From the NCBI GenBank assembly GCA_001606155.1, contig LODT01000023.1, positions 124,001-188,000 on the forward strand: a stretch of 64,000 bases of DNA, read 5' to 3'. Shown in pieces: positions 1 through 64,000 of this stretch; within the stretch, counting starts at the first letter, position 1; each line of letters begins with the position of its first letter. The notes below the pieces were generated by a model. The model was given only the letters and a program-made list of their open reading frames with translations. It did not search any database and had not been told where the DNA came from. Origin of the DNA: Tieghemostelium lacteum. Taxonomy: Eukaryota > Evosea > Eumycetozoa > Dictyosteliales > Raperosteliaceae. Made by a program: the position numbers and the translations under genes.

Positions 1-443
1 TAGTTTTTTGGACTGTTGGAAACAAACTCAATAACACACCACTTCAAAATCATTTTTATAAAGCTTTGAATGAAAATGGTAGAGTTAAAGTTAATAGACA
101 ACTACAAGTTGAAGGATACCAAAACATCTTTGCCGTTGGTGATATTAATAATATTGATGAAATGAAAAATGCCTATCACGCTCATTATCATGGTACCATA
201 GCTGCAAACAATATAATCTCATTAGATTCATCAAAAGATAAAATCAATGCAAAATTATCATCTCACAAATCAATGAAACCTTCTTTAGTTGTCTCATTTG
301 GACCCTCTGATGGCATAGGTCAAATGTATGGTTGGTACATTGGAAGTTATTTTGCAACCATCATACAATCCAAACACCTATTCACCGACACTTTTTACCA
401 ACTAATGAACAAACCAAAACCAATCTACTTTTCAAAAATTTAA
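1..443 (+). CDS. AIFM2/FSP1-like FAD oxidoreductase, 3' part
   Basis: This is the 3' end of a gene that begins outside the window. Reading frame 3 is open from base 3 to the TAA at 441-443, about 146 residues. The visible part contains a TVGNK-like stretch, then NIFAVGDINN, the GD motif that contacts FAD in pyridine-nucleotide disulfide oxidoreductases, followed by KNAYHAHYHG. This order matches the C-terminal half of AIF-like flavoproteins of the AMID/FSP1 (AIFM2) type, which use NAD(P)H to reduce quinones at membranes. That role is known for the family and is not shown here. The N-terminal NAD- and FAD-binding Rossmann motifs are beyond the edge. The first in-frame ATG is not the real start, because coding sequence continues upstream of it. 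Confidence 0.82.
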   Translation, partial: VFWTVGNKLNNTPLQNHFYKALNENGRVKVNRQLQVEGYQNIFAVGDINNIDEMKNAYHAHYHGTIAANNIISLDSSKDKINAKLSSHKSMKPSLVVSFGPSDGIGQMYGWYIGSYFATIIQSKHLFTDTFYQLMNKPKPIYFSKI

Positions 444-760
444 AGCCATCTAAAGAAAAGTATTGGTGATCAAAATAAAAAAAAATTTTGGGGTTGAAGA
501 AATTGATATATAAAAGGATTTATTAAAAAAAAGAGTAATTAGAATTCTAGGTTACCTATTTATTTTATATTAAAATTTTGTATTTATATAATGGAAAGAA
601 TATGGAAGTTTATTTAATTTGTATTATTATAATTTTTTTTTTTTTTTTTTTTTTGATTTTTCAAATTTACCACATCGAAAATCTAGGCTAGTCTGTATTT
701 AATTTTAATCAAAACTGAGTAAATTGATGTAATATACAAACAGTTGAAATATTTATCAAT
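444..760. other. intergenic spacer
   Basis: About 317 bases of A+T-rich spacer between two genes on the same strand. It includes a run of about 19 T at 636-654. It should hold the 3' UTR of the oxidoreductase and the promoter of the ARF gene. I see no defined motif or coding exon. Confidence 0.6.
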
Positions 761-1392
761 ATGGGCGGTTTATTTTCGAGACTTTTTATTACTAAAGAAC
801 CACTGAAGGTAATGCTTGTGGGTCTAGACCATGTAGGAAAAACCTCATTATTGTTCAAGTTAAAGTTAAATCAAAATGTAAATACAATTCCAACAATTGG
901 ATTTAATGTTGAAACTGTGACAATAGCTGGTATGAATTTAGTAATGTAAATGTTAATTTCTTACATTTAGGAGAAATGTATAATGAACTAACTTTGATTG
1001 CTATAAATATTTATAACACGATTGTTATATTTAGATGGGATGTGGGTGGTGGAGATAAAATTAGACCATTATGGAAACACTATAGTCAAGAATCAAAAGG
1101 TATAATATTTATGGTTGACAGTAGTGATAGAGAGAGAATAAAAGAGGCTTCTAAAGATGCTTTATTTCCCTGTATTTTAGATCAAGATGTTTTTCAAAAT
1201 ATTCCAATTCTAGTATTAGCCAATAAACAAGATATACCAAATTGTATGACTTTAGACGAACTTAATGACAATTTAAATTTACCACCACAAAATTGTTATT
1301 TACATTTGTGTTCTGTAAAAGATGGTACTGGTGTAAAGGAAGGTTTAGAACTTCTAGTCAATGAAATTAACAAAAGAGCTCAGATTAATTGA
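761..1392 (+). CDS. divergent ARF-family small GTPase, copy 1
   Basis: Two exons, 761..945 and 1035..1392, joined across an 89-base intron (GTAAAT donor, ATTTAG acceptor), give 180 residues, the usual ARF length. Visible motifs are the myristoylation signal MGG (Gly2), the P-loop GLDHVGKT (21-28), switch I PTIGFN with the Mg-binding Thr45, switch [15 protein letters not shown] (63-75), and NKQD for guanine. ARF proteins recruit coats and tethers to Golgi and endosomal membranes. The position equal to the catalytic Gln71 of ARF1 is Gly68, so intrinsic GTP hydrolysis is predicted to be poor. The guanine-contacting SAx/CAT motif reads CSVKDGTG. A second, more divergent copy lies 3.5 kb downstream with its intron at the same codon. 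It is not a canonical ARF1; an ARF-like (ARL) name is equally possible. Confidence 0.88.
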
Positions 1393-1559
1393 ATTATACA
1401 TTTAATAAATAAAATTCTTTATTTAACTCAGCTTCGATTTCAAATGGTTTGAGTTTTATAAATACATTAATTCCTTACACCAACAGCATTGAACTATTTT
1501 GGCTTTCATTGAAGGTAATTGAGTATATGTTTATAAGGATGATGTGATATTTTCTGTAA

Positions 1560-1672
1560 GAAAGGGAGATGTATAACCACTACGCAAAAGGGATTAATCG
1601 GATATTAGGTATCATCCTCTATGCCTCTTCTCCTTATAATAAGACCTTCTGGTTTCTTTCACTTTCATTACA
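1560..1672 (+). repeat. solo copy of ~110-bp repeat
   Basis: This stretch closely matches, in the same orientation, 3549..3655 and, inverted, 3801..3911. Shared blocks include GGGATTAATCGGAT, TATGCCTCTTCTCCTTAT and AAGACCTTCTGGTTTCTT. Only one arm is present: no inverted partner is visible in the next few hundred bases. It is either a solo terminal repeat left by the element type seen at 3549..3911 or a decayed copy of it. Confidence 0.75.
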
Positions 1673-1957
1673 TTTGCTATTGTAGAAGTGAGTATTTAAG
1701 AAGGATTACAGTTAATATTAAAAGAATTGGAGATGCTTGACCGTGCAATTGAATTGGTGAGTGTAAATTAGTAAAGTAAAAGATATAATCCTACCCTCAC
1801 CATTCTCAATTAAAAATGGAGAAAAAACACAACTATTCCAAACTACTCTTAACAAGTAGATTAGAGCTCTTTAGACATGATTTGGTTTGTTGAGAAAAAA
1901 TTAGTATAATTGGTCTAATCCTTATGAGTTGATTAAAAAATATGGTGCAGGACTAAT

Positions 1958-2181
1958 GGTATGGTATTGGTACACTTTTATACCAGTGGTAATCCAAAAA
2001 AATTTACCAACGGTAATGGTAAAATAATTTACCAATGGTAATTGGTATACCGTAAGGTGAATTTATTCCTCTTCTACAAATAGATACAACCAAACCTCCT
2101 CCATTGGTAAATTATTATACCATTACCGTTGGTAAATTTTTTTGGATTACCACTGGTATTAAAGTGTACCAATACCGTACC
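1958..2181. repeat. foldback element, 81-bp arms and 62-base loop
   Basis: The left arm 1958..2038 and right arm 2101..2181 are nearly perfect reverse complements with only a few mismatches, and the loop spans 2039..2100. The arms are built from GGTA/TACC-rich words such as TACCAGTGGTAATCC and TTTACCAACGGTAATGG. Such a structure would fold into a long hairpin as RNA or single-stranded DNA. It looks like a miniature inverted-repeat or foldback transposable element, but I see no clear target-site duplication and no coding capacity. The same GGTA-rich vocabulary returns at 2788..2900. Confidence 0.85.
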
Positions 2182-2787
2182 AGTTTACCGGTGGATTATC
2201 ATATAAATTTCTTTAGAAATAAAGTATTAATTTAAAGCAAATAAAGAAGGGATATTTTATTTCAAAAACATGATATCTCTCCCATAGGGGTTTATATGTC
2301 TTAATTATAGTTCTTTTATCATCTACTAGAGTTAGTTATGTTATCAGCAGAAGAATTTCTACACACCTATAAATATTCGCCTATGCTAGTGTAGGAAAAG
2401 ATGATCCTCATCTAAGGACAACTTTGGAGTGGTGTATACCCCGGACCATACCAATTGAACAATCTGAACCTGTAAACAAAATGTCTTCCCTGGTTTAATC
2501 TGGGAGTAGTGCTATTTTAGTTGATTGATGGAGATTAGCCTGCTCATTGATTTTTTGAATTGGGAGTATTGATGTATTCTACATGGAGAGAAGGGATTTA
2601 TCTAAAAAAAAAATATCAAATTTAATTCAAAATAATTAATTTTCCAAACTAAACGAGTGAACAGAAAAATCGTGCATTATAAAAAAATTATAACAAACTA
2701 ACAAAATTTTAAATACTCTTTAAACTAATAGTTTAGTAATTGTATTATGAATATGACGAATTATTTATGTTTCGTAATGGATGCCAA

Positions 2788-2837
2788 AAGGTTTACCGAA
2801 TAGGTAAACCTTAGCCGGTATACCGAATAGGTATACC
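2788..2837. repeat. two adjacent short hairpins with identical GAATA loops
   Basis: Hairpin 1 has perfect 10-bp arms AAGGTTTACC (2788-2797) and GGTAAACCTT (2803-2812) around GAATA. Hairpin 2 has 8-bp arms GGTATACC (2817-2824 and 2830-2837) around the same GAATA loop. Further GGTA-type words follow, including GGTATGGTATGGTATC near 2881. These words are shared with the foldback element at 1958..2181, so this may be a decayed relative of it. Confidence 0.7.
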
Positions 2838-3034
2838 GCGGTTACTTACCAATAAATCAGTAAACTTACCAGTAATTAATGGTATGGTATGGTATCTATT
2901 TTGAAGTATTTGCATTTATTTTAAGTGCTAAAAATTAATAAAAAGTATAAATACAGTGTAATCATTAATTCTTAGCTTGGATAAAGATAAACCAAAAATA
3001 CAATCTAAACCAATATCCTGAACCTATCCTCCAT

Positions 3035-3489
3035 CACCAAATCACTTCCATTACCCTACTCAAATAAAAAGTGCACTTATGTCTATGAATCTATCTCCAC
3101 CCTTATCTTCTTCGAATGTCAAACTACCACAAAGGAATACACTCACCAATTCAATAGCACAGTCAAACATATCCATTTCAAATATAGACTGTATGAAAAA
3201 GAAAAAATATATTCTCTGTGATGAGGTTAATAAATTCATTGCAGATCCCTACCAGAGAACATTTTCTCAAAAGGGTGAAAAACGATCTCATGTTGACTCT
3301 GTCATTCAAAGTCTAAAGGGATCAAACATGGACCCATCAACTAAAAAATACAACTAGAAAAGGAGTTACTTAAAGACAAAATACTCCAACTGCAAATCAT
3401 AAATGAACATGACAAAATCCTCTAATCTACAAATTTAACAAAACATACAAACTAAATTTTATTAATAAACTCTTAACTGATGTTGGCTT
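3035..3489 (+). pseudogene. repeat unit 1 with small coding remnant (coiled-coil C terminus)
   Basis: One of two ~450-bp direct units; the other is 3943..4389. Both open with a CACCAAATCA-like word and close with AACTGATGTYGGCTT. An ATG at 3079 opens 92 codons to a TAG at 3355-3357, containing MKKKKYILCDEVNKFIAD. Directly after, in another frame, the sequence reads QLEKELLKDKILQLQI and stops at about 3425; unit 2 has the matching LEKELLKDNILQLQI. So the frame of unit 1 is broken near 3345, or a small intron is present there that I cannot see. The C-terminal part has the heptad look of a coiled coil. I do not recognise the family. Confidence 0.5.
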
Positions 3490-3548
3490 GGTATAATTTA
3501 AAAAATAAAATAAAAAGAGATATAAATTCATTAGAACACAAAGTGCAA

Positions 3549-3911
3549 TAAAGGGAAGGGTATAACCACTATGCAAAAGGGATTAATCGGATACTAGGTA
3601 TCATCCTCTTATGCCTCTTCTCCTTATCATAAGACCTTAGGGTTCACTTTCATTACACAAAGTATATTTTGAAGGCATTTACTGTTGAGGATGTTGATAA
3701 TTGAAGGGGATGTAAACATCTTTGAGGTGGAAATATTTCATTATGTTTTTGAATAGGTGAGTGTATTCAGTTGAGGTTGTTTGATAATCAAGATGTTGTA
3801 ATTAAAGTGTAAGAAACCAGAAGGTCTTCTGATAAGGAGAAGAGGCATAAGAATATGACCCTAGTATCCGATTAATCCCTTTTGCATAGTGGTTATACCC
3901 CTCCCTTCATT
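3549..3911. mobile_element. MITE-like element with ~105-bp terminal inverted repeats
   Basis: The left arm 3549..3655 and right arm 3801..3911 are inverted copies sharing AACCACTATGCAAAAGGG, GATTAATCGGATACTAG and TATGCCTCTTCTCCTTAT. The ~145-base centre has no coding frame. A third copy of the arm stands alone at 1560..1672. The layout (long TIRs, under 400 bp, no ORF) fits a non-autonomous DNA transposon. It lies between the two ~450-bp units. I could not identify a transposase family or a clear target-site duplication. Confidence 0.7.
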
Positions 3912-3942
3912 GGATCACAACTATTAATAACAAAGACCCAAC

Positions 3943-4389
3943 CACCAAATCATTTACATTAAAATATTCAATTAAAAAGAGCACTATTGAAGTGATGTTT
4001 TTTCTACAATTTTACATTGTGAATTCCTCTTGTGATCAATCAAATATTTCCAACTCAAAGATATTGAATGGACTCCTACTTCAATTCTCAACATCTACAA
4101 TAATAAATACCACATATTTCTATTCAACATAATCGCCATCACCTTCAAATCAATCTGGAACAAATGGACATCATTTTCATACACGGATACATCCAATTTA
4201 ATCAAAATACCTACCCTTAACCAAATCCTAAATATAATCCACCTAGAAAAAGAACTCCTTAAAGACAATATCCTGCAGCTCCAAATAAACAGGGATCTAG
4301 ACAAAATCATTGTCTCTATACTCAAATTAAAAAAATACCAATAAATAAAACTTCAAAATATAAATAAAAAAAGCAACTGATGTCGGCTT
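3943..4389 (+). pseudogene. repeat unit 2 with small coding remnant
   Basis: A diverged direct copy of the unit at 3035..3489, of almost equal length (447 against 455 bases). The plus strand carries a frame ending near 4342 that contains LEKELLKDNILQLQI, parallel to unit 1. Upstream of this the frame reads KYHIFLFNIIAITFKS, where unit 1 has KKYILCDEVNKFIAD. No good start codon lies in the same frame, so the copy looks broken. The long minus-strand frame over 4095..4325 is a shadow of this coding strand. Confidence 0.45.
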
Positions 4390-4847
4390 TGAAAATAATA
4401 TCAAATATTAGCACTCAGATACAATCGATATTTTTATTTACACACTTTGGTCTTGTTACTACTGAAATCTAAAAGATTTAATTTAAATTAATAATTGTCT
4501 TAAATCAAACAAATAAAATGGTAAATTTGAGCAACTATGTAAAGTTTAAGAGATCCCCAATTTTAAGCCATCAAATATCACTAGAAAAGCTCATAAGAAA
4601 TAGATTCACAAAGTGAATGAGAGCTTTAGATTATTATTAAAATCAAATATTTTCAATAAAAATCATGATGATATATAAATTGGAATATATTTAAACCACA
4701 TAATTTTAATTTTAAATCAATTAACATTTAAATTGTGATTTCCATATATGGAATATGTTTATTTAAAGTTTCATTTATAATTAAAAAATTAGAATAAAAA
4801 AAATAAAAATTTAATTCTGTGTTATTTTTGTAAAAGTTTTCAAAGGA

Positions 4848-5439
4848 ATGGGAGGGGTAATAGGCAGTTTATTTTGTCAAGAACCATTTCATATATTACT
4901 TCTCGGACTTGATGGATCAGGAAAGACATCTTTACTTTATAAATTAAAATTAAATGAAATAATTGAAACAACTCCCACAACATTATACAATGTTGAAACC
5001 ATTTCAATGTCGGGTTTAAATTTAGAAATGTAAGTCTCATTATATACAAATTGATAATGATATAATACTGATGCTATATAGATGGGATCTTGGTGCAGGA
5101 AAGAGTAAAAGTCGACCATTATGGAGACATTATCAAAATAAAATAAGTGGCATAATATTTATGATTGATAGTAGTGATAGAAATAGATTAACAGAGGCAT
5201 CTACTGATGCACTGATTCCTTATGTCTTTAATGAAGATGTATTTAAAGAAACTCCCGTTTTAATATTAGCAAACAAACAAGATCTATCAGGAACATTAAC
5301 TTATAATGAAATTAAAGATGGTTTAAATTTACCAACCAATAGATATTGTCCTATACAATTGTGTTCTGTCCTTGATGGTAGTGGCATAACAGAAGGTTTT
5401 GATAAACTTATTAATGAAATTAAAAAATTAAAAAGATAG
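4848..5439 (+). CDS. divergent ARF-family small GTPase, copy 2
   Basis: Exons 4848..5029 and 5082..5439, separated by a 52-base intron (GTAAGT, TATAG) at the same codon as in copy 1, encode 179 residues. Gly2 for myristoylation (MGG), the P-loop GLDGSGKT (20-27) and NKQD are kept. Switch I has changed from PTIGFN to PTTLYN, and switch II reads WDLGAGKSKSRPLW, one residue longer than the standard WDVGGQDKIRPLW. Both the conserved Gly and the catalytic Gln are thus replaced. GTP binding looks possible but hydrolysis and effector contact are likely altered. It is a tandem paralogue of the gene at 761..1392 and has drifted further from ARF1. Confidence 0.85.
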
Positions 5440-6045
5440 ACCCATTAACCCTGACAGGTATAAATGGTAAAAAAAGTAAGTTTATCATAATATAAGTGAC
5501 AATCAATTTTTAATTGAAATCTTAACATCCTATCATTTAAAAATATTAAGATTAAAGGAGTTCATTAATTAAGAGTTCTAAAAATACATTATTGTAAAGA
5601 ACCATTAATGATCAATGTTTAGCTTTAACAGATTAAGTTTTAAAGTAAAGGATTTTCAATTTTTAATCTTATATTTGCAAACAGGTAAGTTAATGTCTAT
5701 AGAACATATAATCATCTTGTTGGTTTTTTATCAACTAACTCTTACCACTTTTTTATTTATAATTTCAAAGCAGTGAGAAACTTTTATGATAATAATTATT
5801 CTCAATTATTAAATCATAGAATCAGATCTGATAGATTTAAATCCATTATCTTTTTTATTGAAATTCCCAAAAAAAGAGTTAAATGAACCTATTTGAAAAT
5901 GTAATTATATTGGGGGATTGTTGTTGATGTTTAATATTATAAGCTATTGACAATGTTTGTTATTAAATGAACTCTTTATCAATACTATATCTATTATTCA
6001 CTATCTCTAAAAAAAAATATATTATATGACTACTTTGATTAACTA
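5440..6045. other. intergenic spacer
   Basis: About 600 bases between the convergent ARF copy 2 and the four-span membrane protein gene. A+T-rich; I see no coding exon, repeat or RNA gene. Confidence 0.6.
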
Positions 6046-6810
6046 TTAATTTACCATACTTGGCGAAGTTGATGCCTGAAGTAGTGGTTGATACAAAGTT
6101 TTGGAAAATGATTTAATTTTTACAATGGAAAAGAAAATAAATAGAATGACACTGACCAGCAGTAATATCTGGGCTGAAAACATTAGATAAAAACCATGAT
6201 CTATTCTCTTACACTGTTGCTGTAGATACTGCCCACAAAAAGCCTGTCCCCACAACCCATTGCATGTGGAATCTGATATTGTCATATTACAAAACTGTAG
6301 TTTATATATTGCATCATTTCTGCTGATGATTAATATAACAATTTGTGCTACCACTGATAAAAAAGATAAAACTAAAAATATAACTCCCTATATTGATGTA
6401 ATTACATATTCCTATATGTTAACATATATCCCAATGTACTAATATATATAAATATTGATAATCAAAGTTCTAAATAACATACTGCTTTTATAAAATTTAA
6501 ACGATCTGTAAGATTTGAGGTGGTTACATAGACACCAAGTACCGTTACAGCCACTGCATTAAACCAGAGAAATGCTATTCTAAAATCTGTTGTTAAACTA
6601 TATTGATAAAAATAAAATAATCCTTGTGCATCTATGGAAGCTGCAACCTATTAGATTGGTATGGTATTAGAATATCTATCTATCTTCTCTCTATCTCTCC
6701 TATGGTATTAGATAACCTACAATTTGCAATACCACTAAAATGACAAAAGAGTATATTGTAAAGAATGATTTTTGGTGTTTGTTTTCGTCGTCAAAGAGTA
6801 TACTCCTCAT
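6046..6810 (-). CDS. predicted four-span membrane protein, three exons
   Basis: Assembled on the minus strand from exons 6721..6810, 6483..6647 and 6046..6387. Each starts and ends in phase 0, with donors GTAGGT and GTATGT and TAG acceptors, giving 198 residues. Hydrophobic segments lie near residues 17-33, 53-74, 86-107 and 150-172. The third exon carries four cysteines between spans 3 and 4 (in CNMTISDSTC and FCGQYLQQQC), typical of a disulfide-bonded lumenal or extracellular loop. The C terminus is short. Intron excision restores one continuous frame, which supports the model. I do not recognise the family; the layout resembles four-span tetraspan proteins but lacks a CCG motif. Confidence 0.65.
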
Positions 6811-7299
6811 TTTTTTTATAATATTATCCTATTCTAACTACTCTCTAGAGCGCTAGTACTAGTTTTAAAACTATTTATAGAAATTAATTAAATTTAATAA
6901 AACACAAAAATGACTTTTGTTTTTTTTTTTTTTTATCTTTAGATGCACAGTTGTGGGTATTTGATAACTTTTTAAAAATATATCATTAAAATGTCTTTTT
7001 GATTAATTTGTTATTAATTATTGTTTGGAAAGAAATGTAAAACAAAATTTACAATGGTAAATAAAATAAAAAAAAAAAATTAAAAAAAAAATATCTGTTC
7101 AATGTGTGTGATATAACGCATAAATTTTGAAAAATTAGGAGTACAAATAAACCCCAGGGTACTATTAGAACTCATCCCCGCGAGATAAAAAATTTTCTTA
7201 ACCGATCGGTGGTGTGATAACTTCCCAAATTTTCATAAAATTTTTTGTAATGCTGTAATTACAAGTCTTTAGTATTTATTTCAATCTGATCATCATATT
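6811..7299. other. intergenic spacer
   Basis: About 490 bases between two minus-strand genes. It contains T and A runs and a slightly richer island near 7150-7225 with CCCCGCGAG and ACCGATCGGT. I found no coding exon and no fit to a tRNA; the island is unexplained. Confidence 0.5.
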
Positions 7300-10261
7300 T
7301 TAAACTCTTAGAGAAAGTACTAGGTTAAGTTGCTCTGTTGTTAAAGTGTATATTGAATGAGAATTTAGTAATTCTCTCTCTAAACCACCATATGATTTAG
7401 TTTTATAATCCTCTCTAAATTTAAAGAAATCTTTATCTTTCATTTTAAAAATTTCACAAACTTCCCCAATTCTATAAATATAATATATAATATATAATAT
7501 ATATATGTAGTGTTAGTTTATATTCCTATAGGAGTGCATGTAAATAATCAAATATTGAAGGATACATTACTTTTTCATATAATTTTCAGGTTTAATTGAA
7601 AATGAACTAAAAATTAGCAATAGAGTATTCATATCTTTACAAAATTGAATTGAATCTATAGTTTGATTTTGTAGGATAATAATAAAATAATTAGTTTATA
7701 TCTAGTGTATGAATGAAGAGATTAGAGTATTTAATACTAGAGTATTTAATACATACCATTAAATGTAAATTTAGTTTTAAAATCATGGAGTAGTTGGAAT
7801 AGATAACTGTCTAGTGTATTTAAAAGTTTGATGAGTAATGTTGTAACCTTACTAAATGTTAATGATTTGTAGATGATTGCTAACTGGTAACGAATGATGG
7901 TTAGACCATCTAAAATCTCATTAGAAACGTCACTGATGGAAGTCATGGAAGTCAATGAAATGGTTGATTCATTTTCATAGATATCAAGTTCATTTCCATC
8001 TGGACCCAAGTTCTTTTGTTGATTATGATTAGGTTTGGTATTGGTATTGTTGTTGTTGTTGATTGGTGTGTTAGGTTGAAGTTTAGGTTGCATTGGTTGT
8101 TGTGATTGTTTATTGGCTTTTGTAAAAGTTGGTCTTTTTAGATAGCCATCAATTTTGGTTACAAAACAATTGAATAGATTATTATTGAGCTTTCTAATCA
8201 ACTGTTTACCTAGTAATTTGAAATTGTTAATTACTGGTGTAAAAGCCGAGAAACTTTCATCACCTTTAGATGAAGATAGTGTCTGATCATTTTGGCTGTT
8301 CATGTAATCGTATATTTCAATATAGAGTAATTCATCATCCCATTCATGAAGTACTGATACTATATAGTGAATGGAGTTGTATATCAAACAAATCTCACGT
8401 AACTGAATTTCACTCCATGGATCTGATTGATTGGATCTCGAACTCCATGATGAAAGGAATCTGTCAGATGGTAAGACAATAGACAATTCATGCTTGTATT
8501 TCAATAATAGGTCCATTTGAATTTGTATAAAAAACTGAAATTGTAAAGAGGTGTCAGAAAGTAACCAATATCTGTCCTTTAAAGATCTTAGTAGACTGAT
8601 GAGGTTATATGCAGAGTTGGTAGGTTTCATTTGGTCTACATCTGGGAACTCATCCTTATAGAATAATGTAAATCTATCGGAATTCACCATCATTGTGTTA
8701 AAGTATTCATTACAACTTTTAATCTCCAGTTGCAACCATCTATCAAAGATGAAAGGGTCTCTAAAGAGTGAGAATGGTAGTGCTATTTGCACTAGATCTT
8801 TACCAGGTCCTAAATGGAGTCCAATGTCTGATTTAATCTGACCAAATTCCACAGGATTAGGGTAAGAATATACCTCTTGTAGGTACTTTTGAAACCCTAT
8901 AATCTCCTCCATAGTGTGATAAAAGAACTTTCTGTACTCTGATTTCTCGAGAAATAGAGAAATTTCAGATTTGAATTTTGCATTGATTGTCTCTACTAGA
9001 CCTGATATAAACCAATGATGTATATCTATATAGTGTATACCGTGTGATCTAACTAATGTACCTTCAAGTAAATTAAGATAACTAGAGTGGTCTTTAATCA
9101 GTTTCTTTACATAGTGTATAGGCCACTCAGGCTTCTCCAGTATATTAGTTACACGAGATGTCTGAAAATGGTATTTGAAACCTTTAATTAAAGGTTCCAA
9201 TAACTGATCAATAGCCAACAAACGTGTAGAACTATTGGTTTTGGTGTACTTTAGAGTGTTCAATTGAAGTAACAATAAATTTACAAAGTTACTAATAAAT
9301 GTGTTCTTGATGACCAACTTTGACTCTCTTTGTAAAATTTCATCATTTTTTGCTTTTTCTTCTAGTTCTTTAGTTGAGGTGTTAGAGGCACTTGTAGTGC
9401 CAGTAGATGAAGGTATAGGTATATTCTGCTTCTCAAATGTCTCTATATTGATCCAATGTATGTCTTTTAAAGACTGAGAGAGTTGGTCTTTCATCTTTAC
9501 CTCCAAAGTCTTTGCAATCTCTTGAACGAGATAATTAATAACCTTTGTCAAATGTGGACATGAAAATGTAGATCCCTCTTCCGACTCCATCTTTACAACT
9601 GAAGGCATCTCTAGAGCATTTAGATTATGTTGTAACTCAATTAAGTTTCCCAAAGGTTTCAAAGACTGAGTTAAATCCAGTCTCTCTACACATTCATAAA
9701 CCTGATTATTAAACATCTGAATAATCCAAAGTAACTGAAAATACTTTTTAATCCTAGTCAATTGGTTTATAAGTTTAGTACATTTTGCCAATCTATCAAT
9801 TTGACCTTGTTGATGTTCTTCCTGTTGTTCATTTAGTTCACTTGACAATCTCTCTCTACTCTTCTCCTGATCCTCCAACTCCTTAATCGCCTCCCTACTC
9901 CTTTCAATCAACCCATCAATATTCTTTCTATCATTAACCTTATCCAACTAAATTTTGATCAAAATAAATTAGAACTAGAACACACAAAATGACATGCATT
10001 GGGTAGGTCTAATAATGGAAACAAAAAACATACTAATTTTAAAATTTCTAATCTCTCTGCATTCAGCTTCTCTCTAAGGGATGATACATTGTCTAGATAG
10101 GTTTCATTTATAAAATGCTCATCCAAATATGTGGATATATTTATAGCTTCTTTAGTGTCAACAACAGACTTTTCAAGTGTTTTTTCAATGAATGTTGTGC
10201 CAGTAGCACTGCCAGTAGCTATTAAATTGGCATTCTTTGTTGTCAATGATAAGCTCTTCAT
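7300..10261 (-). CDS. rint1: RINT1/Tip20 vesicle-tethering subunit
   Basis: Four exons on the minus strand: 10034..10261, 7757..9947, 7571..7655 and 7300..7471, with phases that match, giving 891 residues. RINT1/Tip20 is a subunit of the NRZ/Dsl1 tether that receives Golgi-derived COPI vesicles at the ER with ZW10 and NAG. The N-terminal part is coiled coil (residues ~55-130). The middle has RINT1-type segments, for example FYKDEFPDVDQMKPTNSAYN followed by LKDRYWLLSD. The two small last exons encode FSSFSIKPENYMKK and LNLVLSLRV, equivalent to the RPENYFK and LLNLR stretches at the human C terminus. A low-complexity Asn/Gln insert lies before the C-terminal region. Reading straight on at 7757 would lose the last ~85 residues. 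Confidence 0.85.
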
Positions 10262-12632
10262 TTAGAATAGGTGTGTGTTCACTACCATATACACCAAAAA
10301 TAAATTATAAAAAATTTTACAAAAAATTTTTATAACTATTTATACAATAATTGGGTGTTAATAAGCCCCCATTGGTGTTTGTTCACTTTCGTTAAGTATC
10401 CACCCACATATTGCACACATAGATGTGGGTAAAGTTTTTTTTTTTTTTCTTCTAAATTGTAGGGTTAGATTTTCAAATATTATAAAAAACACAAATAATT
10501 ATAAAACTTATAGCAATCAAATTATATATCAGATATATATTTTTTTAAAAAAAAATATAGAATTAGGATATTAATATTATATCCGAACCGATCATTGGGG
10601 GTATGGATATATTATAAAAAAAAAAAAAAATCTAAAGGGATGTGACCTCCCTCCTTTTGTGTTGAGAAAAAAATTTTGTTCATTGATTACAATCGAAAAT
10701 AGATTTTTGTTTTTTTTTTTTTTCTAACTATTATTTTTTTTCATACTCAACATCACAAAAATAAGTTAATTAATTGTTTTTTTTTAAATACGAAATTATA
10801 TGAATATACAGAATTAAGAAAAAACAAAAAAATACCAATCACTTAAATTAAATGTAATTATAATAAGATATAACTATATTTAAACTAACCTTTTTTGGGA
10901 ATAGATAGATAGATTGATGTGAACTTTTTTTTTTTACCAATTGTCCAATAGCAATGAGCTATTTTTGTAATTGATAGATTTGTAAATTTGATCAATTTAT
11001 ATACTGTTTCATGGATAGATTTCTACCTATGGTTTAAAATACTATGTATTTGATATTTACACACAGATTACAAAATCAAACACCTGTAGCAGTTGTGATT
11101 AGTACATCATGACAATCACGAGTTTTTAAATTCTTTGGATTGATTTCTATCTCTTTTGACAAAATACATACCACACACTCAACAACAACAAGCACTATTC
11201 AAAGCACAAAACACACACCCCAATTTTATATTTTTTATTTTAAATATACTACTCTTTTTTGTATATTTATGACAATTATTGGTGGTTATGATTAGGACAC
11301 ATCACATGAATATTCTATCTTTTATATATTAAGTGTTTATAAATATAGAGTGAAAAGAAGAAAAGAGAAAAGTCCCACTAAATTATTTGTTATAATAAAC
11401 ACACACACCCTCTCACTCATACACACCTGATACCACACTACATCCTTCCATGTCTATAACCACAAGACACATTTATTTTTATCCTATTTATAATGGTAAA
11501 AAGAGCTATTGGAGATGGCAAATCCATACGATTGTGAAAACTCAAAAATTCTCTCTCACTTTCCTATTCCTTCCATCTACCACAAGTTTTTATTTTGGCA
11601 TCTCAGATCACTGCCAAATTGATAAATTTCTGAATTGGATAGTTGGCATACAATAGTCTTGGTTTAAATCACAAATTTTATTTGTCAAATTGTAGTTTAT
11701 TATAAATATCCTCTAGGTGATCATCAATATCCATCAAAGCAAGAGGAAAAAAAAAAAACAAAAAACAAAGAAAAGTAGAGAGGGAGAGAGTTAATAACAA
11801 TTAAATTCAATCGTTTTTAACAATCACTCATCCTTCTCTTCAATAATATCCTCTGTATTTGTTTATATTGTAAAAAAAATTTTTTTAACTAATACCACTA
11901 CTACACACTATTCACCCATTGTCTTTATTATCTTGATTGGCAATATTTGCTATTGAATGCAAATTTAGTATTTATAGATTCCAAATCTTATATTTACTTA
12001 TTCTTCTTCTTTTACTTCTCATTTTATCTAAATCTCATTCACCATTTAAAATATTCTTTATAATATTTTTTAATTCTGTATTGTTCTTTTGCTACACATT
12101 TTATTTAAGTCACACCAATCTCAATTGTTTTTTATTTATTCTAGATTTATATTATATCCTACTTTGTTTTAAAATTTCATAAACTCCTTACAATCTCATT
12201 TTAAAATTTTTGTATTATCGGGGTTCACTTTGTGATTTAAAAAAAAAAAAAGATCTCTTTTTAAGATTCAACTCATTTACCATTACACACTAATCAAACC
12301 TGTTTAGTTTTTAAACTAAAAATTTTAAAAGAAATCAACAAACTTTAAAAAAAATTTATTTTTTTTTTTTACCTCCTTTTTTGAGTGTTTATTTGTGGGT
12401 TTCTCTTGTACTTAACAGTGTTTATTTAAAATTTTTTTTAATTCTATTTGTGTCTGTTGTATTTTATTATTTTTTTCATATTTTTCATTCTAACCATTTT
12501 TTGTTGGTTGTTTGTATTTTTTAAGATTCCAACAAACTATCTATCTATTTTTGCACCAAAAAAGAAGTTTAAATTTATATTTATAAATTAATCCAATTAT
12601 ATTAAACTTATATATTTTTTTCCAAAACAAAA
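10262..12632. other. long intergenic spacer between divergent RINT1 and HMG-CoA reductase
   Basis: About 2.4 kb, divergent promoters at both ends, strongly A+T-rich with many T runs, and CA-rich stretches near 11160-11220 and 11400-11440. A 68-codon ATG frame at 11450..11656 and an 81-codon frame at 11937..12182 have no recognisable domain and biased composition; I treat both as chance. No RNA gene was identified. Confidence 0.55.
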
Positions 12633-14329
12633 ATGATAGAACTTAAGGAAGAATCATTTTGGATACTTTATATACTACTAGTAATTCCAAAACTAATAGC
12701 AATAATCATGTCAGTCAGAGAACTATTTCCATTTTTTAAATGGGTAAGTTTTAGTAGATTCACATTAGTGGTAGTAAACAAGTGTAAACTAACTAGTTTG
12801 ATAAATAAATTTAGGGATTCAATATAAGAAGATCAAATTTTTTAGTACCAATTCTGAGTAATAATGTTATAGTTACAGGTGAGGAAGCAGTAAGCTTTGA
12901 GAAACCTCTACCTATGAAAGCATCAACATTACCACCTATTGCACAGGTTAAATTCTCACCCGAATCACCAGAGGTTTTAAAAGTCTCTGAATCACCAACA
13001 CCCAGACAATTACAACCAGTAGTAGAACAACAAAAACAAGAAAATAGTAAAAAACAATTATCAGAATATAGTGATCAAGAGATACTTGAAAAGATTGATA
13101 AGGGACAGGTATTACCATATAAATTAGAAAGTGAATTGGGAGATTGTTTGAGAGCAGTTGAGATTAGAAGATTGCTACTAGAGAGAACATTACAAAAGAC
13201 AGTTCAACATTTACCATATCAACATTATGATTTTCAAAAGGTTCAAGGTGCATGTTGTGAAAATGTTATTGGATATGTTCCAATTCCAGTTGGAACTGCA
13301 GGTCCTTTAATGTTGAATGATACATTGATAACTATACCAATGGCAACTACTGAAGGTTGTCTGGTGGCTAGTACACATCGTGGTTGTAAGGCAATCACTG
13401 AGAGTGGAGGTGCACGTTGCACTATAATCTCTCGAGGAATGACACGTGCACCTGTTGTAAGATTCCCATCGATTATCGGTGTCACTCAATTTGTAGAATG
13501 GTTGAATGTCTCTGAAAACTATCAGAAATGTCTAGAGATTTTCAATTCTACATCACGTTACGCAAGACTCACTCAGATTAAAAATATAGTCTCTGGAAGA
13601 ACAGTATACATACGATTCAAATGCGACACTGGAGATGCTATGGGTATGAATATGGTCAGTAAAGGTGTTGACGCTGTTTTAAATTATCTTAAAATTCAAT
13701 TTACAGATATGGAGGTTCTTTCCATTTCTGGAAACGTTTGCACCGATAAGAAACCTTCTGCCATCAATTGGATAGAGGGAAGAGGAAGATCGGTAGTTTG
13801 CGAAGCTGTTATCAGCGGGGACATTGTCGAGAAGGTCCTCAAGACTAGTGTTCAGGCATTGGTTGACGTTAACATTGCCAAGAATCTTGTAGGTTCTGCT
13901 ATGGCTGGTTCTATTGGAGGTTACAATGCACACGCATCCAACATTGTAACTGCTGTCTTTTTGGCTACTGGTCAGGATTGTGCTCAAAATGTAGAATCTT
14001 CCAATTGTATAACTCAAATGGAATCTTGTAACAATGGTAAAGATCTTTATATAACTGTTACTATGCCATCTATTGAGGTTGGTACTGTAGGTGGAGGTAC
14101 ATCTCTACCTGCTCAATCTCAGTGTTTAGATATCCTCGGTGTAAAAGGTTCACAAGAAGGTAAACCAGGTGCCAATGCAGATCAATTAGCTAAAGCTGTT
14201 GCTGCTGCTGTATTGGCTGGCGAACTATCTTTAATGTCTGCTTTATCTGCTGGACATCTTGTTAAATCACATTTACAATACAATAGAAAACCAACTACAA
14301 CTCCAACCATCACCACCACAACCAATTAA
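12633..14329 (+). CDS. hmgA: 3-hydroxy-3-methylglutaryl-CoA reductase (class I)
   Basis: Exons 12633..12743 and 12815..14329 (intron donor GTAAGT, acceptor TTTAG) encode 541 residues. The enzyme reduces HMG-CoA to mevalonate with two NADPH, committing carbon to sterols and prenyl groups. Exon 1 encodes a hydrophobic segment, ILYILLVIPKLIAIIM (residues ~11-26), and one more short stretch follows the splice. The membrane region is thus far smaller than in animals, with no obvious sterol-sensing domain. The catalytic domain shows ENVIGYVPIPVGTAGPL (catalytic Glu), DAMGMNM, DKKPSAINW (catalytic Lys), GQDCAQNVE (Asp), GTVGGGT and SAGHLVKSH (His). A Thr-rich tail ends the protein. Both the splice frame and the motif order support the model. 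Confidence 0.95.
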
Positions 14330-14666
14330 CTTATTTAAATAGACCACCAAAATAACAACATGTATTTTCCAACTTTTCACCTTAGATATGCAATCAATAT
14401 TATTAATCAATTAAAATTTAATAATAATTATCAAACCCAAAAATAACCCCCACCTATTCTTCTTCACATAAAAACATCAACTTTTCAATTCGAACGATTA
14501 TGAAGATAAATGAATAAAACAATATTGTAAATAAAAATCAATCTAAATTTGGAGGTAATATAGTATTTGTGTCATCAACTATACATAGTAATACCAAATC
14601 AATAGACTTAATAAATTAGGGAAAATTTTCATTTCCTATCTCTAAAGAAACTAACTTTTACTATTT
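14330..14666. other. convergent spacer
   Basis: 337 bases between the 3' ends of hmgA (plus) and the RCC1-repeat gene (minus). It holds only A+T-rich 3' flanks. Confidence 0.6.
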
Positions 14667-17600
14667 TTATTTATTTTTATTACTATTATTATTATTATTG
14701 TTATTATTACTTTCTTTTAGTGATGGATCAACAAAACCATTTTGAGTCTTTGCAATAAATTTATTATGAGTGTAAGATAATAAACCATTGGCACCAAATC
14801 TTTGTACATTTTCAACTTTTCTTACTGGGAATGGTGGTAATTCATTCCATTTAGAAGGTGATTCTCTAGAAAACTTGTGGAGCAGATCAATAGGTTTACC
14901 AAAATTTCTTTTAAAGTGGATTGCACATTGAATGGCTGTACCAATTTCTAAACAGATCATTTCTTGATCTTCATGTGCTTGTGGTGATTGTAGGTTGACT
15001 GCTGGTCTAAGTGTAATATATGGGTAATTAAGATTCTTTGCAAATGGATTTACGAATGCAGGTGGTTTCCAATTTGATGGATTTTGGAACCAAATTTGAA
15101 CACCATATTCCTTTTCATAACTTGATTTTCTAAGACTGGAGCTAACCATGGATTTCCAATCTGAGAATTTTCCAATTTTGACCTTATAGATGGTGGTCAG
15201 TGGGAAAACTTTGTAGTTTAGAATCTGTAGTTTCTTCCAATCGTATTTGATACGATAGATATTCTCAGTGGTGATTATAAGCATTCTTTCAGCTTCGTAA
15301 TCTTTATGATTGATACTGTACATTACCCAACCTTTCAAAACTCTTTCACCTGCTGGAATAATCTTTTGAGCATGTTGAATGGATGCCTCTGTATTGGGAT
15401 CATATTTAAATGATTCTAAACGATTGAGAAATTCTTTAGTTTCTGCTATTCTTCCACACCATGTATTGATATCAATTTCTTTGTCTAAATGTGACCAGAA
15501 TCTTACTTCATCAGTTTGGTTCTTTATGTAGTCTTCATGTCTAGTGATTTCTTCTGGGTCATCTACAAAATTGTCTTGTTGAGATTCTATACCAGAGTCA
15601 TCATGAATAATAAGAGAATTTGGTGAATTTGGTGGAGATAATAGTGTGCCATTGCTTTCTAGTAACTGTGGATTTGGTAGTTCATGATAATCACTCTTTT
15701 GTACTTTTGGAGTTACAATAGCTAGACATTGCCAATCTGAAACTTTTACATCAAGTACACATACAGATTGAGTAGATTCCACTAAAATAGGTTGATAGAC
15801 TTTAATACCACTACCTATACCCAAGTGAGGTTCACCCCATGCATATAAACTACCTCTAGTTGTAATTGCAAATATATTAATTTCAGTTAATACCATATGA
15901 TGTAGATGTTGGTTTGTAAACTTTGGTGCAAGAGTTGGGATACTTAAAGACATGATATTAGCCTTAGAAGATGGTTTATCAATGAAATTTAATACACCAT
16001 TACTGTTGTTACCCCAAAAGTATAAATTTGAATTTTGAGAAATTGCACTACTGTAACATGAAGTTGAAGCCAAAGACACGATTTTCTCTGTGAATTTTAC
16101 AAGTGTTGGAAGACTTGAGAACTTGTTGTCACCTAAACCAAGTTGGCCTTTAAGCCCTTCTCCAAAGGAATACACTCTTCCACCATCTGTTAGATACATT
16201 GAATAATTGTCACCACATGCCAAATCAATAGCTCTATAGGACTGATCTTGAATTTTCTTTGGTTGTTTTTCAATAGATGATCTGTTTCTGTTACCTAATG
16301 CTTTTCCCGATCCCCATGCATATATATTACCTTCTTTATCCAGTGCCAATGCATGAGTAGATGATATAACAACTTTATCAATACCACAAGCTGATTTGAA
16401 ACCTTCCATTAGTCTAGGGTAATATACATCATCTTCATCAGATCCTTGTCCAGTTAAGAAATTCTTTGATCTTCCAAATGAATAAAGGTTACCTCTTTCA
16501 TTAGTTACAAAGCAAACATCAGAAGCATGTGCAAATACCTTAACTGATTTTCCAGATGGTAAATCATGAATTTGTGTAGGAACTTTACATGGATCACCTC
16601 CTGATCCTTGTCCCAATGCAAATCCAGATCCCCAGCAATAAACATTTCCATGTGAACTTATAGCATAACCACACTTATTTCCAATAGCCATACTGGTAAC
16701 TTGGTACTGGTCTAGAGATTTCATAGATTTGAAATTCATTTGGTCATCAGAAATCTCATTATCAGTTGCATATATACTACCAGTTATCCATAAACTATTT
16801 GGTGTAATTGCGCTATTTTGTATCCAGTAGGGCATTGATGGATACTCTCTAGTAGACTGAGAATTCAATAGACTTTTATCAATAAAACCCATGGCAGTTG
16901 GAATCTCACCTCTTTCATTATCCATTAAAAACAATGAATAATTCTGACACAATGTCATTTGTGAAATTCTCATTGATCTAGGTAGATTTTTAATGCATAA
17001 TGATTCAATAAGTTGAGGTGCAATTACATTTCTGTTATTTCCATTACCAAGATTACCAAACACATTGTAACCCCATGAATAAGCATCACCAACACTTGTA
17101 ATTGCAAAGTTCTGGTACAATGTAGCAGCACAGTAAATCACAGGATCAGGTAAATTTACAAGTTCAACTTTTTCTTTTAAAATTGTACTATAATTTACTT
17201 CATTTATACCTAGAGCTCCATTTGAATTTCTTCCCCATACCAATAGTCTATTGCTCTGTGTCAATGCCAAACAATGACTGTTTCCACATGCTAGTTGTTT
17301 TACAGGTTCTGGTATAAATGTCAGTAATGTAGGTTCTAAAAGTTTAGTATCCTCATCTAATAAACATTGTGATTCACCACTACCAATACCAAAAACTCTA
17401 CCTGAATTAGTGAGGAATAGTGTAAATTCATCACCTGACACTATTTGCTTTATACCTTCATTATTGTTATTGTTATTTACATCATCAGGTCCTGAAGGTG
17501 GAAGTGGAAATTTAAAATCAAATTTAAAAGGTGTGGGGTAAGCTTCACTGTCAAAACCAAATGGTCTTCCCCACATATACAATGTTGAACGTTCAGTTAT

Positions 17601-18148
17601 AGCTACACCATGACAAAGTCCAAGTGAAACCATTACTACTGGTGAATCAAATCCAGATACATATCTAGGAAGTGTCTGTGTAATCTCTGATCCTACACCA
17701 GTTCTAAAATCCATACTATTTCCAAATGAAAGTAACATTCCATCTTGTGATTGAATAAAACAAAAGTTATTGTCTTTGTGTGCATTGGAATAGATTTTAC
17801 TGAATTTCTGTTCTTTTTGATCAGAAAGATAACTCAATCCTTCTGGTTTAATTTTACTATCTTTAGAATTTCCACAACCTAATTGACCATTACTACCAAA
17901 AGAATATACATTTCCACTATCTAATATATATCATGATATTAATATTCCTCTAAATATTTAATAAAACTGTAAAACTAACCAATAAAGTAGGTAACTTCAG
18001 ATGATGCTGATATAGACTGTATATTATTAAATCCATTGTTTTGAAGTACTTGTGATACTGTTGGTTGTAGGTTAGTGTATCCACCATTAGTGTTCATTTC
18101 ACAACCACTTCCTACACCTGTACCAGAAGCATAAACTGTAGTTGCCAT
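14667..18148 (-). CDS. RCC1-repeat protein with C-terminal hSac2 domain
   Basis: Exons 17980..18148 and 14667..17920 on the minus strand, with an in-frame 59-base intron (GTTAGT donor, TTAG acceptor), encode 1,140 residues. The first ~770 residues are many RCC1-type repeats with the typical GxxxSxAIT and YxWGxxxxGxLG pattern, for example VYSFGSNGQLGCG and RLLVWGRNSNGALG. They should fold into one or more beta propellers. After a linker, residues ~890-1010 contain ERMLIITTENIYRIKYDW and FPLTTIYKVKIGKF, characteristic of the hSac2/TPRG1 domain (a PH/GRAM-like fold found in INPP5F and TPRG1). An Asn-rich tail follows. RCC1 propellers serve as exchange factors or scaffolds; the partner here is unknown. 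Without the first exon the first blade would be incomplete. Confidence 0.82.
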
Positions 18149-19301
18149 TGTAATTTTTTATAAATAATTATATTACAGATATATATATATATATACAGAA
18201 AGTGTGAATAATAAATAAAACAAATTATGATTTTTAATTAAAATTTTATGTTAAATCAAACCAACATAAACCCATCAACCCCCTAATTTTTTATAAAAAA
18301 TTTTTTATTTAATTCTGTTCAAAGTTTCTGACAAATGTCATGTCCAATCTAATCTGGGTAGAACTATCAAATCTCAGATCTACCATTTATAAATTTTTTA
18401 ATTAATTATTTTAAAAATGTGATTAGATTATGTGTAATATTAAATTTGTTTGGATAAGATAAGATAAGTTTTAGTGAACTATTTGTTCAGGTAATGGTGT
18501 ATAGAACTTTGTGATTGTACTCATTTAAAATTACAACTTTAGAAGTGTTATTTAAAAGATAATATCGTACCTTTATAATAGTTCCGTTAGTTTCTTTTAG
18601 ATACAAATTCAATATTTGGTGATTGTAATGTTACAGTACATCTCCCTAATAGGCTAATATCATCAGATGTAATAAGTCTTGTTGAATTCTGTAATCTTAT
18701 AAACCTTAAATTCGATAATTAACTCTACTCATAAGTGATAAATTAAATCATGGATACTCCAAAAACAGATAAAAGTAAACTTCAGCCTTGCCAGAAATTA
18801 CTCATACTCACAAGTCTAGTAAAATCAATAGACAATTGAAAAAGGAACTGGTGGACCTATATAAAGATAAGATAAGCAAAGCAAAGAAGTAAAAGAAATG
18901 TTAATTATCAGTATCAAACATTAAAACTAAATTAAAACACCAAAGTGTGTTTTGATGGATAGAATGCATTATATTAAATAAAATCAAAACAAAAAATCTT
19001 GATATGTAGGTGTGTTAAATCTTCTAATAATATCTTTTTAAATTCCCTTTTTGTCTTTCGTGATGAATGACGGGTAGTAAAATTCAACTCAAAGTTGTAA
19101 TTTTTTTTTTTTTTTTACCATCATCACACCAACACAGTGACATAAAAATTTTTCGCAACTCATATTGCTATAAAAACTTCCAATAATGGAATTTTGAGTG
19201 TTAAAATAAAAATAAATCTTATAGAGAAAACAAAAAAACCTGTACGCATCAATAAAACTTTTTTTTTTATTTAATTTTATTTTATTTTTTCAACTCATGT
19301 C
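18149..19301. other. divergent spacer with a small coding relic
   Basis: About 1.15 kb between divergent genes. It contains GATAAGATAAGATAAG near 18455-18470, T runs just before the F-box gene, and the relic at 18750..18892. No other feature is visible. Confidence 0.5.
18750..18892 (+). pseudogene. small broken coding relic with coiled-coil end
   Basis: An ATG at 18750 opens MDTPKTDKSKLQ. A second frame over the same stretch continues as THKSSKINRQLKKELVD and LYKDKISKAKK to a TAA at 18890-18892. Neither frame alone makes a good protein. The Lys/Leu-rich end resembles the QLEKELLKDKILQLQ ends of the repeat units at 3.0-4.4 kb, so it may be a further decayed member of that family. The similarity is short and could be chance. 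Confidence 0.3.
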
Positions 19302-19305
19302 ATGA
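19297..19305 (+). promoter_or_regulatory. two-codon upstream ORF overlapping the start codon
   Basis: The sequence ATGTCATGACA contains an ATG at 19297 followed by TCA and TGA; this TGA overlaps the ATG at 19302 that starts the F-box/LRR protein. If transcribed, the uORF would encode Met-Ser only and could lower or re-route initiation. The layout is certain; the regulatory role is inferred. Confidence 0.4.
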
Positions 19306-21131
19306 CAAATAAAGGATTGTATTCAATAGAATCCATTTTAAATAATCAATGTAATAATAATTGTAATAATAATAATAAAAAAAAAATCGACAATGAAACT
19401 ATTCCAAATATCAGTATAACGGATAGTGATGATATTCAAGATAAGAAATGTTATAATTGTATTGGTAGTAATAGTGATAGTATTCATATCAATCAACTAC
19501 CATGTTTGGTATTAGGTCATATATTCTCACAGATTTTCAATGGTATCTTACCAAGTCACTATTATAGTAATCTATCGAATGTCTGTAGAAAATGGAAATT
19601 GATAATGTTTAAGATTGTAAGAAAGATACTGTTGGTTGAGGAGAACTATACCTCACAGACAAAGAAAGATGTAATTGAATCTATGGTTCGTGTAAAGGAT
19701 TGGTTTATCAATGCTGAATTCATTCTTAGTGAATTTCAGAGAAAATCTCCAGTTAAAGAGATTACACTACGTATACGTCTATGTGATGGGGAGTTTACAC
19801 CATTGTGTCATAATCTGTCAGAATGTTGTTCACTCATTAGACTAGACCTTGGATTGAATACTTTAGGTGACACAACAGCAATTCAAATTGCCAATCTACT
19901 CATTAAAAACTCACCAGTATTGGAGTTACTCAATTTAGAAGGTAACAAGATCACAGATGAGGGTATGACAGAGATTGCAAAGGCTCTGAAATTCAATCAG
20001 ACTCTTACAAAACTAAATTTGTCAAAGAATTATTTTGGACCTGATTCTCATGTGGAATTGGTAAAGAGTATCATGGATCACCCTGCACTCGTTCATTTAG
20101 AAGTCAAAGACACTGCAGTATCTTCAGCATGTTCGTATTATGGAGAGTTGATAAAATCGTCAACTAGTATTCTAGAGTATCTAGACATGTCAGGTACATG
20201 TCCAGGTGCCCATTGTAAGGCACTATTTGAGTGTTTGAAAGCTAATACTCATCTAAAAACACTGATATTCAATAACAACAATCTATTCCCTCACTATTTG
20301 ACATTTATAACCGATACGGTATTCCTTCAGAAATGGTTCGCAAATACCGATGCTATTCATCTAGAAGAGGTAATGTTGAACAATAACGAATTGAATGATT
20401 TTGGTATCTACGAACTATCAAAAATCTACCAATATCCATTTAGAATACGATCTGTTGGTCTAGCCAACAACAAACTCACTTTTTGTGGGTTAAGTCATTT
20501 ATGTTTTTCACTGTGTAAACACAAATTTTTAGAAAAACTTGATTTGTCGAATAACAATCTCTCAGATAAAGCAGCACCATCTCTATCCTATCTATTCAAA
20601 AACAATAGTTCATTAAAAGAGATTCACTTGAGATTCTGTCAGTTGAATGGTGGAATGGACGACATGTGTAAGAGTCTCGAACAAAACAAAACTCTGACGT
20701 GGCTTGACCTAAATTGTAACCGTATCGATGACAAGGCTACCTACTCTCTATGTCAGATGCTAAAAGTCAATTGTACATTGAAAACACTTTCATTGGGATC
20801 TAATCAAATCTCCAATGCCAGTGCAGAGCATTTAGCTAGTTGCATCAAAATTAATAATACCATTACCAGTATGGACCTATCTAATAATCATATAGATTTT
20901 CAAGGTGCACTCATTATCATTGATGCTATGAGATTTAATCATTCTATTCTCGATATCAACTTCTTTTTAACTAATATACCAAGAAACCCATCACTATTCC
21001 TAAAAAAACAACCAAGAGATTTAAATAACAATATTCATGAAATTATACGACTAAATGAAAATAATAGATTAAATTCCCCTCCTTCTCCTCCTTTTAACAA
21101 TAATAACAATAATAATAGTAATGGTAGTTAA
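19302..21131 (+). CDS. F-box-like leucine-rich-repeat protein (RNI type)
   Basis: A single exon of 609 residues. After a poly-Asn stretch, residues ~67-115 read INQLPCLVLGHIFSQI...VCRKWK, an F-box-like helix pattern. From ~150 onward come leucine-rich repeats of the ribonuclease-inhibitor type, for example LELLNLEGNKITDEGM, LTWLDLNCNRIDDKA and LKTLSLGSNQISNAS, about 28 residues per repeat and at least a dozen repeats. Such proteins are scaffolds and, when an F-box is real, substrate adaptors of SCF ubiquitin ligases. The F-box match is by eye and weak; the repeats are clear. The tail is Ser/Pro/Asn-rich low complexity. Confidence 0.82.
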   Translation: MTNKGLYSIESILNNQCNNNCNNNNKKKIDNETIPNISITDSDDIQDKKCYNCIGSNSDSIHINQLPCLVLGHIFSQIFNGILPSHYYSNLSNVCRKWKLIMFKIVRKILLVEENYTSQTKKDVIESMVRVKDWFINAEFILSEFQRKSPVKEITLRIRLCDGEFTPLCHNLSECCSLIRLDLGLNTLGDTTAIQIANLLIKNSPVLELLNLEGNKITDEGMTEIAKALKFNQTLTKLNLSKNYFGPDSHVELVKSIMDHPALVHLEVKDTAVSSACSYYGELIKSSTSILEYLDMSGTCPGAHCKALFECLKANTHLKTLIFNNNNLFPHYLTFITDTVFLQKWFANTDAIHLEEVMLNNNELNDFGIYELSKIYQYPFRIRSVGLANNKLTFCGLSHLCFSLCKHKFLEKLDLSNNNLSDKAAPSLSYLFKNNSSLKEIHLRFCQLNGGMDDMCKSLEQNKTLTWLDLNCNRIDDKATYSLCQMLKVNCTLKTLSLGSNQISNASAEHLASCIKINNTITSMDLSNNHIDFQGALIIIDAMRFNHSILDINFFLTNIPRNPSLFLKKQPRDLNNNIHEIIRLNENNRLNSPPSPPFNNNNNNNSNGS

Positions 21132-21278
21132 TCAAAATTAGTATTTTAAAACAAAAAAATACTAGTATATAACAGTAATAAACACAAATTGTTGATTTTA
21201 TTTATTTATTTTTAAAAAATTGAATAGGGATAATTATTTATGTAAAAAAAAATATGGATTAATTTTGATTTAATAAAG

Positions 21279-23504
21279 TTATTCACCTATGGGATGAACA
21301 GATAATTTTATTCTTTTTATGGCATCCTCAAATCTTTGTTTTAATTGAGCATCTTGTGATTCCACAGTTAATTTTTCTAAATGAATAGATGCAGAAGATT
21401 CATCTAAATTGAAATGTAAAATGGTTGGATCATCTTGATCTGGAGTCATGGTTCCAAATTGTTGTTCCAATAGTAATTTAACTTCACCTATCAAATTGAA
21501 TTTCTCTGTGAGTTTTTTGGATTTTCTATTATTGATTTTTATAGATACTATATCTTCTGAATTTTCTTCTTGTTCTTCTTTTATAGTTGTATCTTCACTG
21601 ACCATTGGAGTGCTAGATTGACTTTTAATCTCTTTGATATCGTCCATCATTGGTGAACGAATTTTTAGAGATAATGGATTGGATTCAATTTGTATAATCA
21701 ATGCTATTATACTGTCAACAACCATATCATTGACAGGATTTGAAAGCCATTCTACACCAATAGATACACCACTGTTATAGGTGATTATTATGTCTTGGAA
21801 AATAGTAATTGTAGGATTCTGTTTATCATCTTCAGATTCTTTGAGATTGTAGTAAATCTGTTCCATTGTATTGTAGAGTATCTGATATTTCTGTGCAAAT
21901 GGAATAGTTTGTTTCTGTTTAATCTGACTTGTTTTCAAGTTGGTGAAATTGTGTAAATCCTTTGCTGACATTATGTGATGAGTAAAGTCTTTTGTTACTA
22001 AAATACCAGAGATTACATCTTGGTCTTTAGGAGCCTCGCTAGCAACCATACCGAGAATCTTTGCATATTTTTCAGTTTTGAATTCTAATTGTACATTTTG
22101 TGAGTTTTTTGGTGTGAGTACACTGATGTTTCTAAACTTGTTATTGAGGGAATGCTTCAGACGGTCCATTTCAGTAGCCTCACCATGAACCAAGATGATA
22201 TGGGGTGGGAGGATTTCCTGAATGAATTCACTAGTCTGAATGAAATCAGAGTGAGCTGAAAAGGATACATAGGTAACTGAAAGACTCAGTGGTACATTGA
22301 TACCATCGGATCTGGTGATTTCTTTGGGTTCTGACATGATGTGTTTAGCTAGTGTACCTTCGACAGTGTACCCTGGAATAACCACACCATTTCTCTTATC
22401 TGAACACCAACGTTCAAATAGTTGTCTACTGAGACCACTTTGTAACATACCAGGAGATGCCATGAACACACATGGTCCATTATCAACAAAATTCTCAATT
22501 CCATTAATAGACTTTATAAATTTAAAGTCAAATGGATTAGAGATGTTAAACTGCTCTTTAATACGTTCATTCATGACATTAATGTAGATTGCATAGACTT
22601 TCATACATTTCTTTGCTAGTGCCGATGCGTAGTATATAGGTATATTCTGGAGCTCTGGATGTTGTATCCAGTACTCATCAAGGATTAGTAATAGTTCTTG
22701 AGCTCTACCCAATGCAAATACAGGTATAAGGCAACGACCACCTTTTCTCAGAACGATATCGTGAATAGATCCTGTAAATCTCTTTTCTCTTTCTAAACGT
22801 GGTTCGTGAACTTGTACACCATAGGTAGATTCAATAATGAGAAGATCTACTTTAACAGGTGGAGTTTCAGCACCCATTAAATGTCTATCCTCTTGTCTTG
22901 AGAAATCACCAGTATACAAAATCTTCACACCTGCAATCTCAATGAGAAACATTGCAGCTCCCAACACATGTCCTGCATTATAACAAGAGAATTTAATACC
23001 ATTATGCTCCAATTTCTGTTTATACCCAATCTTATTGATTTTCTGAAGTGACTTATTTAGATCCTGTTCGTTGAATGGTAGCTCTTCTGTAGAGATATTA
23101 GACACCTTTACATAATCAGATAATAGAATCTTAAAGATATCTTTAGTTGCATGTGTCATATAGATTTCACCTTTAAACTCTGTTTTCTCTACAAAATAGG
23201 GTACAGCTGCTGAATGATCCAAATGAAAATGACTGACTAACAGTAAATCAATCTCGGGAATATCATTTACAATAGTATCGAAAAACGGTAGTGAATTTAT
23301 ACCTGAATATGCTGGATGTACACCACAATCAAACATTATAGTCTTTCCTTTATATTTCAATAATACACATGATCTTCCTACTTCTTTACCTGAACCTATT
23401 GGCATAACCTCTAAAATATCATCATCTTCTGTACCTCCTTTAATTGGTCTCTTATGTTGATAATGATGGTGTGGGTTATAATGATAATTATGATGATATG
23501 ACAT
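21279..23504 (-). CDS. cpsf3: cleavage and polyadenylation specificity factor 73-kDa subunit
   Basis: A single exon of 741 residues. CPSF73/Ysh1 is the endonuclease that cuts pre-mRNA at the poly(A) site and also processes histone mRNA. The metallo-beta-lactamase fold shows HFHLDH (92-97), the zinc-binding signature motif, then GHVLGAAMF and LYTGDFSRQEDRHL. The beta-CASP part follows with LIIESTYG, PVFALGRAQELL and SFSAHSD. A C-terminal region of ~250 residues matches the CPSF73 C-terminal domain, interrupted by an acidic/Ser insert. The His-rich N terminus (HHNYHYNPHHHYQH) is unusual and probably lineage-specific. Length is near the family norm of about 700. It lies upstream of, and on the same strand as, the dCTP deaminase 3' end. 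Confidence 0.94.
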   Translation of the reverse strand: MSYHHNYHYNPHHHYQHKRPIKGGTEDDDILEVMPIGSGKEVGRSCVLLKYKGKTIMFDCGVHPAYSGINSLPFFDTIVNDIPEIDLLLVSHFHLDHSAAVPYFVEKTEFKGEIYMTHATKDIFKILLSDYVKVSNISTEELPFNEQDLNKSLQKINKIGYKQKLEHNGIKFSCYNAGHVLGAAMFLIEIAGVKILYTGDFSRQEDRHLMGAETPPVKVDLLIIESTYGVQVHEPRLEREKRFTGSIHDIVLRKGGRCLIPVFALGRAQELLLILDEYWIQHPELQNIPIYYASALAKKCMKVYAIYINVMNERIKEQFNISNPFDFKFIKSINGIENFVDNGPCVFMASPGMLQSGLSRQLFERWCSDKRNGVVIPGYTVEGTLAKHIMSEPKEITRSDGINVPLSLSVTYVSFSAHSDFIQTSEFIQEILPPHIILVHGEATEMDRLKHSLNNKFRNISVLTPKNSQNVQLEFKTEKYAKILGMVASEAPKDQDVISGILVTKDFTHHIMSAKDLHNFTNLKTSQIKQKQTIPFAQKYQILYNTMEQIYYNLKESEDDKQNPTITIFQDIIITYNSGVSIGVEWLSNPVNDMVVDSIIALIIQIESNPLSLKIRSPMMDDIKEIKSQSSTPMVSEDTTIKEEQEENSEDIVSIKINNRKSKKLTEKFNLIGEVKLLLEQQFGTMTPDQDDPTILHFNLDESSASIHLEKLTVESQDAQLKQRFEDAIKRIKLSVHPIGE

Positions 23505-23648
23505 TTCTCCAAAAGCCCTACTAACCCCTACTGCTGCGTTTTGAACTTAAAAAATTAAAAAAATTTCATTTTCATTTTTGAAAATTGAATAATAATAACA
23601 ATGAAAATCAAATTTATTTGTCTTATAAATTAAAATAGCCATTTAAGT

Positions 23649-24466
23649 TTATTTTATTAATAGATTTGGATAATCTTTTGGATTAAATGTTTTTGTACCA
23701 TTTTTAATTTCTCTATCTTTATACATTTTTGGTAACATGTCAGATGGTTTCCAATTTTCTCTTAGTTGATTGATATCATTTGAAGTTTGATATTTTCCAG
23801 TATTTTCATAGGAACTACCTGCACAACCATCAGTATCAAAAAATACAATTTGAGCAACTCTTCTACCAACTACTAAAGGTATGGAATGCATTCTTGAATT
23901 ATTTGTAATTTCCATTGTCCATCTATTTATATATCCAACTATATTTTAATTGAAATTTGATATATATATATTAATAATTCTATTTAATATACCCTTTTAA
24001 ATACTTTTTACATACTATCACCCATTCCAGCACATTTACAAACTTCTATAAAATTTCTACCTAGTGATGAACGTGCTTTCATCATTGTTGTAACAGTTGA
24101 TTGACCACCTATAAACTCATTAGTATGTGCTAGAATAGTTTCACCAGGTTTAATCCAAATGATTAAATCAGTAGGTTCAATATTCTCTAATTTGATACCA
24201 GTCTTTTCAAAAAAGGATTGACTAGTCTCGGCAATATGACATTCTCCCCAAACTCTTTTCACATTAGATTCCGAATAGGGATTATAAACAGTGTATCCAG
24301 AGTCTGTTTGTGATTCTCTGAAATAATAAGGTCCCAATGTTACATCAAAACTTGATGTATTTAAATTGTCTCTTATGAATGGTGAAATTACAATTTTCCC
24401 ACTTTTAACAAACTCTAAAATTGCCTTATCACTTAACAATGACTGGTTGGTAATAGTTTGTTCCAT
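23649..24466 (-). CDS. dCTP deaminase (Dcd family)
   Basis: Exons 24016..24466 and 23649..23938 on the minus strand (donor GTATGT, acceptor ATATAG) encode 246 residues. The dUTPase-like fold appears as SFDVTLGPYYF, KPGETILAHTNEFI, KARSSLGRNFI, then GDIGYINRWTMEITN across the splice and VGRRVAQIVFF. RSSL and the Glu in TMEI match the residues that bind and activate water in bacterial dCTP deaminase, which turns dCTP into dUTP and ammonia. A ~50-residue C-terminal extension ends in NPKDYPNLL, longer than the ~190-residue bacterial enzyme. Whether it also has dUTPase activity cannot be told. Bacterial-type Dcd is uncommon in eukaryotes, so ancient transfer is possible. Confidence 0.85.
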
Positions 24467-25653
24467 ATTCTGATAATTAATGTAAGTTGAAGAACTATCT
24501 AAAAGAGATTTTTTTTTTTTTTATTTTAGTGTGTCTGATCATAAAAAATTTGAAAAAAGGCGGGATTTGATCTCTTTGTGATAAGTTTCATTTCATATCT
24601 TTTTCCATTTTACGAATATTCTAATTTTAAATCATAGTTTTATTTGTTTTAGTTATTTTCATTGGACAATAGATATGCCCCAACAAAATAGTTATGACAA
24701 TAGTTTTTACAAAATTTGAAAGAAATTTCAAACACTCCCCATAAACTAAATATTTAATCCTGAACTTGTGGGTGTATCCATTTTCAAAGTAAACAAGTGA
24801 AGTTTTTTTTTTCAAACAGACACACCAAAACCCTTTTTTTAATTTTCATTGAATTAACTTTTCTTCATTTCCTGTTTATTCTGATTCATAACAATTACAT
24901 TAGATAGTTATGAATTTTTAATTAAATTTCCACAGTATCATTGCAAAAGAATTTATTGTAAAATGTCATTTAATTAAGATTACAATCTCGGAAGGTGTAT
25001 TTTAAGGTTATAGTCTATGAAATAGAAAATCAACGAGAATTTTTTTAAAAACAAAAAAATAATCTTCTCTCTCTGTTTTATTAAAAATTAGTTTATCGGC
25101 TTTAGAATAACGCCCATTAATTAATTAAGACACTAAATGTGTTACTATTTATGACACATTTAATTTAAATTTAACAATGAAATAGAAGAGAATTTACTAA
25201 TTGTCTTTTATCGAAAGTTATTCAATCTCCAATCAAAGAACAAGTTTGATTTAATGGAGAGTCTCTTACTTTTTTTTCGGTTTTCACTTAAAACAATCTA
25301 ATTAAAATTAAAGGCACCTCATTGTGCACTATCAACACATAAACATACCACCTCTATCACAGAATAAAATTTAAACAGATCAGGTATCTGAATTTAAATT
25401 TAGGATTTCATAGCAACAAAAAAACTCGAGAGATTAATCGTGATTTCTGTAGAAGGATAACCTATGAAATGATTTTCAAACAAAAACAATAGAAAGGTAA
25501 TTGGAATGAAAGTGTAAAATCCACCACTATAAAAAGAGACCCACGGTCCTTTTTTTTTTTCAATTATTTTAATTTATATATTTATTTATTAGACATTAAT
25601 TAGGTAGATTAATTATCTTTGTGATAGATTAATTAACCATCGAACATAACACA
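24467..25653. other. divergent intergenic spacer
   Basis: About 1.2 kb between dCTP deaminase (minus) and the GMC oxidoreductase (plus). A+T-rich, with a poly-T run just upstream of the GMC gene (near 25551-25560) and a TTAATTAATTAA word near 25115. No coding exon or RNA gene seen. Confidence 0.55.
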
Positions 25654-27459
25654 ATGTATAATTACAAATTTAACGGTGTATTAATATTAATTTTTTTGAT
25701 ATTTTCAAATTTTCAAGTCGGATTTGGGCTGACAGGTTTGTTGTCCTTTTATGATTTTATAGTGGTTGGTAGTGGTGCCAGTGGAGGTGTGATAGTTGAT
25801 AGACTATCTGAAAAGGGATTTGCTGTATTGCTTTTGGAAGCTGGTGGTCCATCATTAGCTGATATTGATGGTATCGATTTTGTTGGTACTAAAGGTACTC
25901 TGGATCCTCTGACTATGACCTACAATGCTCAACGTCCAATTACTAAATACGAAGTTCCTTTTTACTGGCAATCCGCTTCTATTACCGGTCCAAAATGGAA
26001 TATCCAAGGTGCTCAAGTTGGAAAGACTATTGGTGGTTCTGGAGTTAGAAATGGTATGGTTTTTGAAAGAGGTATTGCAGAGGACTATGACGGATGGCAA
26101 GTACCTGGATGGACTTGGAACGATTTATTACCATACTTTAAAAAGTGTGAGACTATCCTAGATGCTCATTTACAAAATGATACCAACCGTGGTCATAGTG
26201 GTCCTATTAAGGTTAAATCTATACCTTTTGATGCTGAAGGTAACCAATTCTTGCAATCTTGTGTTGCAAGTGGGTTACCATTTAATAACGACTTTAATCA
26301 AGTTTCCTATAGAGATGGTTGTGGAAATATTCAATTTAATGTCAATGAACAAGGTGAGAGATCTTCTAGTGCTAGAGAATACCTAGTTCGTGCATCCAAA
26401 AGACCAAATGTAAATATAATTTATGATGCACAAGTTACTAGAATTCGTTGGGTTTATAATCTACTCAAAGGACGTTACGATGCTGTTGGTGTTGACTATG
26501 TTAAGGATGGTAGTGTACGAACTGTTACCATGAGAAAAGAGGTAATCATCACAGCAGGTGCATTAAATTCTCCAAAGATTTTATTGAATAGTGGTGTTGG
26601 AGACCAGACTTATCTCTCGCAATTCCCAGGATATATTACTCCAATTAAGAATCTACCAGGTGTTGGTAAAAATCTTCAAAATCATTTGTTGGCATTTACA
26701 GTTTGGAACTATACCAATCCTCAAGTTCAAGCTGTTAAACCTAACCTTTACAATCTCTTTCCATTTGACTTGGCATACACTACCCAAGGACAAGGAGTAT
26801 TTGCCACACCTGGATACTCAAGTGCAGTATGGTTGAGAAAGAATCTTACCTCTCCAGGAGGTGAAAATCTCATGGCTGTATTCCCAGGTTCTATCGGAGG
26901 TCAACAAATGCATCCAGTGCTTACCATGCCAATAAGTCTCGATTACCCTGTAAATAAGAATTCTTTGAAGCTCTCTACTATAACTCCAGGTGAATCTCAA
27001 AGTTCATTCCTACTCAAACCATCTGTTCTCACCTTACAACCATTCCATCAAGAGGAAGTCGACAAGATAGTTAGAGGTATAAAAGAGAGTAGACGTATTA
27101 TGTCATTCCCACCAATTAATCAATACGTTCAACCATATATCCCCGACGCATCCGTAAGCTCTGACCAAGACCTTGAAGCTTGGGTCCGTTCTTCATTAGC
27201 CCAACATGAACATTGGAGTTGTACCTGTAAAATGGGTGTAACTTCTGATCCTACAGCGGTAGTCAACCCAAATCTTCAAGTCATTGGTGTAGGTAAAGTT
27301 AGAGTTACCGATGGTAGTATCATGCCAAAAATCACCAATTCTCTAGTACATGCAACTGTAATTGCTGTAGCTGAAAAAGCTGCTGATTTAATTCTAGCTG
27401 ATTATTCTTATGCTTGGTCAAATCTAGATTTGGAATCATCTCAATCACCTTTGAATTAA
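25654..27459 (+). CDS. secreted GMC-family FAD oxidoreductase
   Basis: A single exon of 601 residues. The first ~25 residues are a signal peptide with core LILIFLIFSNF. FAD is bound by the Rossmann motif YDFIVVGSGASGGVIVDRL and by LLLEAGGP. The GMC signatures GKTIGGSGVRNGMVFERG and GALNSPKILLNSGVG are clear. The C terminus has HEHWSCTCKMG, where the family usually shows HxxGTCRMG, and ITNSLVHATVIAVAEKAADL, the second active-site region. The family oxidises alcohols and sugars such as glucose or choline; the substrate here is unknown. Codon use looks native. Secretion suggests an extracellular or vacuolar role. Confidence 0.9.
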   Translation: MYNYKFNGVLILIFLIFSNFQVGFGLTGLLSFYDFIVVGSGASGGVIVDRLSEKGFAVLLLEAGGPSLADIDGIDFVGTKGTLDPLTMTYNAQRPITKYEVPFYWQSASITGPKWNIQGAQVGKTIGGSGVRNGMVFERGIAEDYDGWQVPGWTWNDLLPYFKKCETILDAHLQNDTNRGHSGPIKVKSIPFDAEGNQFLQSCVASGLPFNNDFNQVSYRDGCGNIQFNVNEQGERSSSAREYLVRASKRPNVNIIYDAQVTRIRWVYNLLKGRYDAVGVDYVKDGSVRTVTMRKEVIITAGALNSPKILLNSGVGDQTYLSQFPGYITPIKNLPGVGKNLQNHLLAFTVWNYTNPQVQAVKPNLYNLFPFDLAYTTQGQGVFATPGYSSAVWLRKNLTSPGGENLMAVFPGSIGGQQMHPVLTMPISLDYPVNKNSLKLSTITPGESQSSFLLKPSVLTLQPFHQEEVDKIVRGIKESRRIMSFPPINQYVQPYIPDASVSSDQDLEAWVRSSLAQHEHWSCTCKMGVTSDPTAVVNPNLQVIGVGKVRVTDGSIMPKITNSLVHATVIAVAEKAADLILADYSYAWSNLDLESSQSPLN

Positions 27460-27918
27460 CTAATTTGATAATAATAATAATAATATTATTAATATCCTCT
27501 CGAAAAACTCAACACAATGTAAATATCGATTAATAAATTGTATCAGTACAATAATTCATTGTTTTTTTGATACCTCATCAACAAACATTTATCATTCAAA
27601 TATTTTTTGATAAAATAACTTATCATCGATTTATAAAATTTTTAAATATTAAAAGATAAATAATGAAACTTCTCCCTTTGCAAAAAGTGAAAAATGAAGT
27701 TGGGTAAATAAAATAATAACACAACACTCTATTTCCTAAAAAATGAGTGGTGTTTGTGGTTGTTAAAATATCTAAAATTTGTGTTTGTGAAATGAAAACT
27801 ACCCACATTATTAATAAATTAATGGGTAGGAGGCACAACCGAAACTATAATTGAGTACTATAAAATAGAATTTAAAAAATGAAAATTTAAATTATTAATT
27901 GTAGATAAATATATTAAA
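27460..27918. other. intergenic spacer
   Basis: About 460 bases between two plus-strand genes. It includes an AAT run near 27468-27485 and a small inverted repeat CTACCCA/TGGGTAG around 27798-27829. The last ~50 bases before the start codon are nearly repeated before the second NAT gene. No gene is seen. Confidence 0.5.
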
Positions 27919-28785
27919 ATGATAAAGAATTTACTATTTAGCAGAATAAATTATAGTCCTTCTATGGATGATTTCAATCTAGAACAAAATGTTAGATTTG
28001 AAGAATTACCAAAGATTATGAAGTTGTTTAACCAGAGTATACCATTTGAGAACTTGGATGTTATGTCAAATACCACGAGAGAGATAACCAGAGAAAATGT
28101 TATTGATAAGATTCTAATTCAGAAAACTGGAGGGATGTGTTACCATTTGAATAGTTTAATGTACTATTTCTTACAAGAACAAGGGTTTAATTGCTACCAG
28201 ATATCTTCATCTGTTGATATCATGATCAAAGGTGTAAGAGTTGAACTTGATAATGTTCATATATCAACTATACTTTTGTATCAAGGTAGAAAGTATTTGG
28301 TTGATGTTGGAACTCTAGTATATCTATCTCAAGCACCTGTACTTATACCAGAATGTGGTATCACTAATGATGCTACAAGTACCCCCTATGCTGTTATAGA
28401 CTCTGATTTTGGTTTATCTAGAATTCGTGAAACCTATGAATCTCATAAAGGTAGTCATGTCTTTGAATTTATAAAAAATTCAAAAAACACAAAGGAAGAA
28501 CAAATTTGGAAATCTTTTTTGTATTTCAGTTTAGATCCTGTTATGGATGAATGTCAACTGAATCAAGCACAAGAAATAATTAAAAATCACAAACAATGTG
28601 CCTATACAAAGGCACCTGTAATTAGTAAAACCTTTAAAGATGGTATCTACACTCTAACTCCATACACATTCACCACCAACTTCTTTTCCAAAGACTGTAA
28701 AAAATCTAAAATTCCAATAGTTGACATGATAGATTACAACAAAAAACTTTTAAAATATTTTAGTATTAATCAAAATAATCTGTAA
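27919..28785 (+). CDS. arylamine N-acetyltransferase, tandem copy 1
   Basis: A single exon of 288 residues. NAT enzymes move an acetyl group from acetyl-CoA to arylamines, hydrazines or related amines through a Cys-His-Asp triad. The sequence shows IPFENLDVM early, the catalytic Cys74 in GGMCYHLN, His114 in DNVHISTILL and Asp129 in YLVDVG. The usual FG after DVG is replaced by TL. Length fits the family (~280). A near-identical copy follows at 29240..30100, so this is a recent tandem duplication. The similarity extends ~50 bases upstream of the start codon, so part of the promoter was copied too. Confidence 0.9.
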   Translation: MIKNLLFSRINYSPSMDDFNLEQNVRFEELPKIMKLFNQSIPFENLDVMSNTTREITRENVIDKILIQKTGGMCYHLNSLMYYFLQEQGFNCYQISSSVDIMIKGVRVELDNVHISTILLYQGRKYLVDVGTLVYLSQAPVLIPECGITNDATSTPYAVIDSDFGLSRIRETYESHKGSHVFEFIKNSKNTKEEQIWKSFLYFSLDPVMDECQLNQAQEIIKNHKQCAYTKAPVISKTFKDGIYTLTPYTFTTNFFSKDCKKSKIPIVDMIDYNKKLLKYFSINQNNL

Positions 28786-28909
28786 ATTAAAACTTTAATA
28801 ATATAAAAATATGTTTTCTTGATCCCTTTTTTTTCCTATAGTCGATCTTCTGGGCAATTATTTGGATCATTTAATTATTTAATTTGGAATTCAATATATT
28901 TTCTATTAG

Positions 28910-29079
28910 TTAACCAACTTTTTCTTTATTGTTGGTCTGACCCTCAATATCCAGCAATCTCTTCATATTCTCTTTACAGTTCTGGATTTTGACATTGACA
29001 CTGACATTGATATTATCATCGATATCATCTAATCATTCGTTAAATATCCTTTTGTTGGTGGTCTTAATATCCACGTACC
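28910..29079 (-). pseudogene. gene fragment between the two NAT copies
   Basis: The minus strand reads VDIKTTNKRIFNE, a stop, then LDDIDDNINVSVNVKIQ and NCKENMKRLLDIEGQ, ending with a TAA at 28910-28912. The composition looks coding, but there is no start codon and there is one internal stop, so I call it a fragment or decayed gene. Its parent is not in this window. It may have been trapped when the NAT gene duplicated. Confidence 0.4.
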
Positions 29080-29239
29080 TATTCAAAAATGATATACGTA
29101 AATAAAAATATCTAAATTTAGAAAAATTTAAAAAAATTTTAAATATAGATCTAGATATCTTATTTTTTAGTAATACTTACTACAAAAATGAATTTAAAAA
29201 ATGAAAAATTAAATTATTAATTGTAGATATATTTATAAA

Positions 29240-30100
29240 ATGATAAAGAATTTACTATTTAAAAGAATAAATTATAGACCCTCTGGTTTAAATCGAGATC
29301 AAAAAGTTAGATTTGAAGAGTTACCAAAGATTATGAAGTTGTTTAACCAGAGTATACCATTTGAGAACTTGGATGTTATGTCAAATACCACGAGAGAGAT
29401 AACCAGAGAAAATGTTATTGATAAGATTCTAATTCAGAAAACTGGAGGGATGTGTTACCATTTGAATAGTTTAATGTACTATTTCTTACAAGAACAAGGG
29501 TTTAATTGTTACCAGATATCTTCATCTATTGATATCATAGACAAAGGTGTAAGAGTTGAACTTGATAATGTTCATATATCAACTGTACTTTTGTATCAAG
29601 GTAGAAAGTATTTGGTTGATGTTGGAACTCTAGTATATCTATCTCAAGCACCTGTACTTATACCAGAATGTGGTATCACTAATAATGCAACAAGAACTTT
29701 CTATGCTGTTATAGAATCTGATTTTGGTTTATCTAGAATTCGTGAAACCTATGAATCTCATAAAGGTAGTCATGTCTTTGAATATATAAAAAATTCAAAA
29801 AACACAAAAGAAGAACAAGTTTGGAAATCTTTTCTGTATTTCAGTTTGTATTCTGTTGTAGATAAATGTCAACTGAATCAAGCACAAGAAATAATTAAAA
29901 ATGACAAACAATATGCATATACAAAGGCACCTGTAATTAGTAAAACTTTTAAATATGGTATCTATACTCTAACTCCATACACATTCACCACCAACTACTT
30001 TTCCAATGACTGTAAAAAATCTAAAATTCCAATAGTTGATATGCTAGATTACCACAAAAAACTTTTAAAATACTTTGGTATTAATCCAAATAATCTGTAA
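29240..30100 (+). CDS. arylamine N-acetyltransferase, tandem copy 2
   Basis: A single exon of 286 residues, highly similar to the gene at 27919..28785 with scattered replacements. It is two residues shorter near the N terminus (NYRPSGLNRDQK in place of NYSPSMDDFNLEQN). The triad Cys72 (GGMCYHLN), His112 and Asp127 (YLVDVG) is intact, so it should be active. Differences cluster at the N terminus and after residue ~190, which may alter substrate preference. Confidence 0.9.
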   Translation: MIKNLLFKRINYRPSGLNRDQKVRFEELPKIMKLFNQSIPFENLDVMSNTTREITRENVIDKILIQKTGGMCYHLNSLMYYFLQEQGFNCYQISSSIDIIDKGVRVELDNVHISTVLLYQGRKYLVDVGTLVYLSQAPVLIPECGITNNATRTFYAVIESDFGLSRIRETYESHKGSHVFEYIKNSKNTKEEQVWKSFLYFSLYSVVDKCQLNQAQEIIKNDKQYAYTKAPVISKTFKYGIYTLTPYTFTTNYFSNDCKKSKIPIVDMLDYHKKLLKYFGINPNNL

Positions 30101-30297
30101 ATTTAAACCTATATATATATAAAAATAAACCAACTATTGTACTAATGCATTTTACCTGTTATTTCATTAATGAAATATACTATAATATTCCTATTCCAAA
30201 ATATCATATCAAAGTTATTTTAATGTAATTTTATAAAATTACCTAAATATCAATGATATTTTGAATTTTATTTCTGTTTGAGAAAAACCATTTGTTT

Positions 30298-30508
30298 TTA
30301 TCTACGAGTAGGTCTTAATGGTGTACTAGTATTATTTGGTTTTGAAAATGTATTATCAACAAATCCTTTAATTGGTCCTCTAGCACCACCTCCACCAAAA
30401 CTTTATACATTATTTCATTTATGGTTAAAATTCAAAATTTTTTTTATCTTCAAAAGGTGATAGACTTAAAACATACGTATTTATATTTTGTCTTTTATCA
30501 AAATCCAT
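30298..30508 (-). CDS. micro-gene A, 44-residue Gly/Pro/Arg-rich peptide
   Basis: Read on the minus strand as exons 30477..30508 and 30298..30400, with a 76-base intron (GTATGT donor, ATAAAG acceptor). The protein starts MDFDKRQNIN, has a TFGGGGARGP stretch at the splice, and ends TSTPLRPTRR with a TAA at 30298-30300. It has no signal peptide and no membrane segment. A homologous gene with its intron at the same place (after Ile-Asn plus two bases) lies 230 bases away on the same strand. Two tandem copies with matching intron position and matching C-terminal Pro/Arg pattern argue against chance. Function unknown. Confidence 0.6.
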
Positions 30509-30735
30509 AATTTATTACAAATCTATTGCTACAATGTAAACTATTTTAAATATAAAAAATAATTTTTATTGTGATCAAGGTTTTTAAATTAACAGTGAAA
30601 TGAAAAAATCTAGAAAAAAAAAAAATATCTTTGTGAAATAATCTGAGATATGCACTCTGATATGTCTCTATATTTTTTCTATTTTTTTTTTTTAATTTAA
30701 CCTTGATGTTTGATATGGTATGATTTCATCTTATT

Positions 30736-30938
30736 TTATCTACCAGGTGGTCTAGGTGCTGGTCTACTATTAGTAGAAGGTCTTCCACTATTCAAAGGTT
30801 CATTAGCGAAATATGGAAGAATGCCTGCTTTTGGTCCACCTTGTAAGATACTTTTGAAATTGTTAATGAAATTTTGTTATAGAGGATTATAGAATTAAAA
30901 AACAAAACATACGGATTTATAGTATAAGTGAATGACAT
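30736..30938 (-). CDS. micro-gene B, 46-residue Gly/Pro/Arg-rich peptide
   Basis: Minus-strand exons 30913..30938 and 30736..30850, with a 62-base intron (GTATGT donor, CAAAAG acceptor). The product starts MSFTYTINP, continues with LQGGPKAGILPYF, and ends SRPAPRPPGR with a TAA at 30736-30738. It is a paralogue of micro-gene A: same strand, same intron phase and place, a Gly-rich patch after the splice, and a basic Pro/Arg C terminus of equal length. No domain is recognised. The gene overlaps nothing else and sits 420 bases from the start of the Fused kinase gene, with which it is divergent. Confidence 0.62.
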
Positions 30939-31357
30939 ATTCAAAGAGATTATACAAATAAATAATAATACAAAACCAAATATTGAAAATAAAAAAAAAA
31001 ATAAAAATTATATTGAATAAAAATTTGAGATATTTAAGTAGATATTTAATAAAGTATCTTTTTTTAAATTGGTGTAAATTAAGTGGTTTTTTAAATTTAT
31101 TGAAAGTGTGAATATAAATATGAAGTTATTGAATTATAAATTGATGAATTTTTTGATTTCCGAAATTACAATTTACACATCAAATTTAATATTTTTTAAA
31201 TTTAAATTTTTTGTGTTTTTTCAATTCAGAAAACCCACAAACTGATTTGATTCATGTGGCATATTACAAATTTTCAAAAAAAGAGACCACCAAATAACTC
31301 TACCTTCTTCTGGTTCTTTTCATTTTGATTTAGATCATTTGAGAGAGAGAGAGAATC
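30939..31357. other. divergent spacer upstream of Fused kinase gene
   Basis: About 420 bases of A+T-rich DNA between micro-gene B (minus) and the kinase gene (plus), ending in a GAGAGAGAGAGA run just before the kinase start codon. It should hold both promoters. No defined motif is recognised. Confidence 0.5.
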
Positions 31358-32258
31358 ATGGATGATAATAATTATTTGATATTAGAGTTAATAGGAGAAG
31401 GTGGTTTTGGTAAAGTTTATAAAGTGTGTATATATGATCGATAGATAATTATAGCTTATCAGGGAGATCATAATTAATAGAATAGATATCTAATTTAAAA
31501 AATTTAATATAACAACCAGTGTAAAAAAAAATCTACAGGTCAGATATATGCCATCAAACTGATAAATAAAAAAGGAAAAAATGAAAAAGAGATTAGGAAT
31601 CTCAGACAAGAGATATCCATTTTGAAAAAGTTATCACATCCCAATATAATTCAGTGGATTGATAGTTTTGAAAGTACAGTTGAATTTGGTATTGTAATGG
31701 AATATGCACATGGTGAACTCTATGATATCATTGAACATGCGGATAATAAGAGGTTTCCTGAACAGGTTATACAATCCATTTCCTCACAGTTAGTGAGTGC
31801 ATTGTACTATCTACACAGTAACAAAGTTATTCACAGAGATATTAAACCCCAGAATATTCTTATTGGCAGTCATGGTCAAATTAAAATTTGTGATTTTGGA
31901 TTTGCACGCTTACTCTCTGCTGATATTGAACATTGTTTAACTACACTTAAAGGTACACCATTGTACTTGGCACCAGAAATTGTACAAGAACATCCATATG
32001 ATCACAGAGCTGATTTATGGTCACTTGGAGTCATCATCTATGAACTCTCAAGTGGTAAACCACTATTTTCAAATCAGAATATAGTTCAACTAGTACAAAT
32101 GATTATAGAATCACCTGTAGAATTTCCATCAAACATCTCCACCAATCTCCTATCCCTTCTAAAAGGTCTATTAAACAAAGATCCAAAACAAAGATTAGAT
32201 TGGCCTGATCTTTTAACTCATCCATTTATAGCAACATTTGATAATTCAACACTTTTAT

Positions 32259-32292
<34 letters not shown>

Positions 32293-32312
32293 TAATAAAA
32301 CACCACAAAAGA

Positions 32313-32353
<41 letters not shown>

Positions 32354-35300
32354 CAAAGTTCACCAATTAGTAATAGTACTAGTGTAACAGTTATAACAAC
32401 ACCACCACAATCATCTCCATTAATAATTAGTAATTCAAAACCACCAATAAATAGTGGTCAAAATCAAAATCAGAGAAATATAAGAATAACTCCACCTACT
32501 TCACCATTAGTGAGACCAACTTCACCAATTATTGTAAATACTACTGGTACTAGTTCAACATCACCTATACAATTTAACCTATATCAGTCACCACCACCAT
32601 CATCTTCTAATAACCCATTATATCTTAGTAAAAAACCAACACCTTTATATGCCAATGTTCAATCAAGACCACAAACACCATTAATGGTTGGTCATGAGTT
32701 ACGTAAATCCACATCATCCAATTCTCTTTTGAATAATATCATTTCAAATAGACCATCTTTATCAAGACCACAAACCCCACTTTCTAGACCCTTAACCCCA
32801 AATGTTTTTAAATCAAAATTAAATATATCTCAAGTTAACAATAACAATAACAAATCTCAAAATATAAATAACAATAACAATATAAACAGTAACATTAACA
32901 ATATCAATAACAATAGTAATAACTCACAAAATTGTTTTTATTTTACACCTTCAATACCAGTATATGATAATCAACAACTTCAACATCAATATATATTTGA
33001 AAGTGTTGAATATTGGAGTTATCATGAACAATCATCACAGAATGAATCTAATTCCTCAAAATTATGTAGAGATAAAATATTTATTCAGAAATTGATTAAT
33101 CATCTATCAGGTGGTTGTTCAGGACATTTAGATAGTCTACCACTGTCAACAATACTAAAGACATTTTCAAATCTAATGAGATTTGGTAACTTTAGACAAC
33201 CTAGTAATGTGATGGTTAATGGTAGACCACAGTCTAGTAGACCTATACAATCACCACCTACCCCTACAACACCACCTGTAAATCCATTTCCACCTATATC
33301 ACCAAAATCACCAAACAGTGCTAGTACCAATACACTCATATCAGGTAGTCATCTAACTGCAGCCACTCTTCAAAATATGGATAATCAAAATATCCTAATC
33401 ACTCAAAAATCAAATCATCTAATTCTATTCATTTCATTACTTTCAAATATCCTCTCTGCTCTAATTCATAATAGTAGTGTAAATAGTAATATAATTTCAA
33501 ATCCCTATACCAATCTATTAGAGTGTTTAAATGCATTTTCTCTATTTTTAGAAAAACTTCAACCATCTTTTCTACCTCTTACCCAACCTAATAGTAACAA
33601 TAATAATAATAATATACAACAACACCCAATTTCACCACCAAAACCATCGTCTTCATCATCATCTTCTAGATCATCATCATCATCTTCATCATCCTCTTCT
33701 ACTACAATTTCCAATTTAAATAGTAATCTTGTTACATTTATTTCTATACTCAACTATCTGTGTAAAAATATCTACATGTACAATAACATTATCCAACAGA
33801 GTATATTGAAATTGTTACTACAGTTTTTTAATAGACTAAGAGAATCTGTATTACAAGTTATGGAAATCTATAGAATCATTATGGAGAATACTGATATTCT
33901 ACAGAATCTATGTACATTTTTATATCTAATGATTAAAGATCAGAATCTAATAAGATTTGATGATACCATTTCATGTCTTGCTGCATTTATTAGTACACCT
34001 CCCAATCAAATCTATGAATTTCCTTTGGATTCTAAACAAACAATGTCAACTACCATTCCTAATAGTAATGATGGTAATCATAAGATTGTATATCAATTGG
34101 CTTGTTCTATCATTGGTGATTCTCTAGCTATTGAAGTAGTTCAAGAGAAGTTATTATCTATACTTCAAGACGGTCAAAGTACACAAACTGTAAAAGTACA
34201 AATACTACAATTACTTTTACATTCATCAAGAGTCTCTAAAGCAATGGTAGAGGTTATACATAAACTCGAAAGTAACAATCAAAAATCTATACTTTTATCC
34301 ATGTTGTTACTGGATAATAGTCAACCTCAACCTGTAACTCCAATTCCAGAACTTATTCTACTGATTTTGGGTACTATTGTAACTCATTATCCAGAATCAC
34401 AAAGTTGGCTATCAGATGTTGACAGTATTCTACAACTTATCAAGAGATACTTTTGTTCAATGGATTTGAGATTGTCATCATGTGCAAGTTATTTCCTCTC
34501 AAATTTCCTTACTGAATATTTAAATTTGGAAGTTGATAATGAAACTAGTTCTACTAATAACACTAATCCTGATGATACCAAGATTTCTAGTAATATTGAA
34601 ACTTTAATTAGTTCAATACCTATTAAAAATATAAGGAAGCTATTTGGATCGAAGCGTGATGAAGGTTCTCAAAGTACACTAAGGGAACTAGAAGGAGGGT
34701 GCTTTGGTAGACCCTATCTAGGACTTTTAGATGGGTCAGCTTGTTTAGTTTTAAGATTGTTAAAAAGAGGTGGACAGGAGTTTCTAGATAGTCTATTGGA
34801 ATCTGGTATTTGGGAGAACATGTGTCATCAGATTAGTGATGGTACTCAAGGAATTGAATTGTCTCCATCTGGAATCACGGTAACTCTTAGATCAATCTAT
34901 GAGGTACTTTCTAGAGGTTCACCAGTTTTGTTATCCTATTTGGTTAAAAATAATCTTTTGATTTCACTTTGTAATCTATTGAAATCTGATCACTTGGATA
35001 GAGTACAAGAGTGGCCTGATCATCAGTTGGGTGGTTTACATGGTGTAAGTTCCATTGTAACTCAGATAATGTTCATTCTCTATCTTCCATTGTCATCGAA
35101 TGCCAAAGAGACTTTAGATAGTAGTCTAAGTAAACTCATTCAACATTACATGTTAAATAATGATCTTACTCGTAATATCATTGTACTGCTACCACAGTTA
35201 CCTTTAGAGTCACTTGAGTTACCTTTAGGTCTACTCTCCAATGTCATTTTAGAAGACAACCAATTCTCTCAACAGTTTATAGATTGTGGTGGTTTAGATC

Positions 35301-36079
35301 CAATGCTTATTCAACTTCTTCTAAACACTGACAGAAACAGTGTGGTTTTGTTAGTTGATACTCTTATAATTCTCAGTCAACTCGCTAGAATATCACAAGA
35401 CAATTACAAACCAATTCATAAATCTGATATCTATCCATGTCTAAAAAGACTACTGGATCATGAGGACCCATCTGTCAGAGCCAAGACATGTAATCTCATA
35501 GGAAATATGTTCAAATTCAATAGTTACTTTTACCACTATCTAAGAAAATATGAAATTATACCTCAACTCATTCAATGTTGTTCCGATCCTGACGGAAACA
35601 CTAGAAAATTTGCATGTTTTGCAATAGGAAATGCTGCATTTCATACAGATGAACTTTATGATGTTCTAGAAGACAGTATTGAACCTATGGTATCATGTTT
35701 GGAATCCAATGACGAAGATGAAAAAACTAGGTTTAATGTCATAGGTGCTCTTGGAAATCTAGTTAGAAATTCAGATCATCTATGTCCGCTAATACTAAAT
35801 TCAGGTGCATTGGATATTATTTTGGAGTATTTTGATCAGATTACTGATATGATAATTGACCAAGATCCACAACAACAACAACAGCAACAAGATTATGTAC
35901 GTTATAATCTGTTAAAAACCATTTTATTCTCTTTGGGACATTTCTGTATATACGATGATTTTAAAACAATACTACTTTCCAATTTCAATTTTGTAGAGAA
36001 ACTAAATCAATTAAATCTGATGAATAATACATTATTGTCAAAGAATCTATCAAGAATTAAAAAATCATTACAAATCTAA
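31358..36079 (+). CDS. tsuA: Fused/Tsunami-type protein kinase with ARM repeats
   Basis: Exons 31358..31423 and 31520..36079 encode 1,541 residues. The kinase domain spans residues ~8-260: Gly loop IGEGGFGKVYK across the splice, ATP-binding Lys35 in YAIKLINKK, HRDIKPQN (127-134), DFG (147-149) and GTPLYLAPE, so it should be active. The sequence closely follows Fused/STK36. The Dictyostelium orthologue, Tsunami, is needed for cell polarity and chemotaxis. The middle (~265-800) is low complexity with poly-Asn, Ser and Pro tracts. The C-terminal ~700 residues are helical repeats of ARM/HEAT type, for example DPSVRAKTCNLIGNMF and DGNTRKFACFAIGNAAF, as in plant TIO and animal Fused. The first exon is needed for the Gly loop. 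Confidence 0.92.
32262..32354 (+). repeat. AAT trinucleotide tracts in the kinase gene
   Basis: Two AAT-rich runs (about 32262-32302 and 32314-32354) encode poly-Asn broken by a short Lys/Thr/Pro/Ser segment. They lie directly after the kinase domain and are typical dictyostelid codon repeats, likely variable in length between strains. Confidence 0.85.
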
Positions 36080-36194
36080 TTAGATATAATATTTAGATTT
36101 ACAATAACAACTATCCATATAAATTGTTGTTATTTACCTTAACCACATGAGATATATCGCATTGTGATTTTTTTTTTTATTTTTTTTTTAATAT

Positions 36195-38094
36195 TTATTT
36201 AGAACATACACCACCACTGACTATTGAAAAACTTAGTGGTGATTTTGATTTGGTCATGAATAACCAACGATAGGTTTCATCTGGTGAAATAACATCTGAT
36301 GTATTGGGTAGAGTTATAGTAGATTGATGAGTATTGTTATGGTATTCTTTACTCATAGATAGAGTGAAGCCTATATCATCCATAGTTGATAAGATTATAT
36401 TTGACATTTTTTGGTGTGATAGATTCTTAATGGTAGCTTGATAGAATGAGTATTCAGTACCATTGTTACTTATCCAACTGAATTGTTTCTCTTGATCAAA
36501 TTCAAATTTACATTCACCCTCAATTTTAGAGAATTTAGTTTTCATAATACTATTTTTGATATTGACTGTAGATTTTGGTTTACTATCCAGACTACAATTA
36601 TCAAATGTTAGACTATTGGATAGGTTTAATTCAAATTGGTTACCATCTAATGGTTGCAATTCTCTAATTTTACAAATTTCCAAGGATTTACTAGTTTCAA
36701 CATGATGATTAATGGTTGAAGAATTTTGACTGATATAGTTTACATCTGGGTTTATATTAATTCTAATGAATTTAGATTGATTATAGGTTGATTTCTTTTT
36801 ACCAAAACCAATTCTATTGTGTTCTTTATCAAATATAACATAAGAGTTTCTTAACCATGATAACCCAATAATGGACTTATTATTTAATGGTGATTCTCTA
36901 ATTCCAAAGCATTTGAATGTTACACCATTCTGTAAAGAATTTACAATATAATCGTTTGGAGAAATTGTAATTTCAGCTTCACCCAACATTGTGAATTTAA
37001 TTGATGGAAAATCTTCAAAATAATCTTCAGGATAGTTATAACAGTATCCGTCAAGGAAAGAATTCTTTCCACCACATAATTCCTCACTACAGAATTTACC
37101 TAAAAAGGTTACCAAAGCATTGAACCCATCAGATGCCAATAAAGTGTATGATGAACCTGTATCAACAATAGTGTCACCAAAATCTTTTGATGTCAAAACT
37201 AAACCTTTTCCAGTTTTTTCATTTACAACTTTGGCACTCTTTGGTAGGACACCATAATGAATTTTTTCAATGTTTACCATTGGAGTGTATTTTAGAGATC
37301 CACTGCAATACTCTGGATCCAAGTCACCTAGAGTTAGTACACCTGAATACCCGCTATCCAACCACAATGCAAAAGATCTTGTGATATTAGTCTCTTTAAA
37401 TATCTGATCTAGTGGAGTTGTAGGACATGTCTCACAAGTGTTGCCCATACCCAATATACCATATTTCAATGGATGTCCACCAACTTGACTGGTAATAGCA
37501 CCAAATGGTACAACCACTTGTTCAGAATTTTCGCCAAAACTAAATTGATCATTAACCATAACTGCCTCAATTCTAGTTTGATCTAAATATTTAATCTCAA
37601 TTGAACAAGTATCTTTACCAGATTCTCTAAAGAATTTACACTTACTGGTAGGTAATTTACAATTATCAGAATCACAATCTACATAACTCATAGATTTTGA
37701 TGGATGATAATATGGTTTTTTTTGTTTACAAGTTGTACAGATACTAGATGGAACTACTAAAATTATAGATCCACTATCTACAACAACCTCTTGTTTAATT
37801 CCAGCAACATAAACATTGGTTCTAATTTCAATTGGATCACCATTCATTTTAAATGAATATATTTGTTCTAATAATTAATTAATTTCAAAAAATTAATAGA
37901 TTGATCAATTTACAGTATAATAACAACTTACTTGAATCAATTTCTTGTACCAATTTTAAACTTGGCGATTCATTTTCTACTAATAATTTATTATTTGGAT
38001 ATATCGGTAAATTTATAGATCTTCCATTTCCTAAAGGTATTAAAAAATTGAGCACAATGAAAACCAATAAAATAGATTTAAAGATATTTTTCAT
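36195..38094 (-). CDS. secreted aspartic protease (pepsin family) with C-terminal extension
   Basis: Minus-strand exons 37932..38094 and 36195..37867 (donor GTAAGT, acceptor TTAG) encode 611 residues. Exon 1 carries the signal peptide with core ILLVFIVLNFLIPLG and a short pro-region. The two active-site aspartates lie in VVDSGS (Asp85; DTGS is usual) and TIVDTGSS (Asp290). KYGILGMG and IIGLSWLRNSYVIFD are typical of the C-terminal lobe. Several cysteine pairs (for example CTTCKQKKPYYHPS) resemble the nepenthesin-like or amoebal subgroup. About 220 residues beyond the protease fold are Ser/Thr/Asn-rich without a known domain, and there is no clear membrane anchor. Likely secreted or lysosomal. 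Confidence 0.88.
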
Positions 38095-38450
38095 TGTATT
38101 TGTAAACTATAATAATAAATGTGGACATTGTATTTTACAATTTATTTATAGAACATTCAAATAATGTGGACTTGAAAAATAATTTACTTTTATTTGTTAT
38201 TTTTACCAATAATTTTTTTATTAAAAAGAGTGTGTTAAAATTTTTAAATTCACACCATGCATTACTTCAATTATTCTACTAATTGTTAACTTTAAAAAAA
38301 GAAATAAGTAAAGTTTAAAAATGCTTTGAATTTTATTGTTGAAAAAACAAGGAAATTGTGTTTAATAAATAAGGGGGGTTCTATTTGTGTATTGATTATC
38401 TGTACACTTATTTTGGAAAGGCGTTTCTTTTTTTTTTGTTTTGTCTAAAT
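38095..38450. other. intergenic spacer
   Basis: 356 bases between two minus-strand genes, A+T-rich, with no feature seen beyond short T runs. Confidence 0.55.
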
Positions 38451-40797
38451 TTAGGCAGTATGTAAAACATGAACATATTTATCAATTACATATTTTAGTT
38501 CTTCGGCTCTAATTGGTTTGGCAATGTAACCATCAAAGCCACTAGAGAGACATTTTTCTCTGGCTCCTTTTGTTACATTAGCAGTAACAGTCACAATGGG
38601 TGTATGTCTAACATTACCATCTAACTGTCTAATGATATTGGTGGCTTGATAGCCATCCATTATTGGCATAAAAAAGGTCCATTAGAATAAGACGAAATGG
38701 TTGAGAACTCGATTGATAAGATTGTACAGCTTGCAGTCCATCAGTTACCCAAATACATCTCTTATTGACAACACCAAATTTCTCTAATAGTTTTAATAGA
38801 AAACCTGCATTCATTTCATTGTCCTCTACAACCATAACATCTGGACTTGCATTAAGTAACATGTGGCTTGACCCTTGGTCTAGTAGACCAATATGATGAA
38901 GATTATGTCCCATTGTACCCATACCATTTGAATTCATTATAAATCCATTTTGATAGAGACTACTATGTTCAGGTGGTAACCTTTGTTGTTGTTCTTGTTG
39001 TTCCAATTGTTGTTGTATCAGTGGTATATTAGATCTGTAATTAACACTGATAAGACGTTTAGAAATCTTATCAATCTGATTCAAACTTGGAAGAAGTGTC
39101 CGTCTTCTCTGATTAATCTTTTCATCTGGATGTTGAATATCATCTGATAGAATATCACTATCTGCATCAGTTCGTTTCAGGTGAGGAAATTCATCAAACA
39201 TACTATCACTAGACAATGGTGATAATAAACTTGGATTAGGACTTGGAATTTGATAATTAATATTTTCTCTAAATTCATTATTATAATTATTTTGTGTTAT
39301 TGGACTATTATTAATATTTATATTATTATTATTATTATTATTATTAAATTGATTTATATTTTGATAAAAACTACTTCCTCTATTATTATAATTGATTTTA
39401 TTGATTGGTGGTGGAGGAGGTGGTGGTGGTTGATTTGTAAATTTACTAGAATTTTGATTATCGATATAGGAATCCTCAAGACCTACAATGGGAAGACTAA
39501 AACTATTATTTGAACTTGAATAAAGATTACTATAACTATTACCACTACTATTGCTATTAAAACTATTATTATTATTATTCAAACTATTATAGCTATTGTA
39601 ACTATTATAGCTTGTACTAGGATTATTATTATTGATATTAATACTATTGTTACTATTATTCAAATAATTTACACTGTACAGAGATTTAATTTGTTTTAAA
39701 TCGATTTTTGTTGAATTATCCATTACTGAAGCTGCATTTCTCAGTACTCTTTCATTATAACTTGTAGAACCTTTATTACTACTATTTAAACTATTACTAC
39801 TGCTATTAGTACTCTTATTGCCTGTAGTTGTAGTAGTAGAAGAAGAAGAATCATTTGTCATCTCAATAGCTGAAGAATTCTTTCTAGCAACATTAGGTGA
39901 TGAACTAATAGGTGAATCAATATCCATATCATCATAACTAAATTTTTTTGATGTACTCAACTGAGTAACTTTGTGACCATAACTATTGTTACTACTTATA
40001 CTAGAATTACTACCTAAACTCATATTACTTTCATTAGATGAAAGTGATAGAGTAGATGTTGCAGGAGATGGTGATGCAATAGGAATAATAATAGGTGATA
40101 TACTATTTTTTAATGGATTATTATTTACTTGTATTTGTTGTTGTTGCTGGTGTTGTAGTGATGGACTTATGTTTTGTTGTTTTTGAAATGGTGAGAATTG
40201 TTGTTGTTGTTGAGTTTGTATAGGAGAAGGTTGTTTTGAAGGTGTAATAAATTTATGTGGTTGTGAGGTTGAAGAGGGTGGTGATATAGGGGTAAGGCTA
40301 TTATTAGGGTAAATTAAACTGAGAATCTGTTGAAACGACTCAATATTTCTAGGTGGAGTATCTGAAACACACCAATATCCGCCATTCATTTTATTAGCGA
40401 GAATTCTTTCGATTCTCTTGGTATGAATAATCATTGGTGATGGTGAATTAGTGCATACTACAACACCGTGTATTCTCTTTGAGATCTTTAGGAATTGATT
40501 TTGTAACCAAGTGAGACATTCCGTCAGAAAGTCAATATCGGAATTATTTATGATGCCAGTGGTTGTCGGTAACCCTATATACCCCAAAACTATATTACTA
40601 CTAGTAAGCAACTGAACGTTATTATCTATAGCTTTATCAAATAGCTCTTGTGTCAATGCATGATTATTTATAATGACACTATTGTTGATTGAAAATGATT
40701 TAAACAGTGTGTTGATATCGTGCAGTATCTTATTCTTATTATCTATTAAAATTGCTGTTATCCTTATATTATCTTCTCCACCATCATCATTATCCAT
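38451..40797 (-). CDS. receiver-domain (two-component) protein with one-base frame break
   Basis: The first ~705 residues read in one frame (start 40797) and the last ~75 in another (to the TAA at 38451-38453). The N-terminal ~190 residues are a globular domain that may be a degenerate receiver; the middle is Asn/Ser/Gln/Pro low complexity. The C-terminal receiver shows VMVVEDNEMNAGFLLKLL, the phospho-acceptor Asp707 in LILMD, then VTVTANV (Thr) and GYIAKPI (Lys). The switch is at a run of six T (38670..38675, minus strand): five would give MDLFMPIMDGYQA, the expected motif. A sequencing slip in a homopolymer is the simplest reading; a true mutation or +1 frameshifting is possible. No histidine kinase core is seen, so it is a response regulator. 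Confidence 0.75.
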
Positions 40798-40901
40798 ATT
40801 TTTTCAAATCTGAAATTAAAACTTTGATTTTTTTATCCTTTAATTAATTAATTAATTAATTCAAATTAATAATGGAGTGGAGCTAAAAATAAAAAAATAT
40901 G

Positions 40902-40933
<32 letters not shown>

Positions 40934-41147
40934 CAAAAAAAATTTTTTTTACTTTCTACTATGATCATGATTTAAATTCATATGAATAAAATTTAAAGTA
41001 ATAAGAGGTTTTTAAAATTATTATATATTATATATTATATATTTTATTTTTATTTGATTTATCTATGTGATAAAAAATAAAATTTTTTTAATTTTTTAAA
41101 AAATAATTTTCTTTTAATTTATTTAAAAATCTTTGAAGATTCAAATA
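40798..41147. other. divergent spacer with homopolymer and TTAA repeats
   Basis: 350 bases between the receiver-domain gene (minus) and DGAT2 (plus). It contains a (TTAA)n run at about 40840-40860, a run of 27 A at 40907-40933, an A8/T9 block after it, and a TATAT repeat near 41022-41042. Long homopolymers like this are prone to assembly error. Confidence 0.7.
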
Positions 41148-42140
41148 ATGAGATTTTCAATATTTAATGTACCATTAGAAAGAAGATTACAAACATTGTC
41201 AGTATTAATCTATGCATTGGTTACACCATTTGCATTGATATGTGCATTCTATCTCATTGTAATACCTATTTTCTATGGATTTACAGTACCCTATTTGATA
41301 TGGATAATCTATTGGGACAAGAGACACGAAACTGGCGGATACAAATGGAAGTTCGTTAGAAACCTCAAACTATGGAAATACTTTAAAGACTATTTCCCAA
41401 TATCTCTACGAGCCTCTTCTAAATTGGATCCGGAGAAGAACTACATATTTGGTATACATCCACACGGTATCATTAGCATTGGTGCATTTTGTAACTTTGG
41501 TACCAATGCCAACGGTATTGATCATGCTTTCCCAGGTGTGAATATACATCTGTTGACATTGGACTCCAATTTCAGAATACCATTTCTCAGAGAGATTCTA
41601 TTGTCTCTGGGAATAGGCAGCGTAAGCAAAAAGTCTTGTACTAATATCCTAAACAGTGGAAAAGGTCAGAGTATTTGTATAGTTATTGGAGGTGCTGAAG
41701 AATCTCTTGATGCTCACCCTGGAAACAATGAAATTACATTAAAAAATCGAAAAGGTTTCGTTAAATTGGCACTTAATAACGGTGCTTCTTTGGTACCTGT
41801 CTATTCATTCGGTGAAAATGATGTGTATGACCAAGTTTCGAATCCTAGAGGATCATACATTAGAAGAATTCAAACCAAGATTAAGAATATAACGGGTATT
41901 GCACCTCCTCTCATTAGAGGTAGAGGTGTTTTCAGTTATGATTTTGGTCTACTTCCTCAGAGACACCCTATTGTATCTGTCATTGGCTCACCAATTGATA
42001 TACCAAAAGTAAACAATCCATCTGAGGAGTTAATTGATCACTATCATAAACTCTATATCGATTCCCTAAATGAACTATTTGAAAATTATAAAAAAGAATT
42101 TCATGAAATACCTGAGGACACACACTTAAAAATTAATTAA
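41148..42140 (+). CDS. dgat2: diacylglycerol O-acyltransferase 2
   Basis: A single exon of 330 residues from the ATG at 41148. DGAT2 joins acyl-CoA to diacylglycerol to make triacylglycerol at the ER and lipid droplets. A hydrophobic hairpin (~LIYALVTPFALICAFYLIVI, residues 20-55) anchors the protein. The active-site motif HPHG lies in FGIHPHGIISIG, followed by RGFVK-type NRKGFVKLALNNGASLVPVYSFGE split over the next segments, and PLPQRHPI-like LLPQRHPIVSVIG near the C terminus. Length and motif order fit the animal/fungal DGAT2 family, with HPHG rather than plant EPHS. The frame is open a few codons upstream but without an ATG. Confidence 0.93.
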   Translation: MRFSIFNVPLERRLQTLSVLIYALVTPFALICAFYLIVIPIFYGFTVPYLIWIIYWDKRHETGGYKWKFVRNLKLWKYFKDYFPISLRASSKLDPEKNYIFGIHPHGIISIGAFCNFGTNANGIDHAFPGVNIHLLTLDSNFRIPFLREILLSLGIGSVSKKSCTNILNSGKGQSICIVIGGAEESLDAHPGNNEITLKNRKGFVKLALNNGASLVPVYSFGENDVYDQVSNPRGSYIRRIQTKIKNITGIAPPLIRGRGVFSYDFGLLPQRHPIVSVIGSPIDIPKVNNPSEELIDHYHKLYIDSLNELFENYKKEFHEIPEDTHLKIN

Positions 42141-42337
42141 CCTTTTCAAAAAAAACCAGTAAATAATATTATGTAAATATATATCAGTCAAATGTTAATA
42201 ACTACATTATTGTATAATAAATAAAATGATAATGTCAATTGAATTCACCAAAAGAGATGAAAAAGGTGAAATTTTTAAAAAAATTTTTTTATTTTTGATT
42301 TGTAAATATCTTTTCATCACATAACAGATAATTCCTC

Positions 42338-45092
42338 ATGTCTGTAGAATTAGCCCCTTTACCTTTTAAAATTGAAAAAGGAGAAAAGTTTTTATCATAT
42401 GATGAAAGACTAGGACAGGTTATAATTACAAGTACAAATGGTATTGGATTTGTCTATTTAGATGATCCACAAGCTAAAAGAAATTATTATTGGTAAGGTT
42501 TAAACAATATAATTGAAAAGAGATTCATAAACGTATTGTGTCTAATACGATCATTTACTTATATAAATATATATATTATCAATCTATTAAAAGTTCGGAT
42601 AAACCTATAAAAGATGCCAAATTTTCACCAAATATTATATATGCAGCTATAAAGTTTAGTGATAATGATATAGAGATTTTACAATTGAAAACTGGTGTTA
42701 GATATACTCACACTTGTAAGAATGTAAAAGGTTCAGTTATAATGGGTTTCTTTTGGACTAATAATGAGAATCTATTGATTATAACCAATTTTTCAATTGA
42801 ACTCTACCAGTTGGCTGATGGTCAATGTAAATTAATTAAAGATACAAAGAATCTAAAAATTTTAAATTTTGTATTTTCAGTAGGTGTTTATAGTGGGATA
42901 TTCAATGTAGATATTGAAAGAAGATGTTAACATGTTGTTGATTGTATGATATTATATTATAGGCTAAATATGGTGTATTATTAATATATTCAGGTGGAAA
43001 TCAAATTCAACCATTTCTATTCAGAGCACAATCTTTTGATAAGATACCTAAATTCACTGTAGATTCAGTACAGAGTCCATTGGAACTCACAAATTTGTTT
43101 ATAACTAGAATTCATGAGAAGAATTATTGTATCTATGGTGACCATTTTAATATTAATATATACGAGTTGAATTTAGAGACAATCTACAAGATCAGAACCA
43201 TTAAGCTATGTTTACCAGGTCCTAATTCTATACATTTTGTAGATAATCTCATTATAGTTCACAGTGAATTAAAGATATCTATGGTTTATGATTTGAAAAT
43301 GATTCAAAAAGATAGAGATTTAGATCCTAAGAAAGAGAGTGTGGAATTTCCAATATCTGCAATTCCAATGTCTTTAAAAGAGCTTTCTAATAATAATATT
43401 AACAGTAGTAGCGGTAGTATAACTTCTTCAAATAGAGATAATTATAATGAATATAGTAATAACAGTCAACAGTCACAACAGATTCAATTGTATTTAAAAG
43501 ATTGGGAGTACATACATCCACATTACATCTTTGAGAGAGAAAGTGGAAATTGGTTTGAAGTCAGCTTGAATTTTGATAAAATTTCAAATTTTTTACAATT
43601 TGATAGTCATAAGATTATACCATTTCTTCAGGACAGAACACTAGCAAATGCCAAACAGGCTTTGTTGGCACTTATTAAAACTATAATTGAATACAAGACT
43701 GAGAATCTAGAAGGTATTGGAAAGATTTTTGATGAATTGAATAGAGTACTCTTTCAAACATTAAACAGAAACAATACTGAACTTTTACAAAAACAATTGT
43801 CTTCTGCAAATGCAGTTGCATCGACAACACAGATTTCAGGTAGTGGAAGTAGTCTGTCACTTTCCAATAGTGCTGGTACTGCACAATCTGATAAATCAAG
43901 ATCTCTCATAACAGCACCACCTTCATCACCATCATCACCAACTACACAGTCTCCCAATAAAGATCTCTGGCAGAAATCGTCACCACAACCTAACAGTTCA
44001 AAAAGTAAATTAACATTATCTAATGGTAGCAGTCCATTAGGTGGCGGTGGAAACCAAATTCCACATGAAGACTCTTTAGATCTCTCCATTGCATCTTCTA
44101 TCAACAAAAGATCACCTACTTTAAAATCCGACCACGATTCCCAATCCACCAACAATAATGGATCATCACTCAATCTAAGATCAACAACAGTCTCTAGAAC
44201 CACCCAAAACACCTATAAAGCAGGTAACCAATTTGTACCAAGAGCCTCAAGACTACCTCAATACATCTTAGTCAACAGTGTAGATATGCATGAAAAAGTT
44301 CTTTATCCAATCTACGAAAAAATCATAATTGATCAAAGTAACTATAATAACAGTAGTAATAGTAGTAGTCATAACAGTAATAACAATAGTAACAGTAGTA
44401 ATTCAACTCCAACTCAAGTTCCAATTAATCATCATCATCAACAACAAATATCAGGTCAGAGAGAAAAGAATCAATTTGATTCAAAGTATTTGATTAGTGT
44501 TGTTACTGAATATATAAGATCACTGAGTTTTGCATCATGTCCTGCAAGTGATAAACTATTTGATTTACTGATTTCACTGTTTGTTGATAATAATATGTTC
44601 TCACAGTTACATCAGTATTTGCAATATTATGCTATTCAGGATTCAGAGAATATTGCCTATAAGCTATTGTCAATTGGTGAGATTTATCCACCGGCATTAC
44701 AATTGTCTTTGGATATGTTTAAAAGACTACAGAAACCAAATATAATTATATCAACACTGTTAGAACGTAAACAATTATTACCAGCAATTAGATTACTACG
44801 ATCTATTCGTGATTCAGATGTTGAATTCTATCAGGAACTTTTAACCCCTTACTCTGTAAGTTTGTTCCTCAAGGAAGCATCAGCACAGAACAATGACACA
44901 CTCTTCTTCTCAGTATTTAAATATTTTGAAAATTATAATCACATTTCAACCGCCAATCCCATTTTTGAAAAGTACATTAAACTCTTTCAAGAGAAATTTG
45001 GTGTAACTCATTTAATCTACCTTAAAAAACATTTATCACATGACACCAATAACAGTAGATCAAATTCTCCAAAATTAATTTCATCCCAGTAA
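42338..45092 (+). CDS. RMC1/Mic1 (regulator of MON1-CCZ1) protein
   Basis: Three exons, 42338..42492, 42594..42879 and 42963..45092, give 856 residues. RMC1 binds the MON1-CCZ1 complex, the exchange factor that activates Rab7 on endosomes and autophagosomes. The N-terminal half is a WD-like propeller, with GFFWTNNENLLIITNFSIEL matching the human GFCWTSSTEIVFITDQGIEF. The Mic1 C-terminal domain shows VVTEYIRSLSFA, LHQYLQYYAIQDS and PPALQLSLDMFKRL. A ~190-residue Ser/Asn/Pro-rich insert separates the halves, explaining the length above the 657 residues of the human protein. The exon 2 acceptor (AAAAG at 42593) and exon 2 donor (GTAGGT at 42880) are my choice; others nearby break the frame. Confidence 0.85.
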
Positions 45093-45463
45093 TTATACCC
45101 ATTATCCCCTCAATTCATACCAAATAAATTAATTTAATTAATTTTTTATTTTAATTTTGTTTACTATGTTATTGTTATTACTTTTTAATTATGTATTACT
45201 TTTTAGAAATATTACAGATTCGATAAACCTAATTACCCTGGTAAATTGATTTAAATTTACATTTCCTACATCTCATCTTAAAAACACAGGAGAAATGGTA
45301 TTTGGGTATTAATTTTTTAAAAAAAAAAATCTATAAGAGCGATTGCTGATCTTTATAAATCAAGAAAGATATTTTTTTGATTTTTTTACAAACTTTGAGT
45401 TTTAATTTTTTTTTTTTTTCATTGGATCAAAGGTATTTGATTAATAGATATAAAAGAATAAGA
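45093..45463. other. intergenic spacer
   Basis: About 370 bases between plus-strand genes. It ends in T-rich DNA, and the frame just before the ATG at 45464 is open without an ATG. No other feature. Confidence 0.5.
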
Positions 45464-46363
45464 ATGTCAAAATCACCTTTTTCATGTCTTACTCTTTGTT
45501 TTTTAGGTACATTTTTATTATTTTCAATTGTCACTGTAATAATTGCCTTGACATCTATTAAACCATCAGTTGATAAAGCAAATGGATTTGTAGAAGCTGA
45601 TAGTTGTAAAGTTGTAGATGCTTATATTTCAACTCAATGTTCATCATCTACAGCTAGTAGTAAATGCGCTGAATACAATGATAATATATTTTGGTATAAT
45701 AGTTGGGGATCAAGTTACTACTTTATATATGTTTCTAATGGTGGTCCTTCCGACGATGAATACAGCGATGAAGATGATAACGAAAATGACGATGACGACG
45801 GTGGAGATGATGACGGTGGAGACGATGGTGGAGATGATGGTGGAGGCGATGGTGGAGGCGATGGTGGAGGAGGCGGTGGTGATATAGTAGTAGATAACCT
45901 TTCACATTTAACATCTGGAGGTTCTTATCATGATGTATATAACAAAAAAGAGCAAACTAAAGATAAACTTCAAAATATTGTATCATCATCAAGTCAAGAA
46001 ACATGTTCAGCAAGTGAAATTGCATGTTATCAAGCTAATGTAGTTGTAAACTATAAAGATAACCATGGTGTAATGGTGAATGGAACTGCACAAGGTCTTT
46101 GGTCAGCAGAGTTATCTTGGGTATCAAGTTACATTAACACAACTCTAGATATCACTGGACCTCCACCTACATGTTACTACAATGAAAGAAACACCAATGA
46201 AGTCATGTTATTTAAACCACCTCATTATAGCAAAGGTGCACTTGCAGGTACAATAATTATTGGAATTGTTGCATTTATTTCATTATTTGCATTAGTAATC
46301 AACGTAATTTATAATCTACGTCGACACCACCATCACCATCACGGATATTCACCAATTCATTAA
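45464..46363 (+). CDS. two-span membrane protein with Asp/Gly linker, tandem copy 1
   Basis: A single exon of 299 residues from the ATG at 45464. A membrane segment lies near residues 9-32 (FLGTFLLFSIVTVIIALTSI) and a second near 257-282 (AGTIIIGIVAFISLFALVIN), so the ~220 residues between are extracellular or lumenal. This part has cysteines in pairs (SCKVVDAYISTQC, CSASEIACY, TCYYN), an FWYNSWGSSYYFIY block and a GLWSAELSW block. In the middle sits a long Asp/Gly stretch (about residues 101-142). The layout recalls BK-channel beta subunits (two spans, cysteine-rich loop), but that is a topology guess. The cytosolic tail contains six consecutive His. A paralogue follows directly. Confidence 0.75.
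   Translation: MSKSPFSCLTLCFLGTFLLFSIVTVIIALTSIKPSVDKANGFVEADSCKVVDAYISTQCSSSTASSKCAEYNDNIFWYNSWGSSYYFIYVSNGGPSDDEYSDEDDNENDDDDGGDDDGGDDGGDDGGGDGGGDGGGGGGDIVVDNLSHLTSGGSYHDVYNKKEQTKDKLQNIVSSSSQETCSASEIACYQANVVVNYKDNHGVMVNGTAQGLWSAELSWVSSYINTTLDITGPPPTCYYNERNTNEVMLFKPPHYSKGALAGTIIIGIVAFISLFALVINVIYNLRRHHHHHHGYSPIH
45755..45887 (+). repeat. GGTGGAGATGAT-type repeat coding Asp/Gly linker
   Basis: Imperfect tandem words such as GGTGGAGATGATGG and GGTGGAGGCGATGG encode alternating Asp and Gly runs inside the membrane protein. The second paralogue has a shorter, diverged version at about 46915-47040. G+C content is far above the surrounding DNA. Confidence 0.8.
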
Positions 46364-46646
46364 ACCTGTATATATAAATTTTATTAAAGATTTGTTGTAG
46401 AACCGTAATTAAAATAAAATCTCAAATATAAATTATATTTTCTCAGGATTTAAATGACCTGGTAATTTTACTTAAAGGAACAAGTTGTAATTGCATTAGG
46501 GAATCAGGTTTCAGATTTTACATGAAATTGTTTTGAAAATTTCTTGAGACATGGGGGTGAGATATTTATTTTGAAAAGTTATAAAAACAAAAACCTTTTC
46601 ACAATGATATTGTAATACATTAATATTAATTTGTAAATATAGATAA

Positions 46647-47495
46647 ATGTCAGTAAAATATATTACATTAACTTGTGTCAACTTAACTGTACTATGTATA
46701 ATTGCAACTGTACTGGTTGCATCATTATGGCTTGCACCTTCCATTAAGAAGGCTAAAGGTTTAATACAAGGCGATGATTGTGAATTTATAGGTGCATCGA
46801 TTACAACTGATTGCGCAGATGGTAAATGCACTGTATACAATGACGATATATTCTGGTATAATAACTGGGGATCTAGTTACTACTTTATATATGTAACTAA
46901 CGGTGGTCCTACTGATGACGAATACAGTGATGCTGATGATGATTACTCAGATGCAGATGGCGATGGTGACGATGACGATGGCGGTGGAGATGACGATGGC
47001 GGTGGGTTTGGTGATGACGATGGTTTTGGTGATGGAGATATTGTAAGTGAGCTACAGAATACACCTTTAACAACCGGAGGTTCTTTACCTTCTATAATGG
47101 ACACAACATTATTATCTGAAATTCAACCATTTGTTATAATGCCACCTGAAAATACATGTGTAGAACCTAATAATGATCCATGTTATCAAGGTAATATTGC
47201 AGTTTCATTTATTGATAATCACGGTATAAGAGTCAACGCAACTGCCTATGGTTTATGGTCTGCTGATTATCAATGGATAGTAGATGCAAATCAAAATGTA
47301 GCAAGTATGACCTCACTCACTTGCTACTATAACGAAAAGAATAGTAATGAAGTAATGTTATTCAAACCACCAAAATACAAAAAAACAGCACTCTTTACCA
47401 CTATATTTCTATCTATATGTACCTTTATACTAGTTCTAATAACTTCAATATACGTTTACTCACATTACAAGCATGGTGAATATATGAGAATATAA
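46647..47495 (+). CDS. two-span membrane protein with Asp/Gly linker, tandem copy 2
   Basis: A single exon of 282 residues, paralogous to the gene at 45464..46363. Spans lie near residues 10-29 (LTVLCIIATVLVASLWL) and 249-271 (FTTIFLSICTFILVLITSIY). Conserved blocks include FWYNNWGSSYYFIYVTNGGP, CYQGNIAVSFIDNHG, GLWSADYQW and CYYNEKNSNEVMLFKPPKY. The Asp/Gly linker is shorter and differs in repeat pattern (DDDDGGGDDDGGG with GFGDDDGFGDGD), so linker length drifts while the flanking domains are kept. No poly-His tail. Same strand, 283 bases apart; probably a tandem duplication. Function unknown. Confidence 0.75.
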   Translation: MSVKYITLTCVNLTVLCIIATVLVASLWLAPSIKKAKGLIQGDDCEFIGASITTDCADGKCTVYNDDIFWYNNWGSSYYFIYVTNGGPTDDEYSDADDDYSDADGDGDDDDGGGDDDGGGFGDDDGFGDGDIVSELQNTPLTTGGSLPSIMDTTLLSEIQPFVIMPPENTCVEPNNDPCYQGNIAVSFIDNHGIRVNATAYGLWSADYQWIVDANQNVASMTSLTCYYNEKNSNEVMLFKPPKYKKTALFTTIFLSICTFILVLITSIYVYSHYKHGEYMRI

Positions 47496-47529
47496 AAATA
47501 TAATAATTCTAAAAATAAATAAAAGGTTT

Positions 47530-48018
47530 TATTTGAGTACCAGTACAATGTAAAAAACCTTTATTATAAAATTATACTTGATATCACTAAATTGTATTGT
47601 TTTTTGATATTTAATAATTTCATTTTTCAAATTTACTATTTCTTCTTCATTCCTGGGATCAGAAAACACAAAACTACCTCCTCTACAACAAGTATAATTC
47701 AATATCTATTTATCAGTACCTGTTGATAAAATAGGTTCAGTTGAAATATCAACAGGTTTTTTACATTGTTGGTACTCAAATTTTGAATTCTGCCAGTATT
47801 TCTGCTGGGAATATTACAGCTTCAACGTATTTAATGGTTTTTATTGAAAGTTGATACAATCAATTCATTAACACCATTTCCTTCTCCAGTAACAATTAAT
47901 AAGAATGGTCAAGTAGTGGTGTCTCATCTTGAACTTCCTCTTGGTTCTGTTCTTGATTTTCCTCTTGTTCCTCCTCTTGTTCCTCCTCTTGATCTTTTAT
48001 AATTTTGGATAGTGACAT
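47530..48018 (-). pseudogene. decayed small gene, acidic start and possible Alba-like core
   Basis: On the minus strand an ATG at 48018 opens 40 codons (MSLSKIIKDQEEEQEEEQ and on) to a TAA at 47896. Overlapping in other frames are LIVTGEGNGVNELIVSTFN, IKYVEAVIFPAEILAEF, YWQNSKFEYQQCKKPVDIS and, nearest 47530, GGSFVFSDPRNEEEIVNL. The order of these coding-like pieces across at least three frames, with no usable introns between them, suggests a disrupted gene. TGEGNGVNELI is like the GKGxAIN loop of Alba RNA/DNA-binding proteins, a weak guess. Unspliced assembly error is an alternative. Confidence 0.4.
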
Positions 48019-48156
48019 TTAATTAAAAGGAAATCAAAAAATTAAAATAAAAAAACAAAATCAACATCTCCAATTTGAAAATACAAAAAATGCTTGAAAA
48101 TGAGGGAATTTAATAAAAATTTTTTTTATTAATTTAATTAAAATATGTTTTAGAGA

Positions 48157-50524
48157 ATGGGGCAGATAGATAGTAAACCTTTAAATTCCAGTCAACATTC
48201 CATTCCAGGTGATAATAATGTTGGACTAAGCTATCAGAATAGTAGTTCAATAACAAGTTCACCAAAGAGTGCTAGTGGACAGATTAACTCTAGTCCAGGT
48301 AGCCTGGTAGATAGCATTGGTGCTCAATTTGATCTCTCCAATTCCACATCCTCACTAAATTCAAATAGCAACTCATCTAGTATCTCTGCATACACTATAA
48401 ATAATATAATTGAATTTCTCAATGGACCATTTCAAGATAAACCCCCTTCACCACCAATTTCACCTGAAAAACTAAGTTCGACATCTAATATAGAAATTAT
48501 AAAATCTGTTAATAATTTACCACCACCTTTAGAACCTGAAGAAATTATACTTTCAAAGATACCATATGTATGTCTGTCTAATTCATTTACTCAAAAAACT
48601 TGTTTTTAAAAAAAAAAGTGTAAAATTACATTACCCCAGGACATTTATATTAATATCAGTATTTTCATATAAATTTAGTTATTACCTCTAATATCACATT
48701 CGACTAGAACAGAATTCAATATAGATAGAATTTTAAATGAATATTCTACAAATAGCAGTAGCATTATAAATAATGGTCAACCAAATAATAATAACAGTGC
48801 ACTAAAGTCTTTAGATATAGACCCAATGTATAGAATATTGTCTACTTTTAAAAATTATTTAGAATTTTCAACTGTTGGAATTTCATCTCAACAGGATAAA
48901 TTAAATCAGAAAATCAAAGAAATTGATGTACTCTGTACTAAAGCACATCAATTAATGTACAAACATGCAAATTCAGCCAAACAAAATCTTAGTACTCTAC
49001 CTGATATAAATAAATTATCTGAACAAATTCAACAATCACAACAAACAATGAATACTATATTAAATAGTATTGATAGTCTGACCAGGTTTCTTCCAGATCA
49101 ACATAATGAATTTATTGAATTTTCAGAATCTCTCAAAAAGTCACCTATAAATAGACAATATAGTGACAATATAGATTTCACACCACATCAATCTAATGTT
49201 TGTATTATAATAATAATTTTCAAAAAATTTGTTTATAATAGATTATATATTTATTAATATTGAACTTCAAAATTCAAATCAAGTCTATATTAAAAAATGT
49301 ATCGATTAGTAATTTTATATCAAAAGTAAAAAATGATAAACAGTCAATTTGGATAACAGATATTATTCCAAAAATTAGTACAATAGCAGGAACTAGTAAA
49401 ATGAGAGATTTAGTTAGAAAAGGTATAGATAAAGAAGTTAGAGGTTTAGTTTGGCAGAATATAATAGGTAATCAACTGAATCTCACTCAAGATACCTATT
49501 GGAAGATGGTAGAAAGTTCAGCAGGTATACTACAAAACTATAATGACAATTTAGGATCGCATCATCACTATAGTTTAGATAAAGGTAATTCACCAACAAA
49601 TAATGAGTACCTGGGTAAAGATATCGAGTTACTGAAACATTCCATTGGATACAATCTCTCAATGATTGAAATGGATCTACCAAGAACATTTGCATCCTTT
49701 TCATTGGTTAATAATGAATCTTCTCAATTTAGAAAACAATTACAAAGAATCTTAATGTCATTTGTAAACTATTTACCAGATATAGGCTATGTTCAAGGTA
49801 TGTCCTACCTTGGTGCCATTTTCCTACTTCACATGGACGAATACCAATCGTGGGTATCACTATGTAATCTAATTGAAAATCAAAAATTCCTACAATCCTT
49901 ATTTCAATTGGATATGAAAAAAGTAAGATATTTAGAGACTTTACATTATTTTGAGAACATACACATATTAATACATTTATTTTTTAGGTTGATAAATATT
50001 TAGTATGTTTTCAAGAAATGTTTTTAAATTCAAATCAAAAGCTATATAATCATTTTGAAGCAATTGGACTGATACCACAATACTATTTGATTCAATGGTG
50101 GTTAACTGTTTTTGTTCAATCAGTACCTCTTAATGTTGCTATTAGAATTTGGGATTGTTTTGTATCAGAAGGTTATATATTCCTTTTTATAACTTCATTA
50201 GGTCTACTATTTCACTATAGAAAGATATTAGAAGAGAATAATTTAGAGTATTGCAAAACATTCCTTTCCAATCTCCCACAAGACTTAGATGCAGATAGTC
50301 TTTTCAAGTCTATTGATCATATAAATGCCACCTATTGTTCTCAATTGTTACATAAACTGGAAACAAAACCATCTGATGAACTTGAATTGACAAGTTACAA
50401 CTCTGAAGATCTTACTCATAGCAGTGAATCTATTCCTATTCAAAATAGTAATAATCACCAAATTGACGATAATAACAGCAATAATAAAACAATATTTGAT
50501 AATATCAACTATAATTACAGTTGA
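48157..50524 (+). CDS. TBC-domain Rab GTPase-activating protein
   Basis: Four exons, 48157..48567, 48679..49197, 49284..49922 and 49988..50524, all in phase 0, give 701 residues. TBC proteins speed GTP hydrolysis by Rab GTPases using two fingers. Both are present: the Arg finger in IEMDLPRTF (Arg ~444) and the Gln finger in IGYVQGMSYLGAIF (Gln ~478). The domain starts at EVRGLVWQNIIGN and ends around WDCFVSEGYIFLF. The N-terminal ~310 residues are Ser-rich with a coiled-coil-like portion; the C terminus is Asn/Ser-rich. MGQ at the start makes N-myristoylation possible. The exon 2 donor (GTTTGT) is unusual; the other three introns look standard. The target Rab is unknown. Confidence 0.85.
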
Positions 50525-50564
50525 TATTTATATAATACTAGAGTGTCACCAAATTAATGGATAT

Positions 50565-52015
50565 TTATAGTAATGGTTGATATGGAACAAAATAATTTTT
50601 CCAATGCGTAAGATTATTAATGATATTCATTTGATCATTTGGTATTGAATATTCTTTGATTACAACTTCTTGAGATACTAAAAAATCCATTGGTAAACTA
50701 TTAATACTAAATTTTAGTGGTGGACTGTGAGAATTTTGTGTTGGAATTTCAAAAATTGATATTGGTGATATAGGTGCTTCTACAACTGTTTTTTCATTTG
50801 ATGCTGAAGTAGTTGTTGTTGTTTTTGGTATTTGTGTTTTTGGTGTGGGATCATTTTCCAAATCCATCATTGTAATAGCTTTTGGTGAAATACTTTTGTT
50901 TAATTTGAGTGAAAGTTTTAGTATGGTGGGTGTTTTAGGTGGGGTTGTGGAGACTGTTTTATCATTAGATGATGTTGCAGTTGTTGTTGTAGAAGTAGTT
51001 TTTGGAAATTCTTTCAATCCAGTAGTAATCTTAATAATTTTAATTGGATGGGTTTCAAAAGAATCGTTTAAACCGTCTCTTTTTCTTTTGATATTATAAT
51101 CATCTTTATCAAAATCCAAATCATCTAGAGAGTCTTCATAATAATTTTTAGATTCTTTTACGGTGGTAGGATTTGGAGGTTGTGATGTATGATTTTGAGT
51201 AGGATATATATCGTCCATATCAATATCTGATAGAAAACTATCATCACTCTTTTGGTCAATAGGTGGAGGTAGTAATGATGGTTTTTTCCAACCTGGTAGT
51301 TTATCATATACAGATAAGTTAGGTCTAGCCTCCTGTAATGTAATTTTCTCATTATGTAAATTGATATTATCCAATTGTACACATTTCTTCCAACCTGGAA
51401 GATTCATTAGATAATTGAATTGGTCATTGGGAATTCTTGCATCCAACAATGAAAATGTTTTATAAGATTTCATTAAATCCGTTTCCTTCTGTTTCTTCAA
51501 TAGGCTTAATTTAGACTGTACTAATACACTAGATTCTATAGCTTTAAAATTTTGAATATTCACTTTCTTTTTTGCTTCAATTTTAAACTTTTTAACTACA
51601 ACTGTATAATTTGTCAATTCTTCATTTAAATTTATACAATAATCTTCTAATTTCAAAACTGAATAGAATAGATTCTCTCTAGTTGATATAATTCTATTTC
51701 TATATTAAACATATAATCATAATAAGTATTTATAAATTTATATATGGGTGTTTTGAAAATAGAAGATTACTTTATAGCACTATCTACAGTTTGAGAATCT
51801 AAATGAACGAGTATTTTATACTCCATATCTAATAGTAATAAAACAATTTCTGATTGATTTAAACGTTGACTGTGAAATGGGTATATCTGACCAAGAGGTT
51901 GAGAAGGTAAATTGTTATTGACAATAGCTTGTTCAATCCAAGGTGCAATTTTTACCTTGCAATCATGTTTTGGCATCATTTTATCTAAGTATGATTGAAT
52001 ATCATTATTAGGCAT
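50565..52015 (-). CDS. unrecognised protein with repeated IPNDQ...W motif
   Basis: Minus-strand exons 51771..52015 and 50565..51699 (donor GTAATC, acceptor ATATAG) encode 459 residues. The N-terminal ~80 residues are globular (MPNNDIQSYLDKMMPKHDC; QSEIVLLLLDMEYKILVHLD). Residues ~100-160 form a likely coiled coil rich in Lys and Leu. IPNDQFNYLMNLPGWKK (171-187) returns near the C terminus as IPNDQMNIINNLTHWKN (~434-450), and a third related KLPGWKK occurs at 215-221. Between them lie Pro/Ser/Thr and acidic linkers. I do not recognise the family. The repeated Trp motif suggests two or three copies of a docking peptide. The 3' end faces the TBC gene with a 40-base spacer. Confidence 0.7.
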
Positions 52016-52091
52016 TATTCAACGTCATTGTGATCTATTTGTATTAAAAATTAAAAATTAAAAAAAAAAACAAATTTGAATAAATATCGAA
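52016..52091. promoter_or_regulatory. 76-base divergent promoter region
   Basis: The coding sequences of the IPNDQ-motif protein (minus) and the twin-CX9C protein (plus) start only 76 bases apart, so both promoters and 5' UTRs must overlap here. An A run precedes the plus-strand start. No specific element is recognised. Confidence 0.5.
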
Positions 52092-52391
52092 ATGGAGGTA
52101 AAAGATATAACAGTACCTGGTTATTTCCCTGCGGTAACCAATGAATGTAAAGAAAGTGCTGCTAAATTCTTTATGTGTATAGAAAAATCTTTGACATATT
52201 TTAATGAAGATGTAAATAGATTGAATATTATGATTAGATATGTTCAGATTGGGTTTGATATGCTAACACATTAAATTAAATAGGATAAAGAAGGTCCAAA
52301 AAGAGGATTAACAATGTGTGAAAAACAGTTAGTTGAGTATACTAAATGTATGAATGTATCACTTTCAAAAGGAAATGAAAGAATATTATAG
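52092..52391 (+). CDS. twin CX9C small protein
   Basis: Exons 52092..52211 and 52284..52391 (donor GTAAAT, acceptor AATAG) encode 75 residues. Two CX9C motifs are exact: CKESAAKFFMC in exon 1 and CEKQLVEYTKC in exon 2. They are joined by a linker of about 30 residues that carries the splice site. Twin CX9C proteins fold as a helix hairpin held by two disulfides; most are imported into the mitochondrial intermembrane space by Mia40 and act in respiratory-chain assembly. Location and role are inferred from the motif alone. Without the second exon the second cysteine pair would be missed. Confidence 0.78.
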
Positions 52392-52483
52392 AGGAGTAAC
52401 ATATATAGATATTAAAGGAAATACATACGAATTCACATTTACACTCAATCTTATATACATTAGAGTGTAATGTGATATTTATT

Positions 52484-54103
52484 TTATAAATTTAGATCTA
52501 CTTTCATTTTTTGAAATGTATCATTATTGCATTTTACAAATCTAGTGAATGAATACTTTTCAAGTATTTTGTTAGATTTTTGTTGGAATAGATTAGATGT
52601 CAAATAGTTTTGAATAGATTTATCAAATAGTGCTAATGAATTTAGTTTTACTAGTGGTGGCATTGGATAGGGTCCAATAATTTCAATGATTTTAGTTGTT
52701 TCTCTAACTTTATCATCGTTTTGGTATTGACAATCATAGACCACACTGTCAATAGAAGAGACTTGATATTGATTATTACATATTGATGTCAAACTTTGTA
52801 AATGACTTGATGTCTTATGACAACTGGAAAAGTATTCTTCAAATGATGATGATGAAGGTAAATTACTTTTTCTAAGATGCATTAAAGGTAACTGATAGCC
52901 AGAGAATGAGTACTCTTCATTATATGCAAATGACATGCCTCTGCAATCCTTTAGTGATTTTATATTTTCATTAGACTTGTTGGTTATCAACAAGGAATAG
53001 TAGTTGGATTTATCTTGATATATATTTCCTGATTTTACAACTGAAACCATTGGTGTGAGTAGTTCTGATCCTTTTAGAAATGCAAGCCCACACATGAATG
53101 CAAAGGATATACCTAGATCAATCATAATCTTGTAAGGTTCTTTATCCTTCCATTGAGATTCTTCAAGTGAGTATACATCAATTACTTTAATATTCAAATC
53201 TAAATCTCTTCCAACCTGTTCTAAAATCTCTTTGTAAAATGAAAATGTTGATGAACCTAAAAATGAGGTACAAAGTATAGTTTGGCTTGATATTGAATCC
53301 TGTTGTTGATAGGTTCTCAAACCTCTCCAAATTAATTTTCCATCTTGGAATTGATAGTATTTAGTTCTGATAACTTGTAAATTCATATCTGATACTCTAG
53401 AGAATTGAAGATAGTCTCTCAATGATTGATATTCTGATGTATGGCTAGAAGGTATAGATATACTAGCATTATGTAATCTAATCATTTGGTAATAGTATGG
53501 TGACTGATCCTCTACTGCCTCTTTATGAACTGAACCAGATCTCCAATCCTGTACTACGTCAAGGTTATCAACCACCACTATATTACCCCAATTTGATGCA
53601 GTCTTATTTTGAAGATCATCAGACATTGATGAACTATCTCTTTCAATAGTTACATAGGCTAAAATAGATGGGTAATGTACCAAATTGGAAACCAAAATCT
53701 CATCAGATTCAATGATCTTATCCAACATTTTCTCGTAGCCTACACTCTTACAACCAAAGAAACCCACACAATAGAATTGCTTGAGTTCTATCAAACGTTC
53801 AAAATTATTGAAAATACAACGTAATGTTTCATTTCCATTTGGTAACTTCAATGAGATATTTGGTTTATATTGTTGATCTTTACCAAATGTCTCTATAGGT
53901 GACTTTACAGATACTTGTACATATTCCATTAAATAATCTAACATTACTCTCATATATTTCTTATCATCTTGAGTGTATTTGTATTTACTTAAAGGATGCT
54001 CAGCATCTTCATCCCTATCCTGTACATATTTAACCTCTGGTAAATTAGGTCTAGTTGTATTTTTAGATTTATCAATATAAATATGATAACTTGATTCTGT
54101 CAT
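52484..54103 (-). CDS. uncharacterised protein with PhnD-like (periplasmic-binding) C-terminal half
   Basis: A single exon of 539 residues, no signal peptide. Residues ~285-530 resemble phosphate/phosphonate ABC-transporter binding proteins (PhnD type): ILCTSFLGSSTFSFYKEILE, a central IDLGISFAFMCGLAFLKGSE, then SLKDCRGMSFAYNEEYSFSG followed by PLMHLRK, which matches the usual DLKGKRFAFxDPxSxSG pattern. The N-terminal ~280 residues contain YMRVMLDYLMEYVQVSVKSP and CVGFFGCKSVGYEKML, which I do not recognise. In bacteria such domains capture small ligands outside the cell; a cytosolic eukaryotic version could be a ligand sensor or enzyme. The PhnD call is by eye and needs a profile search. Confidence 0.55.
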   Translation of the reverse strand: MTESSYHIYIDKSKNTTRPNLPEVKYVQDRDEDAEHPLSKYKYTQDDKKYMRVMLDYLMEYVQVSVKSPIETFGKDQQYKPNISLKLPNGNETLRCIFNNFERLIELKQFYCVGFFGCKSVGYEKMLDKIIESDEILVSNLVHYPSILAYVTIERDSSSMSDDLQNKTASNWGNIVVVDNLDVVQDWRSGSVHKEAVEDQSPYYYQMIRLHNASISIPSSHTSEYQSLRDYLQFSRVSDMNLQVIRTKYYQFQDGKLIWRGLRTYQQQDSISSQTILCTSFLGSSTFSFYKEILEQVGRDLDLNIKVIDVYSLEESQWKDKEPYKIMIDLGISFAFMCGLAFLKGSELLTPMVSVVKSGNIYQDKSNYYSLLITNKSNENIKSLKDCRGMSFAYNEEYSFSGYQLPLMHLRKSNLPSSSSFEEYFSSCHKTSSHLQSLTSICNNQYQVSSIDSVVYDCQYQNDDKVRETTKIIEIIGPYPMPPLVKLNSLALFDKSIQNYLTSNLFQQKSNKILEKYSFTRFVKCNNDTFQKMKVDLNL

Positions 54104-54155
54104 TCTCTTTTGTGATCACAAACACAAAAAAAAAAAATCTACAATTCATTTTTCG
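54104..54155. promoter_or_regulatory. 52-base divergent promoter region
   Basis: Only 52 bases separate the start codons of the PhnD-like gene (minus) and the DUF1294 gene (plus). The stretch includes a run of about 12 A. Both genes must share this promoter or place promoter elements inside coding sequence. Confidence 0.5.
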
Positions 54156-54665
54156 ATGTCATTTTCAATGAACAAATCACTAAAATTGATTTTAGGTGGA
54201 TATGCAGTTTCCATCAATGTAGGATCTGCAGGATTATTTTACTATGATAAACAACAAGCTATACAACATAAATGGAGAGTTAGAGAATCAACATTACAAT
54301 TATCAGGTTTACTAGGTGGATGGATTGGTGGAATGTGGGCAATGCAAGCATTCAAACATAAGAGATCTAAAGAATCCTTTAAAAATGTATGTATATTCCT
54401 AAGATATTTATAAATCTATAAATACTAATAAAATAATACTATATAGAAATATTATGCGTGTGTTGCAGGAAATGTTATTTTAATACCAATTATTGCAAAA
54501 TTCTATAAACCTTTATTATCAATGATTACAAAACAACAACCACAAATCACAAATAATATTCCAAATCCAAATCAATCATTTAAAAAACAAAACTTTTCAA
54601 ATAACCAGAATAATAATAATTTTAAATATAATAAGAGCAGCAGGAAAAATAAGAATAATAATTAA
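54156..54665 (+). CDS. DUF1294-family small membrane protein
   Basis: Exons 54156..54386 and 54447..54665 (donor GTATGT, acceptor TATAG) encode 149 residues. The DUF1294 core is visible: a first hydrophobic helix with FYYDKQQAIQHKWRVRE, then STLQLSGLLGGWIGGMWAMQ and the basic FKHKRSKESFKNKYY across the splice, then a further hydrophobic segment (VAGNVILIPIIAKFY). In bacteria the family reads xxxDKxxAxxxxxRIPExxLLxLAxxGGxxGA...FRHKTxKxxF, which fits well. Function of the family is unknown. The Asn/Lys-rich tail is lineage-specific. Its 3' end is 24 bases from that of RPF1. Confidence 0.82.
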
Positions 54666-54689
54666 ATATTTAGTAATAAATTAAATTTA

Positions 54690-55724
54690 TTATAAAACAA
54701 ATTTCTTTCTATCCACATCCATATCATGTTTATGTATATGAATATATTCACCAGAAGAAGTATTAAAAGTACCATGTTGTAAAGAAAGTAATTTTAGAGT
54801 GAATCTTGGTCCCAATTCATGAAGATTTGCTTTGCTCAATGACTCAAATGCATAACGATGTTGTCTAAAAAATATAAAATCTCTTTGGTTGTGAAGTGTA
54901 ACTACTCTTCTACCATGAAATTCTGGTTGTTGTGGAAATAGTGATGCAAACATTCTACCTATAGTATGACCTAGACGTGTTGTGAAATTGTTGACAATCA
55001 ACTCTGGTGTATGACTAGTAATTTTACCTGACCCTGCAATTTCGTGTGGAAATTCTAAACTTGTCAATCTAAATGTTGCTGTAGGTCCATTAGGAAGATG
55101 TGATATAATCAATTCATCAACTTTTCCTTTGGTCTCATTGATCACTACCAAATCTGTATATTCTCTGTTATTGCAAAACTCAATAATCTCTTTTAGATTA
55201 TAAGTTCTACGATTGAAATAACCTGAATTTGGGAATATTTTACTAAACATTCTTGCTAAATTCTTTGCTTCATGTCCTGATTGTTGGTTTGTAGTTATAC
55301 AAGTTTTTGGTGGTTTTCCATTAAAATAACTTGCAAATTCATCATTATTAATCTCTTCATCAAACTAATTATAACATTTTAGTTAATACATTATAAAAGG
55401 CAAGTACAGGTGTATATATAAAATTGATTAACCTACTTCACCATCATCTTTATCAACAACAGTTTCATCTGCTCTTCTCATAGATTCTATAGTTCTTGGT
55501 ACTTGCTTAGGTGGTGCTTGATCACCTAAATTATCTCTTTCTTTTTTTCTTAATTTTCTAGATTGTTCTCTTGCAATCTTTTTAGCAGCCATAAGTTTAC
55601 CAACCAATTCCATTCTTTTGGATTTACATTTTATATCATTTGGTGATCTTCTTAATTTATATTCAGATGGTGAATAATCATCTGTATCTACATCTTTTTT
55701 CATTCTCAATAATCTAGCACTCAT
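54690..55724 (-). CDS. rpf1: ribosome production factor 1 (Brix domain)
   Basis: Minus-strand exons 55437..55724 and 54690..55364 (donor GTAGGT, acceptor ATTAG) encode 320 residues. RPF1 helps assemble the 60S subunit and process 27S/28S precursor rRNA in the nucleolus. The N-terminal part is basic with APPKQVPRTIESMRRADETV; the Brix domain starts near DEFASYFNGKPPK and contains ISHLPNGPTATFRL, NNFTTRLGHTIGRMFASLFP and HNQRDFIFFRQHRYAF, then GPRFTLKLLSLQHGTF. This order matches human RPF1 almost segment by segment. The splice joins DGE to FDEEINNDEFASYF, as in human DEEVAYDEATDEFASYF. Confidence 0.94.
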
Positions 55725-55860
55725 TTTGTTCTATTTACAATTTGGTTGGTTTGAGTGAGTGAAACTTTCGTCTAATTTAAAAAATGAAAAAAACGAGTAA
55801 AAAAATTTTTTTGATTAGTTTAATTTGTGTGCAAAAATATCTGTGTGGCATATTGATAAA
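55725..55860. promoter_or_regulatory. 136-base divergent promoter region
   Basis: Shared upstream region of RPF1 (minus) and the GNAT acetyltransferase (plus). A+T-rich; the frame upstream of the GNAT ATG at 55861 is open but has no ATG before it. Confidence 0.45.
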
Positions 55861-56379
55861 ATGGTGAATGATAAAATTGAATTGATTTCATGTAAATTTG
55901 GAGATAAAGATTTTGAATTGATTAGAAAGATCAGATATGATGTATTTGTAATTGAACAACAATGTCCAGAGGAAGAGGAATGGGATGAATATGATGAATC
56001 TAGTGTACATTTATTACTTAAGGTAAATGATCAACCTGTTGGTGCTTCAAGGTGGAGAAAGATTAGTTATCTCAAATATGGAGGTAAAATAGATACAGAT
56101 GCAGTTAAAATGGAAAGATTTGCAATTTATAAAGATTTTAGAGGTAAAGGTTATGGAAGTGAATTAGTTAAACAAGCTCTAAAAAGAGTTTTCCAAGATA
56201 CACAAGAACTCTCCATACCACTATTTCTAATTAATGCTCAACAATATGTAGAGAAATTCTATCAATCTTTAGGATTTGAAACTGATCAATCTATACCAAT
56301 TTTCTATGAAGCAAATATACCACATGTCCGTATGGAAATACCAACACTTAAAATAAAATCACTCTATTTCAAAGAATAG
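55861..56379 (+). CDS. GNAT-family N-acetyltransferase
   Basis: A single exon of 172 residues from the ATG at 55861 (MVNDKIELISCK). GNAT enzymes transfer acetyl from acetyl-CoA to amines. Residues ~22-40 (IRYDVFVIEQQCPEEEEWDE) match the ElaA/YjcF-like subgroup, in which RxxVFVxEQ is typical. Motif A, with the acetyl-CoA loop, is MERFAIYKDFRGKGYGSELV, with RGKGYG as the Q/RxxGxG/A signature. INAQQYVEKFYQSLGF is the family's usual motif B region. The acceptor substrate is unknown. Confidence 0.88.
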   Translation: MVNDKIELISCKFGDKDFELIRKIRYDVFVIEQQCPEEEEWDEYDESSVHLLLKVNDQPVGASRWRKISYLKYGGKIDTDAVKMERFAIYKDFRGKGYGSELVKQALKRVFQDTQELSIPLFLINAQQYVEKFYQSLGFETDQSIPIFYEANIPHVRMEIPTLKIKSLYFKE

Positions 56380-56488
56380 AATAAATATGTAATTAAATCA
56401 GATAAAGTAAAACACAGCTATTGTGGGGGTGTTTCTATTAAATTTTAGTTTATAAAAAAAAAAGAAATTACAACTTTTCTTTATTGGT

Positions 56489-57412
56489 TTAATCGAAAAG
56501 TGACATACCCATATCTTCATCAGATTCTTCTTTCTTTTCTTCAACTTTAGCTTCAACTTTTTTGGCGGTGGTGGCAGCAACTGGGGTGGCAGCGACAGTG
56601 GCAACTGGGGTGGCGGCAGCAGCAGCTTTGAATTTGGTGGCAGCATCAAAGGTGTATTCAGTTTCAAAGGTAACAGCCAAGAGATTCTTGAAGGCGTTGA
56701 CGATTGAGTGTGGGATAGAAGCAACGGTTGGGTAACCAATTTCCAAGGAAATAGCAGCAATATTGGCAATACCAGCTTTGAATTTCTCCAAAAGGTCTTC
56801 TTCAGTGATGGATGGTGAGTAGACGGCACCTTGATCATAGACCAATTTTGGTTCCAAACCATAAGTGAATGGTTTGATGTTCAATTTTTGCAAGAGGGTG
56901 GCTTCAGAGGCACCAACTTTTTGACCAGCTTTGATTAAATGGACATCATTGACGATATCGATTTGACCTCTGTTGATCTTGGTGGCAATTTTAAGTTCTT
57001 GCAAGAAAGAGGTTTGGGTTGGTTCGAGACCTGTACCACCAGCTGGAACGACAACATCGTTTGGTGCAAAGACACCAGCTTTAGCTGGAGCACCAACTCT
57101 TTGAGTTTTGATGACAGATTTGACTTCAGAGAGTGAATCTTTAGCAAAGATCAAACAGGTGTTGGCTTTCAATTGTGGGAGTAAAACTTCCAATTCTGGT
57201 TTGGTTTCCAAAAGATCTCTGACACATTTACGAATCATAGTCTTTTTACCCATAAGAATGACACCTTTACCTCTGATAGCCTTTCTGATCTTAGCCATTT
57301 GACTTGATCCGACAAAATCGGCATTGGCCAAAATTAACTTGTCATAAGTTTTGAAATATTTGGTGCATTTTTCCATGAAAACGACTTTTCTTTTACTTCC
57401 TTCCCCGGACAT
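56489..57412 (-). CDS. rplP0: 60S acidic ribosomal protein P0
   Basis: A single exon of 307 residues. P0 forms the stalk base of the large ribosomal subunit and binds P1/P2 dimers and elongation factors. The L10-like domain shows MAKIRKAIRGKGVILMGKKT followed by the insertion domain, and the end has the conserved P-protein tail SDEDMGMSLFD preceded by an Ala/Val-rich hinge (residues ~270-290). Codon use is strongly optimised (frequent GGT, ACC, AAC and TTC), as expected for a highly expressed gene, and its G+C content is above that of its neighbours. Several long frames on the other strand or in other frames over it are shadows. Confidence 0.97.
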   Translation of the reverse strand: MSGEGSKRKVVFMEKCTKYFKTYDKLILANADFVGSSQMAKIRKAIRGKGVILMGKKTMIRKCVRDLLETKPELEVLLPQLKANTCLIFAKDSLSEVKSVIKTQRVGAPAKAGVFAPNDVVVPAGGTGLEPTQTSFLQELKIATKINRGQIDIVNDVHLIKAGQKVGASEATLLQKLNIKPFTYGLEPKLVYDQGAVYSPSITEEDLLEKFKAGIANIAAISLEIGYPTVASIPHSIVNAFKNLLAVTFETEYTFDAATKFKAAAAATPVATVAATPVAATTAKKVEAKVEEKKEESDEDMGMSLFD

Positions 57413-57915
57413 CTTGTTTTTTTATTTCTAGTGTAAGAGGATTACTCTAAGAGTTTAAACTGAAGCTACTAAAAAAATTTAACGAAAAAAAAAAAATGAT
57501 CGCAAAATAAATTTTTACATATCCCTTCCAAAAAATTTTATGTAATTCACTTTGAATTTTTACAAAATAATTACATTCAAATTCTCAATTTTTTCATAAT
57601 TTATAAATTAGGTACAAATTAATTATATTTCAATTTATATATTTAAAGTATGAATTAAAATATTATATATATTTGTATTTTAAATAAAATATTATATTTC
57701 TAAAATATTAATATATTTTAATTTATTTAATTTAATTTTTTAAAATAACTAATAATAATATTAATAATTTTTAAAATAATCAATCAAAATTAAATAAATA
57801 AATTTAATTAATTTTGGTAATTAAAATAAATCTTAATTTGAATATTTTTTTTTTTTTTTTTTCTTCTGAAATTTCCAAAACTTACACGTACAATAACAAC
57901 TATTTTTATATAAAA
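57413..57915. other. divergent spacer, extremely A+T-rich
   Basis: About 500 bases between ribosomal P0 (minus) and ACMSD (plus), almost free of G and C from ~57620 to ~57830, with TATATA and TTAAATTT words and a 21-base T run (57846-57862 area) close to the ACMSD start. It carries both promoters; no coding exon. Confidence 0.6.
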
Positions 57916-58941
57916 ATGGAAGAAAATAAGACATTAAAAATTGATTTACATACACATATATTACCAAAAAATTGGCCAGATTTAAAAGAGAAATATGGAT
58001 ATGGTGGATGGGTATCATTAGATCACCATTGCCCTTGTAAGGCAAAAATGATTATTGATGGTAAATTTTTTAGAGAAATTGATAGTAATTGTTGGGATCC
58101 TGAAGTTAGAATCGCAGAATCAAACAAAGAAAATGTAGATATACAGGTTCTCTCAACAGTACCTGTAATGTTTAGTTATTGGGCTAAACCAGAAGATGCA
58201 TTAGATCTTTCAAAGTATCTTAATGATCATATTGCACATGTGGTATCTGAGAATCCAAAGAGATTTATAGGATTAGGTACACTACCTCTACAAGATCCTC
58301 AAGCTTCTATATTGGAGTTGAGAAGATGTGTAACTGAACTCGGATTAGCAGGTGTACAAATAGGCTCAAATGTCAATGGAAAGAATCTAGATGACGAATC
58401 ACTGTTCCCAGTTTTTCAAGAAGCTGAGAAATTAGGTGCAGCTGTATTTGTTCATCCATGGGAGATGGTGGGTAAAGACAGAATGCCTAGATACTGGTTA
58501 CCTTGGTTAGTAGGTATGCCAGCAGAGACATGTCTGGCAATCTGTTCAATGATATTTGGTGGTATATTTGAACGTCTTCCTAAATTAAAAGTATGTTTTG
58601 CACATGGTGGAGGTTCATTCCCTTTTACCATCGGTCGTATAGAACACGGTCTAGAAGCAAGACCTGATTTATTCCCACCAAATGCTGTGAACCCTCGTGA
58701 TTATATAGGTAAATTTTGGGTTGATTCGCTGGTGCATGACCCAGAGGCACTCAAGTTCCTTGTAAAACTTATGGGTGATGATAAGGTAGTTCTTGGAACT
58801 GATTATCCTTTCCCATTAGGTGAATTACAACCAGGTCAATTAATACAATCAATTAAAGAGTTTTCAGATGATACAAAATCAAAATTACTGCATTCTAATG
58901 CATTAGAGTTTTTAGGTTTACAAAAAGATAAATTCTTGTAA
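57916..58941 (+). CDS. acmsd: 2-amino-3-carboxymuconate-6-semialdehyde decarboxylase
   Basis: A single exon of 341 residues from the ATG at 57916. ACMSD decarboxylates the ring-opened product of 3-hydroxyanthranilate, drawing tryptophan breakdown away from NAD synthesis. The amidohydrolase fold shows the zinc ligands His12 and His14 in IDLHTHILP, then FVHPWEMVG, the conserved Arg in MPRYWLPWLVGMP, VCFAHGGGSFPFTIGRIEHG and the metal Asp in VVLGTDYPFPLGE. GGWVSLDHH near residue 36 is also typical of ACMSD. Length is the same as the animal enzyme (~336). No targeting signal, so cytosolic. Confidence 0.96.
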   Translation: MEENKTLKIDLHTHILPKNWPDLKEKYGYGGWVSLDHHCPCKAKMIIDGKFFREIDSNCWDPEVRIAESNKENVDIQVLSTVPVMFSYWAKPEDALDLSKYLNDHIAHVVSENPKRFIGLGTLPLQDPQASILELRRCVTELGLAGVQIGSNVNGKNLDDESLFPVFQEAEKLGAAVFVHPWEMVGKDRMPRYWLPWLVGMPAETCLAICSMIFGGIFERLPKLKVCFAHGGGSFPFTIGRIEHGLEARPDLFPPNAVNPRDYIGKFWVDSLVHDPEALKFLVKLMGDDKVVLGTDYPFPLGELQPGQLIQSIKEFSDDTKSKLLHSNALEFLGLQKDKFL

Positions 58942-59018
58942 TAAAACAAATACCCCACCCTATATATATTTTCTCAAAATTCATTTTTGAGTGTAAAACA
59001 AAATAATTCAGACAACTA

Positions 59019-61148
59019 TTATTTATTATCATTAATTAATGTACAAGTTGAAGAGTCACAGAATTTCTCTTGCATTGGTTCTGTTGGTTTAGATTTTACA
59101 TTTTTTTCAAAATCAATCTTGTTAGTGTTGATTTTTGAGATTAATTGTTGATACTGTTCCTTGGTGATTTCTTCATAGGGCATCTGTTTGTAAATGGTCA
59201 TTAGGTTGGATGATCTAGGTAGAAAACTTATACCTTTGAGTTGGTATTGAAAATAGTTGAGAGCATATTTGAGTTGTGGACCTTCTGTTACAGGATCAAA
59301 ACTGACAGTACAACTAACCTGGTTGTCAGCCCAGTACCTTTGCAGGAATGCTGCTAGAGACATTTGTTCCCACATAGAGATATCCTGTGCTTTTCTCACA
59401 CCTTTTCCAGAGTGAATTGGTATCTCCACAATAACATTTCCAGCATTATCCAAATCCTGTTCAATGTGATATCCAGCCTCTTGAATCGACTGTAACAGTG
59501 ATGAAGTCTTATTCAACCTAATTCTTCGAATATAGTATTCAGAAATTGGGTAATGTAGACCAGGTGTTGCACCAGCCAACAACGAAACAGTTCCACTTGG
59601 TTTAATTGAAGTTGTCTTTATAGATCTAGGTATAGCCAACCATTCTGAATACTCTTTATCACACTGTTGTATAAACTTGTAACCTTCCAAACACCACTTT
59701 CTTAAATCATCCAATGACTTGTCTGTCAAAAACTGTGCAATTCCTGACATTGAACACCCAATTCTACGGTTTCTCAACAATACTCTATTAGTCTCTGGCC
59801 ATTGAGTTTGACCCAGTGTCACTGTTTTTGCATATAAATATGCACATTTCAATGTTTCTAAATAATCGTCAAGACTACTGTGGTTATTGGGAAATGTTTC
59901 AACTAGACAACACAACTCATAGGATTCCAATGTCTGTTCTAAACAAGGGTTTCCACCACTTGCTCTCTTATCCTTATTATCTTTTTCTGAACTCTCCATT
60001 CTCGAGTAGGATTTCATATTTTCTAGCCATGCAAAACCAGGTTCACCATTTTCAATAATTCTCTGACATATCTGGTCATAATCCATTCCTAAATCTGCAA
60101 AAACACTATTGTTACTTGTCCATCCAAATGCTTCTCGATGTGGGTTAACCTTGTAATTCTTCAAATTTATATATTCCTCAGAATAAGGTGATCCAAAGGC
60201 AATTTCAGCACTTTGTCTACTGGATCCCGATAACACACATTTACCAATATTGTTCATTAAATCCACTATGTTACTAATGGAAATTTGTTTACCAATTTCT
60301 TTGTCTAACATTTGTCTAATCAAAACATGAAGTTCTTTTAGAGGTTCTGGGCCTGAGCTATATCCACCAAAACCTTTAATAGACTCACCCTTAGCTCTTA
60401 ACAAGCTATAATCAAACTCCACCAAAGGTTTCTTTAGAAAATAACTATCTAAGAGCATACGAACACTCTTTACCCATCCTTCTCTACTATCATCAATTTG
60501 ATATCTAACAACATTTGCATTACTATTCGGACCTTTTATAGTAAATGTACCAGCACCTTTAGTATCAAACCCCACACCAACACCCAACATAGAAGCTTCC
60601 ATTAAAAACGTAAAAGGCTTACTAGGAAACCTTCGCATGTCTTCAGTACTCACAAAAGCACAGTTATTCAAAGCAGCATACAAAGATCTCTTTTCAGTAA
60701 TATCTGAACCCATTGCCCAGAGACCTCTGCCAGGTGGAAGAAACTTCATTTCAAATATACGTTTATACATATTTTGTGCAGATATCTGAGCCTTGTTAGC
60801 ATTCCAACCTAGACCATGTTGATCAATCCATGTTCTCTGCATATTAAATGTACCATTTACCACACGTTCCACTGTTTCATACCACTCTTCATTATTTCCA
60901 TCTGCTTTTATTCTAGAATAGGTTCTTCTATAAACAAGTTCACCTAGAACACCAAATCCAAATGGTGCCTTTTTCTCTTTATATTTATCTACAAATGATT
61001 TTACTAATCTAAAGTGATGTTGTTGTTGCTCATTATTTATTAGAGTACTACTAGGACTGTTACTAGTAGAGAAATAATAAATATTTTGGTGTCGATTAGG
61101 TAATTTTGATAATAAATTTATTGATTTCTTTCCTAGAATTGAAATCAT
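59019..61148 (-). CDS. adenosylcobalamin-dependent ribonucleoside-triphosphate reductase (class II)
   Basis: A single exon of 709 residues. Class II ribonucleotide reductase converts NTPs to dNTPs using coenzyme B12 to make the radical, as in Lactobacillus leichmannii and Euglena. Visible are FGFGVLGELVYRRTYSR, PPGRGLWAMGSD, NNCAFVSTED (substrate-reducing Cys), GGNPCLEQTLESYELCCLVE (active-site Cys and Glu), IKPSGTVSLLAGATPGLHYP, and the tail FCDSSTCTL whose CxxxxC pair re-reduces the active site. The first ~35 residues (MISILGKKSINLLSKL, then YYFSTSNS) look like a mitochondrial presequence: basic, no acidic residues, Ser-rich. The 3' end faces ACMSD with a 77-base spacer. Confidence 0.93.
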   Translation of the reverse strand: MISILGKKSINLLSKLPNRHQNIYYFSTSNSPSSTLINNEQQQHHFRLVKSFVDKYKEKKAPFGFGVLGELVYRRTYSRIKADGNNEEWYETVERVVNGTFNMQRTWIDQHGLGWNANKAQISAQNMYKRIFEMKFLPPGRGLWAMGSDITEKRSLYAALNNCAFVSTEDMRRFPSKPFTFLMEASMLGVGVGFDTKGAGTFTIKGPNSNANVVRYQIDDSREGWVKSVRMLLDSYFLKKPLVEFDYSLLRAKGESIKGFGGYSSGPEPLKELHVLIRQMLDKEIGKQISISNIVDLMNNIGKCVLSGSSRQSAEIAFGSPYSEEYINLKNYKVNPHREAFGWTSNNSVFADLGMDYDQICQRIIENGEPGFAWLENMKSYSRMESSEKDNKDKRASGGNPCLEQTLESYELCCLVETFPNNHSSLDDYLETLKCAYLYAKTVTLGQTQWPETNRVLLRNRRIGCSMSGIAQFLTDKSLDDLRKWCLEGYKFIQQCDKEYSEWLAIPRSIKTTSIKPSGTVSLLAGATPGLHYPISEYYIRRIRLNKTSSLLQSIQEAGYHIEQDLDNAGNVIVEIPIHSGKGVRKAQDISMWEQMSLAAFLQRYWADNQVSCTVSFDPVTEGPQLKYALNYFQYQLKGISFLPRSSNLMTIYKQMPYEEITKEQYQQLISKINTNKIDFEKNVKSKPTEPMQEKFCDSSTCTLINDNK

Positions 61149-61880
61149 TTTTTAACTCATGAAATAAAATTTTAATATTAATAATAGAAATTAAGTTCCC
61201 AAAATTTTAAATTAATTGAAAAGAGTAAGAATTACGACATTTAGAGCAGGAGTTTGATGACTACTAAATTCAATACATCTAAAATTTTTACCGTTATAAT
61301 CCTATAGAGAGAAACATGTTAGGGTTTTGGAGTATCTCAAACAGTAAGCCATTTAATTTCATCAATAATATCAAGGAGAGAAATTTGTGGATACTAAATT
61401 ATATCCGAAGCATATATTACAACTTACCCAGTAGAACTTAAGTGGTATAGAGAGAATATGGCCATTGTGAACGTCACAACAAAACCATTGGTACTAGGGT
61501 GTTGGCTCATAATTTATAAATATTTATTTTATGCTACTGGAGTTAAATGACATTGTATCCATTCATAAAATTCCACAATACCTTGATTATTTAACTTCTG
61601 TTTGGAGAGTCTGGGGTTTCTTTCAAAGTGTTCTAGAAGTCATATTTTAATAAAATTAAAATTGGAAAAACATGTCAATGCTAAAATTCTGAATGCAATT
61701 CAAGTACATATCATTTTTGTTAAAAGGGTAATATACACATATCACCTACACAATTTTTTAACACTCAACATTATTTAAAATAAATCTTGTAGTCTTTGAT
61801 TTGTCTTCGCACTTTTTTTTTAATTTTTAAATGTGGTCAAATTTGTATTTGTAACTTATATTTATTTCATATAATTTAAA
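61149..61880. other. spacer with no gene I can defend
   Basis: About 730 bases upstream of the reductase. Small frames occur on both strands near 61310-61560 (for example MSQHPSTNGFVVTF on minus and MAIVNVTTKPLVLG on plus over the same DNA), but overlap of the two and very short candidate introns make each doubtful. Confidence 0.4.
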
Positions 61881-62486
61881 ATGAACAATGGCATTGTAAT
61901 CGATGGGTATCCAAACCCAATAATTTCAGAAGAAAATCTTAATAGAATAAACAATATAGAGTTGGAATGTACCAACAGAGATGGTTTGTTTGTTACTTTA
62001 TCCAAACATAACAAATACTTTCAAGAATAAAAAGGGTAAAAATATATAATGATAGTAAGTTTAACTGTCAGTTACATTTAACAAACCATTTATTCCTATA
62101 TTCTATAATTAAGTTGCCAGTCAAACTTTCATTGATAATAATCAACCAGTTTGGGCTACCAATTTACTCAACAAATCCAGCACCTTACTAAACAAATCTA
62201 TGAAAATAATGAACATTTTACTCAACAAATCGAGCACCTTACTGAACAAATCAATGAAAATAATGAACATTTTACTCAGTAAGGTGCTCGATTTGATGAC
62301 AAGTCGAACAAAATAATCAAAAAATTGACAGAATTTCATTACTATCAATAACTACAACTGTTGTTAAAGGAGACAGCAGGTTGTGGTGATTTCCCAGGCT
62401 TGAGACAAGCACCACTTATAAATCCAGTCCCAGAAATTGCTAGTTTTCCACAAGATATAGAGATTAATTCATTTGAATTTGAGTAA
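61881..62486 (+). pseudogene. decayed gene with coiled-coil repeats
   Basis: An ATG at 61881 opens 49 codons (MNNGIVIDGYPNPIISEENL ... NKYFQE) to a TAA. After a gap without a convincing splice, another frame encodes FTQQIQHLTKQIYENNEH twice over (54-base units at 62163) and stops, and a third piece reads LLLKETAGCGDFPGLRQ, then PVPEIASFPQDIEI, ending with a TAA at 62484-62486. The pieces are in the right order for one protein with a coiled-coil middle, but at least two frame breaks separate them. I do not recognise the family. A real gene with unusual introns is less likely. Confidence 0.45.
62163..62279 (+). repeat. 54-bp tandem repeat, 2.2 copies
   Basis: The unit starting TTTACTCAACAAATC begins at 62163 and 62217 and partially at 62271. 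Each full unit encodes 18 residues of the pattern FTQQIxHLTxQIxENNEH, a heptad-like coiled-coil repeat. After the third start the sequence turns into AAGGTGCTCGATTTG, which is the inverse of the CGAGCACCTT in unit 2, so a small inverted segment is present at 62240-62295. Confidence 0.75.
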
Positions 62487-62937
62487 ATATCCAAAATTCA
62501 AATAAATTATTTTAATTCAATTATTAAATTTGTGTATATATTTAATATATTTATTATTTTTTTTTTTGAGGATTTTTGTAATATTTATAAATGTACAATT
62601 GAATATGTATGTTATAGTATCCCTTCTGATAATTCTTGTGTAAACTCAGTCTGCAATCCAAAAATTTTGTCAACAACCCTACTTTGATATGCTGATCCAC
62701 TCAAACTCCCATTATAAATATCACATCCTTAAATCTTAAATTTTGATAATCCTGTTACGAATACAAATCAGTAATAAATCAACAAAAAAATCATGTTTTT
62801 CAATTGATGGAAATCTAGTGTATTAAGGAAAAATGACACTTGTTCAACTAACTAAACAAAATGAAAAAGAAAATTATTTTTTTTTTTTAAAAAAAAGAGA
62901 TATTTTATCCTTGTGATGAGCTAATAAGAGGGTTGAA
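62487..62937. other. spacer before VPS18
   Basis: About 450 bases, containing the minus-strand gene fragment listed separately and T/A runs near 62875-62898. It should carry the VPS18 promoter. Confidence 0.45.
62612..62728 (-). pseudogene. 3' gene fragment on the minus strand
   Basis: A minus-strand frame of 38 codons ends with a TAA at 62612-62614 and reads GCDIYNGSLSGSAYQSRVV followed by DKIFGLQTEFTQELSE. Its composition is protein-like. Directly upstream, in a shifted frame, comes QDYQNLRFK, and beyond that no open frame continues. It is probably the 3' end of a decayed gene; I do not recognise the parent. Confidence 0.4.
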
Positions 62938-64000
62938 ATGGCAACAATTAATTTGAATTTCGACTCTATTAAAGAAATTGATCTTGTAAATATATATATA
63001 TATGAGTAAATATTAATGATATTATGGAATGGATATTAACACTTGATGGGGTGATAATGAATAGGGAGATGACTTTGATAGTCCACCAATTCAATTTAGA
63101 CAAAATACAGTAGAAAGAGGTTACCAAGAACCTAAACCTAGAATTAATATATTAGAGACCATAAGCGATGAGGGAATATTTGAAATGGAGAGACTAGAGT
63201 ACAAACCCTCTGGTCTCTTATCAATGGTCATCAGTAATGGACAGATTGTAATGGCTACACAACAGTCTTCTATCATTCGTTTAGATGTTAATTTCCCACA
63301 GGAACTAAAATCAATAGAGGGTTTCACAAATAAGAATGAGAAGATTCATAAGATATTTTTGGATCCCACAGGTATGCATTTAATCATATCGATGGATAAT
63401 CGTGATGTGTATTACTATCACCCATCATTCCAAAAACCAAAGTTACAAAAATCTTGGAAAATCAATCTCATTGAATCTGTAGCCTGGGACCCTAAAGAAG
63501 ATAACCCAGTGATGCAAACTGTCATTATTGGTACTAATAATGGTATGGTTTATGAAGCTCAGGTAGTTGGGCAAGAAAAAGGACTTTTAGCATTCCCAAG
63601 TAAAGAACCAATTTTAAAAACAGTATGTATATTCACCACCCCCTAACCACACTCAGTATTTTCAAATAATATTGAATTTAATCTAACTTTTCTATATTGT
63701 AACTAATTAGTTATATCAATTTGATGAACCAGAACCTATATATGGATTAAGTTTAAAAAAGATTGTGAATAAGTACTTTTTATTAGTTAGTACACCAACT
63801 AGATTGTACTATTTGATTGGTGGACCTACATTTGAGAATCTATTCAGAAGAGATCATGTTATATTTGATATGATACCAGATGATTCACCAAATAGGGATT
63901 TGTATGGTGAATTAAAGTTCCACGGTACAACTTATGCCTGGTTGATATCATCAGGTATTAATCATGGTGAGTTGGTGTATGGGTCACAGGGTAACGGTGA
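62938..64000 (+). CDS. vps18: vacuolar protein sorting 18 (HOPS/CORVET core), 5' part
   Basis: Exons 62938..62985, 63065..63622 and 63711 to the window end are in phase 0 and give ~298 residues of an incomplete gene. VPS18 is a core subunit of the CORVET and HOPS tethers that drive endosome and vacuole/lysosome fusion. The visible part belongs to the N-terminal beta propeller: GLLSMVISNGQIVMATQQSS, DPTGMHLIISMDNRDVYY, IGTNNGMVYEAQ and LLVSTPTRLYYLIGG all match Vps18/Pep3. The splice after LKT joins to LYQFDEPEPIYGLS as in homologues. The alpha-solenoid and RING end lie outside the window. Confidence 0.88.

Follow-up and report, generated by a model that had tools for sequence, protein, structure and literature searches.

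When two very small spliced frames lie side by side and share one splice pattern, does that pattern speak for a gene twice, or only once? The question is raised by a locus of Tieghemostelium lacteum within the window analysed here, a stretch of 64,000 nt from contig LODT01000023.1 (assembly GCA_001606155.1, forward-strand positions 124,001 to 188,000). The GC content of the window is 25-36% in 2-kb steps, and the host genome comprises 23.33 Mb in 43 contigs. On the minus strand, a pair of putative micro-genes fills the gap between two arylamine N-acetyltransferase genes and a kinase gene, the latter being in divergent orientation relative to the pair. In window coordinates, the neighbours and the parts of the two copies are as follows:

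27919-28785, plus strand: arylamine N-acetyltransferase gene, the upstream one (Pfam Acetyltransf_2, E 1.2e-31)
29240-30100, plus strand: arylamine N-acetyltransferase gene, the second one (Pfam Acetyltransf_2, E 1.8e-29)
30508..30298, minus strand: copy 2, whole (exon 1, intron and exon 2; 44 aa)
30477..30508, minus strand: copy 2, exon 1, 32 nt, MDFDKRQNINT, last codon split
30401..30476, minus strand: copy 2, putative intron, 76 nt, from GTATGT at 30476 to AAAG, 20% GC, ending in GTATAAAG
30298..30400, minus strand: copy 2, exon 2, 103 nt including the stop, 34% GC
30938..30736, minus strand: copy 1, whole (exon 1, intron and exon 2; 46 aa)
30913..30938, minus strand: copy 1, exon 1, 26 nt, MSFTYTINP, last codon split
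30851..30912, minus strand: copy 1, putative intron, 62 nt, from GTATGT at 30912 to AAAG, 19% GC, ending in TTCAAAAG
30736..30850, minus strand: copy 1, exon 2, 115 nt including the stop, 41% GC
31622-36079, plus strand: long frame of a kinase with HEAT repeats, whose first exon, judged by eye, appears to lie at 31358

The acetyltransferase genes (27919-30100, plus strand) are themselves another pair of same-family neighbours, adjoining the micro-gene pair. Between them, at 28900-29040 on the minus strand, lies a fragment that looks coding by eye and is possibly the remnant of a gene.

The first-pass annotation had described two minus-strand micro-frames with tiny first exons, GTATGT donors, AAAG acceptors and introns in the same phase, and all of these features are indeed found where it had placed them. 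In both copies the frame is complete from ATG to stop across a GT-AG intron, the intron is in phase 2, and an A occupies position -3 of the ATG. The GC content of exon 2 (41% in copy 1, 34% in copy 2) compares with 18-20% in the flanks. A TAG acceptor inside exon 2 of copy 2 would give a product of 37 aa, but it was rejected, having no matching site in copy 1. A U12-type intron was also set aside, the donor being off the U12 consensus.

The two copies are related at the DNA level. Their global alignment score is 98.5, as against 36.4 +/- 9.3 in 1000 shuffles (maximum 73, none as high), and comparison with 1970 segments of the window gave a maximum of 70, so that none reached the score of the copies. 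Their best local match covers the last 37 nt, stop codon included, and was equalled in 4 of 1000 shuffles. Two pairs of shared blocks can be delimited:

30904..30921, minus strand: 18-nt block across the junction of exon 1 and donor in copy 1, 17/18 identical to 30468-30485
30468..30485, minus strand: its partner in copy 2, 17/18 identical to 30904-30921
30727..30772, minus strand: 46-nt block across the C-terminal end of copy 1, 72% identical to 30289-30334
30289..30334, minus strand: its partner in copy 2, 72% identical to 30727-30772

These blocks are collinear, with spacings of 436 nt for the 18-nt block and 438 nt for the 46-nt block. Well kept between the copies are the donor, the acceptor AAAGT and the last 37 nt including the stop. 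Among 43 matches to the 18-nt donor block with at most two mismatches in the genome (23.3 Mb), only the two copies carry its exact pattern. Collinear similarity at neighbouring places and above chance is the mark of tandem duplicates, and it is present here: the locus is a real tandem duplication, old and diverged. The shared architecture was inherited from one ancestor and is therefore one observation, not two. It had been argued that the same architecture in two neighbours is hard to obtain by chance; this holds true, but its cause is the duplication, which makes it no independent evidence of coding.

A single micro-model of this kind is easily found. Within the window, 5 of the 30 GTATGT sites give one, whereas shuffled windows average 4.8; since shuffled windows yield as many, a single model carries no weight. 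In the sequence analysed outside the window, 11 of 67 GTATGT donors do the same, with no close pair in the same phase among them, which brings the overall count to 16 of 97. The models from outside the window are a mixed bag, and at least one of the 11 (83 aa) seems to be part of a larger gene, presumably an exon similar to one of sideroflexin. This 83-aa model lies with another of 49 aa inside one 3-kb locus (L026, contig C19 around 417918). The abundance of micro-models, together with the presence of same-phase pairs no more than 600 nt apart in 11 of 200 shuffles, would suit the idea that the copies are unrelated and resemble each other by accident. This idea is disfavoured and very improbable given a global DNA score above all 1000 shuffles and all 1970 segments, and given the collinearity of the blocks. 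When exon 2 of both members must reach a GC fraction of at least 0.33, a limit chosen post hoc, after inspection of the data, same-phase pairs are found in 0 of 200 shuffles.

Are the splice sites those that the genome ordinarily uses? A survey of 198,504 bases from 34 sources provided 19 introns, deduced by joining open frames rather than from transcripts, with donors of the form GT[AG][ATG]G and the first fitting AG taken as acceptor. GTATGT is the usual donor type (12 of the 19), and the putative introns of 62 and 76 nt are within the range of lengths inferred (52-133 nt). Acceptors are TAG in 17 cases, with one CAG and one AAG. The AAAG acceptor of both copies is thus atypical for this genome, and being a single inherited event, it is counted once. 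Elsewhere in the window, at 54333-54665 on the plus strand, a small spliced frame is made of a 54-nt exon, a GTATGT donor, a 60-nt intron ending in ATATAG and a 219-nt exon. Its predicted product of 90 aa includes a hydrophobic stretch and ends in a tail rich in Asn and Lys, and its best Pfam rows are at chance level (E 0.15 and 0.17). Because its splice sites are of the genome's usual type, this frame may have a stronger claim to be a missed small gene than the pair at 30298-30938.

That the frames exist and that the copies are related is established, which upholds part of the initial description as tandem spliced micro-genes; translation, the other part, is a reading of the sequence that needs a more guarded wording. 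The minus frame of exon 2 has a codon score of 21.7 bits in copy 1 and 19.8 bits in copy 2, to be compared with a median of 10.4 for in-frame 35-codon windows of long ORFs and a 99th percentile of 10.8 for other frames. However, each copy also faces an open frame on the opposite strand:

30707..30892, plus strand: competing open frame facing copy 1, 61 codons from stop to stop, not headed by an ATG
30257..30460, plus strand: competing open frame facing copy 2, 67 codons from stop to stop, not headed by an ATG

The plus frames score 20.4 (copy 1) and 17.5 (copy 2). Since plus and minus frames share their third codon positions, codon bias cannot separate the strands. The copies might then be the last exons of small plus-strand genes, with first exons located elsewhere. 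In favour of this reading, both plus frames are open, longer than the minus frames and well scored, and over the whole frame, from FYL to the stop, the similarity of their peptides reaches z 3.15 in the global and 3.03 in the local shuffle test. We nevertheless consider it unlikely. Neither frame has an ATG at its head; over 30100-30760, the only donor-like sites upstream on the plus strand are those at 30308 and 30718; and the donor block shared by the copies would fall beyond the stop. In the part opposite exon 2, plus-peptide similarity (z 2.17 global, -0.46 local) is below that of the minus peptides.

For the minus peptides themselves, the global shuffle test yields z 3.1 over exon 2 and 3.6 over the spliced frame, and the local one z 1.3-1.4, where 554-579 of 5000 shuffles do as well. 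Some mismatched pairs of frames reach z 2.5-2.7, near the 3.1 of the proposed minus frame, and BLASTP of one copy's peptide against the other's gives E 0.23. Identity between the copies is 45/55 aligned sites in the putative intron, 17/23 in exon 1 and 64/103 in exon 2, and the 62% of exon 2 does not exceed the gapped background of 66%. The 39 DNA differences were redistributed at random over the 103 aligned sites of exon 2 in 20000 runs. This placement gave mean minus-peptide similarities of 21.3 and 25.8 versus 22 observed, with the minus frame of exon 2 still open in 4745 and 8932 runs. For the plus strand, the 20 observed opposite exon 2 is lower than the means of 28.3 and 31.8. DNA similarity is therefore enough to account for the similarity of the minus peptides, which is about equal to, or below, that of random placement. 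By this test, no protein-level constraint was detected between the copies, over some 35 codons that give it low power.

Such results suit a duplicated pair that is non-coding or decaying, derived from a promoter, a small RNA or a former gene, with minus frames kept open by GC content and chance. Besides the lack of detected constraint, this alternative draws on the putative intron being the best-kept part of the copies, on the atypical AAAG acceptor of both, and on the absence of a relative in Pfam, NCBIfam and PDB. In one variant, a TATA box, and not a piece of exon 1, could be what the TATAAAT of the shared 18-nt block represents. This word is frequent in the window (48 sites per strand), but 7 of 12 further genes or first exons that were checked also have a TATAAA[TA] within 300 nt, so it is uninformative either way. 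Against a non-coding origin speak the rise in GC at exon 2 and the codon score of that exon, and no Rfam match reaches the gathering score in the window, a local scan giving two rows at chance level. The spliced frame, moreover, rarely survives decay: when copy 1 was left to decay in simulation without constraint, a spliced frame of at least 40 codons was left in 13-25 of 2000 runs under the lightest setting and in 0-2 of 2000 under heavier ones. We hold the non-coding or decaying pair to be a serious possibility, though it falls short of an even chance. The minus-strand spliced frames have about one chance in two of being coding as drawn, and that the peptides are actually made is only moderately likely. 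The fuller proposal, of an old tandem duplication of a small two-exon minus-strand gene for basic, probably disordered microproteins, perhaps with PxxPxR tails, stands in our judgement evenly balanced between right and wrong.

Under that proposal, each copy would be transcribed separately and lose its intron of 62 or 76 nt, and the product of each would be a soluble basic microprotein (pI about 11), probably disordered and devoid of a signal peptide. The predicted peptides have pI values of 10.9 and 11.5 and are rich in Gly, Pro, Arg and Asn. As read from the sequence, neither N terminus (MSFTYTINP, MDFDKRQNINT) has a hydrophobic signal sequence, and a secreted peptide was rejected for want of a hydrophobic start in either copy. 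The predicted tryptic products are AGILPYFANEPLNSGRPSTNSRPAPRPPGR and GFVDNTFSKPNNTSTPLRPTR, Lys-Pro and Arg-Pro bonds being resistant to trypsin. Single-sequence AlphaFold modelling of the exon-2 open frame of copy 1 (46 residues, of which the first nine are intronic) gave a pLDDT of 66.9 and a pTM of 0.24, with a single helix (residues 2-12) that falls largely within the intronic lead, and the rest unstructured; the plus frame, modelled likewise, gave 58.4 and 0.29. Such single-sequence models are weak evidence, and are uninformative for both frames.

PxxPx[RK] is the pattern of class II SH3 ligands, and the C-terminal tails RPAPRPPGR (copy 1) and PLRPTRR (copy 2) each contain it, as PRPPGR and PLRPTR. 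In both peptides it lies within the last seven residues, but not at aligned residues. Composition yields it cheaply: it appears in 782 and 249 of 5000 shuffles of the peptides, and in 1343 and 444 of 5000 if shuffling is confined to the last 15 residues. Given this cheapness and the unaligned positions, which set the tails apart from known class II ligand peptides, their role as SH3 ligands is putative and no more than a lead. For the role of the product, the most economical guess is, weakly, a disordered ligand peptide. The tails might act as unstructured ligands occupying an SH3 or other proline-binding domain of a partner, a step that we think improbable, and the two copies might have diverged in partner or timing. 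More improbable still is the complete picture, in which a family of spliced microproteins specific to this lineage would use its disordered basic tails, with a C-terminal PxxPxR, as SH3-type decoys in two diverged copies.

Searches for relatives were made at several levels. Pfam and NCBIfam hold no relative of either peptide, and in PDB copy 1 had no match, while copy 2 had a single row at chance level (E 0.28). In the genome itself, protein and DNA searches recovered only the query's own place and no third copy; as they missed even the sister copy, their sensitivity is low, and a diverged third copy is possible. A DNA profile built from the two copies and run over the window and further loci recovered both copies only (18 rows, from the window and overlapping loci), while the corresponding protein profile had the copies' own fragments among the matches listed. 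The plus frames have no Pfam match, and when viral contigs were compared with the plus-strand frame, 10 stretches fitted a pattern and none was a relative. A known non-coding RNA was rejected on the Rfam results given above, and a repeated or mobile element on the DNA search, which found no other copy in the genome. As for the literature, nothing on this pair was present among the matches listed.

Between the copies, at 30575-30712, an imperfect inverted repeat could form a long hairpin (-24.3 kcal/mol, z -3.7). Equal stability was found in 1 of 200 shuffles, and runs of A and T add to it. A DNA search of the genome found no second copy of the hairpin, and Rfam gave it no match at gathering score. 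In dictyostelid Class I RNAs, the DUSE is found about 60 nt upstream. The Class I RNAs of D. discoideum are molecules of 42-65 nt that carry an 11-nt motif, are closed by a terminal stem of 6 bp and have a DUSE upstream (PMC7919456). The likeness is that of short RNA elements whose ends pair; the hairpin differs in spanning about 138 nt and in the Rfam result.

How does the pair compare with known systems? Like smORF microproteins, the predicted products have fewer than 100 codons, are easily missed by annotation, and are basic and probably disordered; known smORF microproteins differ in having documented translation, whereas that of the present pair is putative. Absence of a detected relative is also shared with the lineage-specific genes of dictyostelids. 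These are ordinary in T. lacteum, where one study counts 1852 among 10,224 genes (PMC8535579), and for D. lacteum another reports 21 novel genes (PMC5282741). The micro-gene pair is best described as plausible but unproven, and ordinary in kind.

If the copies are untranslated, the locus would illustrate that a splice pattern shared by two neighbours may fail to be independent evidence of coding, because duplication copies the pattern. If they are translated, they would be very small spliced genes of a type liable to be missed by annotation, which have undergone duplication and divergence in place. They would then offer two natural versions of one microprotein that can be compared with each other, in a group used for studying the origin of multicellularity.
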